A stretch of 64,000 nt of DNA from Sphingobium boeckii. GTDB taxonomy: Bacteria > Pseudomonadota > Alphaproteobacteria > Sphingomonadales > Sphingomonadaceae. The stretch covers positions 372,001 through 436,000 of the forward strand of contig NZ_JACIJC010000005.1 of assembly GCF_014199215.1 (NCBI RefSeq), written 5' to 3'. Below, one piece after another: positions 1 to 64,000 of the stretch. The first letter of the stretch is position 1; every line of letters starts with the position of its first letter. Position numbers and translations under genes: made by a program. The notes under the pieces are model-generated. The model did not search any database. It was not told the origin of the DNA and worked only from the letters and a program-made list of their open reading frames with translations.

Positions 1-1564
1 CCGCGGTGGAGCTATTGCCGCCCCATTGCCCGCCCGAGCCGGCCGATACCGGATATTTGCTGTCGCCCAGACGGACCGTGACCGCCTCCATCGCCACGCC
101 CAGCATTTCCGCTGCGGTCTGCGCGATGATCGTGTAGCTGCCCGTGCCGATATCGGTCATATCCGTCTCGACCGTGACCTGACCCTTACCATCCACCGAC
201 ACGCGCGCGCCCGATTTGGACGCGATATTGTTGCGGAAAGCGGCGGCCACGCCCATGCCGACCAGCCAATGCCCGTCGCGCACCTGGCCGGGCTTGGGAT
301 TGCGCTTTGACCAGCCGAAGCGATCTGCCCCCTGGCGCAGGCATTCGATCAATTTCCGGCTCGAAAACGGGCGCTTCGGCCCGACTTCGGGATCATATTG
401 CACATCGTTGCGGATCCGCAGCTCCACAGGATCGACGCCGCATTTTTCTGCCAGCTCGTCCATCGCGACTTCAAGCGCGAGCAGGCCGACGGCCTCGCCC
501 GGCGCGCGCATGGCATTGCCTTCCGGCAGATCGAGCACGGCGAGCCGGTGCGCGGTCATCCGGTTCTTGCCGCCATAGAGCAACCGGGTCTGCATCGCCG
601 CGCTTTCAATGCCGCCGCCGGGCAGATCGCCGGACCAGACTTCATGCCCGATCGCGTCGATCACGCCATTCTTGTCCGCGCCGATGCGGATGCGCTGGAT
701 CGTGGCGGGGCGGTGCGTGGTATTGTTGGGAATCTGGGGCCGGGCGATCGCCACCTTGACGGGCCGGCCCGCAGCGCGCGCGCCGAGCGCCGCCAGCACC
801 GCGTCTGCGCGCAGGAACAGCTTCGATCCGAAGCCGCCGCCGATATAGGGCGACATCACATGGATATCCTCGGGTTTCATCTTGAGCGTGAGCGCGAGTT
901 CCTTGACCGCCCAGGCAATCATCTGATTGGAGGTCCATAATGTCAGCCGGCCACCCAGCCAGGCGGCAGTGGACGCATGAGGCTCCATCATCGCATGGCT
1001 ATGATCGGGCGTGGTATAGGTGCGGTCGATCTTGACGGCCGCACTGGCAAACCCTGCATCGAAATCGCCCGCGGCGGAATCGGGCTGGGTGCCCCAGGAG
1101 ACCGGCGGCTTGACCGCCTTGTCCTTTTCCGCCGCCAGCTCGAACTGGCCCTCTTCACGGGCATAGTCGATCCGCACCAGCCTGGCGGCGTCACGCGCCT
1201 GCTCCAGCGTGCCAGCGACCACCAAGGCCAGCGCCTGATCGAAATGTTCGATCCGCGGCCCGCCCAGCAGATGCGCGGTGTTCATCTCGCCTTTTCCCAG
1301 CGGCCCGGCATTTTCATGCGTGACCACGGCGAAGACGCCGGGCGCGGCTTCAGCCGCGCGCGTGTCGATCGCGCTGATGCTGCCCTTGGCGATGGCGGAT
1401 CCGACGATCCAGCCATAAGCCGCATTGGGCGCGACATCATGCCGTTCATAGGCATAAGGCGCCGTTCCGGTGACCTTGGCGGGGCCATCGATGCGATCGT
1501 GCGCGATGCCGATCACGCGGCCGCGATCGATTGGATTGAGGGTGGCGGGCTGATCGAATTTCAT
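1..1564 (-). CDS. paoC: Xanthine dehydrogenase-family molybdopterin-binding subunit, PaoC/YagR-like (partial)
   Basis: This is the large catalytic subunit of a molybdenum hydroxylase that oxidises aldehydes or N-heterocycles at a molybdenum-cytosine-dinucleotide cofactor. About 521 N-terminal residues are visible, starting [19 protein letters not shown], and the C-terminal third runs off the left edge. Family hallmarks in the translation are the MEPHAS stretch, the glycine-rich [13 protein letters not shown] loop, [14 protein letters not shown] (the Arg-Ala-Pro-Gly segment near the Mo site) and [10 protein letters not shown] at the edge. The ATG overlaps the stop of the FAD subunit by four bases (ATGA), so the two are translationally coupled. 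With the Tat-exported small subunit and the FAD subunit with four extra cysteines, the best match is E. coli PaoABC. The substrate cannot be read from the sequence. Confidence 0.9.
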
Positions 1565-2514
1565 GGCCGGGCCTCCTGGGCATAGACGGACGCCAAAGTG
1601 CGCGCGGTCAGATCTTTCTTGAACGCATTGTGCCGGGTGACCGACGCGCCGGCGAGCGCGGCTTCGGCCACGGCACCCGCGCCGTTTTTCGCTGCGGCGT
1701 CCGCAGCATCCACCCGCCATGGCTTGGGCGCGAGTCCGCCAAAGGCGAAACGCGCTTCGCCATTCTTGCCGAACACCGCCGCGACGGACACCAGCGCAAA
1801 GGCATAGGATGCGCGATCGCGCACCTTGCGATAGACATGCGTGCCGCCGAGCGGCTTGGGCAGCGTCACCGACACGATCAATTCGCCGGGCGCGAGCGCG
1901 CTTTCGAGATGGGGCGTCTCACCGGGCAGCCGATGAAAATCGGCGATCGGGATGATGCGTTTGGTGCCATCGGGGGATACGGTATCCACCTGCGCGTCGA
2001 GCAGGCGCATCGCGACGGCCATGTCCGAGGGATGGGTGGCGATGCAGGCGTCGCTGGTGCCCATGATCGCCAGATTGCGGCTGAACCCCTTGATCGCAGC
2101 GCAGCCGCTGCCGGGCTTACGCTTGTTGCAGGGCTTTGTGGTGTCGTAGAAATAGGGGCAGCGCGTGCGCTGGAGCAGATTGCCTGCGGTGGTCGCCTTG
2201 TTGCGGAGCTGGCCCGACGCGCCGGCGAGCAAGGCGCGGCTCAACACGGCATAATCGCTGCGCACCCGCTTATCCCCCGCCAGATCGCTGTTGCGGACGA
2301 GGGCACCGATGCGCAGGCCGCCCTCATCGGTCGGCTCGATCCGGTCGAGCCCCAGCCGGTTGACATCGATCAGATGCGCGGGCGTCTCGATCTGCAGCTT
2401 CATCAGATCGAGCAGATTGGTGCCGCCCGCGATGAACCGGGCACCGGGACGGTCGGCGGCAGCGCTGGCGGCCGCGGCGGGGCTTGTCGCGCGTTCATAC
2501 GTGAAAGTCTTCAT
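1561..2514 (-). CDS. paoB: FAD-binding subunit of molybdenum aldehyde oxidoreductase, PaoB/YagS-like
   Basis: This 317-residue FAD subunit passes electrons between the 2Fe-2S subunit and the acceptor. The FAD-binding motif [13 protein letters not shown] (residues 28-40) and the second flavin motif [14 protein letters not shown] are clear. Cysteines at about 119, 129, 138 and 157 lie in an insertion typical of PaoB and 4-hydroxybenzoyl-CoA reductase-type subunits, where they bind an extra 4Fe-4S cluster. I chose ATG at 2514, giving [10 protein letters not shown], rather than an upstream in-frame start, because it restores the ATGA overlap with paoA and the normal family N-terminus. The length fits E. 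coli PaoB (about 318). Confidence 0.92.
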
Positions 2515-3146
2515 GCGTCCTGCTCCGCCACGTCGCGGATGGCGGCGACGATATTTGAATAAGCGGCGCAGCGGCAGATATTGCCGCTCATCCGTTCGCG
2601 CACCTCGGCATCGGAAAAGCGCACCTTGTCCAGATCCGCAGTCACATGGCTGGGCAGGCCGGCCGCGATCTCGTCGAGCATGGCCACAGCGGAGCAGATC
2701 TGGCCGGGGGTGCAATAGCCGCATTGATAGCCATCATGCACCACGAACGCCTTTTGCATCGGATGCAGTTTTTCGGGCGTGCCGAGCCCTTCGATCGTCG
2801 TGACGGACTCGCCATCGTGCATCACGGCCAGCGTGAGGCAGCTATTGATGCGGCGACCTTCGACGATGACGGTGCACGCACCGCATTGGCCGTGGTCGCA
2901 GCCTTTCTTGGTGCCGGTCAGCCGCAGATGCTCACGCAAGGCATCGAGCAGCGTGGTGCGCGGATCCAGATCGAGGTGCAGATGCTTGCCATTCACCTTG
3001 AGGGTGACGGGCAGCAGGCCTTGCGCACCGGGCTTCTTGGCAGCGGAGGCCGGCACGGCGGCTGTTGCTGCGGGTGCCGCGCAAATGGCGGCGCTGGCTC
3101 CCAGGATTGTCCTGCGGGAGACCCTGTTAAAGTCCTCGGTTGTCAT
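2511..3146 (-). CDS. paoA: Tat-exported 2Fe-2S subunit of periplasmic aldehyde oxidoreductase, PaoA/YagT-like
   Basis: This 211-residue iron-sulfur subunit carries two 2Fe-2S clusters. The ferredoxin-like cluster is in [16 protein letters not shown] with a fourth Cys in NSCL. The second cluster is in [14 protein letters not shown] and GNICRCAAY. The N-terminus has a twin-arginine signal ([12 protein letters not shown] followed by an Ala-rich hydrophobic stretch), so the folded holoenzyme is expected in the periplasm, as for E. coli PaoA. Start ATG 3146 gives [13 protein letters not shown] and has GAGGG about four bases upstream; a longer in-frame extension to 3197 lacks support. The stop overlaps paoB. 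Confidence 0.93.
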
Positions 3147-3191
3147 CTGGCCCTCGATTTTTATGGCTTGCGCATAAACAGACGAAGAAGA

Positions 3192-3227
3192 CCGCATTTC
3201 GATCCAACTGCCAAGGCGATAATGCGG
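3192..3227 (-). promoter_or_regulatory. Inverted repeat upstream of paoA
   Basis: CCGCATT at 3192-3198 is repeated inverted as AATGCGG at 3221-3227, inside the 96-base gap between mocA and paoA. A weak TTGGCA-like -35 lies in the loop. It could be an operator or a 5-prime leader hairpin giving paoABC a promoter separate from xdhC-mocA. The stem is only 7 bp, so confidence is low. Confidence 0.25.
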
Positions 3228-3242
3228 AAAAATCCGAAATGG

Positions 3243-3815
3243 CTAGCTGGCGAGATCGTCCGGCGTGTCGATGTCCTTCAGCATCGCCGCGCTTGCCCGA
3301 ACCAGCGTGGCGCGGTTCAGCAGCGCGCGCGCGCCGGCATCCCCGCGAAGCTGGCGCAGTGCCGTGAAATGCGCGCGGCCGAAGAGGGCGGGTGGCATCG
3401 GCGTGCCGCCATAGGCCGAGGCTGTGATCGCATCGGCTCCGCCATCATGCGAGTCGCGCAGCGCTTCGATGTGAGCGATGGTCACCATCGGCATGTCCGC
3501 CAGATGCACCAGCACCGCATCGGGATCGAACGTCTGCGCCGCAGCCATGCCATCGGCCAGCGATTGCGCCATGCCCGCATCAGCCACAGAGACCGGCACG
3601 ACCCTGAACCCCATGGCCGTCAGCATCTCAGCTAGCGGCGATTCGGGCACGCACACGGCGATCAACGCCTGGAACCCTGCCGCCGCGAGCATCGCCGCCG
3701 CATGGCAGGCCAGCGGGCGGCCATCGAATGGCGTCAGCAACTTGTCGTCTTGCCCGAACCGCGCGGACCGTCCCGCGGCGAGCAGGATGGCGACGGTGCG
3801 GTCAGCCGCGATCAT
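3243..3815 (-). CDS. mocA: Molybdenum cofactor cytidylyltransferase-like nucleotidyltransferase (MocA family)
   Basis: This 190-residue MobA/MocA-type enzyme is predicted to transfer CMP from CTP to Mo-molybdopterin, making the cytosine dinucleotide form used by PaoC-type enzymes. The N-terminal nucleotide-binding signature LLAAGRSARFGQDDKLL (residues about 11-27) is intact. The metal/substrate motif VHLADMPMV and a late PMPPALFGR stretch follow, as in MocA rather than in GTP-using MobA. It overlaps the upstream xdhC by 14 bases, so the two are one transcription unit. CTP specificity is inferred from family and neighbourhood. Confidence 0.82.
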   Translation of the reverse strand: MIAADRTVAILLAAGRSARFGQDDKLLTPFDGRPLACHAAAMLAAAGFQALIAVCVPESPLAEMLTAMGFRVVPVSVADAGMAQSLADGMAAAQTFDPDAVLVHLADMPMVTIAHIEALRDSHDGGADAITASAYGGTPMPPALFGRAHFTALRQLRGDAGARALLNRATLVRASAAMLKDIDTPDDLAS

Positions 3816-4719
3816 TAAACGCCTGGATCATGCCGGCCGCGATCGACAGCGCAATTTCAGCGGGGCCGACCGCGCCGATATCGAGACCGGCGGGACCGTC
3901 GATCCGCGCCAGATCCGCAGCCGAAAAGCCGAGCGCGCCGAGGCGTTCAAGCCGCGCGGCCTGGCTTTTGCGCGATCCGAGTGCGGCGATATAGCCGGTC
4001 TGCGCCGTCAGCGCCGCAATCAGCGCAGGATCGTCGATCTTGGGATCATGGCTGAGCGTGATCACCGCGGTCGCCGCATCGGGCGCAAAGGCGGTGATGG
4101 CGTCATCGGGCCAGCGATCGTCGAGCGTGACGCCGGGAAACCGTTCCTCGGTGAGAAACCGGCCGCGCGGATCGATCAGCACCGGGCTCACCCCGATCGC
4201 GCGACACAAAGGAGCGAGCGACTGGGCGATCTGCACCGCGCCCACGATCAGCACACGGCGGGGGGGCAGATAATCATTGATGAATTGCCCTGGTGTCGCG
4301 CCTGTTTTGCTCAGGCCCGTCGCCAGATCGGTCGAGACGGGAAAGCGCTGGCCCGCCGTGCGCGCGGCAGCGATGGCGTCGAACAGCGCGGGCGGAAAAC
4401 CGGCCTCGCCCACGGGTTGCACCAGCACGCTGATCTCGCCGCCGCAGGGCAGCCCAGCCACCCAGGCATCATCATCGGCGACGCCATAGGATCTGACGCG
4501 GCTGACGCCATCGGCGATCGCATCGGCGGCGGCCTGAAGCACATCCGATTCGACGCAGCCGCCCGAAACCGATCCTTCGAACCGGCCATCGGCATTGACC
4601 AGCATATGACTGCCCTTGGGCCGCGGTGCGGAACCCCAGGTGGAGATTACCGTGGCCAGGGCAAGCCCGTCTTGTCGCCATTCGCGGGCGCGCACGCATA
4701 ATGTTTCAAGGTCATCCAT
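3802..4719 (-). CDS. XdhC/PaoD-family molybdenum cofactor insertion chaperone
   Basis: This 305-residue XdhC/CoxI-type protein binds the mature molybdenum cofactor and helps load it into xanthine dehydrogenase-family apoenzymes. It shows the N-terminal XdhC signature STWGSAPRPKGSHMLVNADG and the conserved GSVSGGCVESDV, in which Cys is implicated in cofactor sulfuration or binding. A C-terminal Rossmann-like domain carries IVGAVQIAQSL and ALGSRKSQAARLERL. Its position directly ahead of mocA and paoABC suggests it is the dedicated PaoD-equivalent for this oxidoreductase. Confidence 0.9.
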   Translation of the reverse strand: MDDLETLCVRAREWRQDGLALATVISTWGSAPRPKGSHMLVNADGRFEGSVSGGCVESDVLQAAADAIADGVSRVRSYGVADDDAWVAGLPCGGEISVLVQPVGEAGFPPALFDAIAAARTAGQRFPVSTDLATGLSKTGATPGQFINDYLPPRRVLIVGAVQIAQSLAPLCRAIGVSPVLIDPRGRFLTEERFPGVTLDDRWPDDAITAFAPDAATAVITLSHDPKIDDPALIAALTAQTGYIAALGSRKSQAARLERLGALGFSAADLARIDGPAGLDIGAVGPAEIALSIAAGMIQAFNDRG

Positions 4720-4721
4720 CA

Positions 4722-4747
4722 GCGCCCCATATCAGATATGAAGGGGC
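4722..4747. repeat. Imperfect inverted repeat just upstream of xdhC
   Basis: CGCCCC and CATATC are mirrored by GATATG and GGGGCG with a two-base bulge, between the GH130 gene's stop and the xdhC start, only three bases before the ATG. There is no T-run on either strand, so it is not a convincing terminator. It could be an operator or an mRNA leader hairpin for xdhC. Confidence 0.3.
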
Positions 4748-4768
4748 GGGGGAGGGGGTATCCCCGTT

Positions 4769-5890
4769 CTATCCCGCAAAGGCCGATTTCGGAATATGGC
4801 TGATGCGGCAGGCCAGATCGGCCTCGCCCGAGGCCACGATATAATGATCGCCCGCATCGACGATGCCGGTGGTGAACACCACATCATGCAGATACATGCG
4901 CTCCGCCAGCGGCGCGGTAAGCGCGGGCGCGGCTTCGAGCAGCGGCATATGGCTGGTGCGGATCAGTTTCGACGGATCGGTGGCGTCGAGCAACGACCAA
5001 TAGGTGCGGTAAATGCCCACGCCGCCATTGGGCTCCACCCCATGCCACAGCGAAAGCCAGCCTTCCGGCGTCAGGATCGGCGGCGCGCCACCGCCCATGC
5101 GCGCGGTGGCCACCGTGGCCGCATGGGGGCGGATGCCCGGATGGAGATGGGGGCGCCAGTGAAGCGAATCGGGTGACGTCGCCAGGTTGATGGATGGCCC
5201 GGCACGCCAGTCGCTGCCCGGTGGATAAGCGAAATAGACATGGCCGAGCGGACGGGTCTGCGCCCAATATTGCCCCTCGATCAGCCCTTCGAAGACCAGC
5301 ATATCCTTATTCTGATGATCGAGCACGATCGCCTCGAACGTCCAGTGGAGCGCATCGATCGAGCTGTAGAGCGTGGTCGAATGCCGTTCGGGGCTGACCG
5401 AACAGGTCGTCATCAGATAGCGACCGTCGACCCGGCTTATCCGCGCATCCTCGATCCCGTAACATTGGAAACTCGCGTGCGGGGCGATCGCCTTGTCATA
5501 ATGGACGGCAACCACCTCCAGCCCATCGGGCGTCAGTTCGACCGGGAGCAGCCAGGAGAGCGAGGTGAGCGCCATCACTTTCCATTCGCCGCCGTGCAGC
5601 GTGAATTGCCGCGGATCGGACGTGTCGGCGGCGGACAGGGGCCAGGCGTCGAGCTTGTAGGCACCGTCGTCCCAGCGGATCGCATGAACCTTGCCATGAA
5701 AGATCGGCATCTTGAGCGCTTCCGCCACGCGCACCATCATCAGCAGATTGCCGCCGGGCATCCGCGTGAAGCCGGGATTGAACGCGCCGAGCACATAGGT
5801 TTCGACGGCGAGATGGCCGGCCAGCGGAGAGCGCGAGAGATCGACCTGATCGGGCGTGAAGATCAGGCGGTCGAGGCTGCATTGGGTCAT
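4769..5890 (-). CDS. Glycoside hydrolase family 130-like protein
   Basis: A 373-residue five-bladed beta-propeller type protein resembling GH130 mannosyl phosphorylases/hydrolases. Supporting stretches are NPGFTRMPGGNLLMMVRVAE near the N-terminus, YGIEDARISRVDGRYLMTTC in the second blade (the Glu-Asp-Ala-Arg segment conserved in the family) and GGGAPPILTPEGWLSLWHG. GH130 enzymes act on beta-1,2- or beta-1,4-mannosides; the substrate here is not assignable. ATG 5890 (MTQCSLDRLI) is preferred, with in-frame ATG 5926 and GTG 5935 as alternatives. It stands alone with no sugar transporter or other glycan gene beside it. Confidence 0.75.
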   Translation of the reverse strand: MTQCSLDRLIFTPDQVDLSRSPLAGHLAVETYVLGAFNPGFTRMPGGNLLMMVRVAEALKMPIFHGKVHAIRWDDGAYKLDAWPLSAADTSDPRQFTLHGGEWKVMALTSLSWLLPVELTPDGLEVVAVHYDKAIAPHASFQCYGIEDARISRVDGRYLMTTCSVSPERHSTTLYSSIDALHWTFEAIVLDHQNKDMLVFEGLIEGQYWAQTRPLGHVYFAYPPGSDWRAGPSINLATSPDSLHWRPHLHPGIRPHAATVATARMGGGAPPILTPEGWLSLWHGVEPNGGVGIYRTYWSLLDATDPSKLIRTSHMPLLEAAPALTAPLAERMYLHDVVFTTGIVDAGDHYIVASGEADLACRISHIPKSAFAG

Positions 5891-6007
5891 AGAACCGTCC
5901 GTTCCAGATACGGGAGCGGGGATCATGACAGGCACCGAGGCGCAGGGAAAGCACGCGCGATGCCAGCCGTGGCGGCCTGAGGGTCCACCAAATCGGTAGA
6001 CAAAAGA

Positions 6008-6037
6008 AAACGGGCAGACCTCTCGGCCTGCCCGTTT
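6008..6037 (-). terminator. Rho-independent terminator of the small lipoprotein gene
   Basis: A perfect 10-bp stem (AAACGGGCAG at 6008-6017, CTGCCCGTTT at 6028-6037) encloses a 10-base loop. Read leftward it is followed by a T-rich tail, and it sits about 40 bases past the stop of the lipoprotein gene at 6077. Confidence 0.8.
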
Positions 6038-6076
6038 CCTTTACCATTCCGTCAGCCGAAGCCGACAGAGCGGGAA

Positions 6077-6313
6077 TTACATTGCGTTTGCGGTGTTCGC
6101 AGCAACGTTATCGATCGCATTTGCGGTTGCTTCGACAGCATTGGTCGTTGCATCCGTTGCGTTCTCGGAGATGTTCTCAGCAACGTCGCTGAGGTTCTCA
6201 GCAGCGGCTTCGACGTTATCCGCAGCGTTCTCAGCAGCGTTTTCAGCAGGCTTGTTGCAGGCGGCCAGTGTCATCAGGCCGGCGGCAGCGAGAACGAAAG
6301 ACATTTTCTTCAT
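6077..6313 (-). CDS. Small alanine-rich lipoprotein of unknown function
   Basis: A 78-residue secreted lipoprotein. The first 18 residues form a type II signal peptide (MKKMSFVLAAAGLMTLAA) with lipidation at Cys19. The rest is a low-complexity helix of Ala, Asn, Glu and Asp with a rough heptad pattern built from NAAEN/NAADN/NATDA units and no further cysteine. ATG 6313 is backed by GGGAG eight bases upstream; a longer in-frame extension would destroy the signal peptide. It resembles abundant Lpp-like or stress-related alphaproteobacterial lipoproteins in style only, and I do not recognise the family. It has its own terminator. Confidence 0.8.
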   Translation of the reverse strand: MKKMSFVLAAAGLMTLAACNKPAENAAENAADNVEAAAENLSDVAENISENATDATTNAVEATANAIDNVAANTANAM

Positions 6314-6417
6314 TCGATTTGCTCCCAAGCAAAGTGTTCGCGGACCGGCCCGAATGCCGACGCGAGCGACTTCAATTAGCGGCGAATCCTGCACGGTCAA
6401 CGATAAAGTGAAGTTCA

Positions 6418-7770
6418 CTATTCGACCCGCCCGAAATCCTCGGCGGCATTTGCTGCAATGGCGAGCATTGCGGTCCATGCCGCAACATTCTGGCGCAGTG
6501 CTTCGGGATCGACCTTGTCCAAAGTATCGTCAGGCGTGTGGTGCAGATCGAAATAGCGCGTTCCATCCTGATGGAGATCGATCACGGGAACGCCGGCCTC
6601 GACCAGCGGACTGATATCAGCGCCGCCATGGGCTTCGCCGGCTTCAAAGGCGATGCCGAGCGGCGCGAGCACGCTGGACAGGCGGGCTTCGACCGGCTTG
6701 GCGCCCGCGCCCAGCTTGGCGGTGACGCTCCAGATCCGGTCTGCGCCGAAATCCGATTCGGCGGTGAGCACATGGCGTTCCGCTTTGTGGCGTTCGTAAT
6801 AAGACGGGCCACCGCAGCCGGCGACTTCCTCGGCCCCGAACCAGACCACGCGAATCGTGCGACGCGGCTGTCCGGCAGCCATGATGCGTTTGGCGGCAGC
6901 GGCGGTGATGGCCACGCCGGTGGCGTCGTCGATCGCGCCCGTCCCCAGATCCCAGCTATCCAGATGGCCGCCGATCACGATGATCCCCGCCTTGGGATCG
7001 CTGCCCGGCACTTCGGCGATCACATTGCCCGATTGGCCCCTGGCATCGAAGGTGGGCGTGAGCAGCAGCTTCATCCGCACGGGCTTGCCACGCGCCAGGA
7101 TGCGTTCCAGATTCTCCGCATCGGGAATCGAGAGCGCGGCGGCGGGAATGGGCGTGACGCCCGCCGCGAAAGCGGTATTGCCCGCATGGGGATTGCGATG
7201 ATGATCCGTGCCGATCGAACGGATGACAATCGCCGTCGCACCCTTTTGCGCGGCGATATTGGGGCCGATGCGGCGCGCCTGACCAAAGGGACCATAGCTT
7301 GATCCATCCTGCGTCGGGCGCATGGCATGGCTGACGAAAGCGATCTTGCCTTTGAGGCTGCCGTCCTTGGCGGCTTCCAGATCGGCCAGCGTCGGGAAAT
7401 AGACGATTTCGGCCTCCAGTCCCCCGGCGGGTGTCGCCGCGCTGTTGCCGAGCGCGGTCAGCGCCAGCCGGGCGGGGAAGGGCGCGATGATCTCCCCGCT
7501 TTCCGCGCCGCGCCGCCACACCGGCATGTCGCAGGTTTCGATGCGCACATTGCTGAACCCGAGCGCCTTGAGCTTTTTGGCGGACCATGCCCGCGCGCGC
7601 GCCTCGGCCTCGGTGCCCGCCAGGCGCGGACCGACTTCGGTGGTCAGCCCCTCGGTGATCTCCCAAGCGACATCGTCCTTCAGCGCGGCGTCGCGCAGCG
7701 CTTCGGGGGTGGCGGGGGCGGCGACGGCCGCGGTGGAGGCGCAGAGCGCGAGCAGGATCAGCTTTTTCAT
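6418..7770 (-). CDS. Secreted M28-family metallopeptidase
   Basis: A 450-residue zinc aminopeptidase-type exopeptidase with an N-terminal Sec signal (MKKLILLALCASTAAVAAPA). Metal ligands of the M28 fold are visible: His-x-Asp in IGGHLDSWDLG, the bridging Asp in GAIDDATGVA, the catalytic Glu pair in WFGAEEVAGCGG, Asp in AESDFGADR and the last His in YFDLHHTPDDTLDKVD. A PA-domain-like insertion precedes the catalytic core. The start at 7770 was chosen because it begins the signal peptide. It is a single gene, divergent from ettA, and probably trims peptides in the periplasm or outside. Confidence 0.92.
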   Translation of the reverse strand: MKKLILLALCASTAAVAAPATPEALRDAALKDDVAWEITEGLTTEVGPRLAGTEAEARARAWSAKKLKALGFSNVRIETCDMPVWRRGAESGEIIAPFPARLALTALGNSAATPAGGLEAEIVYFPTLADLEAAKDGSLKGKIAFVSHAMRPTQDGSSYGPFGQARRIGPNIAAQKGATAIVIRSIGTDHHRNPHAGNTAFAAGVTPIPAAALSIPDAENLERILARGKPVRMKLLLTPTFDARGQSGNVIAEVPGSDPKAGIIVIGGHLDSWDLGTGAIDDATGVAITAAAAKRIMAAGQPRRTIRVVWFGAEEVAGCGGPSYYERHKAERHVLTAESDFGADRIWSVTAKLGAGAKPVEARLSSVLAPLGIAFEAGEAHGGADISPLVEAGVPVIDLHQDGTRYFDLHHTPDDTLDKVDPEALRQNVAAWTAMLAIAANAAEDFGRVE

Positions 7771-7873
7771 GGGGGAGGGCTTAAGCAGCGCGGCCGGGTT
7801 TGCCAATCCGCGGCCTCTCCGCTAGGGGAACGCCCAAATCCCAGCACTATCTTATCGACGGAGTTTCGCGCCG

Positions 7874-9553
7874 ATGGCCGCACAATACGCCTTTGTCATG
7901 AAAGACATGACCAAGACCTTCCCCGGCGCCCCCAAGCCGGTGCTCAGCAACATCAACCTGCAATTCTATCAGGGTGCCAAGATCGGCATCGTCGGCCCCA
8001 ACGGTGCCGGCAAATCGACTCTGATGAAGATCATGGCGGGCATCGACACCGATTTCTCGGGCGAAGCCTGGCCGGGCGAGAATATCACCGTCGGGTATCT
8101 GCCGCAGGAACCGCAGCTCGATCCCAATAAGAGCGTGCTCGAAAACGTGAAGGATGGCGCGCGCGAAACCGCCGATCTGGTGGACCGCTTCAATGCGATC
8201 TCGGCCGAAATGGGCGATCCCAAGGACGATACCGATTTCGACGCGCTGATGGAGGAAATGGGCGAGCTTCAGGGCAAGATCGACGCCGTCGACGGCTGGA
8301 GCCTCGACAATCAGCTCGAGATCGCGATGGAAGCCCTGCGCTGCCCGCCCAGCGACTGGCCGGTGGACAGCCTTTCAGGCGGCGAAAAGCGCCGTATCGC
8401 GCTTACCCGCCTGCTGATCCAGAAACCTTCCATCCTGCTGCTCGATGAGCCGACCAACCATCTCGATGCCGAAAGCGTCAACTGGCTGGAAAACCATCTG
8501 AAGGAATATGCCGGCGCGGTGCTGATGATCACGCATGACCGCTATTTCCTCGACAATGTGGTGGAATGGATCCTCGAGATCGATCGCGGCAAATATTTCC
8601 CCTACGAAGGCAATTATTCGACCTATCTCGAAAAGAAGGCGAAGCGCCTCGAGCAGGAGGATCGCGAGGACCAGAGCCGCCAGAAGGCGATCAAGGACGA
8701 GCTGGAATGGATCCGGGCCGGCACCAAGGGCCGCCAGACCAAGAGCAAGGCGCGCATCAAGGCCTTCGACCAGTTGGTCGAATCGAGCGAGACGCGCAGC
8801 GCCGGCAAATCACAGATCATCATCCAGGTGCCCGAGCGCCTCGGTGGCAAGGTGATCGAGGCCAATGGCATCTCCAAGGCCTATGGCGACAAATTGCTGT
8901 TCGAAAATCTCTCCTTCCTGCTCCCGCCCGGCGGCATCGTCGGTGTGATCGGGCCGAACGGCGCGGGTAAATCCACGCTGTTCAAGCTGATCACCGGCCA
9001 GGAGCAGCCGGATTCGGGCACGCTCCAACTCGGCGAGACCGTGCGTCTGGGCTATGTCGATCAAAGCCGCGATCATCTCGATCCGGCCAAGAACGTCTGG
9101 GAGGAAATCTCCGAGGGCCACGATTATATGAAGGTGAACAAGCAGGACATGAGCACGCGCGCTTATGTCGGCGCGTTCAACTTCAAGGGCGCGGATCAGC
9201 AGAAGAATGTCGGCAAGCTCTCGGGCGGCGAACGCAACCGCGTGCACATCGCCAAGATGCTCAAGACCGGCGGCAACGTGCTGCTGCTCGATGAGCCGAC
9301 CAACGATCTCGATGTCGAGACGCTGCGCGCGCTGGAAGAAGCGATCGAGAATTTCGCAGGCTGCGCCGTGGTCATCAGCCACGACCGCTTCTTCCTCGAT
9401 CGCCTCGCCACGCACATTCTCGCCTTCGAAGGCAATAGCCATGTCGAATGGTTCGAGGGCAATTTCGAAGCTTATGAGGAAGACAAGCGCCGCCGCCTGG
9501 GCGATGCAGCCGATCGCCCGACCGCGCTGGCTTACAAGAAACTGACTCGCTGA
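7874..9553 (+). CDS. ettA: Energy-dependent translational throttle protein EttA (ABC-F ATPase)
   Basis: A 559-residue ABC-F protein with two ATP-binding cassettes and no membrane segments. It binds the ribosomal E site and gates the first elongation step according to energy state. Walker A motifs GPNGAGKST occur in both halves, signature motifs are LSGGEKRRIAL and LSGGERNRVHI, and Walker B regions are LLLDEPTNHLDAES and LLLDEPTNDLDVET. A charged linker rich in Lys/Arg/Glu, with TKGRQTKSKARI, separates them, matching the EttA P-site interaction region. The length matches E. coli EttA (555). Confidence 0.96.
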   Translation: MAAQYAFVMKDMTKTFPGAPKPVLSNINLQFYQGAKIGIVGPNGAGKSTLMKIMAGIDTDFSGEAWPGENITVGYLPQEPQLDPNKSVLENVKDGARETADLVDRFNAISAEMGDPKDDTDFDALMEEMGELQGKIDAVDGWSLDNQLEIAMEALRCPPSDWPVDSLSGGEKRRIALTRLLIQKPSILLLDEPTNHLDAESVNWLENHLKEYAGAVLMITHDRYFLDNVVEWILEIDRGKYFPYEGNYSTYLEKKAKRLEQEDREDQSRQKAIKDELEWIRAGTKGRQTKSKARIKAFDQLVESSETRSAGKSQIIIQVPERLGGKVIEANGISKAYGDKLLFENLSFLLPPGGIVGVIGPNGAGKSTLFKLITGQEQPDSGTLQLGETVRLGYVDQSRDHLDPAKNVWEEISEGHDYMKVNKQDMSTRAYVGAFNFKGADQQKNVGKLSGGERNRVHIAKMLKTGGNVLLLDEPTNDLDVETLRALEEAIENFAGCAVVISHDRFFLDRLATHILAFEGNSHVEWFEGNFEAYEEDKRRRLGDAADRPTALAYKKLTR

Positions 9554-9558
9554 ACCCA

Positions 9559-9602
9559 CTCCGTTTCGGTGCAGGCTCATGCGAGTTTGCGCCGAAACGG
9601 AG
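9559..9602 (+). terminator. Inverted repeat downstream of ettA, likely terminator
   Basis: A perfect 11-bp inverted repeat (CTCCGTTTCGG at 9559-9569, CCGAAACGGAG at 9592-9602) with a 22-base loop begins six bases after the ettA stop. The downstream T-run is poor, so it may need Rho or act mainly to protect the 3-prime end. Confidence 0.55.
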
Positions 9603-9668
9603 GATGTTTAAAGCGTCATCGGGCCGCGCCCCCGCTAGCCTTGGCTCTCATCAGTGGGAGACAATGAC

Positions 9669-10019
9669 ATGGCAGGGGAAGCGATCGCGATCGCGGCTGG
9701 GGAAACCAAGGAATTTGGCGACGAGGGCGTGGATGCTCTGGTCGCCGGCCCATTCGTCCGTGCGACCAGGGTGGCGGTGTCCGCCTGGCATCGGGGCGGG
9801 GATAAATCGAACGTCAACAACACCGCATGGCTGCGCCTCAATCTCGACGGCGGTCTGTTCGCGTCGGCCGACGATAAAATCTTCGACAATTATAATCTGT
9901 CGATCGAACGCGTGGTCGATTTGCCGGCGCTCGCCAGCGTCTCGCTCGCGATCGAATATGGCAATACCAGTTGCACCAAGACCCATAGCGGATTGAAGTT
10001 CCGCGCGACGGGACTTTAG
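9669..10019 (+). CDS. Protein of unknown function (116 aa)
   Basis: I do not recognise this protein. It is 116 residues, soluble, without signal peptide or membrane segment, and reads as mostly beta-strand (VSAWHRGGDKSNV, AWLRLNLDGGLFAS, ASVSLAIEYGN). It has one Cys in the SCTK stretch near the C-terminus. ATG 9669 has GGGAG eight bases upstream; a GTG at 9654 is in frame but overlaps that ribosome site. It stands alone between ettA and the gamma-glutamyltransferase gene in the same direction. Confidence 0.6.
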   Translation: MAGEAIAIAAGETKEFGDEGVDALVAGPFVRATRVAVSAWHRGGDKSNVNNTAWLRLNLDGGLFASADDKIFDNYNLSIERVVDLPALASVSLAIEYGNTSCTKTHSGLKFRATGL

Positions 10020-10030
10020 CCAACGGCGCA

Positions 10031-10057
10031 TTGATAGGGCGGCGCATTGCCTTACAC
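10031..10057 (+). promoter_or_regulatory. Possible promoter of the gamma-glutamyltransferase gene
   Basis: TTGATA at 10031-10036 and TTACAC at 10052-10057 resemble -35 and -10 elements with a 15-base spacer, just ahead of a perfect palindromic operator. The short spacer keeps confidence low. Confidence 0.3.
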
Positions 10058-10059
10058 CT

Positions 10060-10073
10060 TGAGTGATCACTCA
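10060..10073. promoter_or_regulatory. Perfect 14-bp palindromic operator (TetR-type)
   Basis: TGAGTGATCACTCA is an exact palindrome placed between the likely -10 element and the ribosome-binding site of the gamma-glutamyltransferase gene (start 10086). Half-sites of this kind are typical of TetR-family repressor operators. No TetR gene lies in the window, so the regulator would act in trans. Confidence 0.6.
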
Positions 10074-10085
10074 GGGAGATTCGCC

Positions 10086-11894
10086 ATGCGCCGCCGCACT
10101 TTCCTCGCCGCCGCCCCCGCGGTTGCCGCTGCCGCCACGCTCAGACCGGCAGCGCTCTCTGCCGCCGAACCGAGGCCAGCGTTCCAGCCAGCGGGCGACG
10201 AGATTTTCACCCGGTCCGATGTCCGCGGTGGGGATCGGCCGGTGGGCGCCAGCTTCGCTTCGCGCTCCGCCGTTTACGGACGATCGGGCGCGGCCGGAAC
10301 CTCCCAGCCGCTCGCGACATTGGCGGGAATCGAAATCCTGAAGAAGGGCGGATCGGCGGTGGATGCCGCCATCGCGATCAATGCCTGTCTCGGTTTTCTG
10401 GAGCCGACCGCCTGCGGCATTGGCGGCGATGTCTATGCGATGCTGTGGGATCCCGCCGCAAAGACAGTGGTGGGGATGGCCGGATCGGGGCGTTCGCCGC
10501 GCGGGTTGAGCCTGGAGACGGTGCGGTCGCGCGCCAAGGGCGGTGCGCTCCCGGCTTATGGCGCGCTCAGCGTCTCTGTGCCCGGCGCGGTGGATGGCTG
10601 GTGGACGCTGCATCAGCGCTACGGACAATTGAAATGGGCCGAACTGTTCGAACCCGCCATCGCTTATGCCGAGGGCGGCGTGCCGGTGCCCGACATCATC
10701 AGCCATTATATGCGCCGCGCCATGGCCAATTTCCTGAAACCCGGCATGGGCATAGAGGAGACCGCCAATGCCGTGAAAACCTTCGGCAAGGGACCGAGGG
10801 CTGGCGAGATTTTCCGCAATCCCGATCTGGCGCGCACCTATCGCATGATCGCACAGGGCGGGCGCGACGCTTATTATGAGGGGCCGATCGCCAAGACGGT
10901 TGACGCCTATTTCAAGCGGATCGGCGGCTGGATCGACCGCGCCGATCTGGCCGCGCATAGGTCCGAATGGAGCCAGCCCTTTGCGACCAATTATCGCGGC
11001 GTGGACGTCCATGCGCTGGCCGCGAATACGCAAGGCATCGCGACGCTCCAGATGCTCAACATGATCGAGCAATTCGACATGCGCGGCGCGGGATTCCAGT
11101 CCGCGCAATCCATCCATCTCCAGATCGAGGCCAAGCGTCTGGCCTATGAAGACCGCGCGCGTTATTATGCCGATCCGGATTTCGCCGATGTGCCGAACGC
11201 CTGGCTGGTGTCGAAAGATTATGCTGAGGCGCGCGCGAGACTGATCGATCCGCAGCGGATCAATCCGTCGGTCCGTCCGGGGCAGGCACCCAGCAAGGGC
11301 GACACCACCTATTTCACGGTGGCCGATGCCTCTGGCATGATGATCTCGATGATCCAGTCCAATTTTCGCGGCATGGGATCGGGGCTGGTGGCGGACGGGC
11401 TCGGCTTCATGTTTCAGGATCGCGGTCAGCTTTTTTCGCTTAAGGACGGCCATCCCAATCTCTATGCGCCGGGCAAGCGCCCGTTCCAGACGATCATTCC
11501 GGGGTTCGCCACCAAGGACGGCGCGCCCTGGCTGTCATTCGGCGTGATGGGCGGCGATATGCAACCGCAGGGACAGACGCAGATCATCGTGAACCGCGTG
11601 GATTATGGTCTGGACGTTCAGGCCGCGGGCGACTCGCCGCGCTGGCATCATGAGGGGTCGTCTCAGGCGATGGGCGAAGATTCGCCGGGCATGGGGCCGC
11701 TGGGCCTGCTCCGGCTCGAAAGCGGCGTTCCCGATGCGACCAGACAGGCGCTGATCGATCGGGGCTGGACGCTGGGCGAATCGGATGGCGGCTTCGGACG
11801 CTATCAGTGCGTCGAGCATCGGATGAGCGGCGCAGAGCGGGTCTATGCCGCTGCCAGCGAAATGCGCGCGGATGGGCTGGCGCTGGCTTATTAG
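10086..11894 (+). CDS. Gamma-glutamyltransferase family protein, exported
   Basis: A 602-residue Ntn-hydrolase of the gamma-glutamyltranspeptidase family, which cleaves gamma-glutamyl amides such as glutathione after autoproteolysis into two chains. The N-terminus MRRRTFLAAAPAVAAAATL looks like a Tat-type signal. The large chain shows GGSAVDAAIAINACLGFLEP. The nucleophile at the chain border is the first Thr of the stretch GDTTYFTVAD, which precedes the conserved GMMISMIQSNFRGMGSG. The family glycine pair is in FGVMGGDMQPQG. Start 10086 has GGGAGA eight bases upstream. It is preceded by a palindromic operator and is a single gene. Confidence 0.9.
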   Translation: MRRRTFLAAAPAVAAAATLRPAALSAAEPRPAFQPAGDEIFTRSDVRGGDRPVGASFASRSAVYGRSGAAGTSQPLATLAGIEILKKGGSAVDAAIAINACLGFLEPTACGIGGDVYAMLWDPAAKTVVGMAGSGRSPRGLSLETVRSRAKGGALPAYGALSVSVPGAVDGWWTLHQRYGQLKWAELFEPAIAYAEGGVPVPDIISHYMRRAMANFLKPGMGIEETANAVKTFGKGPRAGEIFRNPDLARTYRMIAQGGRDAYYEGPIAKTVDAYFKRIGGWIDRADLAAHRSEWSQPFATNYRGVDVHALAANTQGIATLQMLNMIEQFDMRGAGFQSAQSIHLQIEAKRLAYEDRARYYADPDFADVPNAWLVSKDYAEARARLIDPQRINPSVRPGQAPSKGDTTYFTVADASGMMISMIQSNFRGMGSGLVADGLGFMFQDRGQLFSLKDGHPNLYAPGKRPFQTIIPGFATKDGAPWLSFGVMGGDMQPQGQTQIIVNRVDYGLDVQAAGDSPRWHHEGSSQAMGEDSPGMGPLGLLRLESGVPDATRQALIDRGWTLGESDGGFGRYQCVEHRMSGAERVYAAASEMRADGLALAY

Positions 11895-11918
11895 GGCGTG
11901 ATGACATTACATGCCTCC

Positions 11919-11999
11919 GTCATTGCGAGGAGCGCAGCGACGCGGCAATCCAAGGTGGCGAAAACCGCTATGGATTGCTTCGCTACGCTCGCAATGACG
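11919..11999. repeat. Palindromic intergenic repeat, family A
   Basis: Left arm 11919-11952 starts GTCATTGCGAGG. Right arm 11971-11999 is its inverted copy, ending GCAATGAC. They form an imperfect long hairpin between the convergent gamma-glutamyltransferase and carbonic anhydrase genes. Copies of this GTCATTGCGAG-type element are widespread REP-like sequences in proteobacteria; it may terminate or insulate both transcripts. Confidence 0.75.
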
Positions 12000-12050
12000 G
12001 GTTGGATCAACCTAAAGTCATCGCGCTCTAGGATTGGATCTATTCCCAAA

Positions 12051-12112
12051 AATCCGTTTGTCTCGAGCGCAGTTTTCGGCGCCACGTCCCTCGACTGCGC
12101 TCGGGACAAGCG
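12051..12112. repeat. Palindromic intergenic repeat, family B (copy 1)
   Basis: Left arm 12051-12072 (core CTCGAGCGCAG) and right arm 12085-12112 (core CTGCGCTCGGGAC) form an inverted pair directly beside the family A repeat, in the same convergent gap. The same element recurs at 25784-25862 and 61538-61606, each time between convergent genes. Confidence 0.75.
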
Positions 12113-12139
12113 GGAAGGGTGTCGGTTGGCGGGCCGGCT

Positions 12140-12772
12140 CTAGGCCAGGTAAAATTCGCCCGTCGTCTCGTCCAGCGAATGAAGCTGGCCATCGGCGATT
12201 GCGAAATACGCACCGTGCAGCGTGAGCGTGCCCGCCGCTTCGCAGCGCTGGACGCACGGAAAGGTGCGCAGGTTTGCGATGCTGACGCGCACGGTCTCCA
12301 GTTCGAGCGCATGGATCGCCACATCGCCCTGGCCATGTTCCGCGGTGATCCGATCGCGCGCGTCGTCCAGAAGATCGATCCAATGCGCGATGAAGCCGCC
12401 TTCGCCGGGGCGAGCATGTTCGAATTTGCGGGTGAGCGCGGCATGGACGCCGCCGCATTGGCCGTGGCCCATCACCACGATTTCGGGCACCTCAAGCTGG
12501 GACACCGCGAATTCCAGCGCGGCGGACACGCCATGCCGGCCGCCGCCCAGCTCGAACGGCGGCACCAGATTGGCGATGTTGCGCACGACGAACATCTCGC
12601 CGGGCGCGGTATCGAAGATGATGCTGGGATCCACGCGACTGTCCGAACAGGCGATCACCATCACCTTGGGCGATTGCGCGGCCGCCAGTGCGTCCCATCG
12701 CTCGCGCTGTTCCACCCAGCCGGCGTTGCGGAAGCGGTGATAGCCTTTGAGCAGCGTGTTATAATCAGTCAT
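12140..12772 (-). CDS. can: Beta-class carbonic anhydrase
   Basis: A 210-residue cytoplasmic zinc enzyme interconverting carbon dioxide and bicarbonate. Zinc ligands and catalytic residues are in ACSDSRVDP (Cys, Asp-Arg dyad) and MGHGQCGGV (His, Cys), as in the beta class. Start ATG 12772 gives [15 protein letters not shown], matching the family; a much longer in-frame extension upstream runs antisense through lipA and is not real. It is divergent from lipA with 67 bases between starts. Confidence 0.95.
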
Positions 12773-12839
12773 GCGATGTCCGTTAGCCGGTGCAGGGCAG
12801 GGGTGGCAACCGGGCGCGTTAATCGCTATCTGCACGAGC

Positions 12840-13772
12840 ATGTCTGAAGCCGATCCGATCGCCATCCCCGCCGCCCGTCCCGAACGCCAGCGCAAGCCCG
12901 ACTGGATTCGCGTGAAAGCGCCCACCAGCGTGGGTTTCGCAGAGACCAAGGCGATGATGCGCCGGCTCAATCTGAATACGGTGTGCGAAGAGGCGGCGTG
13001 CCCCAATATCGGCGAGTGCTGGACGAAAAAGCACGCCACGGTGATGATTTTGGGCGATGTCTGCACGCGCGCCTGCGCCTTTTGCAATGTGAAGACGGGG
13101 ATGCCGCGCCAGGTGGATGCGCTTGAGCCGCAGCATACCGCCGACGCGGCCGCCGAGCTTGGGCTTGAGCATATCGTGATCACCTCGGTCGATCGCGACG
13201 ATCTGCCCGATGGCGGCGCGTCGCAATTCGTGAAGGTGATCGAAGCGCTGCGGCGGACCACGCCCAGCACGACGATCGAGATTCTGACCCCCGATTTCCG
13301 CAACAAGCATGAGCGCGCCGTGGAAGCGATCGTGGCGGCGCGGCCGGACGTCTATAATCACAATCTGGAGACGGTGCCGCGGCTGTATCCCACGATCCGG
13401 CCCGGCGCGCGTTATTATGCCTCGCTGCGCCTGCTCGAATCGGTGAAGCGGCATGATCCTTCGATCTTCACCAAATCGGGCGTGATGCTCGGTCTGGGCG
13501 AAGAGCGGCTCGAAGTGCATCAGGTGATGGACGACATGCGCTCGGCCGATATCGATTTCCTGACGATGGGCCAATATCTCCAGCCGACACCCAAACACAC
13601 CAAGGTGATGGATTTCGTGACGCCCAAGGCGTTTGATGCCTATGCCGCGATTGCGCGCGCCAAGGGCTTCCTGCTGGTCGCGTCAAGCCCGCTCACGCGT
13701 TCGAGCTATCACGCCGGCGACGATTTCGCGCGGATGCGTGGGGCGCGCGAGGCGAAGCTGGCACGGAGCTGA
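12840..13772 (+). CDS. lipA: Lipoyl synthase
   Basis: A 310-residue radical-SAM enzyme that inserts two sulfurs into protein-bound octanoyl groups, activating 2-oxoacid dehydrogenases. The auxiliary 4Fe-4S cluster motif [12 protein letters not shown] and the SAM-cluster motif CTRACAFC are both intact. The C-terminal [14 protein letters not shown] carries the RSSYH-type motif with the serine that ligates the auxiliary cluster. ATG 12840 ([10 protein letters not shown]) was chosen; the in-frame upstream extension overlaps the carbonic anhydrase start. The next gene begins six bases downstream, a linkage common in alphaproteobacteria. Confidence 0.97.
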
Positions 13773-13778
13773 TCGGCC

Positions 13779-14255
13779 ATGCCCCGTCACGCCGAAACCC
13801 GTCATCTGCCCTATTCGCCCGAACAGGTGTTCGATCTGGTCGCCGACGTGGCGCGCTATGGCGAGTTTCTGCCCTGGGTGAGCGCGGTGCGCGTGCGATC
13901 GAATAGCGAGACCGAGATGGTCGCCGATCTGATCGTGGGCTTTTCCGCGCTGCGCGAGACCTTCACGTCCAAGGTCAACAAAGTGCGACCTTCTGAATTG
14001 AGCGTCGATTATGTCGACGGGCCGCTCAAGCATCTGCGCAATGAATGGGCGTTTCGGCCGGATGGCCAAGGCGGCACCATTGTCGATTTCAGCGTGGATT
14101 TCGCCTTTCGCTCTACCCTGTTTGAGCGGATCGCCGGGCAGATGTTCGATCGCGCGCTGCGCAAGATGATCGGCGCGTTCGAGGAACGGGCCAAGGCCCT
14201 TTACGGCAGCGACGGCTCGGGCATCAGCAGTTCGAGCGCGCACAACGCCGCCTGA
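13779..14255 (+). CDS. Coq10/RatA-type START-like protein
   Basis: A 158-residue SRPBCC/START-like protein of the Coq10/RatA family, thought to bind ubiquinone and support respiration. The hallmark N-terminus is HLPYSPEQVFDLVADVARYGEFLPW, with a central VDGPLKHLRNEW and a C-terminal amphipathic helix. It follows lipA by six bases, forming a two-gene respiratory/lipoate unit. Its last 55 bases overlap the convergent cinA gene. Toxin activity proposed for E. coli RatA should not be assumed for this homologue. Confidence 0.88.
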   Translation: MPRHAETRHLPYSPEQVFDLVADVARYGEFLPWVSAVRVRSNSETEMVADLIVGFSALRETFTSKVNKVRPSELSVDYVDGPLKHLRNEWAFRPDGQGGTIVDFSVDFAFRSTLFERIAGQMFDRALRKMIGAFEERAKALYGSDGSGISSSSAHNAA

Positions 14256-14716
14256 AGCCGGATCCCGCCCCGGCCGAGATCGCCAAAGGCGCGCGTATCG
14301 GCCATGATGTCATCCTGAGGCGCGCCCTTTTCGGCGCGCGCGAAAACCACGGTGCCCACGGGCTTTTTCTCCGATCCACCCTCCGGCCCGGCAATCCCCG
14401 TGATCGCCACCGCAATATCGGCACCCGAGCGCTCCTGCGCGCCGCGTGCCATGGCCCAGGCGACCGCGATCGACACCGCGCCGAAGGTTTCCAGCACATC
14501 CAGGCTCACGCCGAGCTGCCTGATCTTCGAATCATTGGAATAGGTGACGAAGCCGCCTTCGAATACGTCGGATGAACCCGGTATTTCGGTCAGCGCCGCG
14601 CTCACCAGACCGCCAGTGCAGCTTTCTGCCAGCGCGATCGTGCGTCCGGCGGCGCGATTGGCCTCGATCACCTTGCGGGCCGCGGTGACGAGCGTTTCGG
14701 GAAGGAGCAGGTCCAT
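14201..14716 (-). CDS. CinA C-terminal domain protein (nicotinamide mononucleotide deamidase-like)
   Basis: A 171-residue stand-alone CinA C-terminal (PncC-type) domain, an amidohydrolase recycling NMN to nicotinate mononucleotide. Typical motifs are IALAESCTGGLVSAALTEIPGSSDVFEGG near the N-terminus (Ser/Cys/Thr active-site region), FVTYSNDSKIRQLGV and GIAGPEGGSEKKPVGTV. The N-terminal molybdopterin-binding half of full CinA is absent, as usual for the PncC form. ATG 14716 was chosen over an upstream in-frame extension. It sits four bases after the preceding gene's stop and overlaps coq10 tail-to-tail. Confidence 0.9.
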   Translation of the reverse strand: MDLLLPETLVTAARKVIEANRAAGRTIALAESCTGGLVSAALTEIPGSSDVFEGGFVTYSNDSKIRQLGVSLDVLETFGAVSIAVAWAMARGAQERSGADIAVAITGIAGPEGGSEKKPVGTVVFARAEKGAPQDDIMADTRAFGDLGRGGIRLQAALCALELLMPEPSLP

Positions 14717-14720
14717 AGGG

Positions 14721-15272
14721 TTACAGATCTTCGGTAAGGGGACAGATATCGGGATCGCTCTTCTTGCGCTTCTTGCCGGATTTCTCCGCTTCGTCACGCG
14801 CGACGATCTGCAGGATGGTGGCGATCGCGCCCGCCATGTTTTCGGGCGGCAGCGGTTCGAACAATTCGATCATCCGGTTGATCGCGCCGCAATCCTTCAG
14901 CGCGATCTCCTTCGTCAATTGGGGCACGAGCATCTCGGTCATGAGATCGAGCCCGGCTTCGCCCATCCCGGCGACCGCCTTCTCTCCGCCTGCGACCTTG
15001 ACGAAGGCGGATTGCGCCAACGCCATGCTGGTCGCGCTCTGCGCCTGATACCGCGCGAAAATCGGCGCATCGGGCCGATTGAGCAGGGCCGATTGGGGCA
15101 GCACCGGCGCGCAGGTTTCGGCCACCGCTTTCAGCGCATGGGGCATCAGAACCAGCGCGAGCGCCTGGACTTCATCGCCCGTGACACAGCCTTTGCTGGC
15201 GGCGTGCGCCTGCCCGGTCAGCAGAGCGATCACCGTCGCGGACGAAATCATGATCCCGCGCAGATATCTCAT
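14721..15272 (-). CDS. Exported protein of unknown function (183 aa)
   Basis: I do not recognise this family. The protein has an N-terminal signal peptide (hydrophobic ISSATVIALLTG, cleavage after QAHA). The mature part is largely helical, with four cysteines (in KGCVTG, ETCAPV, KDCGAI and DICPL) that could form two disulfides in the periplasm. A basic KSGKKRKKSD tract lies near the C-terminus. The start overlaps the ispDF stop (ATGA) and the gene is followed at once by cinA, so the three form one leftward unit. Confidence 0.75.
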   Translation of the reverse strand: MRYLRGIMISSATVIALLTGQAHAASKGCVTGDEVQALALVLMPHALKAVAETCAPVLPQSALLNRPDAPIFARYQAQSATSMALAQSAFVKVAGGEKAVAGMGEAGLDLMTEMLVPQLTKEIALKDCGAINRMIELFEPLPPENMAGAIATILQIVARDEAEKSGKKRKKSDPDICPLTEDL

Positions 15273-16438
15273 ATGTCCCCCAAAATACGCACCGTCGCGA
15301 CGGCCTGCGCCGCAATGCCTTCTCCGCGCCCGGTGAAACCTAGCCGCTCGGTCGTGGTCGCTTTCACGCTAACCCTGCCCAGGTCCAGCCGCAACAGCGC
15401 TGCGATGCGCGCGCGCATGGCGTCCCGATGCGGGCCGATTTTGGGGGCTTCGCAGATGATCGTGACATCCACATGATCGACGATCCCGCCCGCCTGCGCG
15501 ATCAGGCCGGCGGCGTGCTGGAGAAACCGGTCCGAAGACGCGCCGCGCCACTGCGCATCGGACGGTGGAAAGTGCATCCCGATGTCGCCCGCGCCGATCG
15601 TGCCGAGCAGCGCATCGGTGAGCGCATGGAGCGCCACATCGGCGTCGCTATTCCCTGACAGGCCATGGGTGTGCGGGATCCGGATGCCGCAGAGCCACAG
15701 CGTTTCGCCCGCCACCAGGCGGTGGACATCATAGCCCATCGCGGTGCGCGTGGTGGCGCGCGCCGCCAGACGGGTTTCGGCGCTGACGAAATCCTGAGGG
15801 TGGGTGATCTTTTCCAGAGCGGGCTCTCCCTGCACGATCGTCACGGCGAAACCCGAAGCGCGCGCCATCTGCGCATCGTCGGTCGCTTCGTCTGCAGCAT
15901 TCCAGTTCCGGTGTGACGTCATGATGGCAGGAAAGCGGAAAGCCTGGGGGGTCTGGACACGGACCAGCGCATCGCGGGCTATGGTTTCGCCCAAGATCCC
16001 GTCATCGCGCGCCAGCGTGTCGGCCACGGGCAGGGCAGGGACCGCGCCTTCATGATCCTCCAGCGCCGCCAGCAGCCGGTCGATCACCGCAGCCGGCAGC
16101 AAAGGCCGCGCGGCATCATGGATCAGCACACGGCCTGCGCCACCCGCGGCAGCGATGGCGTCAAGCCCCGCACGGACCGATTCGCGCCGGGTCGCGCCGC
16201 CGATGATCGGGGGCGGGAGATCGCGACCGGCCACGGCCTGTGCCAGCAATACTTCCTGCCCCGCGCCGATGACGATCAAGATCGAATCGATGCGGGGATG
16301 CATGGCGAAGGCATCCACGCTATGCGCCACCACGGCCTTGGAGCCCAGGCGCGCATATTGCTTGGGCAAGTCCCCACCGGCACGCGCGCCCTGTCCGGCG
16401 GCGACGATCAGGGCAATGGTTGGGCCATCAGCGGTCAT
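15269..16438 (-). CDS. ispDF: Bifunctional IspD/IspF isoprenoid enzyme
   Basis: A 389-residue fusion catalysing two MEP-pathway steps. These are CTP coupling to methylerythritol phosphate (IspD, residues about 1-225, signature LIVAAGQGARAGGDLPKQY and LIHDAARPLL) and formation of the cyclic diphosphate (IspF, residues about 230-389, MGYDVHRL with metal ligands Asp and His, SDADVALHALTDALLG, and ATTTERLGFTGRGEG). IspDF fusions are normal in alphaproteobacteria. The pathway partner dxr is also in this window at 46935-48134. It is divergent from dusB. Confidence 0.97.
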   Translation of the reverse strand: MTADGPTIALIVAAGQGARAGGDLPKQYARLGSKAVVAHSVDAFAMHPRIDSILIVIGAGQEVLLAQAVAGRDLPPPIIGGATRRESVRAGLDAIAAAGGAGRVLIHDAARPLLPAAVIDRLLAALEDHEGAVPALPVADTLARDDGILGETIARDALVRVQTPQAFRFPAIMTSHRNWNAADEATDDAQMARASGFAVTIVQGEPALEKITHPQDFVSAETRLAARATTRTAMGYDVHRLVAGETLWLCGIRIPHTHGLSGNSDADVALHALTDALLGTIGAGDIGMHFPPSDAQWRGASSDRFLQHAAGLIAQAGGIVDHVDVTIICEAPKIGPHRDAMRARIAALLRLDLGRVSVKATTTERLGFTGRGEGIAAQAVATVRILGDI

Positions 16439-16485
16439 GCCCGCCGCCTAATGGAAAACGGGCGGGGTGCAAGCCTTTGTAGGAA

Positions 16486-16513
16486 GCCCTGTTGCATCGT
16501 CACGCGACAGGGC
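16486..16513. repeat. Hairpin/operator-like inverted repeat between ispDF and dusB
   Basis: GCCCTGTTGC at 16486-16495 pairs with GCGACAGGGC at 16504-16513 (10 bp, one G-T pair) around an 8-base loop, in the divergent promoter gap. It lies 47 bases ahead of ispDF and 67 ahead of dusB. It may be a regulator site; a terminator is unlikely because no transcript ends here. Confidence 0.4.
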
Positions 16514-16580
16514 GCGTGTCCGCAAGCCTTGCCCCCAAACCGCATAACCGCTAAAGGCCTTCCTCTTTTTCAAGCAGATC

Positions 16581-17579
16581 ATGACGACACTTGCTCCCAT
16601 CCATATCGGTCCCGTGCGGATCGAGACGCCCGTGCTGCTGGCGCCGATGACGGGCGTCACCGATCTGCCGTTTCGCAAGGCCGTGCGCCATTATGGTTCG
16701 GGACTGAACGTGACCGAGATGGTCGCCAGCCAGGCGGCGATCCGCGAAACCCGCCAGTCGATCCAGAAGGCGGCGTGGGACAAGGTGGAAGAGCCGATCT
16801 CGATGCAGCTCGTGGGCTGCACGCCTTACGAAATGGGCGAGGCCGCCAAGCTGAGCGAAGACCGCGGCGCGGCGATCATCGACATCAACATGGGTTGCCC
16901 GGTCCGCAAGGTGACCAATGGCGACGCCGGATCGGCACTGATGCGCGATCTGAAAAACGCCGCGACGATCATCGACGCCACGGTGAAGGCGGTCTCCGTG
17001 CCGGTGACGCTCAAGATGCGGATGGGCTGGTGTCACGACAGTCTCAATGCCCCCGAACTCGCGCATATCGCCGAGGATCTGGGCGCGAAGATGATCACCG
17101 TTCACGGGCGGACGCGCAATCAGATGTATAAGGGATCGGCGGACTGGGCGTTTATCCGCACCGTGAAGGACGCGGTTTCCATTCCCGTGATCGCCAATGG
17201 CGATATCTGCACGGTGGAAGACGCCGCGGATGCGCTCGCGCAATCGGGCGCGGATGGCGTGATGATCGGGCGGGGCGCTTATGGCCGGCCCTGGCTACTG
17301 GGGCAGGTGATGCGTTATTTGACCACGGGGGAGCGCATTCCCGATCCCTCGATCGATGAACAATATCACCTGATCCTCAATCACTATCGCGCGATGCTCG
17401 ATCATTATGGCGAGTTCACCGGCGTGAACATGGCGCGCAAGCATATCGGCTGGTATACCAAGGGGCTCACCGGCTCCGCCGAATTCCGCAACACGGTCAA
17501 TCAGCAGCCCGACGCGCAGGTCGTGCTGGCGATGCTCGAGACATTCTATACGCCATGGCTCTCCCGGGCAGCGGCCTGA
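16581..17579 (+). CDS. dusB: tRNA-dihydrouridine synthase DusB (NifR3 family)
   Basis: A 332-residue FMN enzyme that reduces uridines in tRNA to dihydrouridine. Family features are [14 protein letters not shown] at the FMN site, the catalytic Cys in [33 protein letters not shown] and [14 protein letters not shown]. As in many alphaproteobacteria, it leads the ntrBC-ntrYX cluster (its family name NifR3 comes from that context), and its last 25 bases overlap ntrB. Confidence 0.96.
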
Positions 17580-18667
17580 TCCGGCTGGGGCGGCGCGCCG
17601 CCGCCACGCCCGATGTGCGGATTCCCGCCTTTGCGGAGCTTTTCGCCGTCTTGCCGACGCCTTTCATGGTGGTGGACCCGGCGGGGATGGTGGCCGAAGC
17701 CAATATCGCGAGCGAAACGCTGCTCAATGTGGGCCGCACCGCGATCATCGGCCGCATGATCGAAGACATGATCGGGCATCCGCTTACCTCGATGCGCAAT
17801 GATGCGCCGTTCGCGGCCTATGATCTGGAGATCGTGCTGCCCGATGGCCGGCATCGCCGCGTGGATCTGATGGCCGCACCTCTGCCCGATCATCAGGGCT
17901 GGCGCTCGATCACGCTGCACAGCCGCGTGCCGGCGCATATCGTGGGGCGGCGTGCCGAGCGGGAGGGGGGCAAGATGACCGCGATCGGCGCGGCGGCGAT
18001 GCTGGCGCATGAGATCAAGAACCCGCTTTCCGGCATCCGCGGCGCCGCGCAATTGCTGGAATCGAGTGTGGACGAAGGCGCGCGCGATCTGACGGTGCTG
18101 ATCCGTGACGAGGTGGACCGGGTGACCAAGCTGATCGACCGGATGGAGGGCTTTACCGACACCCGCAGCCTGGACCTCAAGCCGCAGAATATCCATTCGA
18201 TCCTCAGCCATGCGTGCGAAGTGGCGCGGCAGGGGTTTGCGCGCGACATCAGGATCCGGGAATCCTATGATCCCTCATTGCCCGAGGTGATGGGACACCG
18301 CGATTCACTGGTGCAGGTGATCATCAATCTTTTGAAAAATGCCGCCGAAGCGATCGGAGACCGGGACGACGCCCGCATCGTGCTGACCACCGCCTATCGC
18401 CACGGCGTCTCCTTCGTGAAGCAGAATGGCTTTGGCAAGCTGTCGCTGCCGATCGAAGTATGCGTGATCGACAATGGCCCCGGCGCGCCGCCCGAAATCG
18501 GCGAGCATCTGTTCGATCCCTTCGTGACATCGAAGCGCACCGGCAGCGGGCTGGGCCTAGCGCTGGTGGACAAATTGATCACCGATCAGGGCGGGATCGT
18601 CGAATATGCGCGCGAAGGGCGGCCTGCGCTGACCGTGTTCCGCCTTTTGCTGCCGAGAGCGCGATGA
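17555..18667 (+). CDS. ntrB: Nitrogen regulation sensor kinase NtrB
   Basis: A 370-residue cytoplasmic sensor kinase/phosphatase that sets NtrC phosphorylation in response to PII. An N-terminal PAS domain (residues about 25-130) is followed by a dimerisation helix with phospho-accepting His152 in [19 protein letters not shown]. The ATPase domain has N-box [13 protein letters not shown]1 box [12 protein letters not shown] and G2 box [13 protein letters not shown]. There are no membrane segments. It overlaps dusB upstream and shares ATGA with ntrC downstream. Confidence 0.95.
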
Positions 18668-20115
18668 GCGCGGGCCGCATCCTGGTGGTGGATGACGATG
18701 CCGCGATCCGCACCGTGGTGCGCGAAGCGTTGCGGCGGGACGGCCATATCGTGGAGACCGCGGCGTCCGTGGCCGAGCAGCGCCGCGCGCTGGCGAGCTT
18801 CGATCCCCATGTGCTCGTCACCGATGTGATGCTGCCCGATGGCAACGGGCTTGATCTGGTTCCGGAGATCCTGGCCGGCCATCCCAATATGCCGATCATC
18901 GTGCTCTCCGCGCAGAACACGCTGGCAACGGCGGTGCGCGCGACCGAGCAGGGTGCTTTCGAATATCTGCCCAAGCCGTTCGATCTGGCAGAATTGAGCC
19001 GGGTGGTGGCGGATGCGCTGGCGATGCGCAGCGCCGCCAGCGGCGCGGATGACGTGTCTCCGCCCGCCGAGGATATCCCGCTGATCGGCCGTTCGCCGCC
19101 GATGCAGGAAGTGTATCGCACGATCGCGCGGGTGGTGGCGAACGATCTCACCGTGCTGATCCTGGGCGAATCGGGCACGGGCAAGGAATTGGTGGCGCGC
19201 GCGATCCATGATCTGGGGCGGCGCAAGACCAAGCCGTTCGTGGCGATCAACATGGCCGCGATCCCGCGCGAATTGATCGAATCCGAACTGTTCGGCCATG
19301 AACGCGGCGCGTTCACCGGTGCTCAGATGCGCACCGCGGGCAAATTCGAACAGGCGCAGGGCGGCACGCTCTTCCTCGACGAGATTGGCGACATGCCGAT
19401 GGAGGCGCAGACGCGGCTGTTGCGCGTGCTGCAGGAAGGCGAATTCACCACCGTGGGCGGCGCGCGGACGATCCGCGCGGATGTCCGCATCATCGCCGCG
19501 ACCCACAAGGATCTGCCCGCGATGATCGCCGCCAATGGCTTTCGCGAGGATCTGTTCTACCGCCTGAACGTGGTGCCGATAGCCTTGCCCGCGCTCCGCG
19601 ACCGTTCAAGCGACATCGGGGAACTGGCGCGCCATTTCCTGGACAAGGCCGCGCAGGAAGGCCTGTCCCGCAAGCGGCTGGGCGAGGATGCGCTAGCGCG
19701 GCTGGCGGCGCATGGCTGGCCCGGCAATGTCCGCGAGCTGGAAAATCTGCTACGCCGTCTGGCTGCGCTCAGCCGCGAAGACGTGATTTCCGGGCGGATG
19801 ATCGATCAGGCGCTGGCGGGCGGCGGCGCGGAGCCGATGCCACAGCTTTTCGCGGGCAGGGGGCTGGAAGATTCGATCGAAACGCATCTGTCCGCCTATT
19901 TCGCCAGCTTCGGGGCGGATTTGCCGCCCGACGGGCTTTACGATCGCATCCTGGCCGAAGTGGAAGCGCCCTTGCTGCGCATGACGCTGGCGGCGGTGAA
20001 GGGCAATCAGCTTCGCGCCGCCGATCTGCTGGGCATCAATCGCAATACGCTGCGCAAAAAATTGACCGACCATGCGATCGATCCGGGCCGGTTGCGACGA
20101 AGCGGCCCGGCATAG
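18664..20115 (+). CDS. ntrC: Sigma-54-dependent nitrogen response regulator NtrC
   Basis: A 483-residue enhancer-binding activator. The receiver domain has the acidic pair in VVDDDAAIR and phospho-acceptor Asp54 in VTDVMLPDG. The AAA+ domain has Walker A GESGTGKE (about 168-175), the sigma-54 contact loop GAFTGA (215-220) and Walker [14 protein letters not shown] Fis-type helix-turn-helix ends the protein ([20 protein letters not shown]). ATG 18664 overlaps the ntrB stop. All parts needed for sigma-54 activation are intact, unlike in NtrX downstream. Confidence 0.96.
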
Positions 20116-20172
20116 CGCCCGTTCCTCGGGAAAAAATGCGACCCTGTGTTGGTCTTGCAACGCGAATGTTGT

Positions 20173-22458
20173 ATGGATGCAACGGTGAGTGCAGTTTTCA
20201 GTGACACTTCTGTGAAAACCTCCCGCTGGCGGCGTATCCTGTCGGTGGTGGCACGCCGCAACAACATCATGCCCTGGATCGAACTGGCCACGCTGGGCCT
20301 GGCGATCGGGATCGCCGTGGCCAGCTATTTCGTGGTCGAAGGCGAACCCGATAGCCAGCGGCTGCTGTCTCCGGCGCTGATCGCGCTGCTGCTCGTCGCC
20401 AATCTCGTCCCCGGCGTGGCGCTGTTGGTGCTGATCGGGCGCAGGATCGCCAAGAAGCGCGCGGCGCGATCGCCGATGGGCGGCGGCGGCAAGCTCCATG
20501 TGAGGCTGGTCGCGATCTTTTCGGTCATCGCCAGCGTGCCGATGCTGCTGGTGGTGATCTTCGCATCGCTGCTGTTTCAATATGGCGTCGAATTCTGGTT
20601 TTCGGACCGCGCGCGCTCCATGCTGGAAAACGCCAGCCTGATCGCCGAGCAGACCTATCAGCGCGAAGTGGACCGGGTTTCGAGCGAAACGGTCACCATG
20701 GCGAGCGATCTGGGCTATTATCTGGACGAAACCTCGATCGAGAACCCCGAATTTCCCGAATATTTCGGACGGCAGGTGCTGTATCGCAATCTCTCGGAAG
20801 CGATCATCCTGACCGTGACCAAGGAACGCGGCATCCAGGCCTTTGCGCTCGTCAATCCCTATGATCGCCCGCTGGACAAGATCATCACGCCGCAGATCGT
20901 GGCTGAATTCGAAAAGGATCAAAAACGCGTCGTGATCCCCGTGAGCGGGGCGGACCGGATCGGCGCGCTTACGCGCATGAACGGCGCGCTCAATACCTAT
21001 CTCTACGCCTCACGCGTGTTCGAGCCGCAGATGGCGGCGAACGTCAAGCGCGGCGAAGCCGTGCTGGCGGATTACAAGGCGTTGCTCGGACGATCGCGTG
21101 CGCTGCAGCTTCAGTTCAATCTCGCCTTGCTGGTGATCTCGCTGCTGCTGGTGGGCGCGGCGGTGTGGATCGCCTTGCAGGTGGCGGACCGGCTCGTGCG
21201 CCCGGTGGGCGATCTGGTGGCCGCGGCACAGCGGATTTCGGATGGCGATCTCTCCGCCCGTGTGGAAACGCCGCTCCGTCAGGACGAGCTTGGCCGCCTG
21301 GCCAGCGCGTTCAATCACATGACCCGCAGATTGCAGGAGCAAACCGGCGCGCTGGAAAGCCGCCGCGCCTTTATCGAGGCGGTGCTGACCGGGGTCACCG
21401 CCGGCGTGATCTCGATCGATCCGGCGCGCAAGGTGCTGCTGATGAACAGCTCGGCCTCGCTGTTGCTCAAGACCAATGGCGCGGAGCCGACCGGGCGCAA
21501 TCTGGCCGATCTGGCGCCGGAGCTGGACGAATTGGTGGGGACGGGGGATCGCAACGAGATCGTGCAGATCAACACCGGGGGCGAACCGCGCACGCTGGCG
21601 GTGAAAGTGGTGTGCGACGACTCCGGCCATGTGCTGACCTTCGACGATATCACGCAGCAGGTGCTCGATCAGCGCCGCGCCGCCTGGTCCGATGTGGCGC
21701 GACGGATTGCGCATGAGATCAAGAATCCGCTCACCCCGATCCAGCTTGCCGCCGAACGCCTCCAGCGGCGGTATGGCAAGCAGATCGTGGACGATCCGTC
21801 CACCTTCGAGCGGCTGACCTCCACGATCGTGCGCCAGGTGGCGGATCTGCGGCGGATGGTCGATGAATTCTCGTCCTTCGCGCGGATGCCCAAGCCGCTG
21901 TTCCGGCAGGAGTCGCTCACCGACATCGCGCGTCAGGCGCTGTTCCTGCATGAAGTGGCACATCCCGACATCCGTTTCGCGCTGGAGCAGGATGGCGAGA
22001 TCGTATCGCTGGTGTGCGACCGCCGCCAACTGGGGCAGGCGCTCACCAATCTGGTCAAGAATGCGATCGAGGCGATCGAGCAAAAGCTGGAAGCACCGAA
22101 CAGCGCGCATGAGCAGGGGCAGGTGATGCTCTCCATCATGCGCGCGGCCGACGGGCAGCGGCTGATCGTGAGCGTGGCCGATAACGGCATCGGCTTGCCC
22201 GAAGAGCGCGATCGCCTGGTCGAGCCCTATGTCACGACGCGGGTGCGCGGCACCGGCCTCGGGCTCGCCATCGTCAAGAAGATCGTTGAAGAGCATTTCG
22301 GCACGATGCAATTCGCGGACAATCCCGGGGGGGGCACGATTATTTCGATGACGTTCGATCCAGCCATGCTCGACAGCGTGGCCGAGGATCCCTCCGCCGC
22401 GGGTGACGGCGATGGGGAACGGACACCCAGGGCATTGATGCGAAAAAGGAACGACTGA
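20173..22458 (+). CDS. ntrY: Membrane sensor kinase NtrY
   Basis: A sensor kinase of about 761 residues, partner of NtrX. Three N-terminal membrane segments (WIELATLGLAIGIAVASYF; a second around VANLVPGVALLVLIG; a third with LVAIFSVIASVPMLLVVIFA) are followed by a periplasmic region. A fourth segment (LALLVISLLLVGAAVWIA) leads into HAMP (LVRPVGDLVAAAQRIS), a PAS domain and the kinase core. The phospho-accepting His is near residue 514 in [15 protein letters not shown]; the ATPase motifs are NLVKNAIEAIE and TGLGLAIVKKI. ATG 20173 is used, with GTG 20146 in frame as an alternative; neither has a strong ribosome site. Confidence 0.94.
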   Translation: MDATVSAVFSDTSVKTSRWRRILSVVARRNNIMPWIELATLGLAIGIAVASYFVVEGEPDSQRLLSPALIALLLVANLVPGVALLVLIGRRIAKKRAARSPMGGGGKLHVRLVAIFSVIASVPMLLVVIFASLLFQYGVEFWFSDRARSMLENASLIAEQTYQREVDRVSSETVTMASDLGYYLDETSIENPEFPEYFGRQVLYRNLSEAIILTVTKERGIQAFALVNPYDRPLDKIITPQIVAEFEKDQKRVVIPVSGADRIGALTRMNGALNTYLYASRVFEPQMAANVKRGEAVLADYKALLGRSRALQLQFNLALLVISLLLVGAAVWIALQVADRLVRPVGDLVAAAQRISDGDLSARVETPLRQDELGRLASAFNHMTRRLQEQTGALESRRAFIEAVLTGVTAGVISIDPARKVLLMNSSASLLLKTNGAEPTGRNLADLAPELDELVGTGDRNEIVQINTGGEPRTLAVKVVCDDSGHVLTFDDITQQVLDQRRAAWSDVARRIAHEIKNPLTPIQLAAERLQRRYGKQIVDDPSTFERLTSTIVRQVADLRRMVDEFSSFARMPKPLFRQESLTDIARQALFLHEVAHPDIRFALEQDGEIVSLVCDRRQLGQALTNLVKNAIEAIEQKLEAPNSAHEQGQVMLSIMRAADGQRLIVSVADNGIGLPEERDRLVEPYVTTRVRGTGLGLAIVKKIVEEHFGTMQFADNPGGGTIISMTFDPAMLDSVAEDPSAAGDGDGERTPRALMRKRND

Positions 22459-22460
22459 GC

Positions 22461-23846
22461 ATGGCGCTAGACATTCTGATAGTCGATGACGAGCAGGATA
22501 TCCGCGATCTCGTCTCGGGTGTGCTCGAGGATGAGGGCTATGCGGCGCGCAGCGCGGGCAATAGCGATACCGCGCTGGAGGCGATCGCCGAACGACGGCC
22601 GTCGCTGGTGCTGCTCGACGTGTGGCTGCAGGGCTCGCGTCTGGACGGGCTCGATCTGCTGGAAGAGATCAAGCGGCGCGACGCCTCTCTCCCCGTCTTG
22701 GTGATGTCGGGCCATGGCAATCTGGACACCGCCGTCGCCGCGATCCGGCGTGGTGCTGTCGACTTCATCGAAAAGCCGTTCGAGGCGGCGCATCTGCTCC
22801 ATCTTGTTTCGCGCGCGACCGAGACCGAGCGGCTGCGGCGCGAAAACGCGTCGCTCAAGGCGCAGATCGGCCGCGAAGAGGAATTGACGGGCAATTCGGC
22901 GGCGATCAACACCGTGCGCGCCACCTTGAAGCGCGTCGCCGCCACGGGCAGCCGCGTGCTGATCACCGGCCCTGCGGGTGTCGGCAAGGAAGTGGCCGCG
23001 CGCCTGCTGCATATGTGGAGCAACCGCGCCACCGCGCCGTTCATGGTCGTCAGCTCGGCGATGATGGAGCCCGAGCGGGTGGAGGAGGAATTGTTCGGCG
23101 TGGAAGAGGGGGGGGAGCTCGTCCGCCCCGGGCTGCTCGAACAGGCGCATGGCGGCACGCTGTTTCTCGACGAGATCGCGGATATGCCGCTCACCACGCA
23201 GGGCAAGATCCTGCGGGTGCTCACCGATCAGAGTTTCACCCGCGTTGGCGGGCAACGCATCGTGAAGGTCGAATTGCGCGTGGTCTCCGCCACGTCGCGC
23301 ATTCTGGCAGAGGAAATCGCGGCCGGGCGTTTCCGCGAAGATCTTTATTACCGGCTCAATGTCGTTCCGGTGCATCTGCCGCCACTGGCCGAACGCCGCG
23401 AAGACATTCCCCCGCTGATCGAACATTTCGTGGCGCGCTACGCCAGCGAACGCCGCGTGCCCGCGCCGTTGGTGGCGAGCGATGCGCTGGCGGCGCTGCA
23501 GGCTTATGACTGGCCGGGCAATGTGCGCCAGCTTCGCAACATCGTGGAGCGCACGATCATCCTCGCGCCCGGAGACCGGATCGGCCAGATCGACCTCGAT
23601 ATGCTGCCCGGCGAAATCCGCGAGGAGCAGGGCGGCGGGGTCGGCAACGCCACATCGGCGATCATGGGTGCCCCCCTCCGCGAGGCGCGCGAGACGTTCG
23701 AACGCGAATATCTGCGCATCCAGATCCGCCGCTTTTCGGGCAACATTTCGCGTACCGCGACGTTTATCGGGATGGAACGCTCGGCGCTCCATCGCAAGCT
23801 CAAGCTGCTCGGCATCGCCGAAGTGAAGGTGGATGGCGAAGAATAA
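22461..23846 (+). CDS. ntrX: Response regulator NtrX (AAA+ domain without GAFTGA loop)
   Basis: A 461-residue NtrC-family regulator. The receiver domain carries Asp53 in LLDVWLQGSR. The AAA+ domain keeps a Walker A-like GPAGVGKE (about 170-177) and Walker [13 protein letters not shown] (about 231-242). Between ELFG and the Walker B, however, where sigma-54 activators have GAFTGA, this protein reads VEEGGELVRPGLLEQ: the loop is shortened and the motif gone. The C-terminal Fis-type DNA-binding domain is present (NISRTATFIGMERSALHRKLKLLG). It starts two bases after ntrY. The missing loop suggests it works with the housekeeping polymerase or as a repressor. Confidence 0.94.
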   Translation: MALDILIVDDEQDIRDLVSGVLEDEGYAARSAGNSDTALEAIAERRPSLVLLDVWLQGSRLDGLDLLEEIKRRDASLPVLVMSGHGNLDTAVAAIRRGAVDFIEKPFEAAHLLHLVSRATETERLRRENASLKAQIGREEELTGNSAAINTVRATLKRVAATGSRVLITGPAGVGKEVAARLLHMWSNRATAPFMVVSSAMMEPERVEEELFGVEEGGELVRPGLLEQAHGGTLFLDEIADMPLTTQGKILRVLTDQSFTRVGGQRIVKVELRVVSATSRILAEEIAAGRFREDLYYRLNVVPVHLPPLAERREDIPPLIEHFVARYASERRVPAPLVASDALAALQAYDWPGNVRQLRNIVERTIILAPGDRIGQIDLDMLPGEIREEQGGGVGNATSAIMGAPLREARETFEREYLRIQIRRFSGNISRTATFIGMERSALHRKLKLLGIAEVKVDGEE

Positions 23847-23917
23847 GCACCGCCGCGATGGACGAACGGGCGGAGAGCACCTAAATGGATGCCGCGACAC
23901 TGCAAATCTGACGCCCC

Positions 23918-23962
23918 TTGACAGGCGCAATCGCGGGCCATGACCCGCCAAGAAAAAGGAAT
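23918..23962 (+). promoter_or_regulatory. Likely hfq promoter and ribosome-binding region
   Basis: TTGACA at 23918-23923 is a good -35 in the 124-base gap before hfq; no strong -10 is visible at 17 bases. AAAGGA lies ahead of the ATG at 23971. hfq can therefore probably be transcribed apart from ntrYX. Confidence 0.4.
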
Positions 23963-23970
23963 GGTAGCTA

Positions 23971-24459
23971 ATGCCAGAAAAGATGAACAACCTTCAGGAT
24001 ATCTTCCTGAACACACTGCGCCGCTCGAAAACGCCAGTGACGATGTTCCTGGTCAAGGGCGTGAAGCTGCAGGGGATCATCACATGGTTCGATAATTTCT
24101 CGGTGCTGCTGCGCCGCGATGGCCAGTCGCAGCTTGTCTACAAGCACGCGATTTCCACGGTGATGCCATCGGGTGCGATCGATCTCCGCCCGATCGAGGC
24201 GGCGTTCGTCGAAGGCGGCAAGAAATCGAAGCTGCTGCAGGAGGTATTCCTTCACGCGGTTCATCGGTCAGGCGCGCCGGTCACGATGTTCCTTGTGAAT
24301 GGCGTGATGCTTCAGGGCGAGATCGTGGCCTTTGATCTGTTCTGCATGTTGCTCCAGCGCGATGGCATGTCGCAGCTTGTCTACAAGCACGCGATTTCCA
24401 CGGTGCAGCCGTCCCAGCCGATCAATCTGGCCGAAGAGACGGATTCGGACGAAGATTGA
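23971..24459 (+). CDS. hfq: RNA chaperone Hfq with two Sm domains in one chain
   Basis: A 162-residue protein holding two complete Hfq cores: residues 8-67 ([11 protein letters not shown] to [11 protein letters not shown]) and 89-148 ([11 protein letters not shown] to [11 protein letters not shown]). They are joined by about 20 residues and end in an acidic tail (AEETDSDED). Hfq binds sRNAs and A-rich mRNA sites as a ring of six Sm folds; here three chains would make a pseudo-hexamer. Both halves keep the proximal-face Gln (9, 90), Phe (43, 124) and Tyr-Lys-His (57-59, 138-140). The halves differ elsewhere: the rim is RRSK in the first and HRSG in the second, and the distal-face Lys (32) is Met113 in the second. 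hflX follows, as in most proteobacteria. Confidence 0.97.
24126..24405 (+). repeat. Direct repeat: 37-base identical block in both halves of hfq
   Basis: Bases 24126-24162 and 24369-24405 are identical over 37 positions and encode [12 protein letters not shown] in both domains. Surrounding codons for equally conserved residues differ, so recent homogenisation (gene conversion) or DNA/RNA-level constraint is likely. Confidence 0.85.
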
Positions 24460-25757
24460 GCGTTTTTGACCGCGCCGATGATGACGGGCTCGCGCGTGGC
24501 GCGCGGGCCGTGATCGCTCTGCCCGATACGGGCCAGTCTTCCCGAGACGCGGATGCGCGGCTCGAGGAAGCGGCGGGCCTTGCAGCGGCGATCGGCATCG
24601 ATGTGCAGGACCGGCTGCAATTCCGCATCCGCGCCGCCAAGCCCGCGACGCTGTTCGGCAGCGGGCAGGTGGAGCAGATCGCGACGGCGGTGCAGCAGGC
24701 CGAGGCCGAACTGGTCATCGTGGATGGCGCGCTGACCCCGGTTCAGCAGAGCAATCTCGAAAAAGCGTTCAAGGCCAAGGTGATCGACCGCACCGGGCTG
24801 ATCCTCGAAATCTTCGGCGAGCGCGCGGCCACCGCCGAGGGGCGACTGCAGGTCGAACTCGCGCATCTCGATTATCAGGCGGGGCGGCTCGTGCGGAGCT
24901 GGACCCATCTCGAACGGCAGCGCGGCGGCTTCGGCTTTCTGGGTGGTCCGGGCGAAACCCAGATCGAAGCGGACAGGCGGATGATCCGTGACCGCATGGC
25001 GAAATTGCGCAAGGAATTGCAGGAGGTGAGCCGCACGCGCGGCCTCCACCGCGACCGACGCAAGCGCGCGCCCTGGCCGATCATCGCGCTGGTGGGCTAT
25101 ACCAATGCCGGAAAGTCTACGCTTTTCAATCGGATGACAGGTGCTGCCGTCATGGCGGAAAATCTGCTCTTCGCCACGCTCGATCCCACGATGCGGCAGA
25201 TCCGCCTGCCCGGCATCGACAAGGCGATCCTGTCCGACACGGTGGGGTTCGTTTCCGATCTGCCGACGCAATTGGTTGCGGCGTTTCGCGCCACGCTCGA
25301 AGAAGTGACGGCGGCGGATCTCATCATCCACGTCCGCGATATCGCGCATCCCGATAGCGACGCGCAAAAGCATGATGTGGAGCAGGTGCTCAAAGACATC
25401 GGCATGGTCATCGAAGGGGAAGGGGCCGTTCCCGTGATCGAGGCGTGGAACAAGATCGACATGGCGGACGCCGATACCCGCGAAGCGCTGGAGGGGGAGG
25501 CGGCCCGTCGCGCTGACGTGGCGCTGCTCTCCGCCATGACCGGCGAGGGCGTGGAAACGCTCGGCGAAACGGTTGCCACGATGCTGACGGCGCGCAACAC
25601 GGTGCGCACGGTCCGCGTCGCGCAAAGCGACGGTGCTGCGGTTGCCTGGCTCCATGCGAATGGCGAGGTGATCTACCGTGCTGAGGAGGGGGAAATGATC
25701 CGCTTCGACGTGCGGCTGTCCGATATCGACTGGGGACGGTTCGAATCGCGCGGGTGA
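24456..25757 (+). CDS. hflX: GTPase HflX
   Basis: A 433-residue ribosome-associated GTPase that splits or rescues 70S ribosomes under stress. It has the N-terminal HflX domain ([30 protein letters not shown]), the glycine-rich linker [20 protein letters not shown], and a G domain with GYTNAGKST (G1), DTVGF (G3) and NKID (G4). The only plausible start is TTG 24456, whose last two bases are shared with the hfq stop (TTGA), so translation is probably coupled to hfq. Confidence 0.95.
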
Positions 25758-25783
25758 TTTTGGTATAGGGTCATGCCCACCCC

Positions 25784-25862
25784 AATCCGTCCATCCCGAG
25801 CGAAGTCGAGGGACGCACAGTGCAGGTGGGGCGTCCCTCGACTGCGCTCGGGACAAACGGAT
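25784..25862. repeat. Palindromic intergenic repeat, family B (copy 2)
   Basis: Left arm 25784-25816 (core CCCGAGCGAAGTCGAGGGAC) and right arm 25831-25862 are near-perfect inverted copies around a 14-base loop. They fill the gap between the convergent hflX and mazG stops and probably act as a two-way terminator or 3-prime end stabiliser. Confidence 0.8.
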
Positions 25863-25879
25863 TGTGGGGTCAGTTGCGG

Positions 25880-26623
25880 CTATTCCTGCCGCTTGGCCCG
25901 CTGCCAGAGCGTTTCCTTGGCCTCAAGGGAAAGGTCTGCGAACGCATCGCCGGCGATGTCCTCCATCACCCTGAACCGCCCCTCGAACTTCCGATTGGCC
26001 CGGCGCAGCGCGACCTCGGGATCAATGCCCCGATGGCGCGCCCAATTGACCACGGCGAAGAGCAGATCGCCAAATTCATCCTCAAGCGCCTCCGCGCTGT
26101 CGGCCTGTTCGATTTCAAGCACTTCCTCGTCGATCTTCGCACGCGCGCCCGAGGGATCGGGCCAGTCGAAGCCGGTGCGCGCGGCGCGCTTCTGCAGTTT
26201 TTCCGCACGCATCAGCGCCGGGAGCGCCAGCGCGACACCCGCCAGTGCGCTCTGATCGTCCTTCTGGCCGCGCTCGGCGGCCTTGATGACCTCCCATTGC
26301 GCATGGCCATCCGCACGCGGATCGAATCCGAACACATGCGGATGACGGCGCGTCATCTTGTCGCAGATGGCGGTTACGACATCGGTCAGCGCGAAATGAC
26401 CGGCTTCCTCGGCGATGCGCGCATGGAACACGACCTGCAGCAGCAGATCGCCAAGCTCGTCCTTGAGATCCGCCATATCGTCGCGCGCGATCGCGTCGGC
26501 CACTTCATGCGCTTCCTCGATCGTATACGGCGCGATCGTCGCGAAACTCTGCTCGATATCCCAGGGGCAACCCGTCTCGGGATCGCGCAATCGGACCATG
26601 ATTTCGACGAGAGGGGTGATCAT
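25880..26623 (-). CDS. mazG: Nucleoside triphosphate pyrophosphohydrolase MazG
   Basis: A 247-residue two-domain MazG that hydrolyses NTPs/dNTPs to monophosphates and diphosphate, a house-cleaning role. The first MazG domain shows CPWDIEQSF and the metal-binding EEAHEVADAI with ELGDLLLQVVFH; the second repeats the pattern as EEVLEIEQA and EFGDLLFAVVNWARH. ATG 26623 is used; GTG 26632 is in frame, has AAGG just upstream and could be the true start. Confidence 0.95.
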   Translation of the reverse strand: MITPLVEIMVRLRDPETGCPWDIEQSFATIAPYTIEEAHEVADAIARDDMADLKDELGDLLLQVVFHARIAEEAGHFALTDVVTAICDKMTRRHPHVFGFDPRADGHAQWEVIKAAERGQKDDQSALAGVALALPALMRAEKLQKRAARTGFDWPDPSGARAKIDEEVLEIEQADSAEALEDEFGDLLFAVVNWARHRGIDPEVALRRANRKFEGRFRVMEDIAGDAFADLSLEAKETLWQRAKRQE

Positions 26624-26644
26624 AGGGGGCACGCCTTGGATGGA

Positions 26645-26678
26645 TATAAAAGTTCGATAATATACATTATGTAAAATT
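26645..26678 (-). promoter_or_regulatory. AT-rich promoter region of mazG
   Basis: A strikingly AT-rich 34-base patch in a GC-rich neighbourhood, containing the near-palindrome TACATTATGTA at 26663-26673. It lies 20-55 bases upstream of mazG and just past the stop of the aspartic protease gene. It is likely the mazG promoter; no exact -35/-10 pair is assigned. Confidence 0.45.
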
Positions 26679-26686
26679 CAGAGCGA

Positions 26687-27283
26687 TCAGGATTCAAGGA
26701 TGAGGGTGCTCCCCTCAACCCGCCAGCTCTTGAGAGAGCTCAGGAAATTCATCCCGAGCAAATTCATCTCGCTCATGCCGGGCATCACGATCACGCCGAC
26801 ATCCGCGCGTTTGATCGGGCCGAGTTCGATCGTTGCCATCCGCGCGCGCCGGCCTTCGGCCATGCCATTGGCGGTATCGACGATCACCGGATAGCCGCTT
26901 TCATCGACCGCGACGTTCGCGGCCTTGGCTGCATCCGAGGTCAGCGACGTCGTCGTCGCGCCGGTGTCGATCATGAAGCGCACCGGGCGTCCGTTGACGC
27001 TGGCGTTGACGCTGAAATGCCCATCATCGCCGCGCGCGATCCTGAGTGTGCCGCCGACCGCATCCTCGCTCTGGCCTGCGCCGGCGAGCTTCACGCGGTT
27101 CCAAAGGCCGCCGAAATCATCCTTGAGCGCGTAGAGCATGAAACCGAAGCCGAAGATCGCCACCCAGGCCAAGGCCATTTTGGCGGTATCCTTGAGCGGC
27201 AACCGTCGCGCGGCGAGCGAACTGGCGACCAGCACGAGGCAGCCCAAGGCTGCGACCAACTGCATATTGTCGCTCTCGCTCAT
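26687..27283 (-). CDS. Membrane-anchored retropepsin-like aspartic protease (TIGR02281-type)
   Basis: A 198-residue protein with two N-terminal membrane segments (LVAALGCLVLVASSLA and MALAWVAIFGFGFMLYAL) and a periplasmic clan AA protease domain. The active-site triad Asp-Thr-Gly is in FMIDTGATTTSL and the flap region in NGMAEGRRARMATIELG; the domain ends with LLGMNFLSSLKSWRVEG. Such single-domain proteases probably dimerise. The start overlaps the upstream hydrolase stop (ATGA), making it the last gene of a long leftward operon. Confidence 0.88.
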   Translation of the reverse strand: MSESDNMQLVAALGCLVLVASSLAARRLPLKDTAKMALAWVAIFGFGFMLYALKDDFGGLWNRVKLAGAGQSEDAVGGTLRIARGDDGHFSVNASVNGRPVRFMIDTGATTTSLTSDAAKAANVAVDESGYPVIVDTANGMAEGRRARMATIELGPIKRADVGVIVMPGMSEMNLLGMNFLSSLKSWRVEGSTLILES

Positions 27284-28047
27284 CCGATCTCGATCTCCAA
27301 GCCGTCCCATCCCGGCTCCACATTATCCGGCAGCGCCGCCGCCAATGTGGCATAATCCATGGATTGGTCCATATGCGTCAGCACCGCATGACGCACATCG
27401 AGCGCCGCAATCCAGCCCAGCGTTTGCGCGAGATGCGGGTGTGTCGGATGCGGTCTGTAGCGCAGCGCATCAACCGCCCAAAGATCCAGGCCTTCGAACA
27501 GTTTCTGCATATTATCAGTCAAGATATTAAAATCAGTTGAATATCCGATCGAACCTTCGGGGCCATCGAAGCGCAAGCCGGCCGAGGTGATGGTCCCATG
27601 CGGCTGATCCGTGACGCGGATGCGGATATCACCGATGGTCCAGTCATCCTCGAGCAAGGCACCGGACACCGTGGGCGGATAACCGTCGCGACCGTAAAAG
27701 GCGTAAGCGAAACGGTGTTGCAGCGAGGCCAGCGTGTCAGGCCGCGCATAGCCGGTGACCGGGCGGCCGCGCGCGTGGAACAACTGCCGCAGATCGTCGA
27801 TCCCGTGGCAATGATCGGCATGGTCATGCGTCCAGATCACCGCATCCACATCGTCCACGTCGGCGCTCAGCAATTGTTCGCGCAGATCGGGCGACGTATC
27901 GACCAGAATGCGTGTGGTTTCACTTTCGACGATGATCGAGGCGCGGCGTCGGCGGTTTTTGGGATTGGTCGGATCGCAATCGCCCCAGTCATTGCCGATC
28001 CGCGGCACGCCCGATGATGTGCCGCACCCGAGGATGCGCAGCTTCAC
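27280..28047 (-). CDS. MBL-fold metal-dependent hydrolase (PhnP-like)
   Basis: A 255-residue metallo-beta-lactamase fold enzyme resembling PhnP-type phosphodiesterases. Features are the N-terminal ILGCGTSSGVPRIG, two metal ligand-rich cysteine/aspartate positions in DWGDCDPTNPKNRRRRAS, the HxHxDH signature in WTHDHADHCHGID, and later His residues in PTHPHLAQTLG and LTHMDQSMDY. The start is GTG 28047, overlapping the tatD stop as GTGA; tatD-MBL pairs downstream of metG are a recurrent alphaproteobacterial arrangement. Substrate unknown. Confidence 0.9.
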   Translation of the reverse strand: MKLRILGCGTSSGVPRIGNDWGDCDPTNPKNRRRRASIIVESETTRILVDTSPDLREQLLSADVDDVDAVIWTHDHADHCHGIDDLRQLFHARGRPVTGYARPDTLASLQHRFAYAFYGRDGYPPTVSGALLEDDWTIGDIRIRVTDQPHGTITSAGLRFDGPEGSIGYSTDFNILTDNMQKLFEGLDLWAVDALRYRPHPTHPHLAQTLGWIAALDVRHAVLTHMDQSMDYATLAAALPDNVEPGWDGLEIEIG

Positions 28048-28820
28048 GCGGTCGCCCGGCTGAACAGTGTGCGGAAATTGCGGCTCGTCTGTTCGGCCAG
28101 TGTCTCCACGCTGACACCGCGCAACGTGGCGAGAAACCGCGCGGTATCCGCGACATAACCGGGTTCGCAGGTCTTGCCGCGGTGCGGCACGGGGGCCAGG
28201 AAGGGCGAGTCGGTTTCGATCAACAGCCGGTCCGCGGGCAGCCGCGCGGCGGTGTCCTGCAGATCCTTGGCGTTCTTGAACGTCACGATGCCGGAAATGG
28301 AGATATAAAGTCCCATTTCCAGTGCCTTGTCTGCGAAGGCTCCACTGGCTGTGAAGCAATGGATCACACCGGGATAAGCCCCCTTCCCCATTTCCTCCGC
28401 CATGATCGCGGCGGTATCCTCCTCGGCATCGCGGGTGTGAACGATCAGCGGCAGCCCGGTCTCGCGTGAGGCCGCGATATGGCTGCGGAAGCTCGTCTGC
28501 TGCCGGGCGCGGTCCGAATGATCGTAATAATAATCAAGGCCGGTCTCGCCGATCCCGATCACCCTGCGGTGCGCGGCCTTGGCCACCAGTTTGGCGGTAT
28601 CCACATCGGGATGCTGATCGGCCTCATGCGGATGGATGCCGACCGTGGCCCAGACGTCCGCCGCGCGCTCGGCGGTGGCGATCACATCATCCCATTCGCT
28701 TTCGCGCGTGGCGATGTTGAGCATGGTGCTGACCCCAGCCGCCCGCGCGCGTGCCAGAACGCCGAGCTGATCCTCGATCAATCCCTTATAATTCAGGTGA
28801 CAATGGCTATCGATGAACAT
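28044..28820 (-). CDS. tatD: TatD-family metal-dependent deoxyribonuclease
   Basis: A 258-residue TIM-barrel hydrolase (YcfH/TatD group), a metal-dependent 3-prime to 5-prime DNase of repair or quality control. Metal ligands are in DSHCHLNY, GETGLDYYYDHS (Glu), IVHTRDAEEDT (His), VIHCFTAS (His) and IETDSPFLAP (Asp). It begins five bases after metG. Confidence 0.94.
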   Translation of the reverse strand: MFIDSHCHLNYKGLIEDQLGVLARARAAGVSTMLNIATRESEWDDVIATAERAADVWATVGIHPHEADQHPDVDTAKLVAKAAHRRVIGIGETGLDYYYDHSDRARQQTSFRSHIAASRETGLPLIVHTRDAEEDTAAIMAEEMGKGAYPGVIHCFTASGAFADKALEMGLYISISGIVTFKNAKDLQDTAARLPADRLLIETDSPFLAPVPHRGKTCEPGYVADTARFLATLRGVSVETLAEQTSRNFRTLFSRATA

Positions 28821-28825
28821 GGGAC

Positions 28826-30376
28826 TCAGGCCTCTGCCGGCATTTCCAGCCGCGGGAAGATGCCCGTGGGCGGCGCGAGCGTAAAGCCTGAGGCGGCTAG
28901 ACGGTCATACCATTGCTCATCCTCCAGCGCGGCATAGTCGCGGCCCTCGGCGTTCAACTGATCGAGCAACCGCGCCGAGGCGTCCGGGATGATCGGGCTG
29001 ATCGCGATGGCCAAATCGCGGATAGCGCGGACCAGCGTCTCCAGCACCGCGTTCATCCGCTCCGGATCGGTCTTGCGCAGCGCCCAGGGTGCCTGGGCGT
29101 CGATATATTGATTGCAGGCGAACACGCCGCGCAGCCATGCCTCGATCCCCTGCGAAAGCCCGAGATCGGCAAATGCCGCCGGGACATCCTTGCGTGTGAT
29201 CTGCGCGATCTGGTTGCGCAATTCAGTGTCCGCCGGCTCGCTGCGGCCACCAGTGGGCAAAGTGCCAAGGTTTTTCGCGATAAAGCTCAAGGTGCGCTGG
29301 GCCAGATTGCCGAAGCTGTTGGCCAGATCGGCATTGCAGCGCGATACAATCGCTTCGGCGCTATAGCTGCCATCGTTTCCGAAGGTGACTTCGCTCAGCA
29401 GGAAATAGCGCAATTGATCGACACCGAAGCGTTCGGCAAGCTCGATCGGATCGGCGACATTGCCGAGCGATTTGGACATCTTTTCCCCGCGATTGAGCAG
29501 GAAGCCGTGGCCGAACACCTGTTTTGGCAGAGGAATGTTCGCAGACATCAGGAAGGCCGGCCAGTAAACAGCATGAAAACGCACGATATCCTTGCCGATG
29601 ATATGCACGTCTGCCGGCCAGAATTTGCGGAAATTCTCCGTATCGTCGGGATAGCCGAGGCCGGTGAGATAATTGGTCAGCGCATCGACCCAGACATACA
29701 TCACATGTCCGTCGCTGCCCGGCACCTTTACCCCCCAATCGAAGCTGGTGCGCGAGATCGAGAGATCGGACAGGCCCCCCTCCACGAAGCGCATCACTTC
29801 GTTGCGGCGGCTTTCGGGGCGAATGAAATCGGGATTGTCCGCATAGAGCTTGAGCAAGGGCTCCTGATATTTGGAGAGACGGAAGAACCAGGTCTCCTCG
29901 GCAGTCCAGGTAACGGGTGTCCCCTGGGGCGAGAGCTTAATGCCCCCTTCCCCGTCGGTCAGTTCCTTCTCGTCATAATAGGCTTCGTCGCGAACCGAAT
30001 ACCAGCCTTCATAGCGATCGAGATAGAGATCACCGCTGGCTTCCATCGCCCGCCAGATCGCCTGGCTCGCGGCATGGTGCGCGGGTTCGCTGGTGCGGAT
30101 GAAGCGATCGCACGAAATATTGAGGGCGGCGACCATATCCCGGAAATAGCCGGACATTTCTTCCGCCAGCGCGGGCGTCTCCACGCCCTTGTCGCGCGCG
30201 GTCTGCACCATCTTCAGGCCATGTTCGTCGGTGCCTGTCATGAAGAAGACGTCGCGGCCCATCAGCCGCTGGAAGCGCGCGATCGCGTCGGTGGCAATGG
30301 CCTCATAAGCATGGCCGATATGCGGGCGGCCATTGGGATAGCTGATTGCGGTGGTGATATAGAAAGGGTCTGCCAT
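28826..30376 (-). CDS. metG: Methionyl-tRNA synthetase
   Basis: A 516-residue class I synthetase charging initiator and elongator tRNA-Met. The HIGH-type motif is YPNGRPHIGHAYE near the N-terminus and KMSKS lies around residue 298 (GEKMSKSLGN). The connective domain has no zinc-binding cysteine knuckle, and the C-terminal dimerisation domain is absent, as in short alphaproteobacterial MetG. It lies between holB and tatD. Confidence 0.97.
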   Translation of the reverse strand: MADPFYITTAISYPNGRPHIGHAYEAIATDAIARFQRLMGRDVFFMTGTDEHGLKMVQTARDKGVETPALAEEMSGYFRDMVAALNISCDRFIRTSEPAHHAASQAIWRAMEASGDLYLDRYEGWYSVRDEAYYDEKELTDGEGGIKLSPQGTPVTWTAEETWFFRLSKYQEPLLKLYADNPDFIRPESRRNEVMRFVEGGLSDLSISRTSFDWGVKVPGSDGHVMYVWVDALTNYLTGLGYPDDTENFRKFWPADVHIIGKDIVRFHAVYWPAFLMSANIPLPKQVFGHGFLLNRGEKMSKSLGNVADPIELAERFGVDQLRYFLLSEVTFGNDGSYSAEAIVSRCNADLANSFGNLAQRTLSFIAKNLGTLPTGGRSEPADTELRNQIAQITRKDVPAAFADLGLSQGIEAWLRGVFACNQYIDAQAPWALRKTDPERMNAVLETLVRAIRDLAIAISPIIPDASARLLDQLNAEGRDYAALEDEQWYDRLAASGFTLAPPTGIFPRLEMPAEA

Positions 30377-30420
30377 GAGCGGGCTTTAGGGGGCGGACGG
30401 GATGGGATCAAATCAAACCT

Positions 30421-30509
30421 GTCATTCCCGCGCGGGCGGGCAAATCCAGCCTTTTCATGAGGCATCCGAAAGAAAGAAGAAGCTGGATTCCCGCCTGCGC
30501 GGGAATGAC
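30421..30509. repeat. Palindromic intergenic repeat, family C (REP-like)
   Basis: Left arm 30421-30450 (GTCATTCCCGCG start) and right arm 30482-30509 (ending GCGGGAATGAC) are almost perfect inverted copies around a 31-base loop. This GTCATTCCCGC-type element is a common REP family. It sits inside an operon, between holB and metG, where it could partly terminate or stabilise mRNA segments. Confidence 0.85.
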
Positions 30510-30516
30510 AATGTGA

Positions 30517-31494
30517 CTAACGCGCGGCTTTCGGTGCCAGTCCGGACAGTATCGTCGCCAGTTCGAACACCACGCCCTGCGGATCGAGCGACAGGCCAAC
30601 CGCGCCCCCGGCCAGGTTGCGCGCCTCTTCCCAGCGGCCGAGTGCGTCGTGCAGTGCGGGACCGCTCCGCTCTTTGGCGCGCGCGGCGATGAAGGCGGGC
30701 ACGCGCTGGAGAAAGGCTTCATAGCGCATCTGCGCGGCCTTGGTGGCGAGGCTCTTGGCCAGTGTGGCGCGCGCGGCATTATACGGATCGCCGGTGCGCG
30801 CGATCTCGTCCATCGCACGATCCAGCGTGCCGATGTCCAACCCGGCATAGCCCATGGCGCGGCCGGGGGAGCCCTCCCCCGCCTTCACCAGCGCGTCGAT
30901 CTCGTCGGGCGCGGCATCATCCAGCGTCTCGCGGAGGATGCGGCCCACCACCGGATCCGCCAGCGGACCAAAGCGTAGCACGCGACAGCGCGAACGGATC
31001 GTGGGCAGCAGACGCCCCGGCGCATGACTGACCAGCAGGAACAGGCTGTCCGTCGGCGGCTCTTCCAGATTCTTCAGCAGCGCATTGGCCGCCCCACGCT
31101 CCAGATCGTCGATCGAATCGATCACGATCGCGCGTCGCGTGGAAAAGCTCGGCGTGGTGGCGAACAGCCCCTGCAATCCGCGCACCTGCTCGATATTTAT
31201 GTTGCGCGCATAGTCATTGGTCTTGTCGCGGAAGATGCGTTCAAGCCGCTGGAAATCGGGATGGCTCCCCGCCGCGATATAGCGCGCCGCGGGATGTTCG
31301 GCGGGAACCTCGATCCCGGGTGCGGAGACCGGCCCCATGCCTTCGGCCAGATAGCGCAGCGCCGCCATGTCCGCGAAGCGCGCCTTGCCGACACCCTGCG
31401 GACCGGTCAGCAGCCAGGCATGGTGCATCCGCCCGCTGCCGATCGCATCGGAAAAGGCGGCGATTTCAGTGTCATGGCCATAAAGCGACGTCAT
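30517..31494 (-). CDS. holB: DNA polymerase III delta-prime subunit
   Basis: A 325-residue clamp-loader subunit of the AAA+ family. The P-loop region LLTGPQGVGKARFADMAALR is kept, but the cysteines that bind zinc in E. coli delta-prime are absent. The sensor region has RRAIVIDSIDDLERGAANALLKNLEEPP and the SRC motif appears as TIRSRCRVLRF. It overlaps tmk by ATGA; tmk-holB-metG-tatD is a widespread order. Confidence 0.94.
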   Translation of the reverse strand: MTSLYGHDTEIAAFSDAIGSGRMHHAWLLTGPQGVGKARFADMAALRYLAEGMGPVSAPGIEVPAEHPAARYIAAGSHPDFQRLERIFRDKTNDYARNINIEQVRGLQGLFATTPSFSTRRAIVIDSIDDLERGAANALLKNLEEPPTDSLFLLVSHAPGRLLPTIRSRCRVLRFGPLADPVVGRILRETLDDAAPDEIDALVKAGEGSPGRAMGYAGLDIGTLDRAMDEIARTGDPYNAARATLAKSLATKAAQMRYEAFLQRVPAFIAARAKERSGPALHDALGRWEEARNLAGGAVGLSLDPQGVVFELATILSGLAPKAAR

Positions 31495-32126
31495 GGCGTC
31501 AGATCCGCCAGGGCATCAAGCAGCCGCGCGGTCACCGCGTCCGGCGCACCGGTGGCATCGATGGCTCGGAAGCGCTGCGGATCCCCGGCGGCATATTGCG
31601 CGAAGGCAGCCGCCACGCGCGCATGATAGGCCGCATCGCGTCCGCCGATCCGGTCACTGTCGCCGCGATCGCGCAGAGACGCCCGCCGGGTGGCCTCCGC
31701 CTCGGGCAATTGCAGCAGCAAGGTGCGGTCCGGCAGACGGCCCTCGCTCCCGATCCGGTGCAGCGTCAGGATATCCGCATCCTCCAGCCCGCTCGCGCCC
31801 GACTGATAGGCGCGCGAGCTATCGAGGTATCGGTCGCTCAGCACCCATTGGCCCGCGGCGAGCGCCGGCAGGATCGTCTTTTCGAGATGATCGGCGCGGG
31901 CGGCGGCGAACAGCAAGGCCTCGGCCCGCGGCCCCCAGCGCCCGGCATCGCCCTCCAGCAGCAAGCGGCGGATCGCCTCCGCCCCCTCGCTCCCGCCCGG
32001 CTCACGCGTGACGATCAGATCGATCCCGCGCGCCCGAAGTGCCGTGGCGAGGGCTGCGAGCTGGGTGGACTTGCCGACCCCTTCCCCGCCTTCCAGCGTG
32101 ATGAACCGGCCCGGCCTTCCGGTCAC
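31491..32126 (-). CDS. tmk: Thymidylate kinase
   Basis: A 211-residue kinase making dTDP from dTMP. The P-loop is LEGGEGVGKSTQ, the DR(Y/H) motif is SDRYLDSSRAYQ, and the LID region contains RRASLRDRGDSDRIGG. It overlaps both neighbours by four bases. Confidence 0.96.
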   Translation of the reverse strand: MTGRPGRFITLEGGEGVGKSTQLAALATALRARGIDLIVTREPGGSEGAEAIRRLLLEGDAGRWGPRAEALLFAAARADHLEKTILPALAAGQWVLSDRYLDSSRAYQSGASGLEDADILTLHRIGSEGRLPDRTLLLQLPEAEATRRASLRDRGDSDRIGGRDAAYHARVAAAFAQYAAGDPQRFRAIDATGAPDAVTARLLDALADLTP

Positions 32127-33286
32127 GCGCCGAAGATCGAGAGCAACCCGGCCCAGGCGCGACCGAAGAAACCCGCCTCCGCCACATCGTTCTCGGCCAC
32201 CAAAGGCATCGTCTGCGGCGGGGTATCAGGCGTGGTGACCACGATATCGGCGATATGATCGCCCTTCTTGATCGGGGCTTTGATCGGGCCGTTATACACG
32301 ACGCTGACCTTCATATTCGCCGATGCGCCCGTGGGCAGGGTCACCGCAATGTCGCGCGGCGCGATCAGGCCCACCTCGCCATCCGATCCCAATTGCACCT
32401 CGGCGGTCTGCACGCGCTTGCCCGCAGCCACGATCGGCATCGAACTCCATGCCTTGAAGCCCCAATCGATGAACTTCACCGATTCCTCGATCCGGCCGTT
32501 GAAACTGTCCAGCCCGGCCACGACCATCACGATGCGGCGGTTGTTCTGCACGGCCGAACCCGTGAAGCCATAGCCGGCCTCTTCGGTATGCCCGGTCTTA
32601 AGGCCGTCCGCGCCCGGAATGCGGCCGAGCAAGGGATCGCGATTGGCCTGATCGATCACCTTGCCATCGCTCAGCGTGCGGACGAAATTGGGGCGCGCAT
32701 AATATTGCTTGTAGAGCTTGGGATGGGTTTCGATCGTCGCCTTGGCGAGCTTCACCAGATCGCGCGCGGTGACATAGGAGCGGCCTTCATCGGGCCAGCC
32801 GTTCGATGTGCCGAAATTGCTGTTTTTCAGCCCCAGTTCCTTGGCGCGTGCATTCATGCGGGCGACAAAGGCTTCCTCGGTGCCGGCAATGCCCTCGGCC
32901 AGAACGACACAGGCGTCATTGCCTGAAAGCGTGACCACGCCCTGAAGCAGATCGTCCACGCTGACCATCTCGCCGGTTTCGAGGAACATGGTGGAGCCGG
33001 CTTCGGGGCCATGCCATTTGCGCCAGGTTTCGGGGCGGACCTGGAATTTCTGGTCGAGCTTCAATTTGCCGCTCTGGATCAGATCGAACACGACCATCAC
33101 GGTCATCATCTTCGCCATGGATGCCGGCGGCATCTTCGTGTCCGCGCCCTTGTCGTAAAGCACCGCGCCGGAGGACAGATCCTCCATATAAGCGATGGGC
33201 GCAGCGGACGTGTAGGGCGGTGCCGCAGCGCTGGCGGGAAGGGACAACGCGATGGCGAGAAGCGACGGGATCAGGACGGGTTTCAT
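32123..33286 (-). CDS. D-alanyl-D-alanine carboxypeptidase (DacA/DacC type)
   Basis: A 387-residue low-molecular-weight penicillin-binding protein that trims pentapeptide side chains of peptidoglycan. It has a signal peptide (cleavage after PASAA), the SxxK motif in PPASMAKMMTV, SGN in TLSGNDACV and KTG in LKTGHTEEAGYG. A C-terminal beta domain and an amphipathic tail (FGRAWAGLLSIFG) for membrane attachment follow. rlpA lies 22 bases upstream, so two septal/cell-wall enzymes are co-transcribed with tmk. Confidence 0.95.
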   Translation of the reverse strand: MKPVLIPSLLAIALSLPASAAAPPYTSAAPIAYMEDLSSGAVLYDKGADTKMPPASMAKMMTVMVVFDLIQSGKLKLDQKFQVRPETWRKWHGPEAGSTMFLETGEMVSVDDLLQGVVTLSGNDACVVLAEGIAGTEEAFVARMNARAKELGLKNSNFGTSNGWPDEGRSYVTARDLVKLAKATIETHPKLYKQYYARPNFVRTLSDGKVIDQANRDPLLGRIPGADGLKTGHTEEAGYGFTGSAVQNNRRIVMVVAGLDSFNGRIEESVKFIDWGFKAWSSMPIVAAGKRVQTAEVQLGSDGEVGLIAPRDIAVTLPTGASANMKVSVVYNGPIKAPIKKGDHIADIVVTTPDTPPQTMPLVAENDVAEAGFFGRAWAGLLSIFGA

Positions 33287-33308
33287 CGAAATCTTTCAGT
33301 AACCGGAA

Positions 33309-34304
33309 TCAGCGCCCCGCATCACGCGAGAGCCGTGCTTCCCGATACCCCTTCGCATTGGCCGAACGCAACGCCTCTTTGGCCTGGGCCTCGCTGGGAA
33401 AGGGACCAAAGCGGACGCGGCGGAGCTTGCCCGCCACATCGGTGCGCGCACCGGCCCGTTTCGCAAGCGCATCGGCGCTGGCCGCGCTGGAAAAGGCACC
33501 AAGCTGGACATACCATGTGCCCGTGATCGCGGATTTGGCGGCAGGTTTCGTGGGCGCGGTCTTCGGCTTCAAGAGTTGTGGCGGTGCCGCCTTGGCGGGC
33601 TCTTCGATGATGAAGCGCCCGGTGGGCTTGGCGGTTTGGGCTTGGGCCAACGCGGTGGCGGACGGCCTTGGCGCGGGCCGGGTCACGATTTCGATCGGCG
33701 CGCCGCCCAGCTTGCGGCGCAGCGCCACCAGCAGCGACTTGGGGCTTTCGAGGCGCTCGGGCGCGGCGGCTCCGGCGCGCAGTGCGCTGCGCTCCTGCTC
33801 GGGCGGGTTCACCCGGCGCACGCGCACCGGGGCATGGCCCGTGCCCGCAATCCCGAGCTGACGCGCTGCACCCTGGGAGAGATCGATCAGCCGATCGCCG
33901 GAAAATGGACCCCGATCATTGATGCGCACGAGGATCGTGCGCCCCGTATCGAGCGCTGTTACCTCGACATAGCTGGGCAATGGCAAGGTGCGATGCGCTG
34001 CCGAGATCCCATCGGGATTGAACGCTTCGCCATTGGCCGTGCTGCCGCCACGCAGTTCATCGCCATACCAGCTTGCATAGCCCACTTCATCGTAATTGGG
34101 GATATCGGCGGGCACATAGGTTTTGCCGCCGGCCTCATAGGCCTGGCCGATCTTGACGGGATTATCGGAGACGATGCCGCCCTGCCCCACCCCCATAAGG
34201 GGACGTTGAACGATCGTCCGGTCCCCATTGCGGTCAACCACCGCACAGGAGCACAGGATCAGCAGCGCGCACGCCGCGGTCATTCGTTCAGCGTTTGATC
34301 TCAT
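33309..34304 (-). CDS. rlpA: RlpA-like septal lipoprotein with SPOR domain
   Basis: A 331-residue protein combining an N-terminal lipoprotein-type signal (hydrophobic stretch ending LLILCSC), an RlpA double-psi barrel and a C-terminal SPOR domain. The barrel has GYASWYGDELRGGSTANGE and VRINDRGPFSGDRLIDLS, including the Asp proposed for lytic transglycosylase activity. The SPOR domain (TWYVQLGAFSSAASADALAKR) binds denuded septal glycan. ATG 34304 is favoured; ATG 34283 is a possible shorter start. It overlaps the mltB 3-prime end by 17 bases. Confidence 0.92.
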   Translation of the reverse strand: MRSNAERMTAACALLILCSCAVVDRNGDRTIVQRPLMGVGQGGIVSDNPVKIGQAYEAGGKTYVPADIPNYDEVGYASWYGDELRGGSTANGEAFNPDGISAAHRTLPLPSYVEVTALDTGRTILVRINDRGPFSGDRLIDLSQGAARQLGIAGTGHAPVRVRRVNPPEQERSALRAGAAAPERLESPKSLLVALRRKLGGAPIEIVTRPAPRPSATALAQAQTAKPTGRFIIEEPAKAAPPQLLKPKTAPTKPAAKSAITGTWYVQLGAFSSAASADALAKRAGARTDVAGKLRRVRFGPFPSEAQAKEALRSANAKGYREARLSRDAGR

Positions 34305-35331
34305 CAGCCAGCAGCCCCACCGAAAGCGCATAAAGATTGGAACAATTATATTCCAATATCACGCGATAGTTACCGGTGAGCAAATAGGCGGGCGTGCCGG
34401 GGCCATCGGGCTCCATCAGCGCGGCCTGCTCGTCATCGCGGATCACCGCGGCACCCGGCTGCGGCAACACGCCCAGCCGCCGCCATTCGGCCATGCTCTT
34501 CCACTGGCTGTGGCGCGAGAAGACTCGCGGGCAGCGCGGCGCCACCAGCTTTGTCGCGATGGCAGCGCGGTTGAACCCCGCGGGCACCGTGGCCGCCACA
34601 CCCCAGGGCGATCCGGGCCGCCAGCCCGCCATCACGAAATAATTGGCGATGGAGGCCAAAGCATCGGTCTCGTTAGACCAGATATCGGCGCGGCCGTCCC
34701 CGTCCCCGTCGCGTGCCAGCTTGATATAGACCGATGGCAGGAATTGGGGATAGCCGGTCGCCCCCGCCCAGCTTCCCACAAGCTGGCTGCGCGACACGCC
34801 GCGATCGATCATCTTCAATGTGGCGAGAAATTCGGTGGTGAACAGATCGCGGCGGCGCCCATCATAGGCCAGGCTGGCGAGCGAGCGCAGCAGATCGAAA
34901 TTGCCGGTATAGCCGCCATAATTGGTCTCATGTCCGTAAATGGCGAGCATGATCTCCTCGGGCACGCCCGTCTCACGCTCGATCCGCTCCAGCCTGGGGC
35001 GCAGATCGACATATTTGGCATGGCCGCGGCTGATCCGCGCCGAATCGACATGGCTGCGCTTGTAAGCCGCAAATCCGATCGCGACGGAGGGCGTGGTGTC
35101 ACTGCCCGGCTGCGCCTTGTCCAAGGCGATCACGCGCGGGTTGAAGGTGAGCGTGGGCAGCACCGCGTCCAGCGTGGTGCGGCTGATGCCCTCGCCTTGT
35201 GCCCGACCGCGCAGGCCGTTCAGAAAGGATTGGAAGCCCTCTTCGGACTGCGCCTGCGCCGGCATGGCCCATCCCGCCATTGGCAGCATGAGCGACAGCG
35301 CCACGGCCATGAGTGATTTACGCTTGAACAT
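34288..35331 (-). CDS. MltB-type lytic murein transglycosylase
   Basis: A 347-residue exported MltB/SLT_2-family enzyme that cleaves peptidoglycan glycan strands with formation of anhydromuramic ends. The signal peptide (MFKRKSLMAVALSLMLPMAG, cleavage after AQA) lacks a lipobox, so it is soluble. The catalytic Glu is in LAIYGHETNYGGYTGN, and the substrate-site motif is SWAGATGYPQFLPS. ATG 35331 starts the signal peptide. It heads the nine-gene leftward operon. Confidence 0.93.
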   Translation of the reverse strand: MFKRKSLMAVALSLMLPMAGWAMPAQAQSEEGFQSFLNGLRGRAQGEGISRTTLDAVLPTLTFNPRVIALDKAQPGSDTTPSVAIGFAAYKRSHVDSARISRGHAKYVDLRPRLERIERETGVPEEIMLAIYGHETNYGGYTGNFDLLRSLASLAYDGRRRDLFTTEFLATLKMIDRGVSRSQLVGSWAGATGYPQFLPSVYIKLARDGDGDGRADIWSNETDALASIANYFVMAGWRPGSPWGVAATVPAGFNRAAIATKLVAPRCPRVFSRHSQWKSMAEWRRLGVLPQPGAAVIRDDEQAALMEPDGPGTPAYLLTGNYRVILEYNCSNLYALSVGLLADEIKR

Positions 35332-35383
35332 GCCGACATACCTCCGGGAAGCCCCAGAGTGACACATTCGGGCCGCAAGAGGA

Positions 35384-35405
35384 ATCCCGTTTCATCCGAC
35401 GGGAT
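35384..35405 (-). terminator. Probable terminator of the sulfotransferase gene
   Basis: ATCCCGT at 35384-35390 and ACGGGAT at 35399-35405 form a perfect 7-bp stem with an 8-base loop. Read leftward, a TCCTCTT tail follows. It is 26 bases past the sulfotransferase stop and ahead of mltB. Confidence 0.45.
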
Positions 35406-35430
35406 GCACAAAAGACCGTTTCGCAGGATT

Positions 35431-36195
35431 TCAGCCCGTGGATTCGCGCCGCCGCGCCGCCTCCGCGATGGCGGCCACGTTGCGCATAGGCGGGCCGTTG
35501 CGACAGAAATCCACCAGTGCGAAATCGAGCGCGTAAAGCCGCTGGACCCGCGCCAACTGGTGCGGCGACAGCGCAATCTTGTCTCCCGCGCCGCGGTTCA
35601 GATGCTCCAGGCGATGGATATCGAAGGGCTTGAGGAACCGCGCCACGCTTTGGCCATCCTCCAGCATCAGCAGCCGATCGATCGCGATCGTGCCGTCCCG
35701 CCGGGAGATATACCAGCTTTGGGGCCGGAAAATATGATCGACATGATAAAGGCTCGCGGCGCTTTCGAGATGATCGAGTGCATCGTCGATCGAGCGGAAC
35801 GCCCGATAGCGCGTCGCAAAGGGCTCCGAAATGGGCTTGAGCCGGCTGCCGCCGGCCCGTCCGAAATGATAGGCCGACAAAAAGCGCTGCACCGGATCGC
35901 GCAGGATGGCGAAACTTGGGACATTTTCGAGCAGATCGGGTGCGACGCTTTCATAATAACGCAGCGACGCGTGCTTGATCTGGCGACCATAAAGCGCGTT
36001 GCTGATCGACGTGCCCGCATTTTTGGGGATGTGGATGAACAGCGCCCCGGCGGCGCGAATCGCCCCAAGGCGGGCGCGGCGACCGCCGTCCAGCGGTAGC
36101 CTCCAGCCCATGTCGCACAGTCTTTCCCTGAAATCGCTGCGCAGATGCACATCGAACAGGCTATGGGCGATCCAGCGTTCGATCTGCTTCTTCAT
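35431..36195 (-). CDS. Sulfotransferase family 2-like protein
   Basis: A 254-residue cytoplasmic sulfotransferase-like protein using PAPS. The 5-prime phosphosulfate loop is FIHIPKNAGTSISNALYG and the 3-prime phosphate segment is AILRDPVQRFLSAYHFGR, both characteristic of carbohydrate-type (family 2) sulfotransferases. The acceptor is unknown; a cell-surface polysaccharide or lipid is plausible. It is a single gene with its own terminator and has no glycan genes nearby. Confidence 0.85.
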   Translation of the reverse strand: MKKQIERWIAHSLFDVHLRSDFRERLCDMGWRLPLDGGRRARLGAIRAAGALFIHIPKNAGTSISNALYGRQIKHASLRYYESVAPDLLENVPSFAILRDPVQRFLSAYHFGRAGGSRLKPISEPFATRYRAFRSIDDALDHLESAASLYHVDHIFRPQSWYISRRDGTIAIDRLLMLEDGQSVARFLKPFDIHRLEHLNRGAGDKIALSPHQLARVQRLYALDFALVDFCRNGPPMRNVAAIAEAARRRESTG

Positions 36196-36345
36196 GGTAA
36201 GCGGCGCACCTGCGGGGATAGGAAGCCCCCCACATGACGCATCACCGTCTCACCGGGATTTCATTCCTATGCCCATTTGTTTCAACCGTGCCGCACCGCC
36301 GGGCTTCCCCTTTGCCTCTCCCGAAGTTATGGCTGCGATCGCAGC

Positions 36346-36435
36346 GGACAGGTGGCCGAGTGGTTTAAGGCAACGGTCTTGAAAACCGTCGTGGGTGGAA
36401 GCTCACCGTGGGTTCGAATCCCACCCTGTCCGCCA
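36346..36435 (+). tRNA. tRNA-Ser (anticodon UGA)
   Basis: A class II tRNA of 90 bases with encoded CCA. The acceptor arm GGACAGG pairs with CCTGTCC, the anticodon loop CTTGAAA (36378-36384) holds TGA at 36380-36382, a long variable arm follows, and the T-arm has GGTTCGAATCC. It reads UCA and related serine codons. No integrase or attachment-site repeat is seen beside it. Confidence 0.97.
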
Positions 36436-36716
36436 ATGCGTCCGCCGCAATCTGCAGCCGGGCCGCTGCTCTGACCATGAAGCGGGCCATCGGTGTCGCC
36501 AGCGAATGGCTGAGGGCCGGTGCTGATCTAGAAACCGGGCAATGGCGACGACGCAAGCCGCGCGAAATGCGAGTGGTGGATTATGGCCCGATCCGCCAAG
36601 CTGAAATGACGCGGTTGCCGATTGATCAGCATCAAGGCGCGGCCCTCCGCAATCTGCTATTCGTCTTTCATGGTCCCGCGCCCATTGGCCGCGGGCAGCG
36701 TTTTCAGGAGATGTTC

Positions 36717-36905
36717 ATGCCTGTTTCCGATCATCGGGATTATTACGCCCGCCGCGAGAGCGAAGCGCGGGCCTTGGCCGAAGCCTGCAAGGACGCGGGC
36801 GTTCGCAAGATCCACCTCGGCATGGCGGAGCGCTATGCGCAGATCGCCCAGACCGAACCCGTCATTACGACAAAGCCCGTAGGAAATCATTTCGATCTGC
36901 TGTGA
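36717..36905 (+). CDS. Small protein of unknown function (62 aa)
   Basis: A 62-residue soluble protein rich in charged residues and alanine (DYYARRESEARALAEACKDAG, KIHLGMAERYAQIAQ), predicted to be mostly helical. ATG 36717 has AGGAG six bases upstream. The reading frame stays open far upstream, into the tRNA, but that part has no ribosome site and unusual composition. Short helical proteins with HL-x-MA-x-RY patterns look familiar from sphingomonads, but I cannot give a function. Confidence 0.6.
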   Translation: MPVSDHRDYYARRESEARALAEACKDAGVRKIHLGMAERYAQIAQTEPVITTKPVGNHFDLL

Positions 36906-36917
36906 TTGCGGCGCGTC

Positions 36918-36943
36918 CATCCCGCAGATAATGCTGCGGGATG
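36918..36943 (+). promoter_or_regulatory. Hairpin covering the M14 peptidase start codon, with embedded -10
   Basis: CATCCCGCAG (36918-36927) and CTGCGGGATG (36934-36943) form a perfect 10-bp stem with loop ATAATG. The last three bases are the ATG of the peptidase gene. A GATAAT -10-like hexamer at 36927-36932 would place transcription start at about the ATG, suggesting a leaderless mRNA; in read-through RNA the stem would hide the start or terminate the upstream gene. Confidence 0.5.
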
Positions 36944-38740
36944 CGCTATAAACCTTCGTCGCTGCTGGCCTTTGCCCTGATCCATGCGCTATCGTCCGTC
37001 GCCGTGAGCGCCGCACCGACAGACATGACCGCGCCGCTGCCGCCCGCCCTCCCCTGGACCGGGCGCAGCGAAGCATTGATCGCCCGTGCCGATGACCCCT
37101 GGGTCACGCCCGCCGAGCAATCGGGCTTCGAACACACGCCCAGCTATGCCGAGACACGCGCCTGGCTCGCGCGGCTTGATGCGGCATCGCCGCTGATCGC
37201 GATCGAGAATTTCGGCACATCGCCCGAGGGCCGCGCGCTTTATTCCGTGCGTGTGTCCAAGGGCGGTGGCAAGAAGCCGGTGCTGCTGGTGCAGGCGGGG
37301 ATCCATGCCGGCGAGATCGATGGCAAGGACGCCGGCATGATGCTGCTGCGCGACATCGCGTTCGGCGGCAAGGATGCGCTGATCGACGCGGTGGATATGG
37401 TGTTCGTGCCGATCTTCAGCGTGGACGGGCATGAGCGCACATCGCCTTATAGCCGGCCCAACCAGCGCGGCCCGCAATCGCAAGGCTGGCGGCACAACGC
37501 GCAGAATCTCAATCTCAATCGCGATTATCTGAAGGCCGATACGCCCGAGATGCAGGCGATGCTGGGCCTCATCGAGCGGATCGAACCCGCGCTCTATCTT
37601 GATATCCATGTGACGGACGGCGTGGATTATCAATATGACGTGACCTATGGCTTCAACGGCTCCAATGGTCGCTATGCCGTGTCCAAAGCGATCGGCGCCT
37701 GGCTGGATACGCGCTATCGGCCTGCGGTGGATAAGGCGCTGGCCGATCATGGCCATATTCCCGGCCCGCTGATCTTTGCGCTGGATGATCGCAAACCCGA
37801 TCTCGGCATCATCGAATTTCCCGGATCGCCGCGCTTTTCGCAAAGCTATGGCGATTTGCGGCATATGCCGAGCGTCCTGATCGAAAATCATTCGCTCAAG
37901 CCGCACCGTCAGCGCGTGCTGGGCACCTATGTGCTGATCGAAGCCTCGCTGAAACTGCTCGCCGATGAACAGGCGTCTTTGGCGAAGGCGATTGCGAGGG
38001 ACTCAGCGGCGCGACCCGAGACCCTCATTGTGGCGTGGCAGCCGATGAAAGCGCCCGTGAGCGAGATGGTATGGAAGGGTGTGGCGCACGAAAGCTATGT
38101 CTCGGCGGCATCGGGCGGCGAGGAAATCCGGTGGCTGGGCAGGCCCGTCGACAGCCGGATGAAGGTCTATGCGCAGGAACCCGCGCGGATTCTGGACGTG
38201 CCCGTCGCTTATTGGGTGCCCGGAACGCGGCCCGATGTAATTGCCCGGCTGAAAGCGCACGGTATCGCCACGGAAGCGATCGAAACGCCGCAGACCGTGA
38301 CTCTAGATATGGTGCGGCTCGGCGATGTGAAACTGGGTGAAGCTAGCGAAGGCCATATCCCGATCGCTTCCGCCAATTACCATCATGAACAGCGCAGCGA
38401 GACGTTCATGCCGGGTTCGGTGCGCGTGCCGACCGATCAGCCGCTGGGGCTGGTTGCGGTGGCGTTGCTGGAGCCGGAAAGCGCGGAATCCCTCCTATCC
38501 TGGGGATTTTTCGCTGAAATTCTCCAGCGGGTGGAATATATCGAAGGCTATGCGATCGCGCCGCTGGCGGATGCGATGCTGGCCGGCGATCCGGCGCTCA
38601 AGGCCGCATTCGAAGCGAAACTCGCCGCCGATCCTGCCTTCGCCAGCGATCAGGATGCGCGACTGGGCTGGTTCTATGAGCGCACCCGCTATTTCGACGC
38701 GCGCTATCTGCTTTACCCCGTGGGCCGCGAAATCCGCTGA
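36941..38740 (+). CDS. Exported M14-family zinc carboxypeptidase
   Basis: A 599-residue secreted peptidase. A signal peptide (SSLLAFALIHALSSVAVSAA) precedes an M14 domain with zinc ligands His and Glu in QAGIHAGEIDGKDAG, the substrate-binding Asn-Arg in NLNLNRDYLKAD and the third zinc His in LYLDIHVTDGVDYQYD. The long C-terminal half (residues about 350-599) is beta-rich and common in this bacterial subgroup. No ribosome site is visible before ATG 36941. The aldehyde dehydrogenase gene follows after 11 bases. Confidence 0.92.
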   Translation: MRYKPSSLLAFALIHALSSVAVSAAPTDMTAPLPPALPWTGRSEALIARADDPWVTPAEQSGFEHTPSYAETRAWLARLDAASPLIAIENFGTSPEGRALYSVRVSKGGGKKPVLLVQAGIHAGEIDGKDAGMMLLRDIAFGGKDALIDAVDMVFVPIFSVDGHERTSPYSRPNQRGPQSQGWRHNAQNLNLNRDYLKADTPEMQAMLGLIERIEPALYLDIHVTDGVDYQYDVTYGFNGSNGRYAVSKAIGAWLDTRYRPAVDKALADHGHIPGPLIFALDDRKPDLGIIEFPGSPRFSQSYGDLRHMPSVLIENHSLKPHRQRVLGTYVLIEASLKLLADEQASLAKAIARDSAARPETLIVAWQPMKAPVSEMVWKGVAHESYVSAASGGEEIRWLGRPVDSRMKVYAQEPARILDVPVAYWVPGTRPDVIARLKAHGIATEAIETPQTVTLDMVRLGDVKLGEASEGHIPIASANYHHEQRSETFMPGSVRVPTDQPLGLVAVALLEPESAESLLSWGFFAEILQRVEYIEGYAIAPLADAMLAGDPALKAAFEAKLAADPAFASDQDARLGWFYERTRYFDARYLLYPVGREIR

Positions 38741-38751
38741 AGGACTCTGAA

Positions 38752-40272
38752 ATGATCGATGCGATCAAGCCGGCGGCCGACGATGCCACGGCGCTGCTCA
38801 AGGCCATGGGTGTAAAGGATGCGCTGTGGCAAAGCGGCGATCGCCCGGTCCATTCCCCGATTGATGGCGCGCGGATCGGCGGTGTGCCTGATGCCACCGC
38901 TGACGAGATTGCGGCCGCGGTGGCCGCGTCCGAACGCGCCTTTGCGGTGTGGCGCACCGTCCCTGCCCCGCGTCGCGGCGAATTGGTGCGGCTGCTTGGT
39001 CAAGTGTTGCGCGTGCATAAAGAGGCGCTCGGCCGGCTGGTGACGCTCGATTGCGGCAAGCCGCTGTCCGAGGGATCGGGCGAAGTGCAGGAGGTGATCG
39101 ACATTTGCGATTTCGCGGTCGGCCTTTCCCGCCAGCTTTACGGCCTGACCATCGCGAGCGAGCGTCCGGGGCACCGCATGATGGAGACATGGCACCCGCT
39201 GGGGCCTGTGGCGATCATCACCGCCTTCAACTTTCCGGTGGCCGTCTGGGCGTGGAATGCTGCGCTGGCTTTGGTGTGCGGCAATCCGGTGATCTGGAAG
39301 CCTTCGGAAAAGACGCCGCTGACCGCGCTCGCGGTGCAGGCGCTGTTCGAACGCGCGCTGGCGGACTTTGGCGATGCGCCTGCCGGCCTGTCGTCCGTGC
39401 TGATCGGCGACGGCGACGTGGGGGCGGCGCTGGTGGCGCATCCGGCGATCCGGCTGATTTCCGCGACCGGGAGCACACGGATGGGACGGATCGTGAACGA
39501 ACAGGCGGCGCAACGCTTTGCCCGTGTCCTGCTCGAATTGGGGGGCAATAATGCGTCGATCGTGTCCCCGTCCGCGGACGTCGACCTCGCCCTGCGCGCC
39601 TCGGCCTTCGGCTTCATGGGCACCGCCGGGCAACGCTGCACCAGTTTGCGGCGGCTGTTCGTCCACCGCTCGATCCATGACGATTTCCTGGCCAGGATGC
39701 GGGCGGCCGCCGCGTCGATCGCGATCGGGGATCCGCGCGATCCGGCGATGCTCGTCGGTCCGCTGATCGATGCCGGGGCCGCCGCGGCGATGGATCAGGC
39801 GCTGGCCGATGCGCGCGCCGCCGGCGCCACGATCTCCGGTGGGGATCGGATCGCCGGCTTGGGCGACGGCGTCTATGTACGCCCGGCCGTGGTGTCGCAT
39901 CTCGCCCATACCGGGCCGGTGCTGCGCGAGACGTTCGCGCCGATTCTTTACGTCTTCGCCTATGATGACCTGGACGACGCGATCTCGCTTCAGAACAGCG
40001 TTGATCAGGGACTGTCATCCAGCATTTTCACCGCCGACATGCGCGAGGCGGAATTGTTCGTATCGGCAGCGGGGAGCGATTGCGGCATCGCCAATATCAA
40101 TATCGGTACGTCGGGCGCGGAGATCGGCGGTGCGTTTGGCGGCGAGAAGGAGACGGGCGGCGGCCGCGAGTCCGGATCGGATAGCTGGCGCGCCTATATG
40201 CGACGGCAGACCAATACGGTGAATTATTCGGGCGCGCTGCCGCTGGCACAGGGCGTGAAGTTCGAGATTTAG
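38752..40272 (+). CDS. ALDH7-family aldehyde dehydrogenase (AmaB/piperideine-6-carboxylate dehydrogenase-like)
   Basis: A 506-residue NAD(P)-dependent dehydrogenase of the ALDH7/antiquitin group, which oxidises alpha-aminoadipic semialdehyde in lysine breakdown. The catalytic Glu is in LLELGGNNASIV and the nucleophile Cys in MGTAGQRCTSLRRLFVH. The ALDH7-type C-terminus is SDCGIANINIGTSGAEIGG followed by the ETGGGRESGSDSWRAYMRR stretch. It lies 11 bases after the M14 peptidase in one unit, suggesting peptide-derived amino acid catabolism. Confidence 0.9.
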   Translation: MIDAIKPAADDATALLKAMGVKDALWQSGDRPVHSPIDGARIGGVPDATADEIAAAVAASERAFAVWRTVPAPRRGELVRLLGQVLRVHKEALGRLVTLDCGKPLSEGSGEVQEVIDICDFAVGLSRQLYGLTIASERPGHRMMETWHPLGPVAIITAFNFPVAVWAWNAALALVCGNPVIWKPSEKTPLTALAVQALFERALADFGDAPAGLSSVLIGDGDVGAALVAHPAIRLISATGSTRMGRIVNEQAAQRFARVLLELGGNNASIVSPSADVDLALRASAFGFMGTAGQRCTSLRRLFVHRSIHDDFLARMRAAAASIAIGDPRDPAMLVGPLIDAGAAAAMDQALADARAAGATISGGDRIAGLGDGVYVRPAVVSHLAHTGPVLRETFAPILYVFAYDDLDDAISLQNSVDQGLSSSIFTADMREAELFVSAAGSDCGIANINIGTSGAEIGGAFGGEKETGGGRESGSDSWRAYMRRQTNTVNYSGALPLAQGVKFEI

Positions 40273-40281
40273 CCCAAAGGC

Positions 40282-41607
40282 CTAAGGCTGCGCATTGGCC
40301 GTGGCGATCAGCGCGAGCAGACCGACGGTGAGGCCTTTGACGCTCTCGCCCTTTTCCACGTCGATAAATTCATCGGGGGCATGGGCGCGGTCTCCACGGC
40401 CGCCCGATCCGATCGTGACCGCCGGAATGCCCAGGCTGATGGGCATATTGGCGTCCGTGGAGGAGGCGTTGAACTGCGGCCGATAACCTTGCGCCTTGGC
40501 CGCCGCCGCGGTGAGCGTCACGATATCGGCATGGGCCGCGGTCATGCCCGCGGGCCGGTCACCAATCTGTTTCTTGTCGGCGGTGATCGATCCGGCGCGG
40601 GTGGAGCGCGCCGCATTCTCGCCCGCCACGGCCTTGTCGATGATCGCCAGGAAGCGCTTTTCCAGCCCGGCGAGTTCGACCGCGCTTTCGGAGCGCATAT
40701 CGAATTCCATATAGGCCGAATCCGGAATGGAATTGACCGAAGTACCTCCGCCCGTGACAGCGGCGGCGAAGGTGGTCTTGGGATTGGTGGGCGGCACAAC
40801 CTCGTAAAGATCGGTCACTGCCTTGCTCATCGCCACCATCGGATTGACGATGCCGAACGCGCCGAAGCTGTGGCCGCCCGGTCCCTTAAAGGTGACGCGG
40901 TAACGCTTCGATCCGACGGCGCCGTTGGTGACGCGAGAGGGATCGATCCCGTCGAGCGAGAAAAAGGCCGCCACGCGGTTCCGATACGGTCCCTTGGTGA
41001 AGAAATATCGCATCCCGCGCAGATCGCCCGGACCTTCCTCACCCACGGTGGCCACGAACAGGATATCGGATTTCGTCTCGACCTGCCCGGCGTCCAGAGC
41101 GCGGGCATAGGCCAGAAGCGCGGCCAAACCGCGCGAATCATCACCAATGCCGGGGGCGGAAAGCCGTGTGCCCTGCCGCTTCACCTTCACATCCACGCCG
41201 GCGGGAAACACGGTATCGAGATGCGCCGAGATCACGACGAGCTTGCCGCCCGGCGCGCCCGTGCCACGGCGCAGCCCCATCACATTGCCTTCCGCATCAG
41301 TCTCGATATCGGTCAGGCCGGAGCCGGCCAGCAGCGCGCGCCAGGCCAGCCCGCGCTTTTCCTCGCCAAAGGGCGGAGCGGGAATTTCGGTGAGCGCCAC
41401 GATCTCGTTGACGAAGCGATCATGGTCGCGGTCGAGCGATTGCACCGCGCTTTGATAAGCGGGCGATTTCTGGATGCCGGCGATGATCCGGTCTCCAGAC
41501 ACCCGTGATTGCGCCGCGGCCGGGGCCGCAGCGCCAATCATCAGTAAAACAGCGAAACCGCCGACGGAAAAGAACCTTTGAGGGCGTTTACCGCAGGCGG
41601 ACGCCAT
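40282..41607 (-). CDS. Exported M20-family metallopeptidase
   Basis: A 441-residue di-zinc peptidase/amidohydrolase with a signal peptide (VGGFAVLLMIGAAAPAAAQ). Metal and catalytic residues are visible in ISAHLDTVFPAG (His, Asp), APGIGDDSRGLAALLAYA (bridging Asp) and ATVGEEGPGDLRG (catalytic Glu pair), with a late His in GGRGDRAHAPDEFIDV. A dimerisation domain includes FKGPGGHSFGAFG. It is convergent with the ALDH gene (9 bases) and follows rpmE by two bases in the same direction. Confidence 0.92.
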   Translation of the reverse strand: MASACGKRPQRFFSVGGFAVLLMIGAAAPAAAQSRVSGDRIIAGIQKSPAYQSAVQSLDRDHDRFVNEIVALTEIPAPPFGEEKRGLAWRALLAGSGLTDIETDAEGNVMGLRRGTGAPGGKLVVISAHLDTVFPAGVDVKVKRQGTRLSAPGIGDDSRGLAALLAYARALDAGQVETKSDILFVATVGEEGPGDLRGMRYFFTKGPYRNRVAAFFSLDGIDPSRVTNGAVGSKRYRVTFKGPGGHSFGAFGIVNPMVAMSKAVTDLYEVVPPTNPKTTFAAAVTGGGTSVNSIPDSAYMEFDMRSESAVELAGLEKRFLAIIDKAVAGENAARSTRAGSITADKKQIGDRPAGMTAAHADIVTLTAAAAKAQGYRPQFNASSTDANMPISLGIPAVTIGSGGRGDRAHAPDEFIDVEKGESVKGLTVGLLALIATANAQP

Positions 41608-41609
41608 GC

Positions 41610-41840
41610 TTACTTCTTGCCGAGCGTGAGGCCGCCGAAACGCTTGTTGAAGCGTGCAACCTGGCCGCCGGAATCGAGCATCGCGCCCTTGCCGCCGGTC
41701 CAGGCCGGGTGGACCGAAGGATCGATGTCGAGCTGGAGCGTATCGCCTTCCTTGCCATAGGTCGAACGTGTCTCATACACGTCGCCATTGGTCAGTTGGA
41801 CCTTGATCATGTGATAATCGGGATGGATGTCTTTTTTCAT
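41610..41840 (-). CDS. rpmE: 50S ribosomal protein L31 (cysteine-free form)
   Basis: A 76-residue L31 of the long alphaproteobacterial type ([19 protein letters not shown], then [18 protein letters not shown] and HPAWTGG). There is no cysteine at all, so this is the zinc-independent form. GGAG lies eight bases before ATG 41840, and a stable hairpin sits just upstream of it. Confidence 0.96.
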
Positions 41841-41857
41841 GTCGATGCTCCGAAAAT

Positions 41858-41875
41858 GGCTGGTTCCGACCAGCC
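41858..41875 (-). promoter_or_regulatory. Leader hairpin of rpmE (possible L31 autoregulatory element)
   Basis: A perfect 7-bp stem, GGCTGGT at 41858-41864 and ACCAGCC at 41869-41875, with a 4-base loop. In the rpmE transcript it lies 17 bases upstream of the ATG, directly before the ribosome-binding site. Ribosomal protein leaders of this shape often bind their own product; this is inference. Confidence 0.45.
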
Positions 41876-41957
41876 TGGGAATGCGAAGGCGCGCCTTTAC
41901 GGCAGATTCGCGGGCTTTTCAACTGCATCATTCCCGCCCCTGCGGAAATGCGGCGCG

Positions 41958-42434
41958 TCAGGCCGGCGGATCGGCGATCATGGCGGTGAAATTGGCCTGA
42001 GCCGCCACCTTGCCATCCAGCAGCGCCTTACCCGTGAACTTGCACACGGTGTTGCGGCGCTGGGCGAATTCCACCTCGAGCGTGAGTAACACGCCCGGCT
42101 CGACGGGGACGCGAAACTTCACCTCGTCGATCGCCATGAAATAGACGAGCTTGCCCGAGCCGGCGAGGCCAAGCGATTCCACCGCGAGCACGCCCGCGGC
42201 CTGTGCCAGTGCCTCGACGATCAGCACGCCTGGCATGATCGGGCGACCGGGGAAATGCCCCTGGAAGAACGGTTCGTTGATCGTCACCGCCTTGATGGCG
42301 CGGATCGATCGATCGAGGACAAGCTCCTCGACGCGATCGACCAGCAACATGGGGTAGCGATGCGGCAGGGCCGCCAGGACCCGTTTGATGTCAAACGGGC
42401 CGATGGCGCCCCTGTCAGTCTGCACGTCGCTCAT
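41958..42434 (-). CDS. fabZ: 3-hydroxyacyl-ACP dehydratase FabZ
   Basis: A 158-residue hot-dog fold dehydratase of fatty acid elongation. The catalytic His is in [13 protein letters not shown] and the Glu in [16 protein letters not shown], with the signature [14 protein letters not shown] between them. ATG 42434 starts [20 protein letters not shown]. It comes seven bases after skp; the lpxD usually between them, and the lpxA usually after fabZ, are missing. Confidence 0.96.
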
Positions 42435-42441
42435 CCGAGGA

Positions 42442-43104
42442 TCAGCGGCCCGCGGGCTTGGCGGGGGCAGGCGCGGCCTGCGCACCCTGACGACGCTGTT
42501 GCTCGGCGATCTGCGCGCGCACCTGTGCGGGGAGCCAGCCCTGCGGCGGCACCACGCCCACGCTGGGCACGGACGCATTGAGTTCGGTCACGACGTCCGG
42601 GGTCAGATCGGACGCGGGCGCCGCCTTCACCGTGGCCTGCGGCACCAGCACGATCGCGACCTTCTTGGCAGCCATCACCTTGTCGAGCGCGGGCTCGAGC
42701 TTGTCCATGATCTGCTCGCCGACATAGGCGGTGGCCAGGTCGATCGGCTCGCGGAGCTTGTCGACTTCCTGCTGACCGGCCTGCGCTGCCTTTTGATAGG
42801 CTTCCTGCTGCGTGCGCAGCGTGGCGGCATTGGCGTTGGGCACCTTGCTGGCGGCGACGAGCGCATCCTGCATCGGCTTCAGCCGGGTGTTGATCTCGGT
42901 CGCCTTGGCATTCGCCTGATCGATATTGGGCTTGTAGGTGGTCGCAATCAGCTTCATCGCATCGGTATAGGCCTTGCTTGTGGCGACCGCGCGCTCGGTA
43001 TCGAACACGCCGGCATTGGACTGGGCCGACGCCGTGGACACCATGGCTACCGAAGCCGGGATCGTCAGGGCCGCCAGAGCAGCCGCTTTGTAGATGGTTT
43101 TCAT
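42442..43104 (-). CDS. skp: OmpH/Skp-family periplasmic chaperone
   Basis: A 220-residue exported chaperone for unfolded outer-membrane proteins. A signal peptide ([20 protein letters not shown]) precedes the OmpH fold: a beta strand [15 protein letters not shown], long helices ([17 protein letters not shown] to [11 protein letters not shown]) and closing strands [18 protein letters not shown] Pro/Ala/Gln-rich tail is extra. Its ATG shares one base with the bamA stop (TGATG). Confidence 0.92.
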
Positions 43105-45752
43105 CAGAATTGGGTTCCTACGTTGAATGTAAACAATTTGGTATCATCCCCTGGTTCTTTGAGCAGCGCGCGGGCGACGTCGATGCGGAACGGGCCGAAA
43201 GGCGAATTCCAGTTCACGCCGACGCCGACGGAGACGCGTGGCTTGGGCGAATCCCCCAGATAGGTTTCCTTGAAACCAGGGGTGACGCCGTTGAGTGTCT
43301 GCCCCGTTGGGCAGGTGATGGCATTGGGAATATTGGTGGTGACGCCCGCAGTGGTCGTGCAGCTTGCGAACGTCTGAATATCGTTCAGGCCGCCATTGGC
43401 CGTGGTCAGATCCTTGAGCCCGAACACCGCACCGGCATCGACGAAGATCGACGGACGCAGGCCCAGTTCGCGTGCGCCCGAGCCCAACGGGATTTCCAGT
43501 TCGGCGCGGCCCATATAATAGGCCCGGCCGCCCAGAGCGTCATCCTGCACATTGCTTCTGTCGGTCGAGAGCGAATAGGTGCCGTCTGCGTTGGCGATAT
43601 AGCTCGTGCGCTGGACGCGCGGCCCGATCCCGCGAATATCGAAGCCCCTGATCTGCGGCTCGCCGAGGAAGAAACGATCGGTGAGGCGCACGGCGTCGCT
43701 CGTCGCGCTGCCATTCTTGCCGATGGGATGGATATAACCGCCCTCGGCATTGAGCGAGAAGATGAAATTGCCCAGCACGCTCCAATATTTCGATGCCTTG
43801 GCAACCGTGCGGACATATTTGACGCTGCCGCCAAGCCCTGCGAAATCCTGATTGAGGCTCAGGCGGTTGCCCGCCGAAGGCCGCAGGCGATTGTTGGTGT
43901 TGTCGAACGCCAGCGTATAGCCCAGCGACGATGTGGTGCGTTCGCCGATCGCATCGCACAGATAGCGGCCCGCCAGCAGCGGATCGCACACCCCATTGGT
44001 GTAGAATGTGCCCTCGGCCAGCGTCACGTCATCCAGCGTGAGGCCGTAACGCAACTGGCCCTGCCAGAATTCGGTGATCGGCACGCCCACGCGCACGGAG
44101 ATGCCAGTGGAGACCTGCTGATAGGTCGTGTTGCGATCATTGTTGATGTAATTGAACGAGTTATAGTCGCGGCGGAAGATGTTGCCGCCCAGCGCGATGT
44201 TGCGATCGAACAGATAGGGCTCGGTGAAGCCCAGCTCGATCGACTTGGAATAGCTGGAATAATTGACGGAGGTGCTGAGCGTCTGCCCCTTGCCGCGGAA
44301 GTTGCGCTGCGTGATCGAGGCGTTGACGATGAAGCGTTCGAGGCTGGAGAAGCCTGCCGAAAGCTGAAGCTCGCCGGTCGCCTTTTCCTCGACATTCGCC
44401 TCAAGGATGATGCGATCCGGCGTGGACCCCTGCTTCTGCTCGATTTCCAGATTTTCCTGGAAAAAGCCGAGCGAATTGATGCGGTCCGCCGAGCGCTTCA
44501 CCTGGAAGCTGTTGAACGCATCGCCTTCCGCCAGGCGGAATTCGCGGCGCACCACCTTGTCCTGCGTCTGCGTATTGCCATTGATGTCGATCCGCTCGAC
44601 ATAGACGCGCGGCGCATCCCCCACCTTGAAGGTGAGGTTCATTTCCTTGGCGTCCTTGTCACGATTGAATTCGGGACGGACGTCGGCAAAGGCATAGCCG
44701 AACAGACCGGCGGTCTCGGTGATGCCGTCCACCGTGTCTTCAACGGCCTTGGCATTATACCAATCGCCCTTTTTCAGGCGGATCAGGCGCTTGACCGTGT
44801 TGGAATCGAAATCGCGGAGCTCGCTTTCGGTCTTCACATCGCCGAATTTATAGCGGTCGCCCTCTTCCACCACATAGGTGATGATGAAATCTTCCTTGTC
44901 CGGGGTCAGCTCGGCCACCGCGGAAATCACGCGGAAATCGGCATAGCCTTCGGTCAGATAGAATTGGCGCAATTTCTGCTGGTCATAGGCGAGGCGATCG
45001 GGATCATAGCTCGTGCCCGAGCTGAAGAAGCGATAGAATCGCGCCTGCTTGGTCACCATCTGCGCGCGGACTTCGCCGTCGCTGAACTTCTCGTTGCCGA
45101 TGACGTTGATCTGGCGGACCTTGGATTTCGGGCCTTCGCGCACTTCGAACACGATATCGACGCGGTTCTGATCGAGCTGGACCATTTTCGGCTCGACCGT
45201 GGCGGCGAAGCGGCCCTGGCGGCGATACAGTTCGATGATCCGCGCCACGTCCGCACGCGCCTTGGAACGCGTGAAGATTTGCCGCGGGGCCAGGCGGATT
45301 TCGGGGCGGATCTTATCTTCCTTGATGCGCTTATTGCCTTCAAGGATGATGCGGTTGATCACCGGGTTTTCGCGCACTTCGATGGTCAGCACGCCCGCAT
45401 TGTCGCGGATCTGGACGTCGGCGAACAATTCGGTGGCGTAGAGATCCTTCAGCGCCTGATCCACCGCTTCGCGGCTGTAGGACGCGCCGGGGCGCAGCGT
45501 GGTGTAGGACCGCACGGTATCGGGCTCCAGACGCTGCGAACCGATCACCTCGATCGAGCGGATCGTGCCGATGCCCGTGGTGCTCGAAACCGGCGGCGGC
45601 GTCACCGGCGCGACAGGCGCAGGCTGCTGGGCCAGAGCGGCCGCAGGAGACAGGCCGGTCAGCACGGTGCCTATAAGCAGGACCGCCATGTTGCGCTTGC
45701 CGAAGCTCATCAGATTGTTCGCAGTCAACGGATGCCACCTTAAAGAATTCAT
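43104..45752 (-). CDS. bamA: Outer membrane protein assembly factor BamA
   Basis: An 882-residue Omp85 protein inserting beta-barrel proteins into the outer membrane. A signal peptide is followed by five POTRA domains (roughly residues 60-440, starting GTIRSIEVIGSQRLEPDTV) and a 16-strand barrel. The barrel lid loop motif appears as VRLTDRFFLGEPQIRGFDIRG (VRGF/IRGF type) and the barrel ends in a C-terminal aromatic (FNVGTQF). ATG 45752 is reported; an internal TTG at 45728 with AAGGTGG six bases upstream may be the real start. Confidence 0.96.
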   Translation of the reverse strand: MNSLRWHPLTANNLMSFGKRNMAVLLIGTVLTGLSPAAALAQQPAPVAPVTPPPVSSTTGIGTIRSIEVIGSQRLEPDTVRSYTTLRPGASYSREAVDQALKDLYATELFADVQIRDNAGVLTIEVRENPVINRIILEGNKRIKEDKIRPEIRLAPRQIFTRSKARADVARIIELYRRQGRFAATVEPKMVQLDQNRVDIVFEVREGPKSKVRQINVIGNEKFSDGEVRAQMVTKQARFYRFFSSGTSYDPDRLAYDQQKLRQFYLTEGYADFRVISAVAELTPDKEDFIITYVVEEGDRYKFGDVKTESELRDFDSNTVKRLIRLKKGDWYNAKAVEDTVDGITETAGLFGYAFADVRPEFNRDKDAKEMNLTFKVGDAPRVYVERIDINGNTQTQDKVVRREFRLAEGDAFNSFQVKRSADRINSLGFFQENLEIEQKQGSTPDRIILEANVEEKATGELQLSAGFSSLERFIVNASITQRNFRGKGQTLSTSVNYSSYSKSIELGFTEPYLFDRNIALGGNIFRRDYNSFNYINNDRNTTYQQVSTGISVRVGVPITEFWQGQLRYGLTLDDVTLAEGTFYTNGVCDPLLAGRYLCDAIGERTTSSLGYTLAFDNTNNRLRPSAGNRLSLNQDFAGLGGSVKYVRTVAKASKYWSVLGNFIFSLNAEGGYIHPIGKNGSATSDAVRLTDRFFLGEPQIRGFDIRGIGPRVQRTSYIANADGTYSLSTDRSNVQDDALGGRAYYMGRAELEIPLGSGARELGLRPSIFVDAGAVFGLKDLTTANGGLNDIQTFASCTTTAGVTTNIPNAITCPTGQTLNGVTPGFKETYLGDSPKPRVSVGVGVNWNSPFGPFRIDVARALLKEPGDDTKLFTFNVGTQF

Positions 45753-45804
45753 ACGCCGTCACCGTGACGGCTCGATTTTGCAGAAACGCCCTGCCCCAAG
45801 CACG

Positions 45805-46938
45805 TCAGCCGATCAAGCCGGACAGCCGATCCCAAACGCCGAAAGACGACAAATCATTGAAGGTCACGAAGACCATCAACGTGAGCAACACCAACAGCCC
45901 CGAACGAAACGCCCATTCCTGCGCCATGATGCTGACGGGTTTGCGTCGCACCGCTTCGATCGCATAAAAGAGCAAATGTCCGCCATCCAGCATGGGGACT
46001 GGCAACAAGTTGATGAATCCCAGATTAATCGAAATCAGCGCGATGAAAAAGATGAAGGTTTCCGGCCCGATATTCGCCATCTCGCCCGAGACTTGCGCGA
46101 TCTTCAGAGGCCCGCCGAGTTCTTTCACCGAGCGTCTGCCGGTGATGATCTGCCCCAGCCCGTCCACCATCATCTGCATGATCTGGCCCGTCTGGCGCAC
46201 CGCCGCCGCCGGCGCTTCGAGCAGATTGATGGAAACCCGAACCGGTTCGACCGGCATCAGGCCGAGCAGACCCATTTTGTAGGTGTTGCCGAAACGGTCT
46301 TTTTCCACCTCGACGCCGGGCGCGGCGACGATATTCTGAACGCGGCCGCCGCGCAGGATCTGGAAATCCAGCAATTCTCCGGGCCGCGGCTTCACGATGC
46401 GCACGACATCGCCGAAACTGTCGATATCGCGCCCGGCGATCTGCTGGAGCGTATCGCCGGGAAGGAAGCCCGCCTGCGCCGCGGCGCTGCCGGGCTGCAC
46501 GGCCTTGATGACGGCGGGTGTGCGGTCTTCACCATTGACCATGAGCAGGCCGGCGAGGATGATGATGGCGACCAGAAAATTGACGGCAGGCCCGGCCAGA
46601 ACGATCAGGGCGCGCTGCCACACGGGCTTGGCCTGAAACGTGCGCGCGCGCTGTTCAGGAGGAAGCGTGAGCCATTCCTGCGTGGGCTGGCTGGCCGGGC
46701 TCATATCGCCGGCGAAGCGGACATAACCGCCCAGCGGCATCCAGGCGAGCTTCCAGCGCGTGCCGCGTCTGTCCGTCCAGCCCTTGATCTCCTTGCCGAA
46801 ACCGATCGAGAACACTTCGGCATGAACGCCGAAGAAGCGACCGACGAGATAATGGCCCATTTCATGAATGAAGACGAGCGGCCCGATGACAAGCGCAAAG
46901 GCCAGGATCGTCAGGATAATGCCGGGGTTTTCGGTCAC
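45805..46938 (-). CDS. rseP: Site-2 zinc metalloprotease RseP
   Basis: A 377-residue inner-membrane protease that cleaves transmembrane anchors, such as anti-sigma factors, in envelope stress signalling. HExxH lies in FIHEMGHYLVGRFFG in the first membrane segment, the second metal motif is NLLPVPMLDGGHLLFY, and a PDZ domain with LPGDTLQQIAGRDI lies between. It starts at GTG 46938, overlapping the dxr stop as GTGA. Confidence 0.95.
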   Translation of the reverse strand: MTENPGIILTILAFALVIGPLVFIHEMGHYLVGRFFGVHAEVFSIGFGKEIKGWTDRRGTRWKLAWMPLGGYVRFAGDMSPASQPTQEWLTLPPEQRARTFQAKPVWQRALIVLAGPAVNFLVAIIILAGLLMVNGEDRTPAVIKAVQPGSAAAQAGFLPGDTLQQIAGRDIDSFGDVVRIVKPRPGELLDFQILRGGRVQNIVAAPGVEVEKDRFGNTYKMGLLGLMPVEPVRVSINLLEAPAAAVRQTGQIMQMMVDGLGQIITGRRSVKELGGPLKIAQVSGEMANIGPETFIFFIALISINLGFINLLPVPMLDGGHLLFYAIEAVRRKPVSIMAQEWAFRSGLLVLLTLMVFVTFNDLSSFGVWDRLSGLIG

Positions 46939-48134
46939 GAGTTGGAAATCGCCTGATTTGTTGAGACTGAAGTTTGGGTTCGGGACAGGGACTTGATCGC
47001 CTGCTCAGCCTTGGCGCGCGCCTCTCGATCAATGGCGAAGACGTCATCGAGCGTGGCGGGAGCAGGCGCGTCATAGCCGTCCAGCACGGTCTCCACAACA
47101 GCAACAATGTCGGCAAAGCCGATCCGGCGCGAGAGAAACGCGGCGACCGCGATCTCATTGGCGGCGTTCAGCACGGCGGATGCCGAGGGATTGCCAGCCA
47201 CGACAGCGCGGGCCAGCCTGAGCGCGGGAAATCGCTCGGGATCCGGCGCCTCGAAATCGAGGCGACCAACCGTTGCGAAATCGAGCTGCTCACCCGGCAC
47301 GTCCATGCGATAGGGCCAGGCCAGCGCATGGGCGATCGGAGTCCGCATATCCGGCGTGCCAAGCTGCGCCAGCACCGATCCGTCGCAATATTCGACCATC
47401 GAGTGGATCACGGATTGGGGATGCACGATGATCTCGATCCGCTCCGATCCGATCGGGAACAAATGATGCGCCTCGATCAGTTCGAGCCCCTTGTTCATCA
47501 TGGTGGCGGAGTCGACGGATATTTTCGCGCCCATCGACCAATTCGGGTGCTTCACTGCCTGTTCGGGCGTCACCCCGGCCATATCCGCGCGGCTCCAGGT
47601 GCGAAACGGGCCACCACTGGCGGTCAGGATAATCCGCCGGATGCTGGCGGGGGCGGCACTGTCATAGCATTGGAAGATGGCGTTATGTTCTGAATCGACC
47701 GGCAGCAGTCGCGCCTTGTGCCGCGCCACCGCGTCCGTCATCAGCGCGCCGGCGGAGACCAGCGCCTCCTTATTCGCCAGCGCCACGGTGCCGCCGCGCC
47801 TGACCGCTTCCATCACCGGCGGCAGGCCGGCGCAGCCGACGATCGCGGCCATCGTCCAGTCCACCGGGCGCGCCGCGGCCTCGCAAATCGCGGAAGCGCC
47901 GCCCGCGGTTTCGATGCCCGTCCCCGCCAGCGCCGCGCGTAACGCTGGCAAATGGGCTTCGTCGGCGACCACCGCGAGCCTGGCGCGCGTGCGCCGCGCC
48001 GCGCTGGCCAGCCCATCCACATCGCAATGCGCGGTGAGCGCGTCGACCGCAAAGCGTTCGGGTTCGCGCTCGATCAGATCGAGCGTCGAGGTGCCGACCG
48101 AGCCGGTGGCACCCAGGATCGTGACGGTCTTCAC
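46935..48134 (-). CDS. dxr: 1-deoxy-D-xylulose 5-phosphate reductoisomerase
   Basis: A 399-residue NADPH enzyme making methylerythritol phosphate, the first committed MEP-pathway step. The Rossmann motif is ILGATGSVGTSTLDL; the substrate/metal region includes LANKEALVSAG, LPVDSEHNAIFQ and TASGGPFRTW. The start is GTG 48134, sharing GTGA with cdsA. The later pathway enzyme IspDF is also in the window. Confidence 0.96.
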   Translation of the reverse strand: MKTVTILGATGSVGTSTLDLIEREPERFAVDALTAHCDVDGLASAARRTRARLAVVADEAHLPALRAALAGTGIETAGGASAICEAAARPVDWTMAAIVGCAGLPPVMEAVRRGGTVALANKEALVSAGALMTDAVARHKARLLPVDSEHNAIFQCYDSAAPASIRRIILTASGGPFRTWSRADMAGVTPEQAVKHPNWSMGAKISVDSATMMNKGLELIEAHHLFPIGSERIEIIVHPQSVIHSMVEYCDGSVLAQLGTPDMRTPIAHALAWPYRMDVPGEQLDFATVGRLDFEAPDPERFPALRLARAVVAGNPSASAVLNAANEIAVAAFLSRRIGFADIVAVVETVLDGYDAPAPATLDDVFAIDREARAKAEQAIKSLSRTQTSVSTNQAISNS

Positions 48135-48922
48135 AGCAAAGTTTCCAGCAATATGATGAGGGCGACGGCGGGGGCGACCGGCACCACGCCATCCAGCCGG
48201 TCCATCACGCCGCCATGGCCGGGCAGGATCGTGCCGCTGTCCTTCACGCCCGCCTGGCGCTTCAGCGCGCTTTCGAACAGATCGCCGCCTTGCGCCAGAG
48301 CCGCAAGGACGGGGCTTGTGAGCGCCAGCCCCATGGGCAGCCCGCCCCAATGATGGAAGCCAAGCCCCGTGAGCAGCGCAGCGATCATGCCGCCGATCAG
48401 GCCCGCCCAGGTCTTGCTCGGGCTGATGCGCGGGAGCAATTTGGGGCCGCCGATCAACCGGCCGGAGAAATAGGCACCGATATCGGTCGCCCAGACCAAT
48501 GCCAGCGTCCAGAAGGCCAGCACCAGTCCATCAGGCTGCATCCGCAGATAGAGCAATGCGGCGGCGGGAAATCCCACATAAGCCAAGCCCCATCCCAGCC
48601 GGCCATGCCGCGCGACGATCGCAACGAAAAACGCAGCGCCTGCGATCAGCCCGAGCGCGAAGAAATCGGGGCCGGCGGCGAGTGGCGACAGGATTGCGAG
48701 CGGCACCGAGACCGCAAACAGCGCAAGGCGCTTGTGCGCCAGAGAGACTTTGGCGAGATCGGCCCATTCGGCCATCATCACCAAACCGGCGACGGACATC
48801 AAAATCCACAGGGCGATGCCGCCCAAGACAAGCGCGCTGACGGCAACGACGATCAGGATCACGCCGACCAAGGCCCGGCGCGGCAAATCCCCCATCCATT
48901 CCCGCTTGACCTTTGCGGTCAT
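48131..48922 (-). CDS. cdsA: Phosphatidate cytidylyltransferase CdsA
   Basis: A 263-residue polytopic membrane enzyme (about seven hydrophobic segments) making CDP-diacylglycerol, the precursor for pssA in this window. The C-terminal signature is present as [13 protein letters not shown] and [21 protein letters not shown], followed by [11 protein letters not shown]. It overlaps uppS (ATGA) and dxr (GTGA). Confidence 0.95.
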
Positions 48923-49668
48923 AAACCTCCGAACCGACGCTCACGCTGGGCGAATTGATCGAGCGCCGCTGCCAGATCGGCCTTGCCGAAATCGGGCCAC
49001 AGCGTGTCGACGAACATCATTTCGGCGTAAGCCGATTGCCAGAGCAGGAAATTGGACAGACGCTTTTCGCCTGAAGTGCGGATCAGCAGATCCAGTTCGG
49101 GCAGGCCTTCGGTATCGAGCAGCCCCGCGATCGCCGCTTCGTCGATCGCCGCCGGATCGAGATCGCCCGCCTTGGCGCGCTCCGCCAGTGCGCGGGCAGC
49201 GCGGACGATTTCGTTTTGCGATCCATAGTTGAGCGCGATCACCAGCGTGGTGCGCTCATTATGCGCGGTGCGCGCGATCGCGCCGTCGATCATCTTGACC
49301 AGATCGGGTGCGAGCGCGCGATAATCGCCAATCACGCGCAGACGGACGCCATTATTGGCGAGTTCGTCGATATCGGTGCGGATGAACACCCGCAGCAAGC
49401 CCATGAGATCGCTGACTTCGGCTTCGGGCCGTCGCCAGTTTTCCGAGGAAAAGGCGTAGAGCGTGATCACTTCGATGCCGAGTTCGCCCGCCGCACGGAC
49501 GGTGGCACGTGCGGCCTCCACGCCCTTTTTGTGTCCGGCGATACGCGGGAGCATCCGCTTCTTGGCCCAGCGGCCATTGCCATCCATGATGATCGCGACA
49601 TGACGGACGGCGCGCGCCCCCTGCCCGCGCTCCGTCTGCACCGCCTCGCTGGCGCGCGCTGCCTTCAC
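48919..49668 (-). CDS. uppS: Undecaprenyl diphosphate synthase
   Basis: A 249-residue cis-prenyltransferase building the C55 lipid carrier for cell-wall and glycan synthesis. The catalytic stretch [21 protein letters not shown], and the C-terminal [20 protein letters not shown] are intact. The start is GTG 49668, overlapping the frr stop; an N-terminal extension of about 20 residues is normal here. Confidence 0.96.
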
Positions 49669-50222
49669 TGGCCCAGAATTTCCTTTTCCTTGGCCGTGGC
49701 CGCGGCATCGATATCGGCGATCGTGCTGTCCGTCAGCTTCTGGACATCGCCTTCGAGCTTCTTGCGCTCATCTTCGCTAATCTCGTTCTTCTTTTCGTCG
49801 AGCTTCAGATTGTCCATCCCGTCGCGGCGCACGTTTCGGGCCGCGATGCGCGCATTTTCGGCATATTTGCTGGCCAGCTTGGCGAGTTCCTTGCGTCGCT
49901 CCTCGGTCAGATCTGGGATCGGCAGACGCAGCGTCTGTCCATCGACGATGGGATTGAGGCCGAGCCCGGCCGAGCGGATCGCCTTGTCGACCGGGCCGAC
50001 ATTGGTTTTGTCCCACACCTGGACCGAGATCATGCGCGGCTCCGGCACTGAGACGGTGGCCACCTGATTGAGCGGCATCGATGCGCCATAGACCGTCACG
50101 GTCACCGGATCGAGCAGCGAGGTGCTGGCGCGGCCCGTGCGCAGGCCCACGAGATCGCCCTTCAGCGATTCCAGGGCACCCGTCATGCGGCGTTCCAGAT
50201 CGGCCTTGTTATAGGCTGGCAT
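49665..50222 (-). CDS. frr: Ribosome recycling factor
   Basis: A 185-residue tRNA-mimic that, with EF-G, splits post-termination ribosomes. Diagnostic stretches are [27 protein letters not shown] and [17 protein letters not shown] 50222 ([13 protein letters not shown]) is preferred because GAGG and GAGGAG lie just upstream; a TTG at 50228 is in frame. It begins two bases after pyrH. Confidence 0.96.
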
Positions 50223-50224
50223 CC

Positions 50225-50950
50225 TCAATTCTCCTCATTCTGCACGATCGTGGCCGTGCCGTCTCCGCTCAGCACGCGGGCAAGATTGCCCTCGTCGCGG
50301 ATATTGAACACAACGATCGGTATATTGTTATCGCGGCACAATGCCACTGCGCTTGCATCCATCACCTTCAGATCATCCGAGAGCACCCGGTTGAACGTGA
50401 CGGTGTCATAGCGCTTGGCGGTCTTCACCTTCTTGGGATCGGCATCATAGACGCCATCCACCGACGTGCCTTTGAACAAAGCATCGCAATTCATCTCTGC
50501 TGCACGCAGGGCAGCGGCGCTGTCCGTCGTGAAATAGGGATTGCCGGTGCCCGCCGCGAAGATGACGATGCGGCCCTTCTCCATATGCCTTTCCGCGCGG
50601 CGACGGATGAAGGGTTCGCAAACGGTGCTCATCGGGATGGCGGATTGCACACGGGTATCGACCCCGATCTGCTCAAGCGCATTCTGAACCGCGAGCGCGT
50701 TCATCACGGTGGCGAGCATACCCATGTAATCCGCGCTGGTGCGCTCGAACCCCACGGCCGCCGCAGCCAGACCGCGGAAGATATTGCCGCCGCCCACCAC
50801 GACGCAAAGCTCGTGCCCGGCCTCCTTGGCGGCCTTGATCTCGCCCGCGACGCGCGCGACGGTCTCGGGATCGATGCCGAACTGGCCGGAGCCCATCAGC
50901 ACCTCACCCGAAAGCTTGAGCAGGATGCGATTAAAGCGTGGCCGGGTCAT
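50225..50950 (-). CDS. pyrH: UMP kinase
   Basis: A 241-residue hexameric kinase making UDP, of the amino acid kinase fold. The ATP and UMP regions are [55 protein letters not shown] and the late DGTATIV. It leads pyrH-frr-uppS after a 149-base gap from tsf. Confidence 0.97.
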
Positions 50951-51040
50951 TGCGCCAGGGAGTCCGATCGTAACTGGAAGAGGCGCGGACCTTAATCAGG
51001 CCGCGCCTTCATGCCAAGCGTGAGGATGTGGATTTTTGAT

Positions 51041-51086
51041 GCAGGAAAACCTGCGTCCCGTCATCCCCGCTTTCGCGGCGATGACG
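51041..51086 (-). terminator. Hairpins between tsf and pyrH
   Basis: CGTCATCCCCGC at 51059-51070 pairs with GCGGCGATGACG at 51075-51086 (one mismatch, TTTC loop), and GCAGG/CCTGC at 51041-51054 makes a second small hairpin. They lie 14 bases past the tsf stop and probably attenuate rpsB-tsf transcription before pyrH. The first resembles a short form of the REP repeats. Confidence 0.5.
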
Positions 51087-51099
51087 GTCGATATTCAGA

Positions 51100-52026
51100 T
51101 CAGGAAACGCCCGCTGCCGCAGCCACTTCGGCCGCGAAATCGCTCGTTTCCTTTTCGATGCCCTCGCCAAGCTGGAAACGGACATAATCCGTCAGCGTGA
51201 TCGATGCACCCGCATCCTTGGCGACCGCGGCCACCACGTCTGCGATCTTGGTCTTGTTGTCGATCACGAAGATCTGGCTGAGCAGCGCATTTTCCTTGCG
51301 GAATTTCGCGATGGAGCCATCGACCATCTTGGCGACGATCTCGGCAGGCTTGCCGCTTTCCGACGCCTTTTCAGCCGCGATCGCGCGCTCGCGCTCGATC
51401 AGCGCGGGATCGAGATCGGCTTCGTTCAGCGCCAGCGGGAAGGCCGCGGCGATGTGCATGGCGATCTGCTTGCCCAGGCTTTCCAGCTTGTCCGCCGGCG
51501 CATCGGATTCGAGCGCGACGAGCACGCCGATCTTGCCGAGGCCAGGAGCGGCAGCATTGTGGACATAAGGCACGATTGCGCCCTTGTTCACAGAAATGCG
51601 GCGCGCGCGGCGCAGATTCTGATTCTCGCCGATGGTCGCGATGTTGCTCGTCAGCTTCTCGGAGACGGCGACGCCTTCGGGATGCTGTGCGGCAGCCAGC
51701 GCGTCGATATCGTCACCGGTTTCCAGCGCGATGTTGGTCACGGCGCGGACGAAATCCTGAAACTGCTCGTTCTTGGCGACGAAATCGGTCTCGCTATTCA
51801 CTTCGACCGCGGCGCCGGTGGTGCCCGAAACGGCGACGCCGACCAGACCTTCGGCAGCCTGACGGCCCGCTTTCTTGGCGGCGGCGGCAAGACCCTTGGT
51901 GCGCAGCCAATCGATCGAGGCTTCGATCTCTCCGCCATTCTCCATCAGCGCCTTCTTGCAATCCATCATGCCCGCGCCGCTGCGCTCACGCAGATCCTTC
52001 ACGAGTGCTGCGGTGATTTCCGCCAT
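51100..52026 (-). CDS. tsf: Elongation factor Ts
   Basis: A 308-residue nucleotide exchange factor for EF-Tu. The N-terminal UBA-like domain is [20 protein letters not shown], followed by the TDF motif region [12 protein letters not shown] and the core. It follows rpsB by 89 bases, the classical S2-Ts pair. Confidence 0.97.
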
Positions 52027-52115
52027 GATAATGTCCTTTTCAAATGCGGTTAAAAACGAGACGGGGCAGCCACGCTTTCGCGCCCTACCCCGCCTGTATT
52101 GCAGTATCGCTACGC

Positions 52116-52937
52116 TCAGGCGTCGGTCTGGACTTCAGCCTCGGCAGCAGCAGCGGCAGGAATCTGCTCGTCTTCGGTTGCCGGGGCAGCCAGAGCCGGC
52201 TCGACCGGTGGCTCCACCATCGCGCCGATATCCACGCCGCGGGCCTGCTGTGCACCCTGGTTGCCCTTGGTGGCGGCTGCAGCGATCGAATCGCAGTAAA
52301 GGCGGATGGCGCGGCTCGCGTCGTCATTGGCGGGAACCGGGAAAGCGATGCCATCGGGCGAGACGTTCGAATCGAGGATTGCAACCACTGGAATACCCAG
52401 CGTGTTGGCTTCCTTGATCGCCAGTTCTTCCTTATTGGCGTCGATCACGAACATCACGTCGGGAATGCCGCCCATGTCGCGGATGCCACCGAGCGACAGC
52501 TCGAACTTGTCGCGTTCGCGGGTAAGCTGAAGCACTTCCTTCTTGGTCAGGCCATGCGTGTCGCCCGAAAGCTGCTCTTCGAGCGCCTTGAAGCGCTTGA
52601 TCGAACCGGAAATGGTCTTCCAGTTGGTGAGCATTCCGCCCAGCCAGCGATGGTTGACATAATGCTGACCCGAACGACGGGCGGCCTCGGCGATCGGCTC
52701 CTGCGCCTGACGCTTGGTGCCGACGAAGAGAACCTTGCCGCCACGCGCGACGGTCTGATCGACGAAATCGAGGGCGCGCGCGAACAGCGGCACGGTCTGC
52801 GAGAGGTCGATGATGTGGACGCCGTTGCGATCGCCGAACAGATACGGCTTCATCTTCGGGTTCCAACGGTGGGTCTGGTGGCCGAAATGGGCGCCAGCCT
52901 CAATCAATTGCTGCATCGAGACGACAGGTGCCGCCAT
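52116..52937 (-). CDS. rpsB: 30S ribosomal protein S2
   Basis: A 273-residue S2 with the signature [20 protein letters not shown] and the coiled-coil/core [17 protein letters not shown], ending in an Ala/Glu-rich tail. ATG 52937 is preceded by a very strong GGAAGGAG. It heads the run towards fabZ. Its promoter side faces the SOS-type promoter at 53095. Confidence 0.98.
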
Positions 52938-53094
52938 AATAGTTCTCCTTCCGGTTGTTCCTCTGGAAAGCAAGAACCGCAACTTGCGCCGCGGCACCGG
53001 TATGTGCGCTTCCCATGTGGGATGGCGGGCCGCTTAACCGGGTCGCCTGCGAAAATCAAGCGCGGGAAAATGCAGACAGCCGCAAAAAGGCTGA

Positions 53095-53123
53095 TTGACA
53101 CCAGAACACAATGAGAACATATC
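53095..53123 (+). promoter_or_regulatory. Promoter with TTGACA -35 overlapped by a LexA box
   Basis: A perfect -35 TTGACA at 53095-53100 and a weak -10 (CATATC at 53118-53123) with a 17-base spacer drive rightward transcription. A LexA box occupies the spacer, the classic layout of an SOS-repressed promoter. The transcript would have a leader of about 95 bases before the ATG at 53225. Confidence 0.6.
53104..53118. promoter_or_regulatory. LexA box 1 (GAAC-N7-GAAC)
   Basis: GAAC at 53104-53107 and GAAC at 53115-53118 are separated by exactly seven bases. This is the alphaproteobacterial LexA operator GTTC-N7-GTTC read on the minus strand. It lies between the -35 and -10. Confidence 0.75.
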
Positions 53124-53126
53124 GTT

Positions 53127-53141
53127 GTTCATGATCCGTTC
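53127..53141. promoter_or_regulatory. LexA box 2 (GTTC-N7-GTTC)
   Basis: GTTC at 53127-53130 and GTTC at 53138-53141 are again separated by exactly seven bases, in the opposite orientation to box 1, around the expected transcription start. The two boxes together form a large mirror-symmetric site. Confidence 0.7.
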
Positions 53142-53146
53142 CGGAA

Positions 53147-53180
53147 CTTATCCACAGGTCATGCTGTTATTGTGGATAAG
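53147..53180. promoter_or_regulatory. Inverted pair of perfect DnaA boxes / leader hairpin
   Basis: TTATCCACA at 53148-53156 and TGTGGATAA at 53171-53179 are perfect DnaA boxes in opposite orientation. With flanking bases they form a 10-bp perfect inverted repeat with a 14-base loop, inside the leader of the small membrane protein gene. This is either a DnaA-responsive site or an RNA hairpin. Confidence 0.6.
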
Positions 53181-53224
53181 AGCGCGGGGACCGGTCGAAG
53201 GCATATGGGTTCAGGAGTCGCAAA

Positions 53225-53455
53225 ATGGTCCAGATTTTCGCAGCTTTGCTTTTTATGAGCGCTTTGGTCGTATCGTTCGGCGTGATTATTTACATGCTGA
53301 TGGCCAATGCGGAGCGGATCACCGCAGCCCTCAATCGTGATCCCCAACCTGCGCCGTCGGTGCGCGTTCACACCCATCCGATCCGGCCGCGCGCGGCCCG
53401 CCGCGAATTCAGCCGGGGACCGAGCCGGCAGCAGTTGCTGCGCGCCGCCGCTTGA
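53225..53455 (+). CDS. Small single-pass membrane protein, probably SOS-induced; function unknown
   Basis: A 76-residue protein with one membrane segment (residues about 4-27, FAALLFMSALVVSFGVIIYML) and a basic, probably cytoplasmic tail ([19 protein letters not shown]). ATG 53225 has AGGAG seven bases upstream. The promoter carries two LexA boxes and the leader an inverted DnaA-box pair. Known SOS-induced membrane peptides in alphaproteobacteria, such as SidA of Caulobacter, block cell division; a like role here is inference from size, topology and promoter, not from sequence similarity. Its last 47 bases overlap the convergent pssA gene. Confidence 0.7.
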   Translation: MVQIFAALLFMSALVVSFGVIIYMLMANAERITAALNRDPQPAPSVRVHTHPIRPRAARREFSRGPSRQQLLRAAA

Positions 53456-54194
53456 CCCGGGCATAGCTTCTGATGCCGAACGGGATCATGAGCAGATAGA
53501 CTGCGCAGACCACCGACAGCGTGGCCCATGGCGCGGAAAAGAGCGCGCCGCCGATCAATGCGACCAGAGCGATCATCTCAAGCCGGATATTCCGCCGCAG
53601 CCGTAGCGACGACCAACTGAAGGTCGCCACGTTCGAAATCATCAGGAATGCAACGAAGGCGGTCCAGGGGGCCACGATATAGGTGGCCTTGAAGATCGGC
53701 AGGCCGAGCCACAGAAAGAGGAAGAGCGGCATCAGCGCCAGCCCGGCAGCGGCCGGGGCTGGAATGCCGGTGAGGAAACCCGCCGATTTATGAGGCTGAT
53801 CCTTTTCGTCGATCGCGGCATTGAACCGCGCCAGGCGCAGCGCGCAGCATACGGCATGGGCCAGCGAGAAGACCCAGCCGAATTGCGGCAAATATTGCAG
53901 TGACCAGAGATAGATGATGATCGCCGGTGAAACCCCGAAGGCGATCACGTCGGACAGCGAATCGAGTTCGGCCCCGAATCGGCTCTCGCCCTTCAGCATC
54001 CGGGCGATTCGGCCGTCCAGTCCATCCAGCACGCCGGCGACGATGATCATCATCGCGGCGCGTTCCCAATCCCCCGCGATGCCGAAGCGGATTCCGGTCA
54101 GTCCGCAGCAGAGCGCCAAGGCGGTGACCGCATTGGGCGCTAGCGCGCGGAGCGGGATCCCGCGGCGTGGATGGGGATCGGGGGCAAGGCTCAT
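53409..54194 (-). CDS. pssA: CDP-diacylglycerol-serine O-phosphatidyltransferase
   Basis: A 261-residue polytopic membrane enzyme of the CDP-alcohol phosphatidyltransferase family making phosphatidylserine. The signature Asp-Gly ... Gly ... Asp ... Asp motif is in [14 protein letters not shown] and [15 protein letters not shown]. About seven hydrophobic segments follow, ending in a basic tail. The start overlaps the psd stop (ATGA), so serine headgroup addition and decarboxylation are co-expressed. Confidence 0.95.
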
Positions 54195-54925
54195 TGGGGG
54201 ATGCCGGTCAGTCTGTCATTTTCGCCGATGACGGCCAGGATCGTCTCGCCCGCCACGATGCGCTGGCCCAGCGCAACACGCGGCGCCGTGCCCGCGGGCA
54301 GATAGACGTCCACGCGGCTGCCGAACCGGATCAGCCCGATGCGCTGCCCCGCGGCGACGATATCGCCGGGCTTTACAAACGGCACGATCCGGCGCGCGAC
54401 CAGCCCGGCAATCTGCGTGAAGCCGATGCGCACGCCATCGCCGCGCTCGACCAATATGTGTTGCCGCTCATTGTCTTCGCTCGCCTTGTCCAGATCGGCA
54501 TTCAGAAATTTTCCAGCGATATAAGTGACTTGCTTGACGGTTCCGCCGATCGGCGTGCGGTTGATGTGGACATCGAACACGCTCATGAAGATGGAGACGC
54601 GGATCATCGGATCATCGCCCAGCGCATCCGGCCCGGTCATCTCGCGCGGCGGATGCACGTTCTGGATCAGCGTGACCATGCCATCCGCCGGTGCCACCAC
54701 CAGATTGTCGCCCTGCGGCACGGTGCGGATCGGATCACGGAAGAAGGCCGCGACCCACAACGTGACCCCAGCCATCGGCCATGCCAGCGTTTCCCAGGCC
54801 ATGAAGGCGAGGAAGGCCGTGATACCACCGGCAATGAGAATGAATTTGCGACCCTCGGGATGCACGCTCGGCCAGCGCCATTTGACGCCCACGGCCGTGC
54901 TCTCCGGCTTTGTTAAATCTGTCAT
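54191..54925 (-). CDS. psd: Phosphatidylserine decarboxylase
   Basis: A 244-residue short-type (PSD-A) decarboxylase making phosphatidylethanolamine. The self-cleavage site is Gly-Ser in [15 protein letters not shown], where Ser becomes the pyruvoyl group; [14 protein letters not shown] is the other conserved core. One hydrophobic region near the N-terminus ([17 protein letters not shown]) anchors it. ATG 54925 is used, with ATG 54931 as alternative. It is divergent from icd. Confidence 0.95.
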
Positions 54926-55008
54926 GCGCATTCTTTAGGCGGGCTATGGCGCATATACAACGCCGGTCCGTCGATCCCGCAGTTGATCAGAAACGCAGCA
55001 CCGCTTAG

Positions 55009-55028
55009 GGGGATGCCCATTCATCCCC
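55009..55028 (+). promoter_or_regulatory. Leader hairpin of icd
   Basis: GGGGATG at 55009-55015 and CATCCCC at 55022-55028 form a perfect 7-bp stem with a 6-base loop, ending 17 bases before the icd ATG and close to its AAAGAG ribosome site. Possible translational control or mRNA stabiliser. Confidence 0.35.
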
Positions 55029-55045
55029 AGAGAAAGAGCGTATTC

Positions 55046-56266
55046 ATGGCAAAGATCAAGGTGAAAACCCCCGTCGTCGAGATCGATGGCGATGAAATGA
55101 CCCGCATCATCTGGGAATGGATTCGCGAGCGCCTGATCAAGCCCTATCTCGATATCGACCTGAAATATTACGATCTCGCGGTGGAAGTGCGCGATGAGAC
55201 CAATGACCAGATCACGGTCGATTGCGCCAAGGCGATCCAGCAATATGGCGTCGGCATCAAATGCGCGACGATCACGCCCGACGAAGATCGCGTGAAGGAA
55301 TTCGGCCTCAAGAAGATGTGGAAATCGCCCAACGGCACGATCCGCAACATCCTGGGCGGCGTGGTGTTCCGCGAGCCGATCGTCATCAAGAACGTGCCCC
55401 GGCTGATCCCGGGTTGGACCGATCCGATCGTGGTCGGCCGTCATGCTTTTGGCGATCAATATCGCGCGACCGATTTCAAGGTGCCCGGCCCCGGCAAGCT
55501 CAAGATGATCTGGGAAGGCGAAGACGGCCAGCGGATCGAGGAAGAGGTGTTCGATTATCCGTCCGCCGGCGTGGCGATGGGCATGTACAATCTCGACGAT
55601 TCGATCCGCGATTTCGCGCGCGCCAGCATGAATTATGCGCTCGATCGCAAATGGCCGCTCTATCTTTCCACCAAGAACACGATCCTCAAGGCCTATGACG
55701 GCCGCTTCAAGGATATCTTCCAGGAAGTGTTCGATGCGGAGTTCAAGGACAAGTATCGCGATGCGAACATCGTCTATGAGCATCGCCTGATCGACGATAT
55801 GGTCGCGTCCGCGCTCAAGTGGAGCGGCCGTTTCGTGTGGGCCTGCAAGAATTATGACGGCGATGTGCAGTCCGATCAGGTGGCGCAGGGCTTCGGCTCG
55901 CTCGGCCTGATGACCTCGGTGCTGATGACGCCGGATGGCAAGACGATCGAAGCCGAAGCCGCGCATGGCACGGTCACACGCCATTATCGTATGCACCAGC
56001 AGGGCAAGGCGACCTCGACCAACCCGATCGCGTCGATCTTCGCCTGGACCGGTGGCCTGAAATTCCGTGGCAAGTTCGATGATACGCCCGATGTGGTGCG
56101 CTTCGCCGAAACGCTTGAGGAAGTCTGCATCAAGACGGTCGAAGATGGCGGCATGACCAAGGATCTCGCGATCCTGATCGGCCCCGATCAGGCCTGGATG
56201 ACCACGGAGCAGTTCTTCGAGGCGATCCGTCTGAATCTGGAAAAGGCCATGGCCGACTGGAAGTAA
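55046..56266 (+). CDS. icd: NADP-dependent isocitrate dehydrogenase (eukaryote-like subfamily)
   Basis: A 406-residue homodimeric TCA-cycle enzyme making 2-oxoglutarate and NADPH. The N-terminus [19 protein letters not shown] and the motifs [31 protein letters not shown] and [16 protein letters not shown] mark the type common to sphingomonads, rhizobia and mitochondria rather than E. coli Icd. ATG 55046 was chosen over an in-frame ATG-poor extension to 54983. Confidence 0.97.
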
Positions 56267-56280
56267 CCCCTTCTCCTATC

Positions 56281-56310
56281 CTGCGGGTTCCGTGAAAGCG
56301 GAGCCCGCAG
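56281..56310 (+). terminator. Terminator of icd
   Basis: CTGCGGGTTCCG at 56281-56292 pairs over 12 bp (one G-T pair) with CGGAGCCCGCAG at 56299-56310 around a TGAAAG loop, 14 bases after the icd stop. The following T-run is short (CTTTAT). Confidence 0.65.
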
Positions 56311-56389
56311 AACTTTATCGATGTGAGAGACGTTGAGGCATCCTATGGTTTCCGGTGCCCTGCCGGAACGATGAAGGGGAATGAGGCCT

Positions 56390-58000
56390 ATGGCCCGCAC
56401 CGGCAAGATCCGTCTCGAAGTCCGCAATGCGGCCCCGTCCGATGTGGTGGCGATCCAGCGGCTGATCGCCCGCGCCTATCCCGAATTGCCCGGCTACAGC
56501 CAGGGTGTGATCCGCGGCCAGATCAACAATTATCGCGAAGGCGTGTTCATCGCGCTCTATGATGGCAAGCTCGTCGGCTATTGCGCCTCCATGCGCGTCC
56601 CCGCAGCGCTTGCGCTGGGGCCGCATGATTGGGACGAGATCACCGGCAACGGATTCGGATCGCGCCATGACCCCACCGGCGACTGGCTCTATGGCTATGA
56701 GATGTGCGTCGATCCCAAGCAGCGCGGGCTGCGGATCGGCCAACGGCTGTATGATGCGCGCAAGGCGCTTGCCGAACTGCTCGATCTGTCCGGCATCGCC
56801 TTTGGCGGGCGCATCCCCAATTATGCGCGGTTTCGGCGCAAGGTCGAAGGACCGGAAGATTATCTCCGCAAGGTGGTCGAAGGCAAGATCGGCGATCCCG
56901 TGATCGGGTTCATGCTGAAAAATGGCTATGAACCCATCGGCATATTGAAGAACTACCTGCCCGAGGATACGAAATCCGCCGGCAATGCGGCCCATATGAT
57001 CTGGCGCAATCCCTATGTGGAGGCCGACGCCCCCAAGGAATTCCGGGTGCCCCGCGGCGTGGAAGGCGTTCGCCTCGCCACCGTCCAGTTTCAGGCGCGC
57101 GCGGTGAAGACCTTCGAGGAATTCATCAAATCGGTCGAATATTTCGTCGATGTCGCGTCCGAATACCGATCCGATTTCGTGGTGTTCCCCGAACTCTTTA
57201 CCCTGCCCCTGCTCAGCTTCGAAACGCGCAAGCTGTCCCCGATGGAGGCGATCGACGCGCTGACCGAATATACCCCGCGGATCATGGCCGAATTCAATCG
57301 CATGGCGCTGGCCTACAACATCAACATCATCGGCGGATCGCACCCGACCCGCGCGGAGGATGGCGATATCCAGAATGTCGCCTATGTCGCGCTGCGCGAT
57401 GGCTCGACCCATTCGCAGGAAAAGATCCATCCGACGCCCAACGAGCGTTATTGGTGGAATATCAAGGGCGGCGATTCGATCGACGTCATCCAGACCGATT
57501 GCGGCCCGATCGGGGTGCTGATCTGCTATGACAGCGAATTCCCCGAACTGGCCCGCCGCTTGGTGGATCAGGGGGCGCGGATCATCTTCGTGCCCTTCTG
57601 CACCGACAGCCGCCAGGGCTATCTGCGGGTGCGCTATTGCAGCCAGGCGCGCGCGATCGAAAACCAGTGTTTCATGGTGCTTTCAGGCAATGTCGGCAAT
57701 CTGCCGGGCGTGGACAATATGGACATCCAATATGCGCAAAGCTGCATCCTGACCCCTTGCGATTTCCCGTTCGCGCGGGACGGCATTGCGGCCGAGGCCA
57801 GCGAGAATGTGGAAACACTCACGATTGCGGACGTCAATCTGGCCGATCTCACCTGGGCGCGCGCCGAGGGCACGGTGCGCAATCTGAACGATCGGCGCTT
57901 CGATCTCTATCATATCGAATGGGACGCCGCGAAAGGCCATGGCGCGGATGCGCCCAGCGGTCCGCCCCCGGCCGCCACGCACAGTCCCGGCGGGGGCTAG
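56390..58000 (+). CDS. GNAT acetyltransferase-nitrilase fusion protein
   Basis: A 536-residue protein with an N-terminal GNAT domain (residues about 1-200; acetyl-CoA loop in VDPKQRGLRIGQRLYDARK) and a C-terminal carbon-nitrogen hydrolase domain (about 225-510). The hydrolase triad is intact: Glu in VVFPELFTLP, Lys in SQEKIHPTPNERYWW and Cys in GVLICYDSEFPELARR. Such fusions are known in bacteria but their reaction is not settled; amide hydrolysis and acyl transfer on one substrate is plausible. ATG 56390 is preferred to 56381 for ribosome-site spacing. The tail is Pro/Gly-rich. Confidence 0.88.
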   Translation: MARTGKIRLEVRNAAPSDVVAIQRLIARAYPELPGYSQGVIRGQINNYREGVFIALYDGKLVGYCASMRVPAALALGPHDWDEITGNGFGSRHDPTGDWLYGYEMCVDPKQRGLRIGQRLYDARKALAELLDLSGIAFGGRIPNYARFRRKVEGPEDYLRKVVEGKIGDPVIGFMLKNGYEPIGILKNYLPEDTKSAGNAAHMIWRNPYVEADAPKEFRVPRGVEGVRLATVQFQARAVKTFEEFIKSVEYFVDVASEYRSDFVVFPELFTLPLLSFETRKLSPMEAIDALTEYTPRIMAEFNRMALAYNINIIGGSHPTRAEDGDIQNVAYVALRDGSTHSQEKIHPTPNERYWWNIKGGDSIDVIQTDCGPIGVLICYDSEFPELARRLVDQGARIIFVPFCTDSRQGYLRVRYCSQARAIENQCFMVLSGNVGNLPGVDNMDIQYAQSCILTPCDFPFARDGIAAEASENVETLTIADVNLADLTWARAEGTVRNLNDRRFDLYHIEWDAAKGHGADAPSGPPPAATHSPGGG

Positions 58001-59610
58001 GCGCCTTTCAAGGCCTGATCGAGCATCTTGCGCGCGATTTCCCGCTCACCCATGATCGTGAGATCGGCACCGAGCTTTTCGAGATGCGCCACCTCCTCAT
58101 CGGAATGCGCCCGCGCGATGATGCGCAGCTTCGGATTGATCTTGCGCGCCTTCTGCACGATCTGGCCGGCTTCGAAACTTTGCGGGATCGCGACGAACAG
58201 GAGCCGCGCGTCGGCAATCTCCGCGCTGTTCAGCATGTCTGCGCTCGCAGCGTTGCCCACCAGCACGGTGGCGAGCGGATCCTGCGGCAGCCCGGCAACA
58301 TCATCCTCGGCCTCGATCACGGTGAACGTCTCTCCCGCTTCGATCAGCGTATCGCCCACCATCTTTCCGACCCGACCATAGCCGATCAGCACGATATGCC
58401 CGGTGACCGACGGCTTGGGCTGGCCGCCGATCGGATGGTCTTCGCCCACCGCCTTCCCCACGACCCGGTCGATGATGGTGAAGAGCAGGGGATTGAGGAC
58501 GATGGAGAGGATCGCGCCCGCCAGGATAAGATCGCGCCCTTGCGGCGGCAGGAGCAATAATGAGGTGCCGAGCGTCGCCAGGATGAAGGAGAATTCGCCG
58601 ATCTGCGCGAGGCTGGCCGAAATGGTGAGCGCGGTCTTGGTCGATTTGCCGAACGCGCGCACGATCACGAAGGCGGCGACCGATTTGCCCAGGATGATGA
58701 TCGCAATCGTCGCCAGCAGCGGCAGCGGCATCTCGACGATGATATGCGGATTGAACAGCATCCCCACGGACACGAAGAACAGCACCGCGAACGCATCCCG
58801 CAGCGGCAGCGTTTCCTCCGCCGCGCGCTGGCTGAGCGGCGATTCGGCCAAGATCATGCCCGCGAAGAAGGCACCCAGCGCAAAGGACACGCCGAACAGC
58901 ATCGCCGCGCCAAACGCCACCCCAAGCGCGATGGCGAGCACGGCAAGACGGAAAAGCTCGCGCGATCCGCTATGCGCCACATGATGCAGCGCCCAGGGAA
59001 TGACGCGCTGGCCGACGATCAGCATGAAAGCGACGAAGCCCACGACCTTGCCGATCGTAAGCGCCAGCGTCGTCCCGATATCGCCCCCGCCACCGGCCAG
59101 CGCCGGCAGCAGCACCAGCGCCAGCACCATCACCAGATCCTCGACGATCAGCCAGCCCACCGCGATCTTGCCGCGCTCGGTATCCATGATGCGCCGCTCC
59201 TGCAGCGCGCGCAGCAGAACGACCGTGCTGGCGACGGACAGCGCCAGACCGAAGACGAAGCCGCCCGCCAGCGTCCAGCCCAGCAGATGCGCCAATCCCA
59301 TGCCCAGCACGATCGCCACGCCGATCTGCACCAACGCGCCGGGAATGGCGATCTTGCGGACGGAGAGCAGATCCTTGATCGAGAAATGCAGCCCCACGCC
59401 GAACATCAGCAGGATCACGCCCAGTTCCGCCAGTTCGTTGGCGATATTCTGATCGGCAATATAGCCCGGCGTAAAGGGACCGATGAGCACGCCGGCGAAC
59501 AGATAGCCGACGAGTGGAGTAATACGCAGACGATGGGCCAATGCGCCGAAAATGAACGCCAGCACAAGGCCGGCCACGATGGTTGCGATTAACGGCGTGG
59601 CGTGCGGCAT
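57997..59610 (-). CDS. Kef/YbaL-type cation:proton antiporter
   Basis: A 537-residue CPA2 transporter: about 12 membrane segments (residues 1-385; LVGYLFAGVLIGPFTPGYIA, GVSFALGAFFAGMILAESP) and a C-terminal RCK/TrkA-N domain (GHIVLIGYGRVGKMVGDTLIEAG) for NAD or similar ligand. It is predicted to release K+ in exchange for H+; E. coli YbaL is the nearest named type. Its stop overlaps the stop of the convergent GNAT-nitrilase gene within one CTAG. Confidence 0.9.
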   Translation of the reverse strand: MPHATPLIATIVAGLVLAFIFGALAHRLRITPLVGYLFAGVLIGPFTPGYIADQNIANELAELGVILLMFGVGLHFSIKDLLSVRKIAIPGALVQIGVAIVLGMGLAHLLGWTLAGGFVFGLALSVASTVVLLRALQERRIMDTERGKIAVGWLIVEDLVMVLALVLLPALAGGGGDIGTTLALTIGKVVGFVAFMLIVGQRVIPWALHHVAHSGSRELFRLAVLAIALGVAFGAAMLFGVSFALGAFFAGMILAESPLSQRAAEETLPLRDAFAVLFFVSVGMLFNPHIIVEMPLPLLATIAIIILGKSVAAFVIVRAFGKSTKTALTISASLAQIGEFSFILATLGTSLLLLPPQGRDLILAGAILSIVLNPLLFTIIDRVVGKAVGEDHPIGGQPKPSVTGHIVLIGYGRVGKMVGDTLIEAGETFTVIEAEDDVAGLPQDPLATVLVGNAASADMLNSAEIADARLLFVAIPQSFEAGQIVQKARKINPKLRIIARAHSDEEVAHLEKLGADLTIMGEREIARKMLDQALKGA

Positions 59611-59706
59611 CGGTGCGGTGTTCTCCTGGTGATGATGGCCTGTCCTAAACGACTACCCCCGCTTTTTCGACCCATTCGGACAAACTTCTACCGAATCGCT
59701 AGAAAT

Positions 59707-59726
59707 TGTCGCGCGGGGCCGCGACA
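59707..59726. promoter_or_regulatory. Hairpin in the divergent gap of the two Kef-type genes
   Basis: TGTCGCG at 59707-59713 and CGCGACA at 59720-59726 form a perfect 7-bp inverted repeat with a 6-base loop, touching the AAGGGG ribosome site of the rightward gene (ATG 59734). It could be an operator for both genes or mask the ribosome site. Confidence 0.4.
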
Positions 59727-59733
59727 AGGGGCC

Positions 59734-61515
59734 ATGGCCTTTACCTCCGATTCCCACGCATTCAGTGATTCGCTCGTTATCCTCGGCGCCGCCGGGCTCG
59801 TCATCCCGGCCTTCGCCCGCTTCCGCGTCAACCCCGTCATCGGTTTCATCCTGGTCGGGATGTTGGTCGGCCCGGCGGGGCTTGGCCGCTTGGTCGATGA
59901 CGCGCCCTGGCTTTACTATCTGACGATCTCGGACGGGGAATCGATCAAGCCCTTTGCCGAACTCGGAATCATCCTGCTGCTATTCTCGATCGGCCTTGAA
60001 CTGTCTTTCAAGCGCCTGTGGACGATGCGACAACTCGTTTTCGGGCTGGGCGCGGCGGAACTGGCGATTTCCGGTCTCGTGATCGCCTTTGCATTGTTTT
60101 TGATGGGGCAGCCATGGGCGGGCGCGGTCGGCCTCGGCCTTGCGCTGGCGCTGTCCTCCACCGCGCTGGTGCTGCCGATGACGGGCACGGTCAGCCCCGT
60201 CGGCCGGACCGCCTTCGCCATGCTCTTGTTCGAGGATCTCGCCCTGGTGCCGATCATCTTCGCGCTGGGCGCCATGGCCCCTTATGCGCAGGAAGAGGGC
60301 TGGCACGGGATCGTCGACACGCTGTGGAAGGGCGGGCTCACGATCGTCGTGATGATGGTCTTTGGCCGGCTGCTGCTGCCGCGCCTGTTCGCTCAGGCCG
60401 CCCGCACGAAAAGCCCCGAGCTGTTTCTGGCGGCGAGCCTGCTGGTCGTGATTCTCGCCAGCATCGCCACCACCGCGGTCGGCCTCTCGCCCATCGTCGG
60501 CGCGCTGCTCGCCGGCCTGCTGATCGCCGAAACCGAATATCATACCGAGGTCGAAGTGATGACCGCGCCGTTCAAGGGGCTTGCGCTCGGCGTGTTCCTG
60601 ATCACGGTCGGCATGTCGCTCGATGTGCAGGTGATCGCCGCGAACTGGGTCAGCCTGACCACGGCCGTCGTCGGCGTGATCGTGGCCAAGACCGTGATCA
60701 CCGCGCTGTTGCTGCGCTTCAAGGGCGAGCGGCGTGGTGTCGCGATCGAGACGGGACTGCTGATGGCCTCACCATCGGAAACCACGTTGATCGTGCTCAC
60801 GGCAGCGGCGCAGGCCAAGCTCATCATGCCCTCCACCGCCGCCTTCTGGCAGATCGTGACCGCGCTCGGCCTGACGATCACGCCGCTGCTCGCGCGCGTC
60901 GGGCGCGACGTGGCCCGGCGGATGGAATTCAAGGGCATGGCCGTGTCGGTGGAAGATGAAGGCGATGGCCCGGATGCGCCGCGCGCGGTGGTGATCGGAT
61001 TCGGCCGTGTGGGGTCGCTGGTCGCGCAGATGCTCAAGGTGCATAATAAGGCGCTGCTGGCGGTCGATGCGGATATCGATGCGGTTGCCGCCGCCCGGCG
61101 GGAAGGAATGCCCGCCATGTATGGCGATATCGGCCGCCCCGGCATGTTGGAACGGTTGGAGCTTCACCGGGCCAGCGCGCTGATCCTGACGATGGATGAA
61201 CCGGTGCAGGTCGTGCGGATCACCGCGCAGGTGCGGAAACTCTATCCCGATCTGGCGATCGTGGCCCGCGCGCGCGATACCGATCATGCCGCCGAACTCT
61301 ACCGCGCCGGCGCGACCGATGCCGTGCCCGAAACGCTGGAAAGCTCGCTGCAATTGTCCGAAGCCGTGCTGGTGGATCTCGGCGTCGCGATGGGACCGGT
61401 GATCGCCTCGATCCACGAAAAGCGCGACGAATTCCGCAAGATGATCAAGGATCAGGGCGAAATGGACCGCGAGCCGCGGCTCAGGCGGACAAAGCTGAGC
61501 GAGGTGGAGGGGTAA
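59734..61515 (+). CDS. KefB/KefC-type cation:proton antiporter
   Basis: A 593-residue CPA2 transporter with about 12 membrane segments (NPVIGFILVGMLVGPAGLG, IVGALLAGLLIAETEY) and a cytoplasmic TrkA-N domain (RAVVIGFGRVGSLVAQMLK) plus a charged tail. Predicted potassium efflux system with ligand gating. ATG 59734 has AAGGGG just upstream. It is divergent from a second member of the same superfamily, 123 bases away; the pair are distant paralogues rather than a recent duplication. Confidence 0.9.
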   Translation: MAFTSDSHAFSDSLVILGAAGLVIPAFARFRVNPVIGFILVGMLVGPAGLGRLVDDAPWLYYLTISDGESIKPFAELGIILLLFSIGLELSFKRLWTMRQLVFGLGAAELAISGLVIAFALFLMGQPWAGAVGLGLALALSSTALVLPMTGTVSPVGRTAFAMLLFEDLALVPIIFALGAMAPYAQEEGWHGIVDTLWKGGLTIVVMMVFGRLLLPRLFAQAARTKSPELFLAASLLVVILASIATTAVGLSPIVGALLAGLLIAETEYHTEVEVMTAPFKGLALGVFLITVGMSLDVQVIAANWVSLTTAVVGVIVAKTVITALLLRFKGERRGVAIETGLLMASPSETTLIVLTAAAQAKLIMPSTAAFWQIVTALGLTITPLLARVGRDVARRMEFKGMAVSVEDEGDGPDAPRAVVIGFGRVGSLVAQMLKVHNKALLAVDADIDAVAAARREGMPAMYGDIGRPGMLERLELHRASALILTMDEPVQVVRITAQVRKLYPDLAIVARARDTDHAAELYRAGATDAVPETLESSLQLSEAVLVDLGVAMGPVIASIHEKRDEFRKMIKDQGEMDREPRLRRTKLSEVEG

Positions 61516-61537
61516 ACGCCCGTTTCACCCAAATCCG

Positions 61538-61606
61538 TTTGTGTCGAGCGCAGTCGAGACACGCTGCACGATGTCCACGTCCCTCGACGTCGCTCGGCAC
61601 AAATGG
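61538..61606. repeat. Palindromic intergenic repeat, family B (copy 3)
   Basis: Inverted arms (TTTGTGTCGAGCGCAGTCGA on the left; ACGTCGCTCGGCACAAA on the right) fill the gap between the convergent Kef-type and alaS genes. Same family as at 12051 and 25784. Confidence 0.75.
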
Positions 61607-61616
61607 TGTCAGGGAT

Positions 61617-64000
61617 TTACGCTGGCACGCGCTCCAGCACTGCTTTGACCGCCGCGATCGCCTCTGCGCCCTTATCCCCATCGGGTCCGCCGCCCTGCGC
61701 CATATCCGGGCGGCCACCGCCGCCCTGCCCGCCCAGCGCCGCCACGGCCGCCTTGACGAGATCGACCGCATTCACCGCACCCGCCAGATCGGCGGTGATG
61801 CCAACCGCCACGGAGGCCCGGCCTTCATTGACCGCGACCAGCGCGGCAATGCCCGAAACAACGCGCGCTTTCATCTCGTCGACTGCGCCGCGGAGGCCTT
61901 TGGGATCGAGCCCTTCAACGATCTGGCCCAGGAAAGCGTAGCCACCGACCTGTTCCGGCCCGGCGGTTTCGGCAGCGCCAGCCCCACCGCCCATGGCGAG
62001 CGCCTTTTTCGCCTCGGCGAGTTCACGCTCCAGCTTCTTGCGTTCATCCATCAGCGCCGCGACGCGCGCGGGAACATCATCCGGCGCGGTCTTGAGCGCA
62101 GCGGCCGCCTCGCGCAGCCGCTCATCACGCGCGACCAGCCAGAGCCGCGCCGCTTCGCCCGTCAGCGCCTCGATCCGGCGGATACCGCTTGAAACCGCGC
62201 TTTCGGAGATGATCTTGAGCAAGGCGATATCGCCCAGCGCGTTGACATGGGTCCCACCGCACAGTTCGACCGAATAATTATTGTCCGTGCCCCGGCCCAT
62301 CGAAAGCACGCGCACTTCATCACCATATTTTTCGCCGAACAGCGCCAGTGCGCCCGCTGCGACCGCATCATCCGGGGTCATCAGCCGTGTGGTCACGGCC
62401 TCATTGCCGCGGATCTGCGCATTCACATCGGCTTCAATATCGGCGATCTCGGCGGGCGTCAGCGCCGCATTGTGCGAAAAATCGAAACGCAGTCGATCGG
62501 GCGCGACCAGCGACCCCTTCTGGCTGACATGGCCGCCGAGCCGGTTGCGCAGCGCCGCATGGAGCAGATGCGTCGCGCTGTGATTGGCGCGCACCTGATC
62601 GCGGCGCGTGACGTCGATCGCGAGTTTCACATTGTCACCCACGGAGATCGCACCGCTTTCAATGCGGGCCTTCATCGCATGAAGCCGGCCGAGCGGCTTT
62701 GACGTATCTTCGACAATGGCTTTCAGGCCGCTGTCGTTGCTGACGATCCCGGCATCGCCCATCTGGCCGCCGCTCTCGCCATAGAAAGGAGTCTGGTTGG
62801 TCAGGATTACCACGCTGTCACCGGCTTCGGCGCGCTCTATGCGCTTGCCATCCTTCACCAGTGCGACCACCTGGCCCTCACCCTCGCTGGAGGTATAGCC
62901 AGTGAATTCGGTGCCGCCGGCTTCCTCGGCCACGTCGAACCAAACATCGTCCGATGCCTTGTCGCCCGATCCCTTCCAGGCGGCGCGCGCGGCGGCTTTC
63001 TGTTCGGCCATCGCCGCATCGAAGCCGGCGCGATCGACCTGGAGCGATTGCGCACGCAGCGCATCCTCGGTCAGATCATAAGGAAAGCCGAACGTGTCGT
63101 AGAGCTTGAAGGCGGTTGCGCCGGGCAGCGTGTCACCGGCATTCAGGCCGGCGGTCGCCTCGTCGAGCAGGCGCAATCCGTTCTGCAGCGTCTGGCGGAA
63201 GCGGGTCTCCTCCTGCGCCAGCGTGGCTTCGATCAGCGGTTGCGCGCGCACCAGTTCAGGATAGGCACCGCCCATCTCGGCCACCAGCGACGGCACGAGA
63301 CGGTGCATCAGCGGTTCTTTGGCACCGAGCAGATGCGCGTGGCGCATCGCACGGCGCATGATGCGGCGGAGCACATAGCCGCGCCCTTCATTCGCGGGCA
63401 GCACGCCATCCGCCACCAGAAAACCTGCGGCGCGCAAATGATCGGCGATCACGCGGTGGCTCGCCTGATTATCGCCGGTCGTGAGCGTCTGGGTCAGAGC
63501 GCCCGATTCGGCGATCAGTGCCTTGAAGGTGTCAGTGTCATAATTGTCGGTCACGCCCTGCAACACGGCCGCGACGCGCTCCAGCCCCATTCCCGTGTCG
63601 ATCGAGGGCTTGGGCAATGCGAGCCGGTCACCGCCCAATATCTGGTCATATTGCATGAACACCAGATTCCAGATCTCGACGAAGCGGTCGCCATCCTCGT
63701 CGGGAGATCCAGGAGGCCCGCCGAAGATGTAATCGCCATGATCATAGAAGATTTCGGAACAGGGGCCGCACGGGCCGCTATCGCCCATCGCCCAGAAATT
63801 GTCAGACGTCGCGATGCGGATGATCCGGCTTTCGGGGAGTCCCGCGATCTTCTTCCAGAGATCGAACGCCTCGTCATCGGTATGATAAACGGTGACCGTC
63901 AGCCGGTCTCCGGAAATGCCCCATTCGCGGGTGATCAGATTCCAGGCGAGCGTGATCGCGCGTTCCTTGAAATAATCGCCGAACGAGAAATTGCCGAGCA
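61617..64000 (-). CDS. alaS: Alanyl-tRNA synthetase (partial, N-terminus beyond window)
   Basis: About 794 C-terminal residues of AlaS; the first roughly 90 lie past the right edge. Visible parts are the class II core ([36 protein letters not shown]) and the editing domain with zinc/catalytic residues in [13 protein letters not shown] and [12 protein letters not shown]. The C-Ala/DHHA1 domain ends in [20 protein letters not shown]. The frame stays open to the edge, so the ATG-like Met at 63788 is internal. Confidence 0.97.

Follow-up and report, generated by a model that had tools for sequence, protein, structure and literature searches.

The closest described systems to the gene considered here are small damage-induced membrane proteins that hold back cell division. 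In the alphaproteobacterium Caulobacter crescentus, SidA is described as a small inner-membrane protein of 29 aa under LexA control that stops division through FtsW/FtsN (PMC4211646), and cells without lexA are reported to filament through SidA (PMC12700426). The same organism has DidA, a 71-aa single-helix protein described as a damage-induced division inhibitor (PMC4211646). SosA of Staphylococcus aureus is reported as a LexA-controlled protein of 77 aa with one N-terminal helix and a conserved part just after it, whose turnover is governed by its C-terminal end, a SosA without its last 10 residues accumulating in the cell (PMC6851548). YneA of Bacillus and ChiZ of Mycobacterium are likewise described as SOS-induced, single-helix division inhibitors, the helix of YneA binding FtsW, and FtsW has been proposed as a common target of such inhibitors, in a paper that calls its own models not of high confidence (PMC13396833). 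The Escherichia coli inhibitor SulA, by comparison, is soluble and targets FtsZ.

Here, we describe a gene for a 76-aa membrane protein in a window of 64,000 nucleotides from Sphingobium boeckii (contig NZ_JACIJC010000005.1, positions 372,001 to 436,000), which shares with SidA, SosA, YneA and ChiZ the traits of a short length, one predicted helix and a LexA-type box, and which might share with SulA an SOS-controlled division block, as proposed below. The likeness to SidA is drawn from descriptions and not from sequence, SidA being less than half as long, and to our knowledge SidA has neither a long Arg-rich tail nor an -AA end. DidA differs in being SOS-independent and under DriD, whereas the 76-aa gene has LexA boxes; YneA and ChiZ both carry a LysM domain, whereas Pfam finds none in the 76-aa protein. 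SosA, with which a C-terminal control of turnover would be shared if the -AA degron proposed here is real, comes from another phylum with no detected homology, and its tail is extracellular, whereas here the charges suggest a cytoplasmic one; the periplasmic parts of both SosA and YneA differ from the fast-changing, Arg-rich tail of the sphingomonad protein. In the open-licence literature, with subscription papers mostly outside the scope of the search, we found no paper that deals with the 76-aa gene or with an SOS-induced inhibitor of division in sphingomonads, and how sphingomonads halt division after DNA damage is not described in the open-licence papers found. SulA (PF03846) itself does not exceed the Pfam cut-off in any of 99 genomes of the family; the genome studied here has no match, and one other has a sub-threshold one (3.6e-4).

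The 76-aa ORF begins with an ATG and occupies positions 53225..53455 on the plus strand, as given by the ORF list and supported by relatives and by its codon-position pattern. Upstream of it, on the same strand, a -35 element TTGACA (53095..53100) and a ribosome-binding site AGGAG (53213..53217) can be read directly, and between them a motif scan finds two LexA-type matches: box 1, GAACACAATGAGAAC, of the form GAAC-N7-GAAC on the minus strand at 53104..53118, and box 2, GTTCATGATCCGTTC, of the form GTTC-N7-GTTC known from alphaproteobacterial LexA operators and facing the opposite way on the plus strand at 53127..53141. An earlier note on this DNA had listed the TTGACA, both boxes, the ribosome site and the 76-residue gene, and all are present where it placed them. 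In a promoter scan no sigma-70-type candidate at the gene had an acceptable -10, the -10 being weak. Of the 127 relatives that have a box, 108 show TTGAC no more than 30 bp upstream of the first one, against 6 of 510 control windows. Downstream, a pssA-like gene (CDP-alcohol phosphatidyltransferase, Pfam PF01066) at 53409..54194 on the minus strand is convergent with the ORF and overlaps it tail-to-tail by 47 bp, and upstream a divergent gene at 52116..52937, also on the minus strand, is presumably rpsB from the look of its sequence.

A search with the single sequence matched 17 of 298 family genomes, its own included, and several of these matches were spurious frames; a scan of the genome contigs with the 76-aa protein as query returned no relative, Pfam gave no match, and NCBIfam gave a single chance match far under its cut-off. 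A profile was made from an alignment of 12 sequences, the window's among them, all having an N-terminal helix followed by I-x-x-A-L, then a tail rich in Arg and, at the end, -AA. At E<=0.1 its matches cover 203 of 397 family genomes and 67 of 96 genera; we retained the 134, from 133 genomes, that have E<1e-3, leaving out those between 1e-3 and 0.1. A convergent pssA adjoins 128 of the 134 matches and a divergent rpsB 106, the gap to pssA ranging from overlap to more than 100 bp. Three matches were removed as spurious (L158, L159 and L166, with frames of 26, 32 and 170 aa, neither an adjoining pssA nor a box), which leaves 131 curated members. Relatives elsewhere in the class were considered and rejected: matches at E<=0.1 occur in 46 of 289 genomes, the own genome included, and are mostly partial stretches of longer frames, and the best match from another family (5.2e-4) contains a stop. 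Throughout, the counted genomes are related to one another and hence not independent.

An exact GAAC-N7-GAAC or GTTC-N7-GTTC lies within 250 bp upstream of 126 of 132 profile matches, L081 and L132 having too little upstream sequence for this count, whereas 522 windows taken from other parts of these loci have none. With their spacing changed to other values (0 to 15, excluding 7), the half-sites occur in 1 to 33 of the 132, and the reversed word occurs in 3. Three of the six matches without a box are the spurious ones. Among the curated members 127 of 131 have an exact box upstream, the rest being L132, with only 5 bp of upstream sequence, L163 and L165, with one-mismatch sites instead, and L130, where the ORF is present and nothing box-like precedes it.

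Two further samples were built from pssA instead of the protein. The first comprised 11 named loci, including Sphingomonas colocasiae, Sphingobium species, Tsuneonella litorea and an Erythrobacter MAG; an exact box lies beside pssA in each of them, accompanied in ten by an ORF of roughly 74 to 89 aa and in the eleventh, L255, by one of 54 aa as read by eye. The second took 20 family genomes that the profile had not matched and 10 that it had matched weakly, two of the 30 lacking a pssA match, and the exact box is found at 25 of the resulting 28 loci, 23 of the 25 with a hydropathy-filtered ORF of 54 to 111 aa. The two boxed loci without such an ORF are L283 (G030), where by eye only a 35-aa frame is left, and L285 (G007), where no clear ORF accompanies the box in a genome that is 86% complete; the three unboxed loci are G001 and G023, both with a site one mismatch away from the box and an ORF that ends in -AAA, and G024, which has neither box nor ORF. 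The sets overlap, L247 being G215 and L252 being G345. As a control outside the family, the best-scoring 28 pssA loci from other families, of 96 genomes matched, have no box between 100 bp before and 900 bp after the end of the pssA match, and one further family genome that lay inside this sample has it. Presence of the box at the family's pssA loci, and its absence from the 28 outside, mark the gene as a trait of the family, and one better recognised by its switch and its place than by its sequence, which makes the question of sphingomonad division arrest directly testable.

That the gene is under LexA control is thus very likely from this comparative evidence, which strongly supports the earlier note's proposal of an SOS-controlled sphingomonad membrane protein; promoters of orthologues lacking the GTTC-N7-GTTC spacing, the outcome named there as counting against it, were looked for and are not what the relatives have. 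The claim does need division in two respects. By number alone, the boxes in the window do not differ significantly from chance, three being present against 1.3 expected and at least three arising in 15 of 100 shuffles (genome-wide, the pattern occurs 90 times and its backwards reading 60), so that the argument of improbability holds through conservation and not through counting. Nor does the mirrored pair around the promoter, which the earlier note had pointed out, survive comparison: box 1 is conserved in front of the orthologues and box 2 is not, and among the 134 matches the window's alone has a GAAC box and a GTTC box both wholly upstream. In 19 matches two boxes share one direction, and in 7 there is a GTTC box alone; L025 has a GAAC box and a GTTC-type match overlapping the start, and the four other genomes of the same genus in the set have one box each. 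In this genome, box 2 may add to repression.

The genome has LexA and RecA, and the same motif lies near uvrA, recA, dinB, lexA and uvrD, as identified by Pfam matches. When 88 of its 90 sites are ranked by a matrix derived from the relatives without the window, box 1 takes rank 9 and box 2 rank 20, among sites near genes matching UvrA (8), MmcB (10), RecA (16), an IMS polymerase (17), RmuC (19), LexA (only 21) and UvrD (23), with a RadA-like domain set near the site of rank 11. For ranks 2, 4, 5, 6 and 15 the nearby genes are instead those of GFA, glycerate kinase, radical SAM, GH108 and C-5 methylase; because several top-ranked boxes thus accompany genes with no known SOS link, motif rank by itself proves nothing. 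Pfam assigned no family to 2 of 10 and 4 of 10 proteins beside boxes in two batches, one of these being, we assume from its look, ImuA. In Caulobacter, where LexA boxes take the same form, the box GTTCttgttatGTTC is reported at two SOS genes (PMC12700426), and in Sphingopyxis granuli under anoxia lexA, recA, radA, dinG and imuAB-dnaE2 are reported to rise, the 76-aa gene going unnamed in the available part of that account (PMC6472365).

Turning to the product, differences between close pairs fall on codon positions 1, 2 and 3 in the numbers 418, 296 and 809; the ORF is therefore coding, and a role for the RNA alone was rejected on the same pattern. AlphaFold, given 11 sequences, predicts helices at residues 2-27, 29-36 and 68-75 with a mean pLDDT of 78.3, a pTM of 0.41 and a low-confidence tail, and shows little else. 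The long N-terminal helix (residues 2-27, 53228..53305, plus strand), a predicted membrane helix, agrees with the single-pass membrane protein that had been proposed, and the hydropathy maximum exceeds 1.6 in 130 of the 131 members. Just after it comes a juxtamembrane I-x-x-A-L segment (residues 32-36, 53318..53332, plus strand), with [ILVM]xxAL inside residues 23-48 in 109 of 131. Net charge ahead of the helix is 0 in 126 members and -1 in 5, the first 15 tail residues carry mostly -1 to +2, and the tail as a whole has a median charge of +6, the members totalling 1069 Arg against 88 Lys. By the positive-inside rule, a cytoplasmic tail is the better guess, rather than a result. The tail is poorly conserved and in L255 and L283 nearly gone, the ORF having shrunk to almost the helix alone with its box kept; these two loci hint that the helix and juxtamembrane segment, also the size of SidA, may form the working core.

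Another conserved part is the extreme C-terminus. An -AA end is found in 120 of 131 members, a count somewhat biased by the presence of the C-terminus in the profile, against 5 of 179 ORFs of at least 150 aa in the own genome and, within the window, 1 of 57; in the pssA-based samples, 18 of 23 ORFs and 8 of the 10 named ones end in this way. The tmRNA tag of the genome is ANDNEALALAA, and ends of the -AA type feed proteins to ClpXP. A conserved end resembling this tag suggests that the -AA terminus, here RAAA at 53441..53452 on the plus strand, is a degron, and this feature, newly seen here, gives a simple prediction on turnover. Tail-specific proteases, for their part, prefer nonpolar ends, to judge from the title of a work cited in PMC6051672.

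A further simple prediction comes from DnaA-box words, also newly seen here. The exact word TTATCCACA lies at 53148..53156 on the plus strand and again, inverted, at 53171..53179 on the minus strand, both in the leader of the 76-aa gene; the genome has 16 against 7 of the reversed word. Among relatives, the exact word occurs in 16 of 129 leaders and in none of 506 control windows, and with at most one mismatch in 21 leaders and 1 control; of eight shuffled words, none occurs exactly in any leader, and each is found with one mismatch in 0 to 4. The 16 leaders span 8 genera and are clustered, seven in one genus and three in another. We infer from these words that DnaA may take part in control of the gene. 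In the predicted fold of the leader RNA the two words pair with each other. The leader as a whole has ordinary stability, with a z of -0.37 and 69 of 200 shuffles folding equally well, and an unusually stable RNA was rejected accordingly.

The damage switch is kept in nearly every relative, and so the gene may be the family's division brake after damage. By analogy with the systems above, we judge it somewhat better supported than not that the locus is a LexA-repressed single-gene SOS unit whose product, in the sphingomonad family, is a small inner-membrane checkpoint protein that delays division. In an undamaged cell, LexA would occupy box 1, which closely follows the -35 element, and block the promoter, the site being seen to be conserved and its occupation presumed; after damage, RecA would cause LexA to cleave itself and the protein would be made. 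Its N-terminal helix and I-x-x-A-L segment might then dock on a membrane protein of the divisome, most likely FtsW if SidA, SosA and YneA are a guide, and delay septum synthesis, until a protease acting through the -AA end cleared the protein and division resumed. That protease could be ClpXP if the Arg-rich tail is cytoplasmic, or a tail-specific one of the Prc/CtpA type if it is periplasmic. Of the roles considered, a division block through FtsW or its partners is the most probable, slightly to be preferred over all others taken together; identity with SulA was rejected, the 76-aa protein having no Pfam match. We regard it as possible, if rather doubtful, that the checkpoint is built unlike SidA, SosA or YneA, with an N-out/C-in anchor, an Arg-rich cytoplasmic tail and a self-limiting, tmRNA-like -AA tag, and with a switch combining LexA and, in several lineages, DnaA, such that both damage and replication state would be read before division is blocked.

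Other readings of an SOS-controlled membrane protein must be weighed against this one. A small, hydrophobic, LexA-controlled protein with a basic tail could also be a membrane-active peptide that depolarises the membrane and slows metabolism without binding the divisome; E. coli TisB, a peptide under LexA control, is reported to depolarise the inner membrane (PMC8145889). We think this unlikely, as the conserved I-x-x-A-L segment and C-terminus exceed what a mere disturber of membranes would need, and at about 75 aa the protein is far larger than TisB. The latter has a length of 29 aa. Alternatively, the Arg-rich tail might bind DNA, acidic lipid or a repair protein and so serve as a membrane tether that aids repair or chromosome positioning; its strongly positive charge and the marked preference for Arg over Lys speak for such a part, but a tail that is poorly conserved, and nearly absent from L255 and L283, makes it improbable.

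The neighbourhood suggests yet another role, regulation of lipid synthesis during the SOS response through PssA and Psd, exerted by the protein or by convergent transcription over the end of pssA. The convergent pssA at almost every match and the 47-bp overlap in the window are what it would lead one to expect, but the variable distance to pssA runs contrary to a fixed antisense design, and rpsB and psd also stay beside the gene, so that a stable gene order explains the adjacency; we give this reading little credence. Finally, the boxes might stand by chance before an ordinary or spurious ORF, as their ordinary number in the window would allow, yet box, ORF, codon-position pattern and ends are all conserved, which contradicts this to the point where it is scarcely conceivable. 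The division checkpoint is thus the reading that we prefer.

Several other boxes of the genome deserve mention in their own right. On contig C3, a gene for a GH108 lysozyme-like protein (L214, 1373-1921) has a LexA-type box ending 1 bp before its frame, and LexA-type boxes lie near MmeI-like and C-5 cytosine methylase genes (L212 and L241, on C3 and C6). Strong boxes with TTGATAT cores precede a radical SAM gene (L228, 245-1318) and a GFA-family gene (L174, 1384-1728), both of which are possible unlisted SOS genes.
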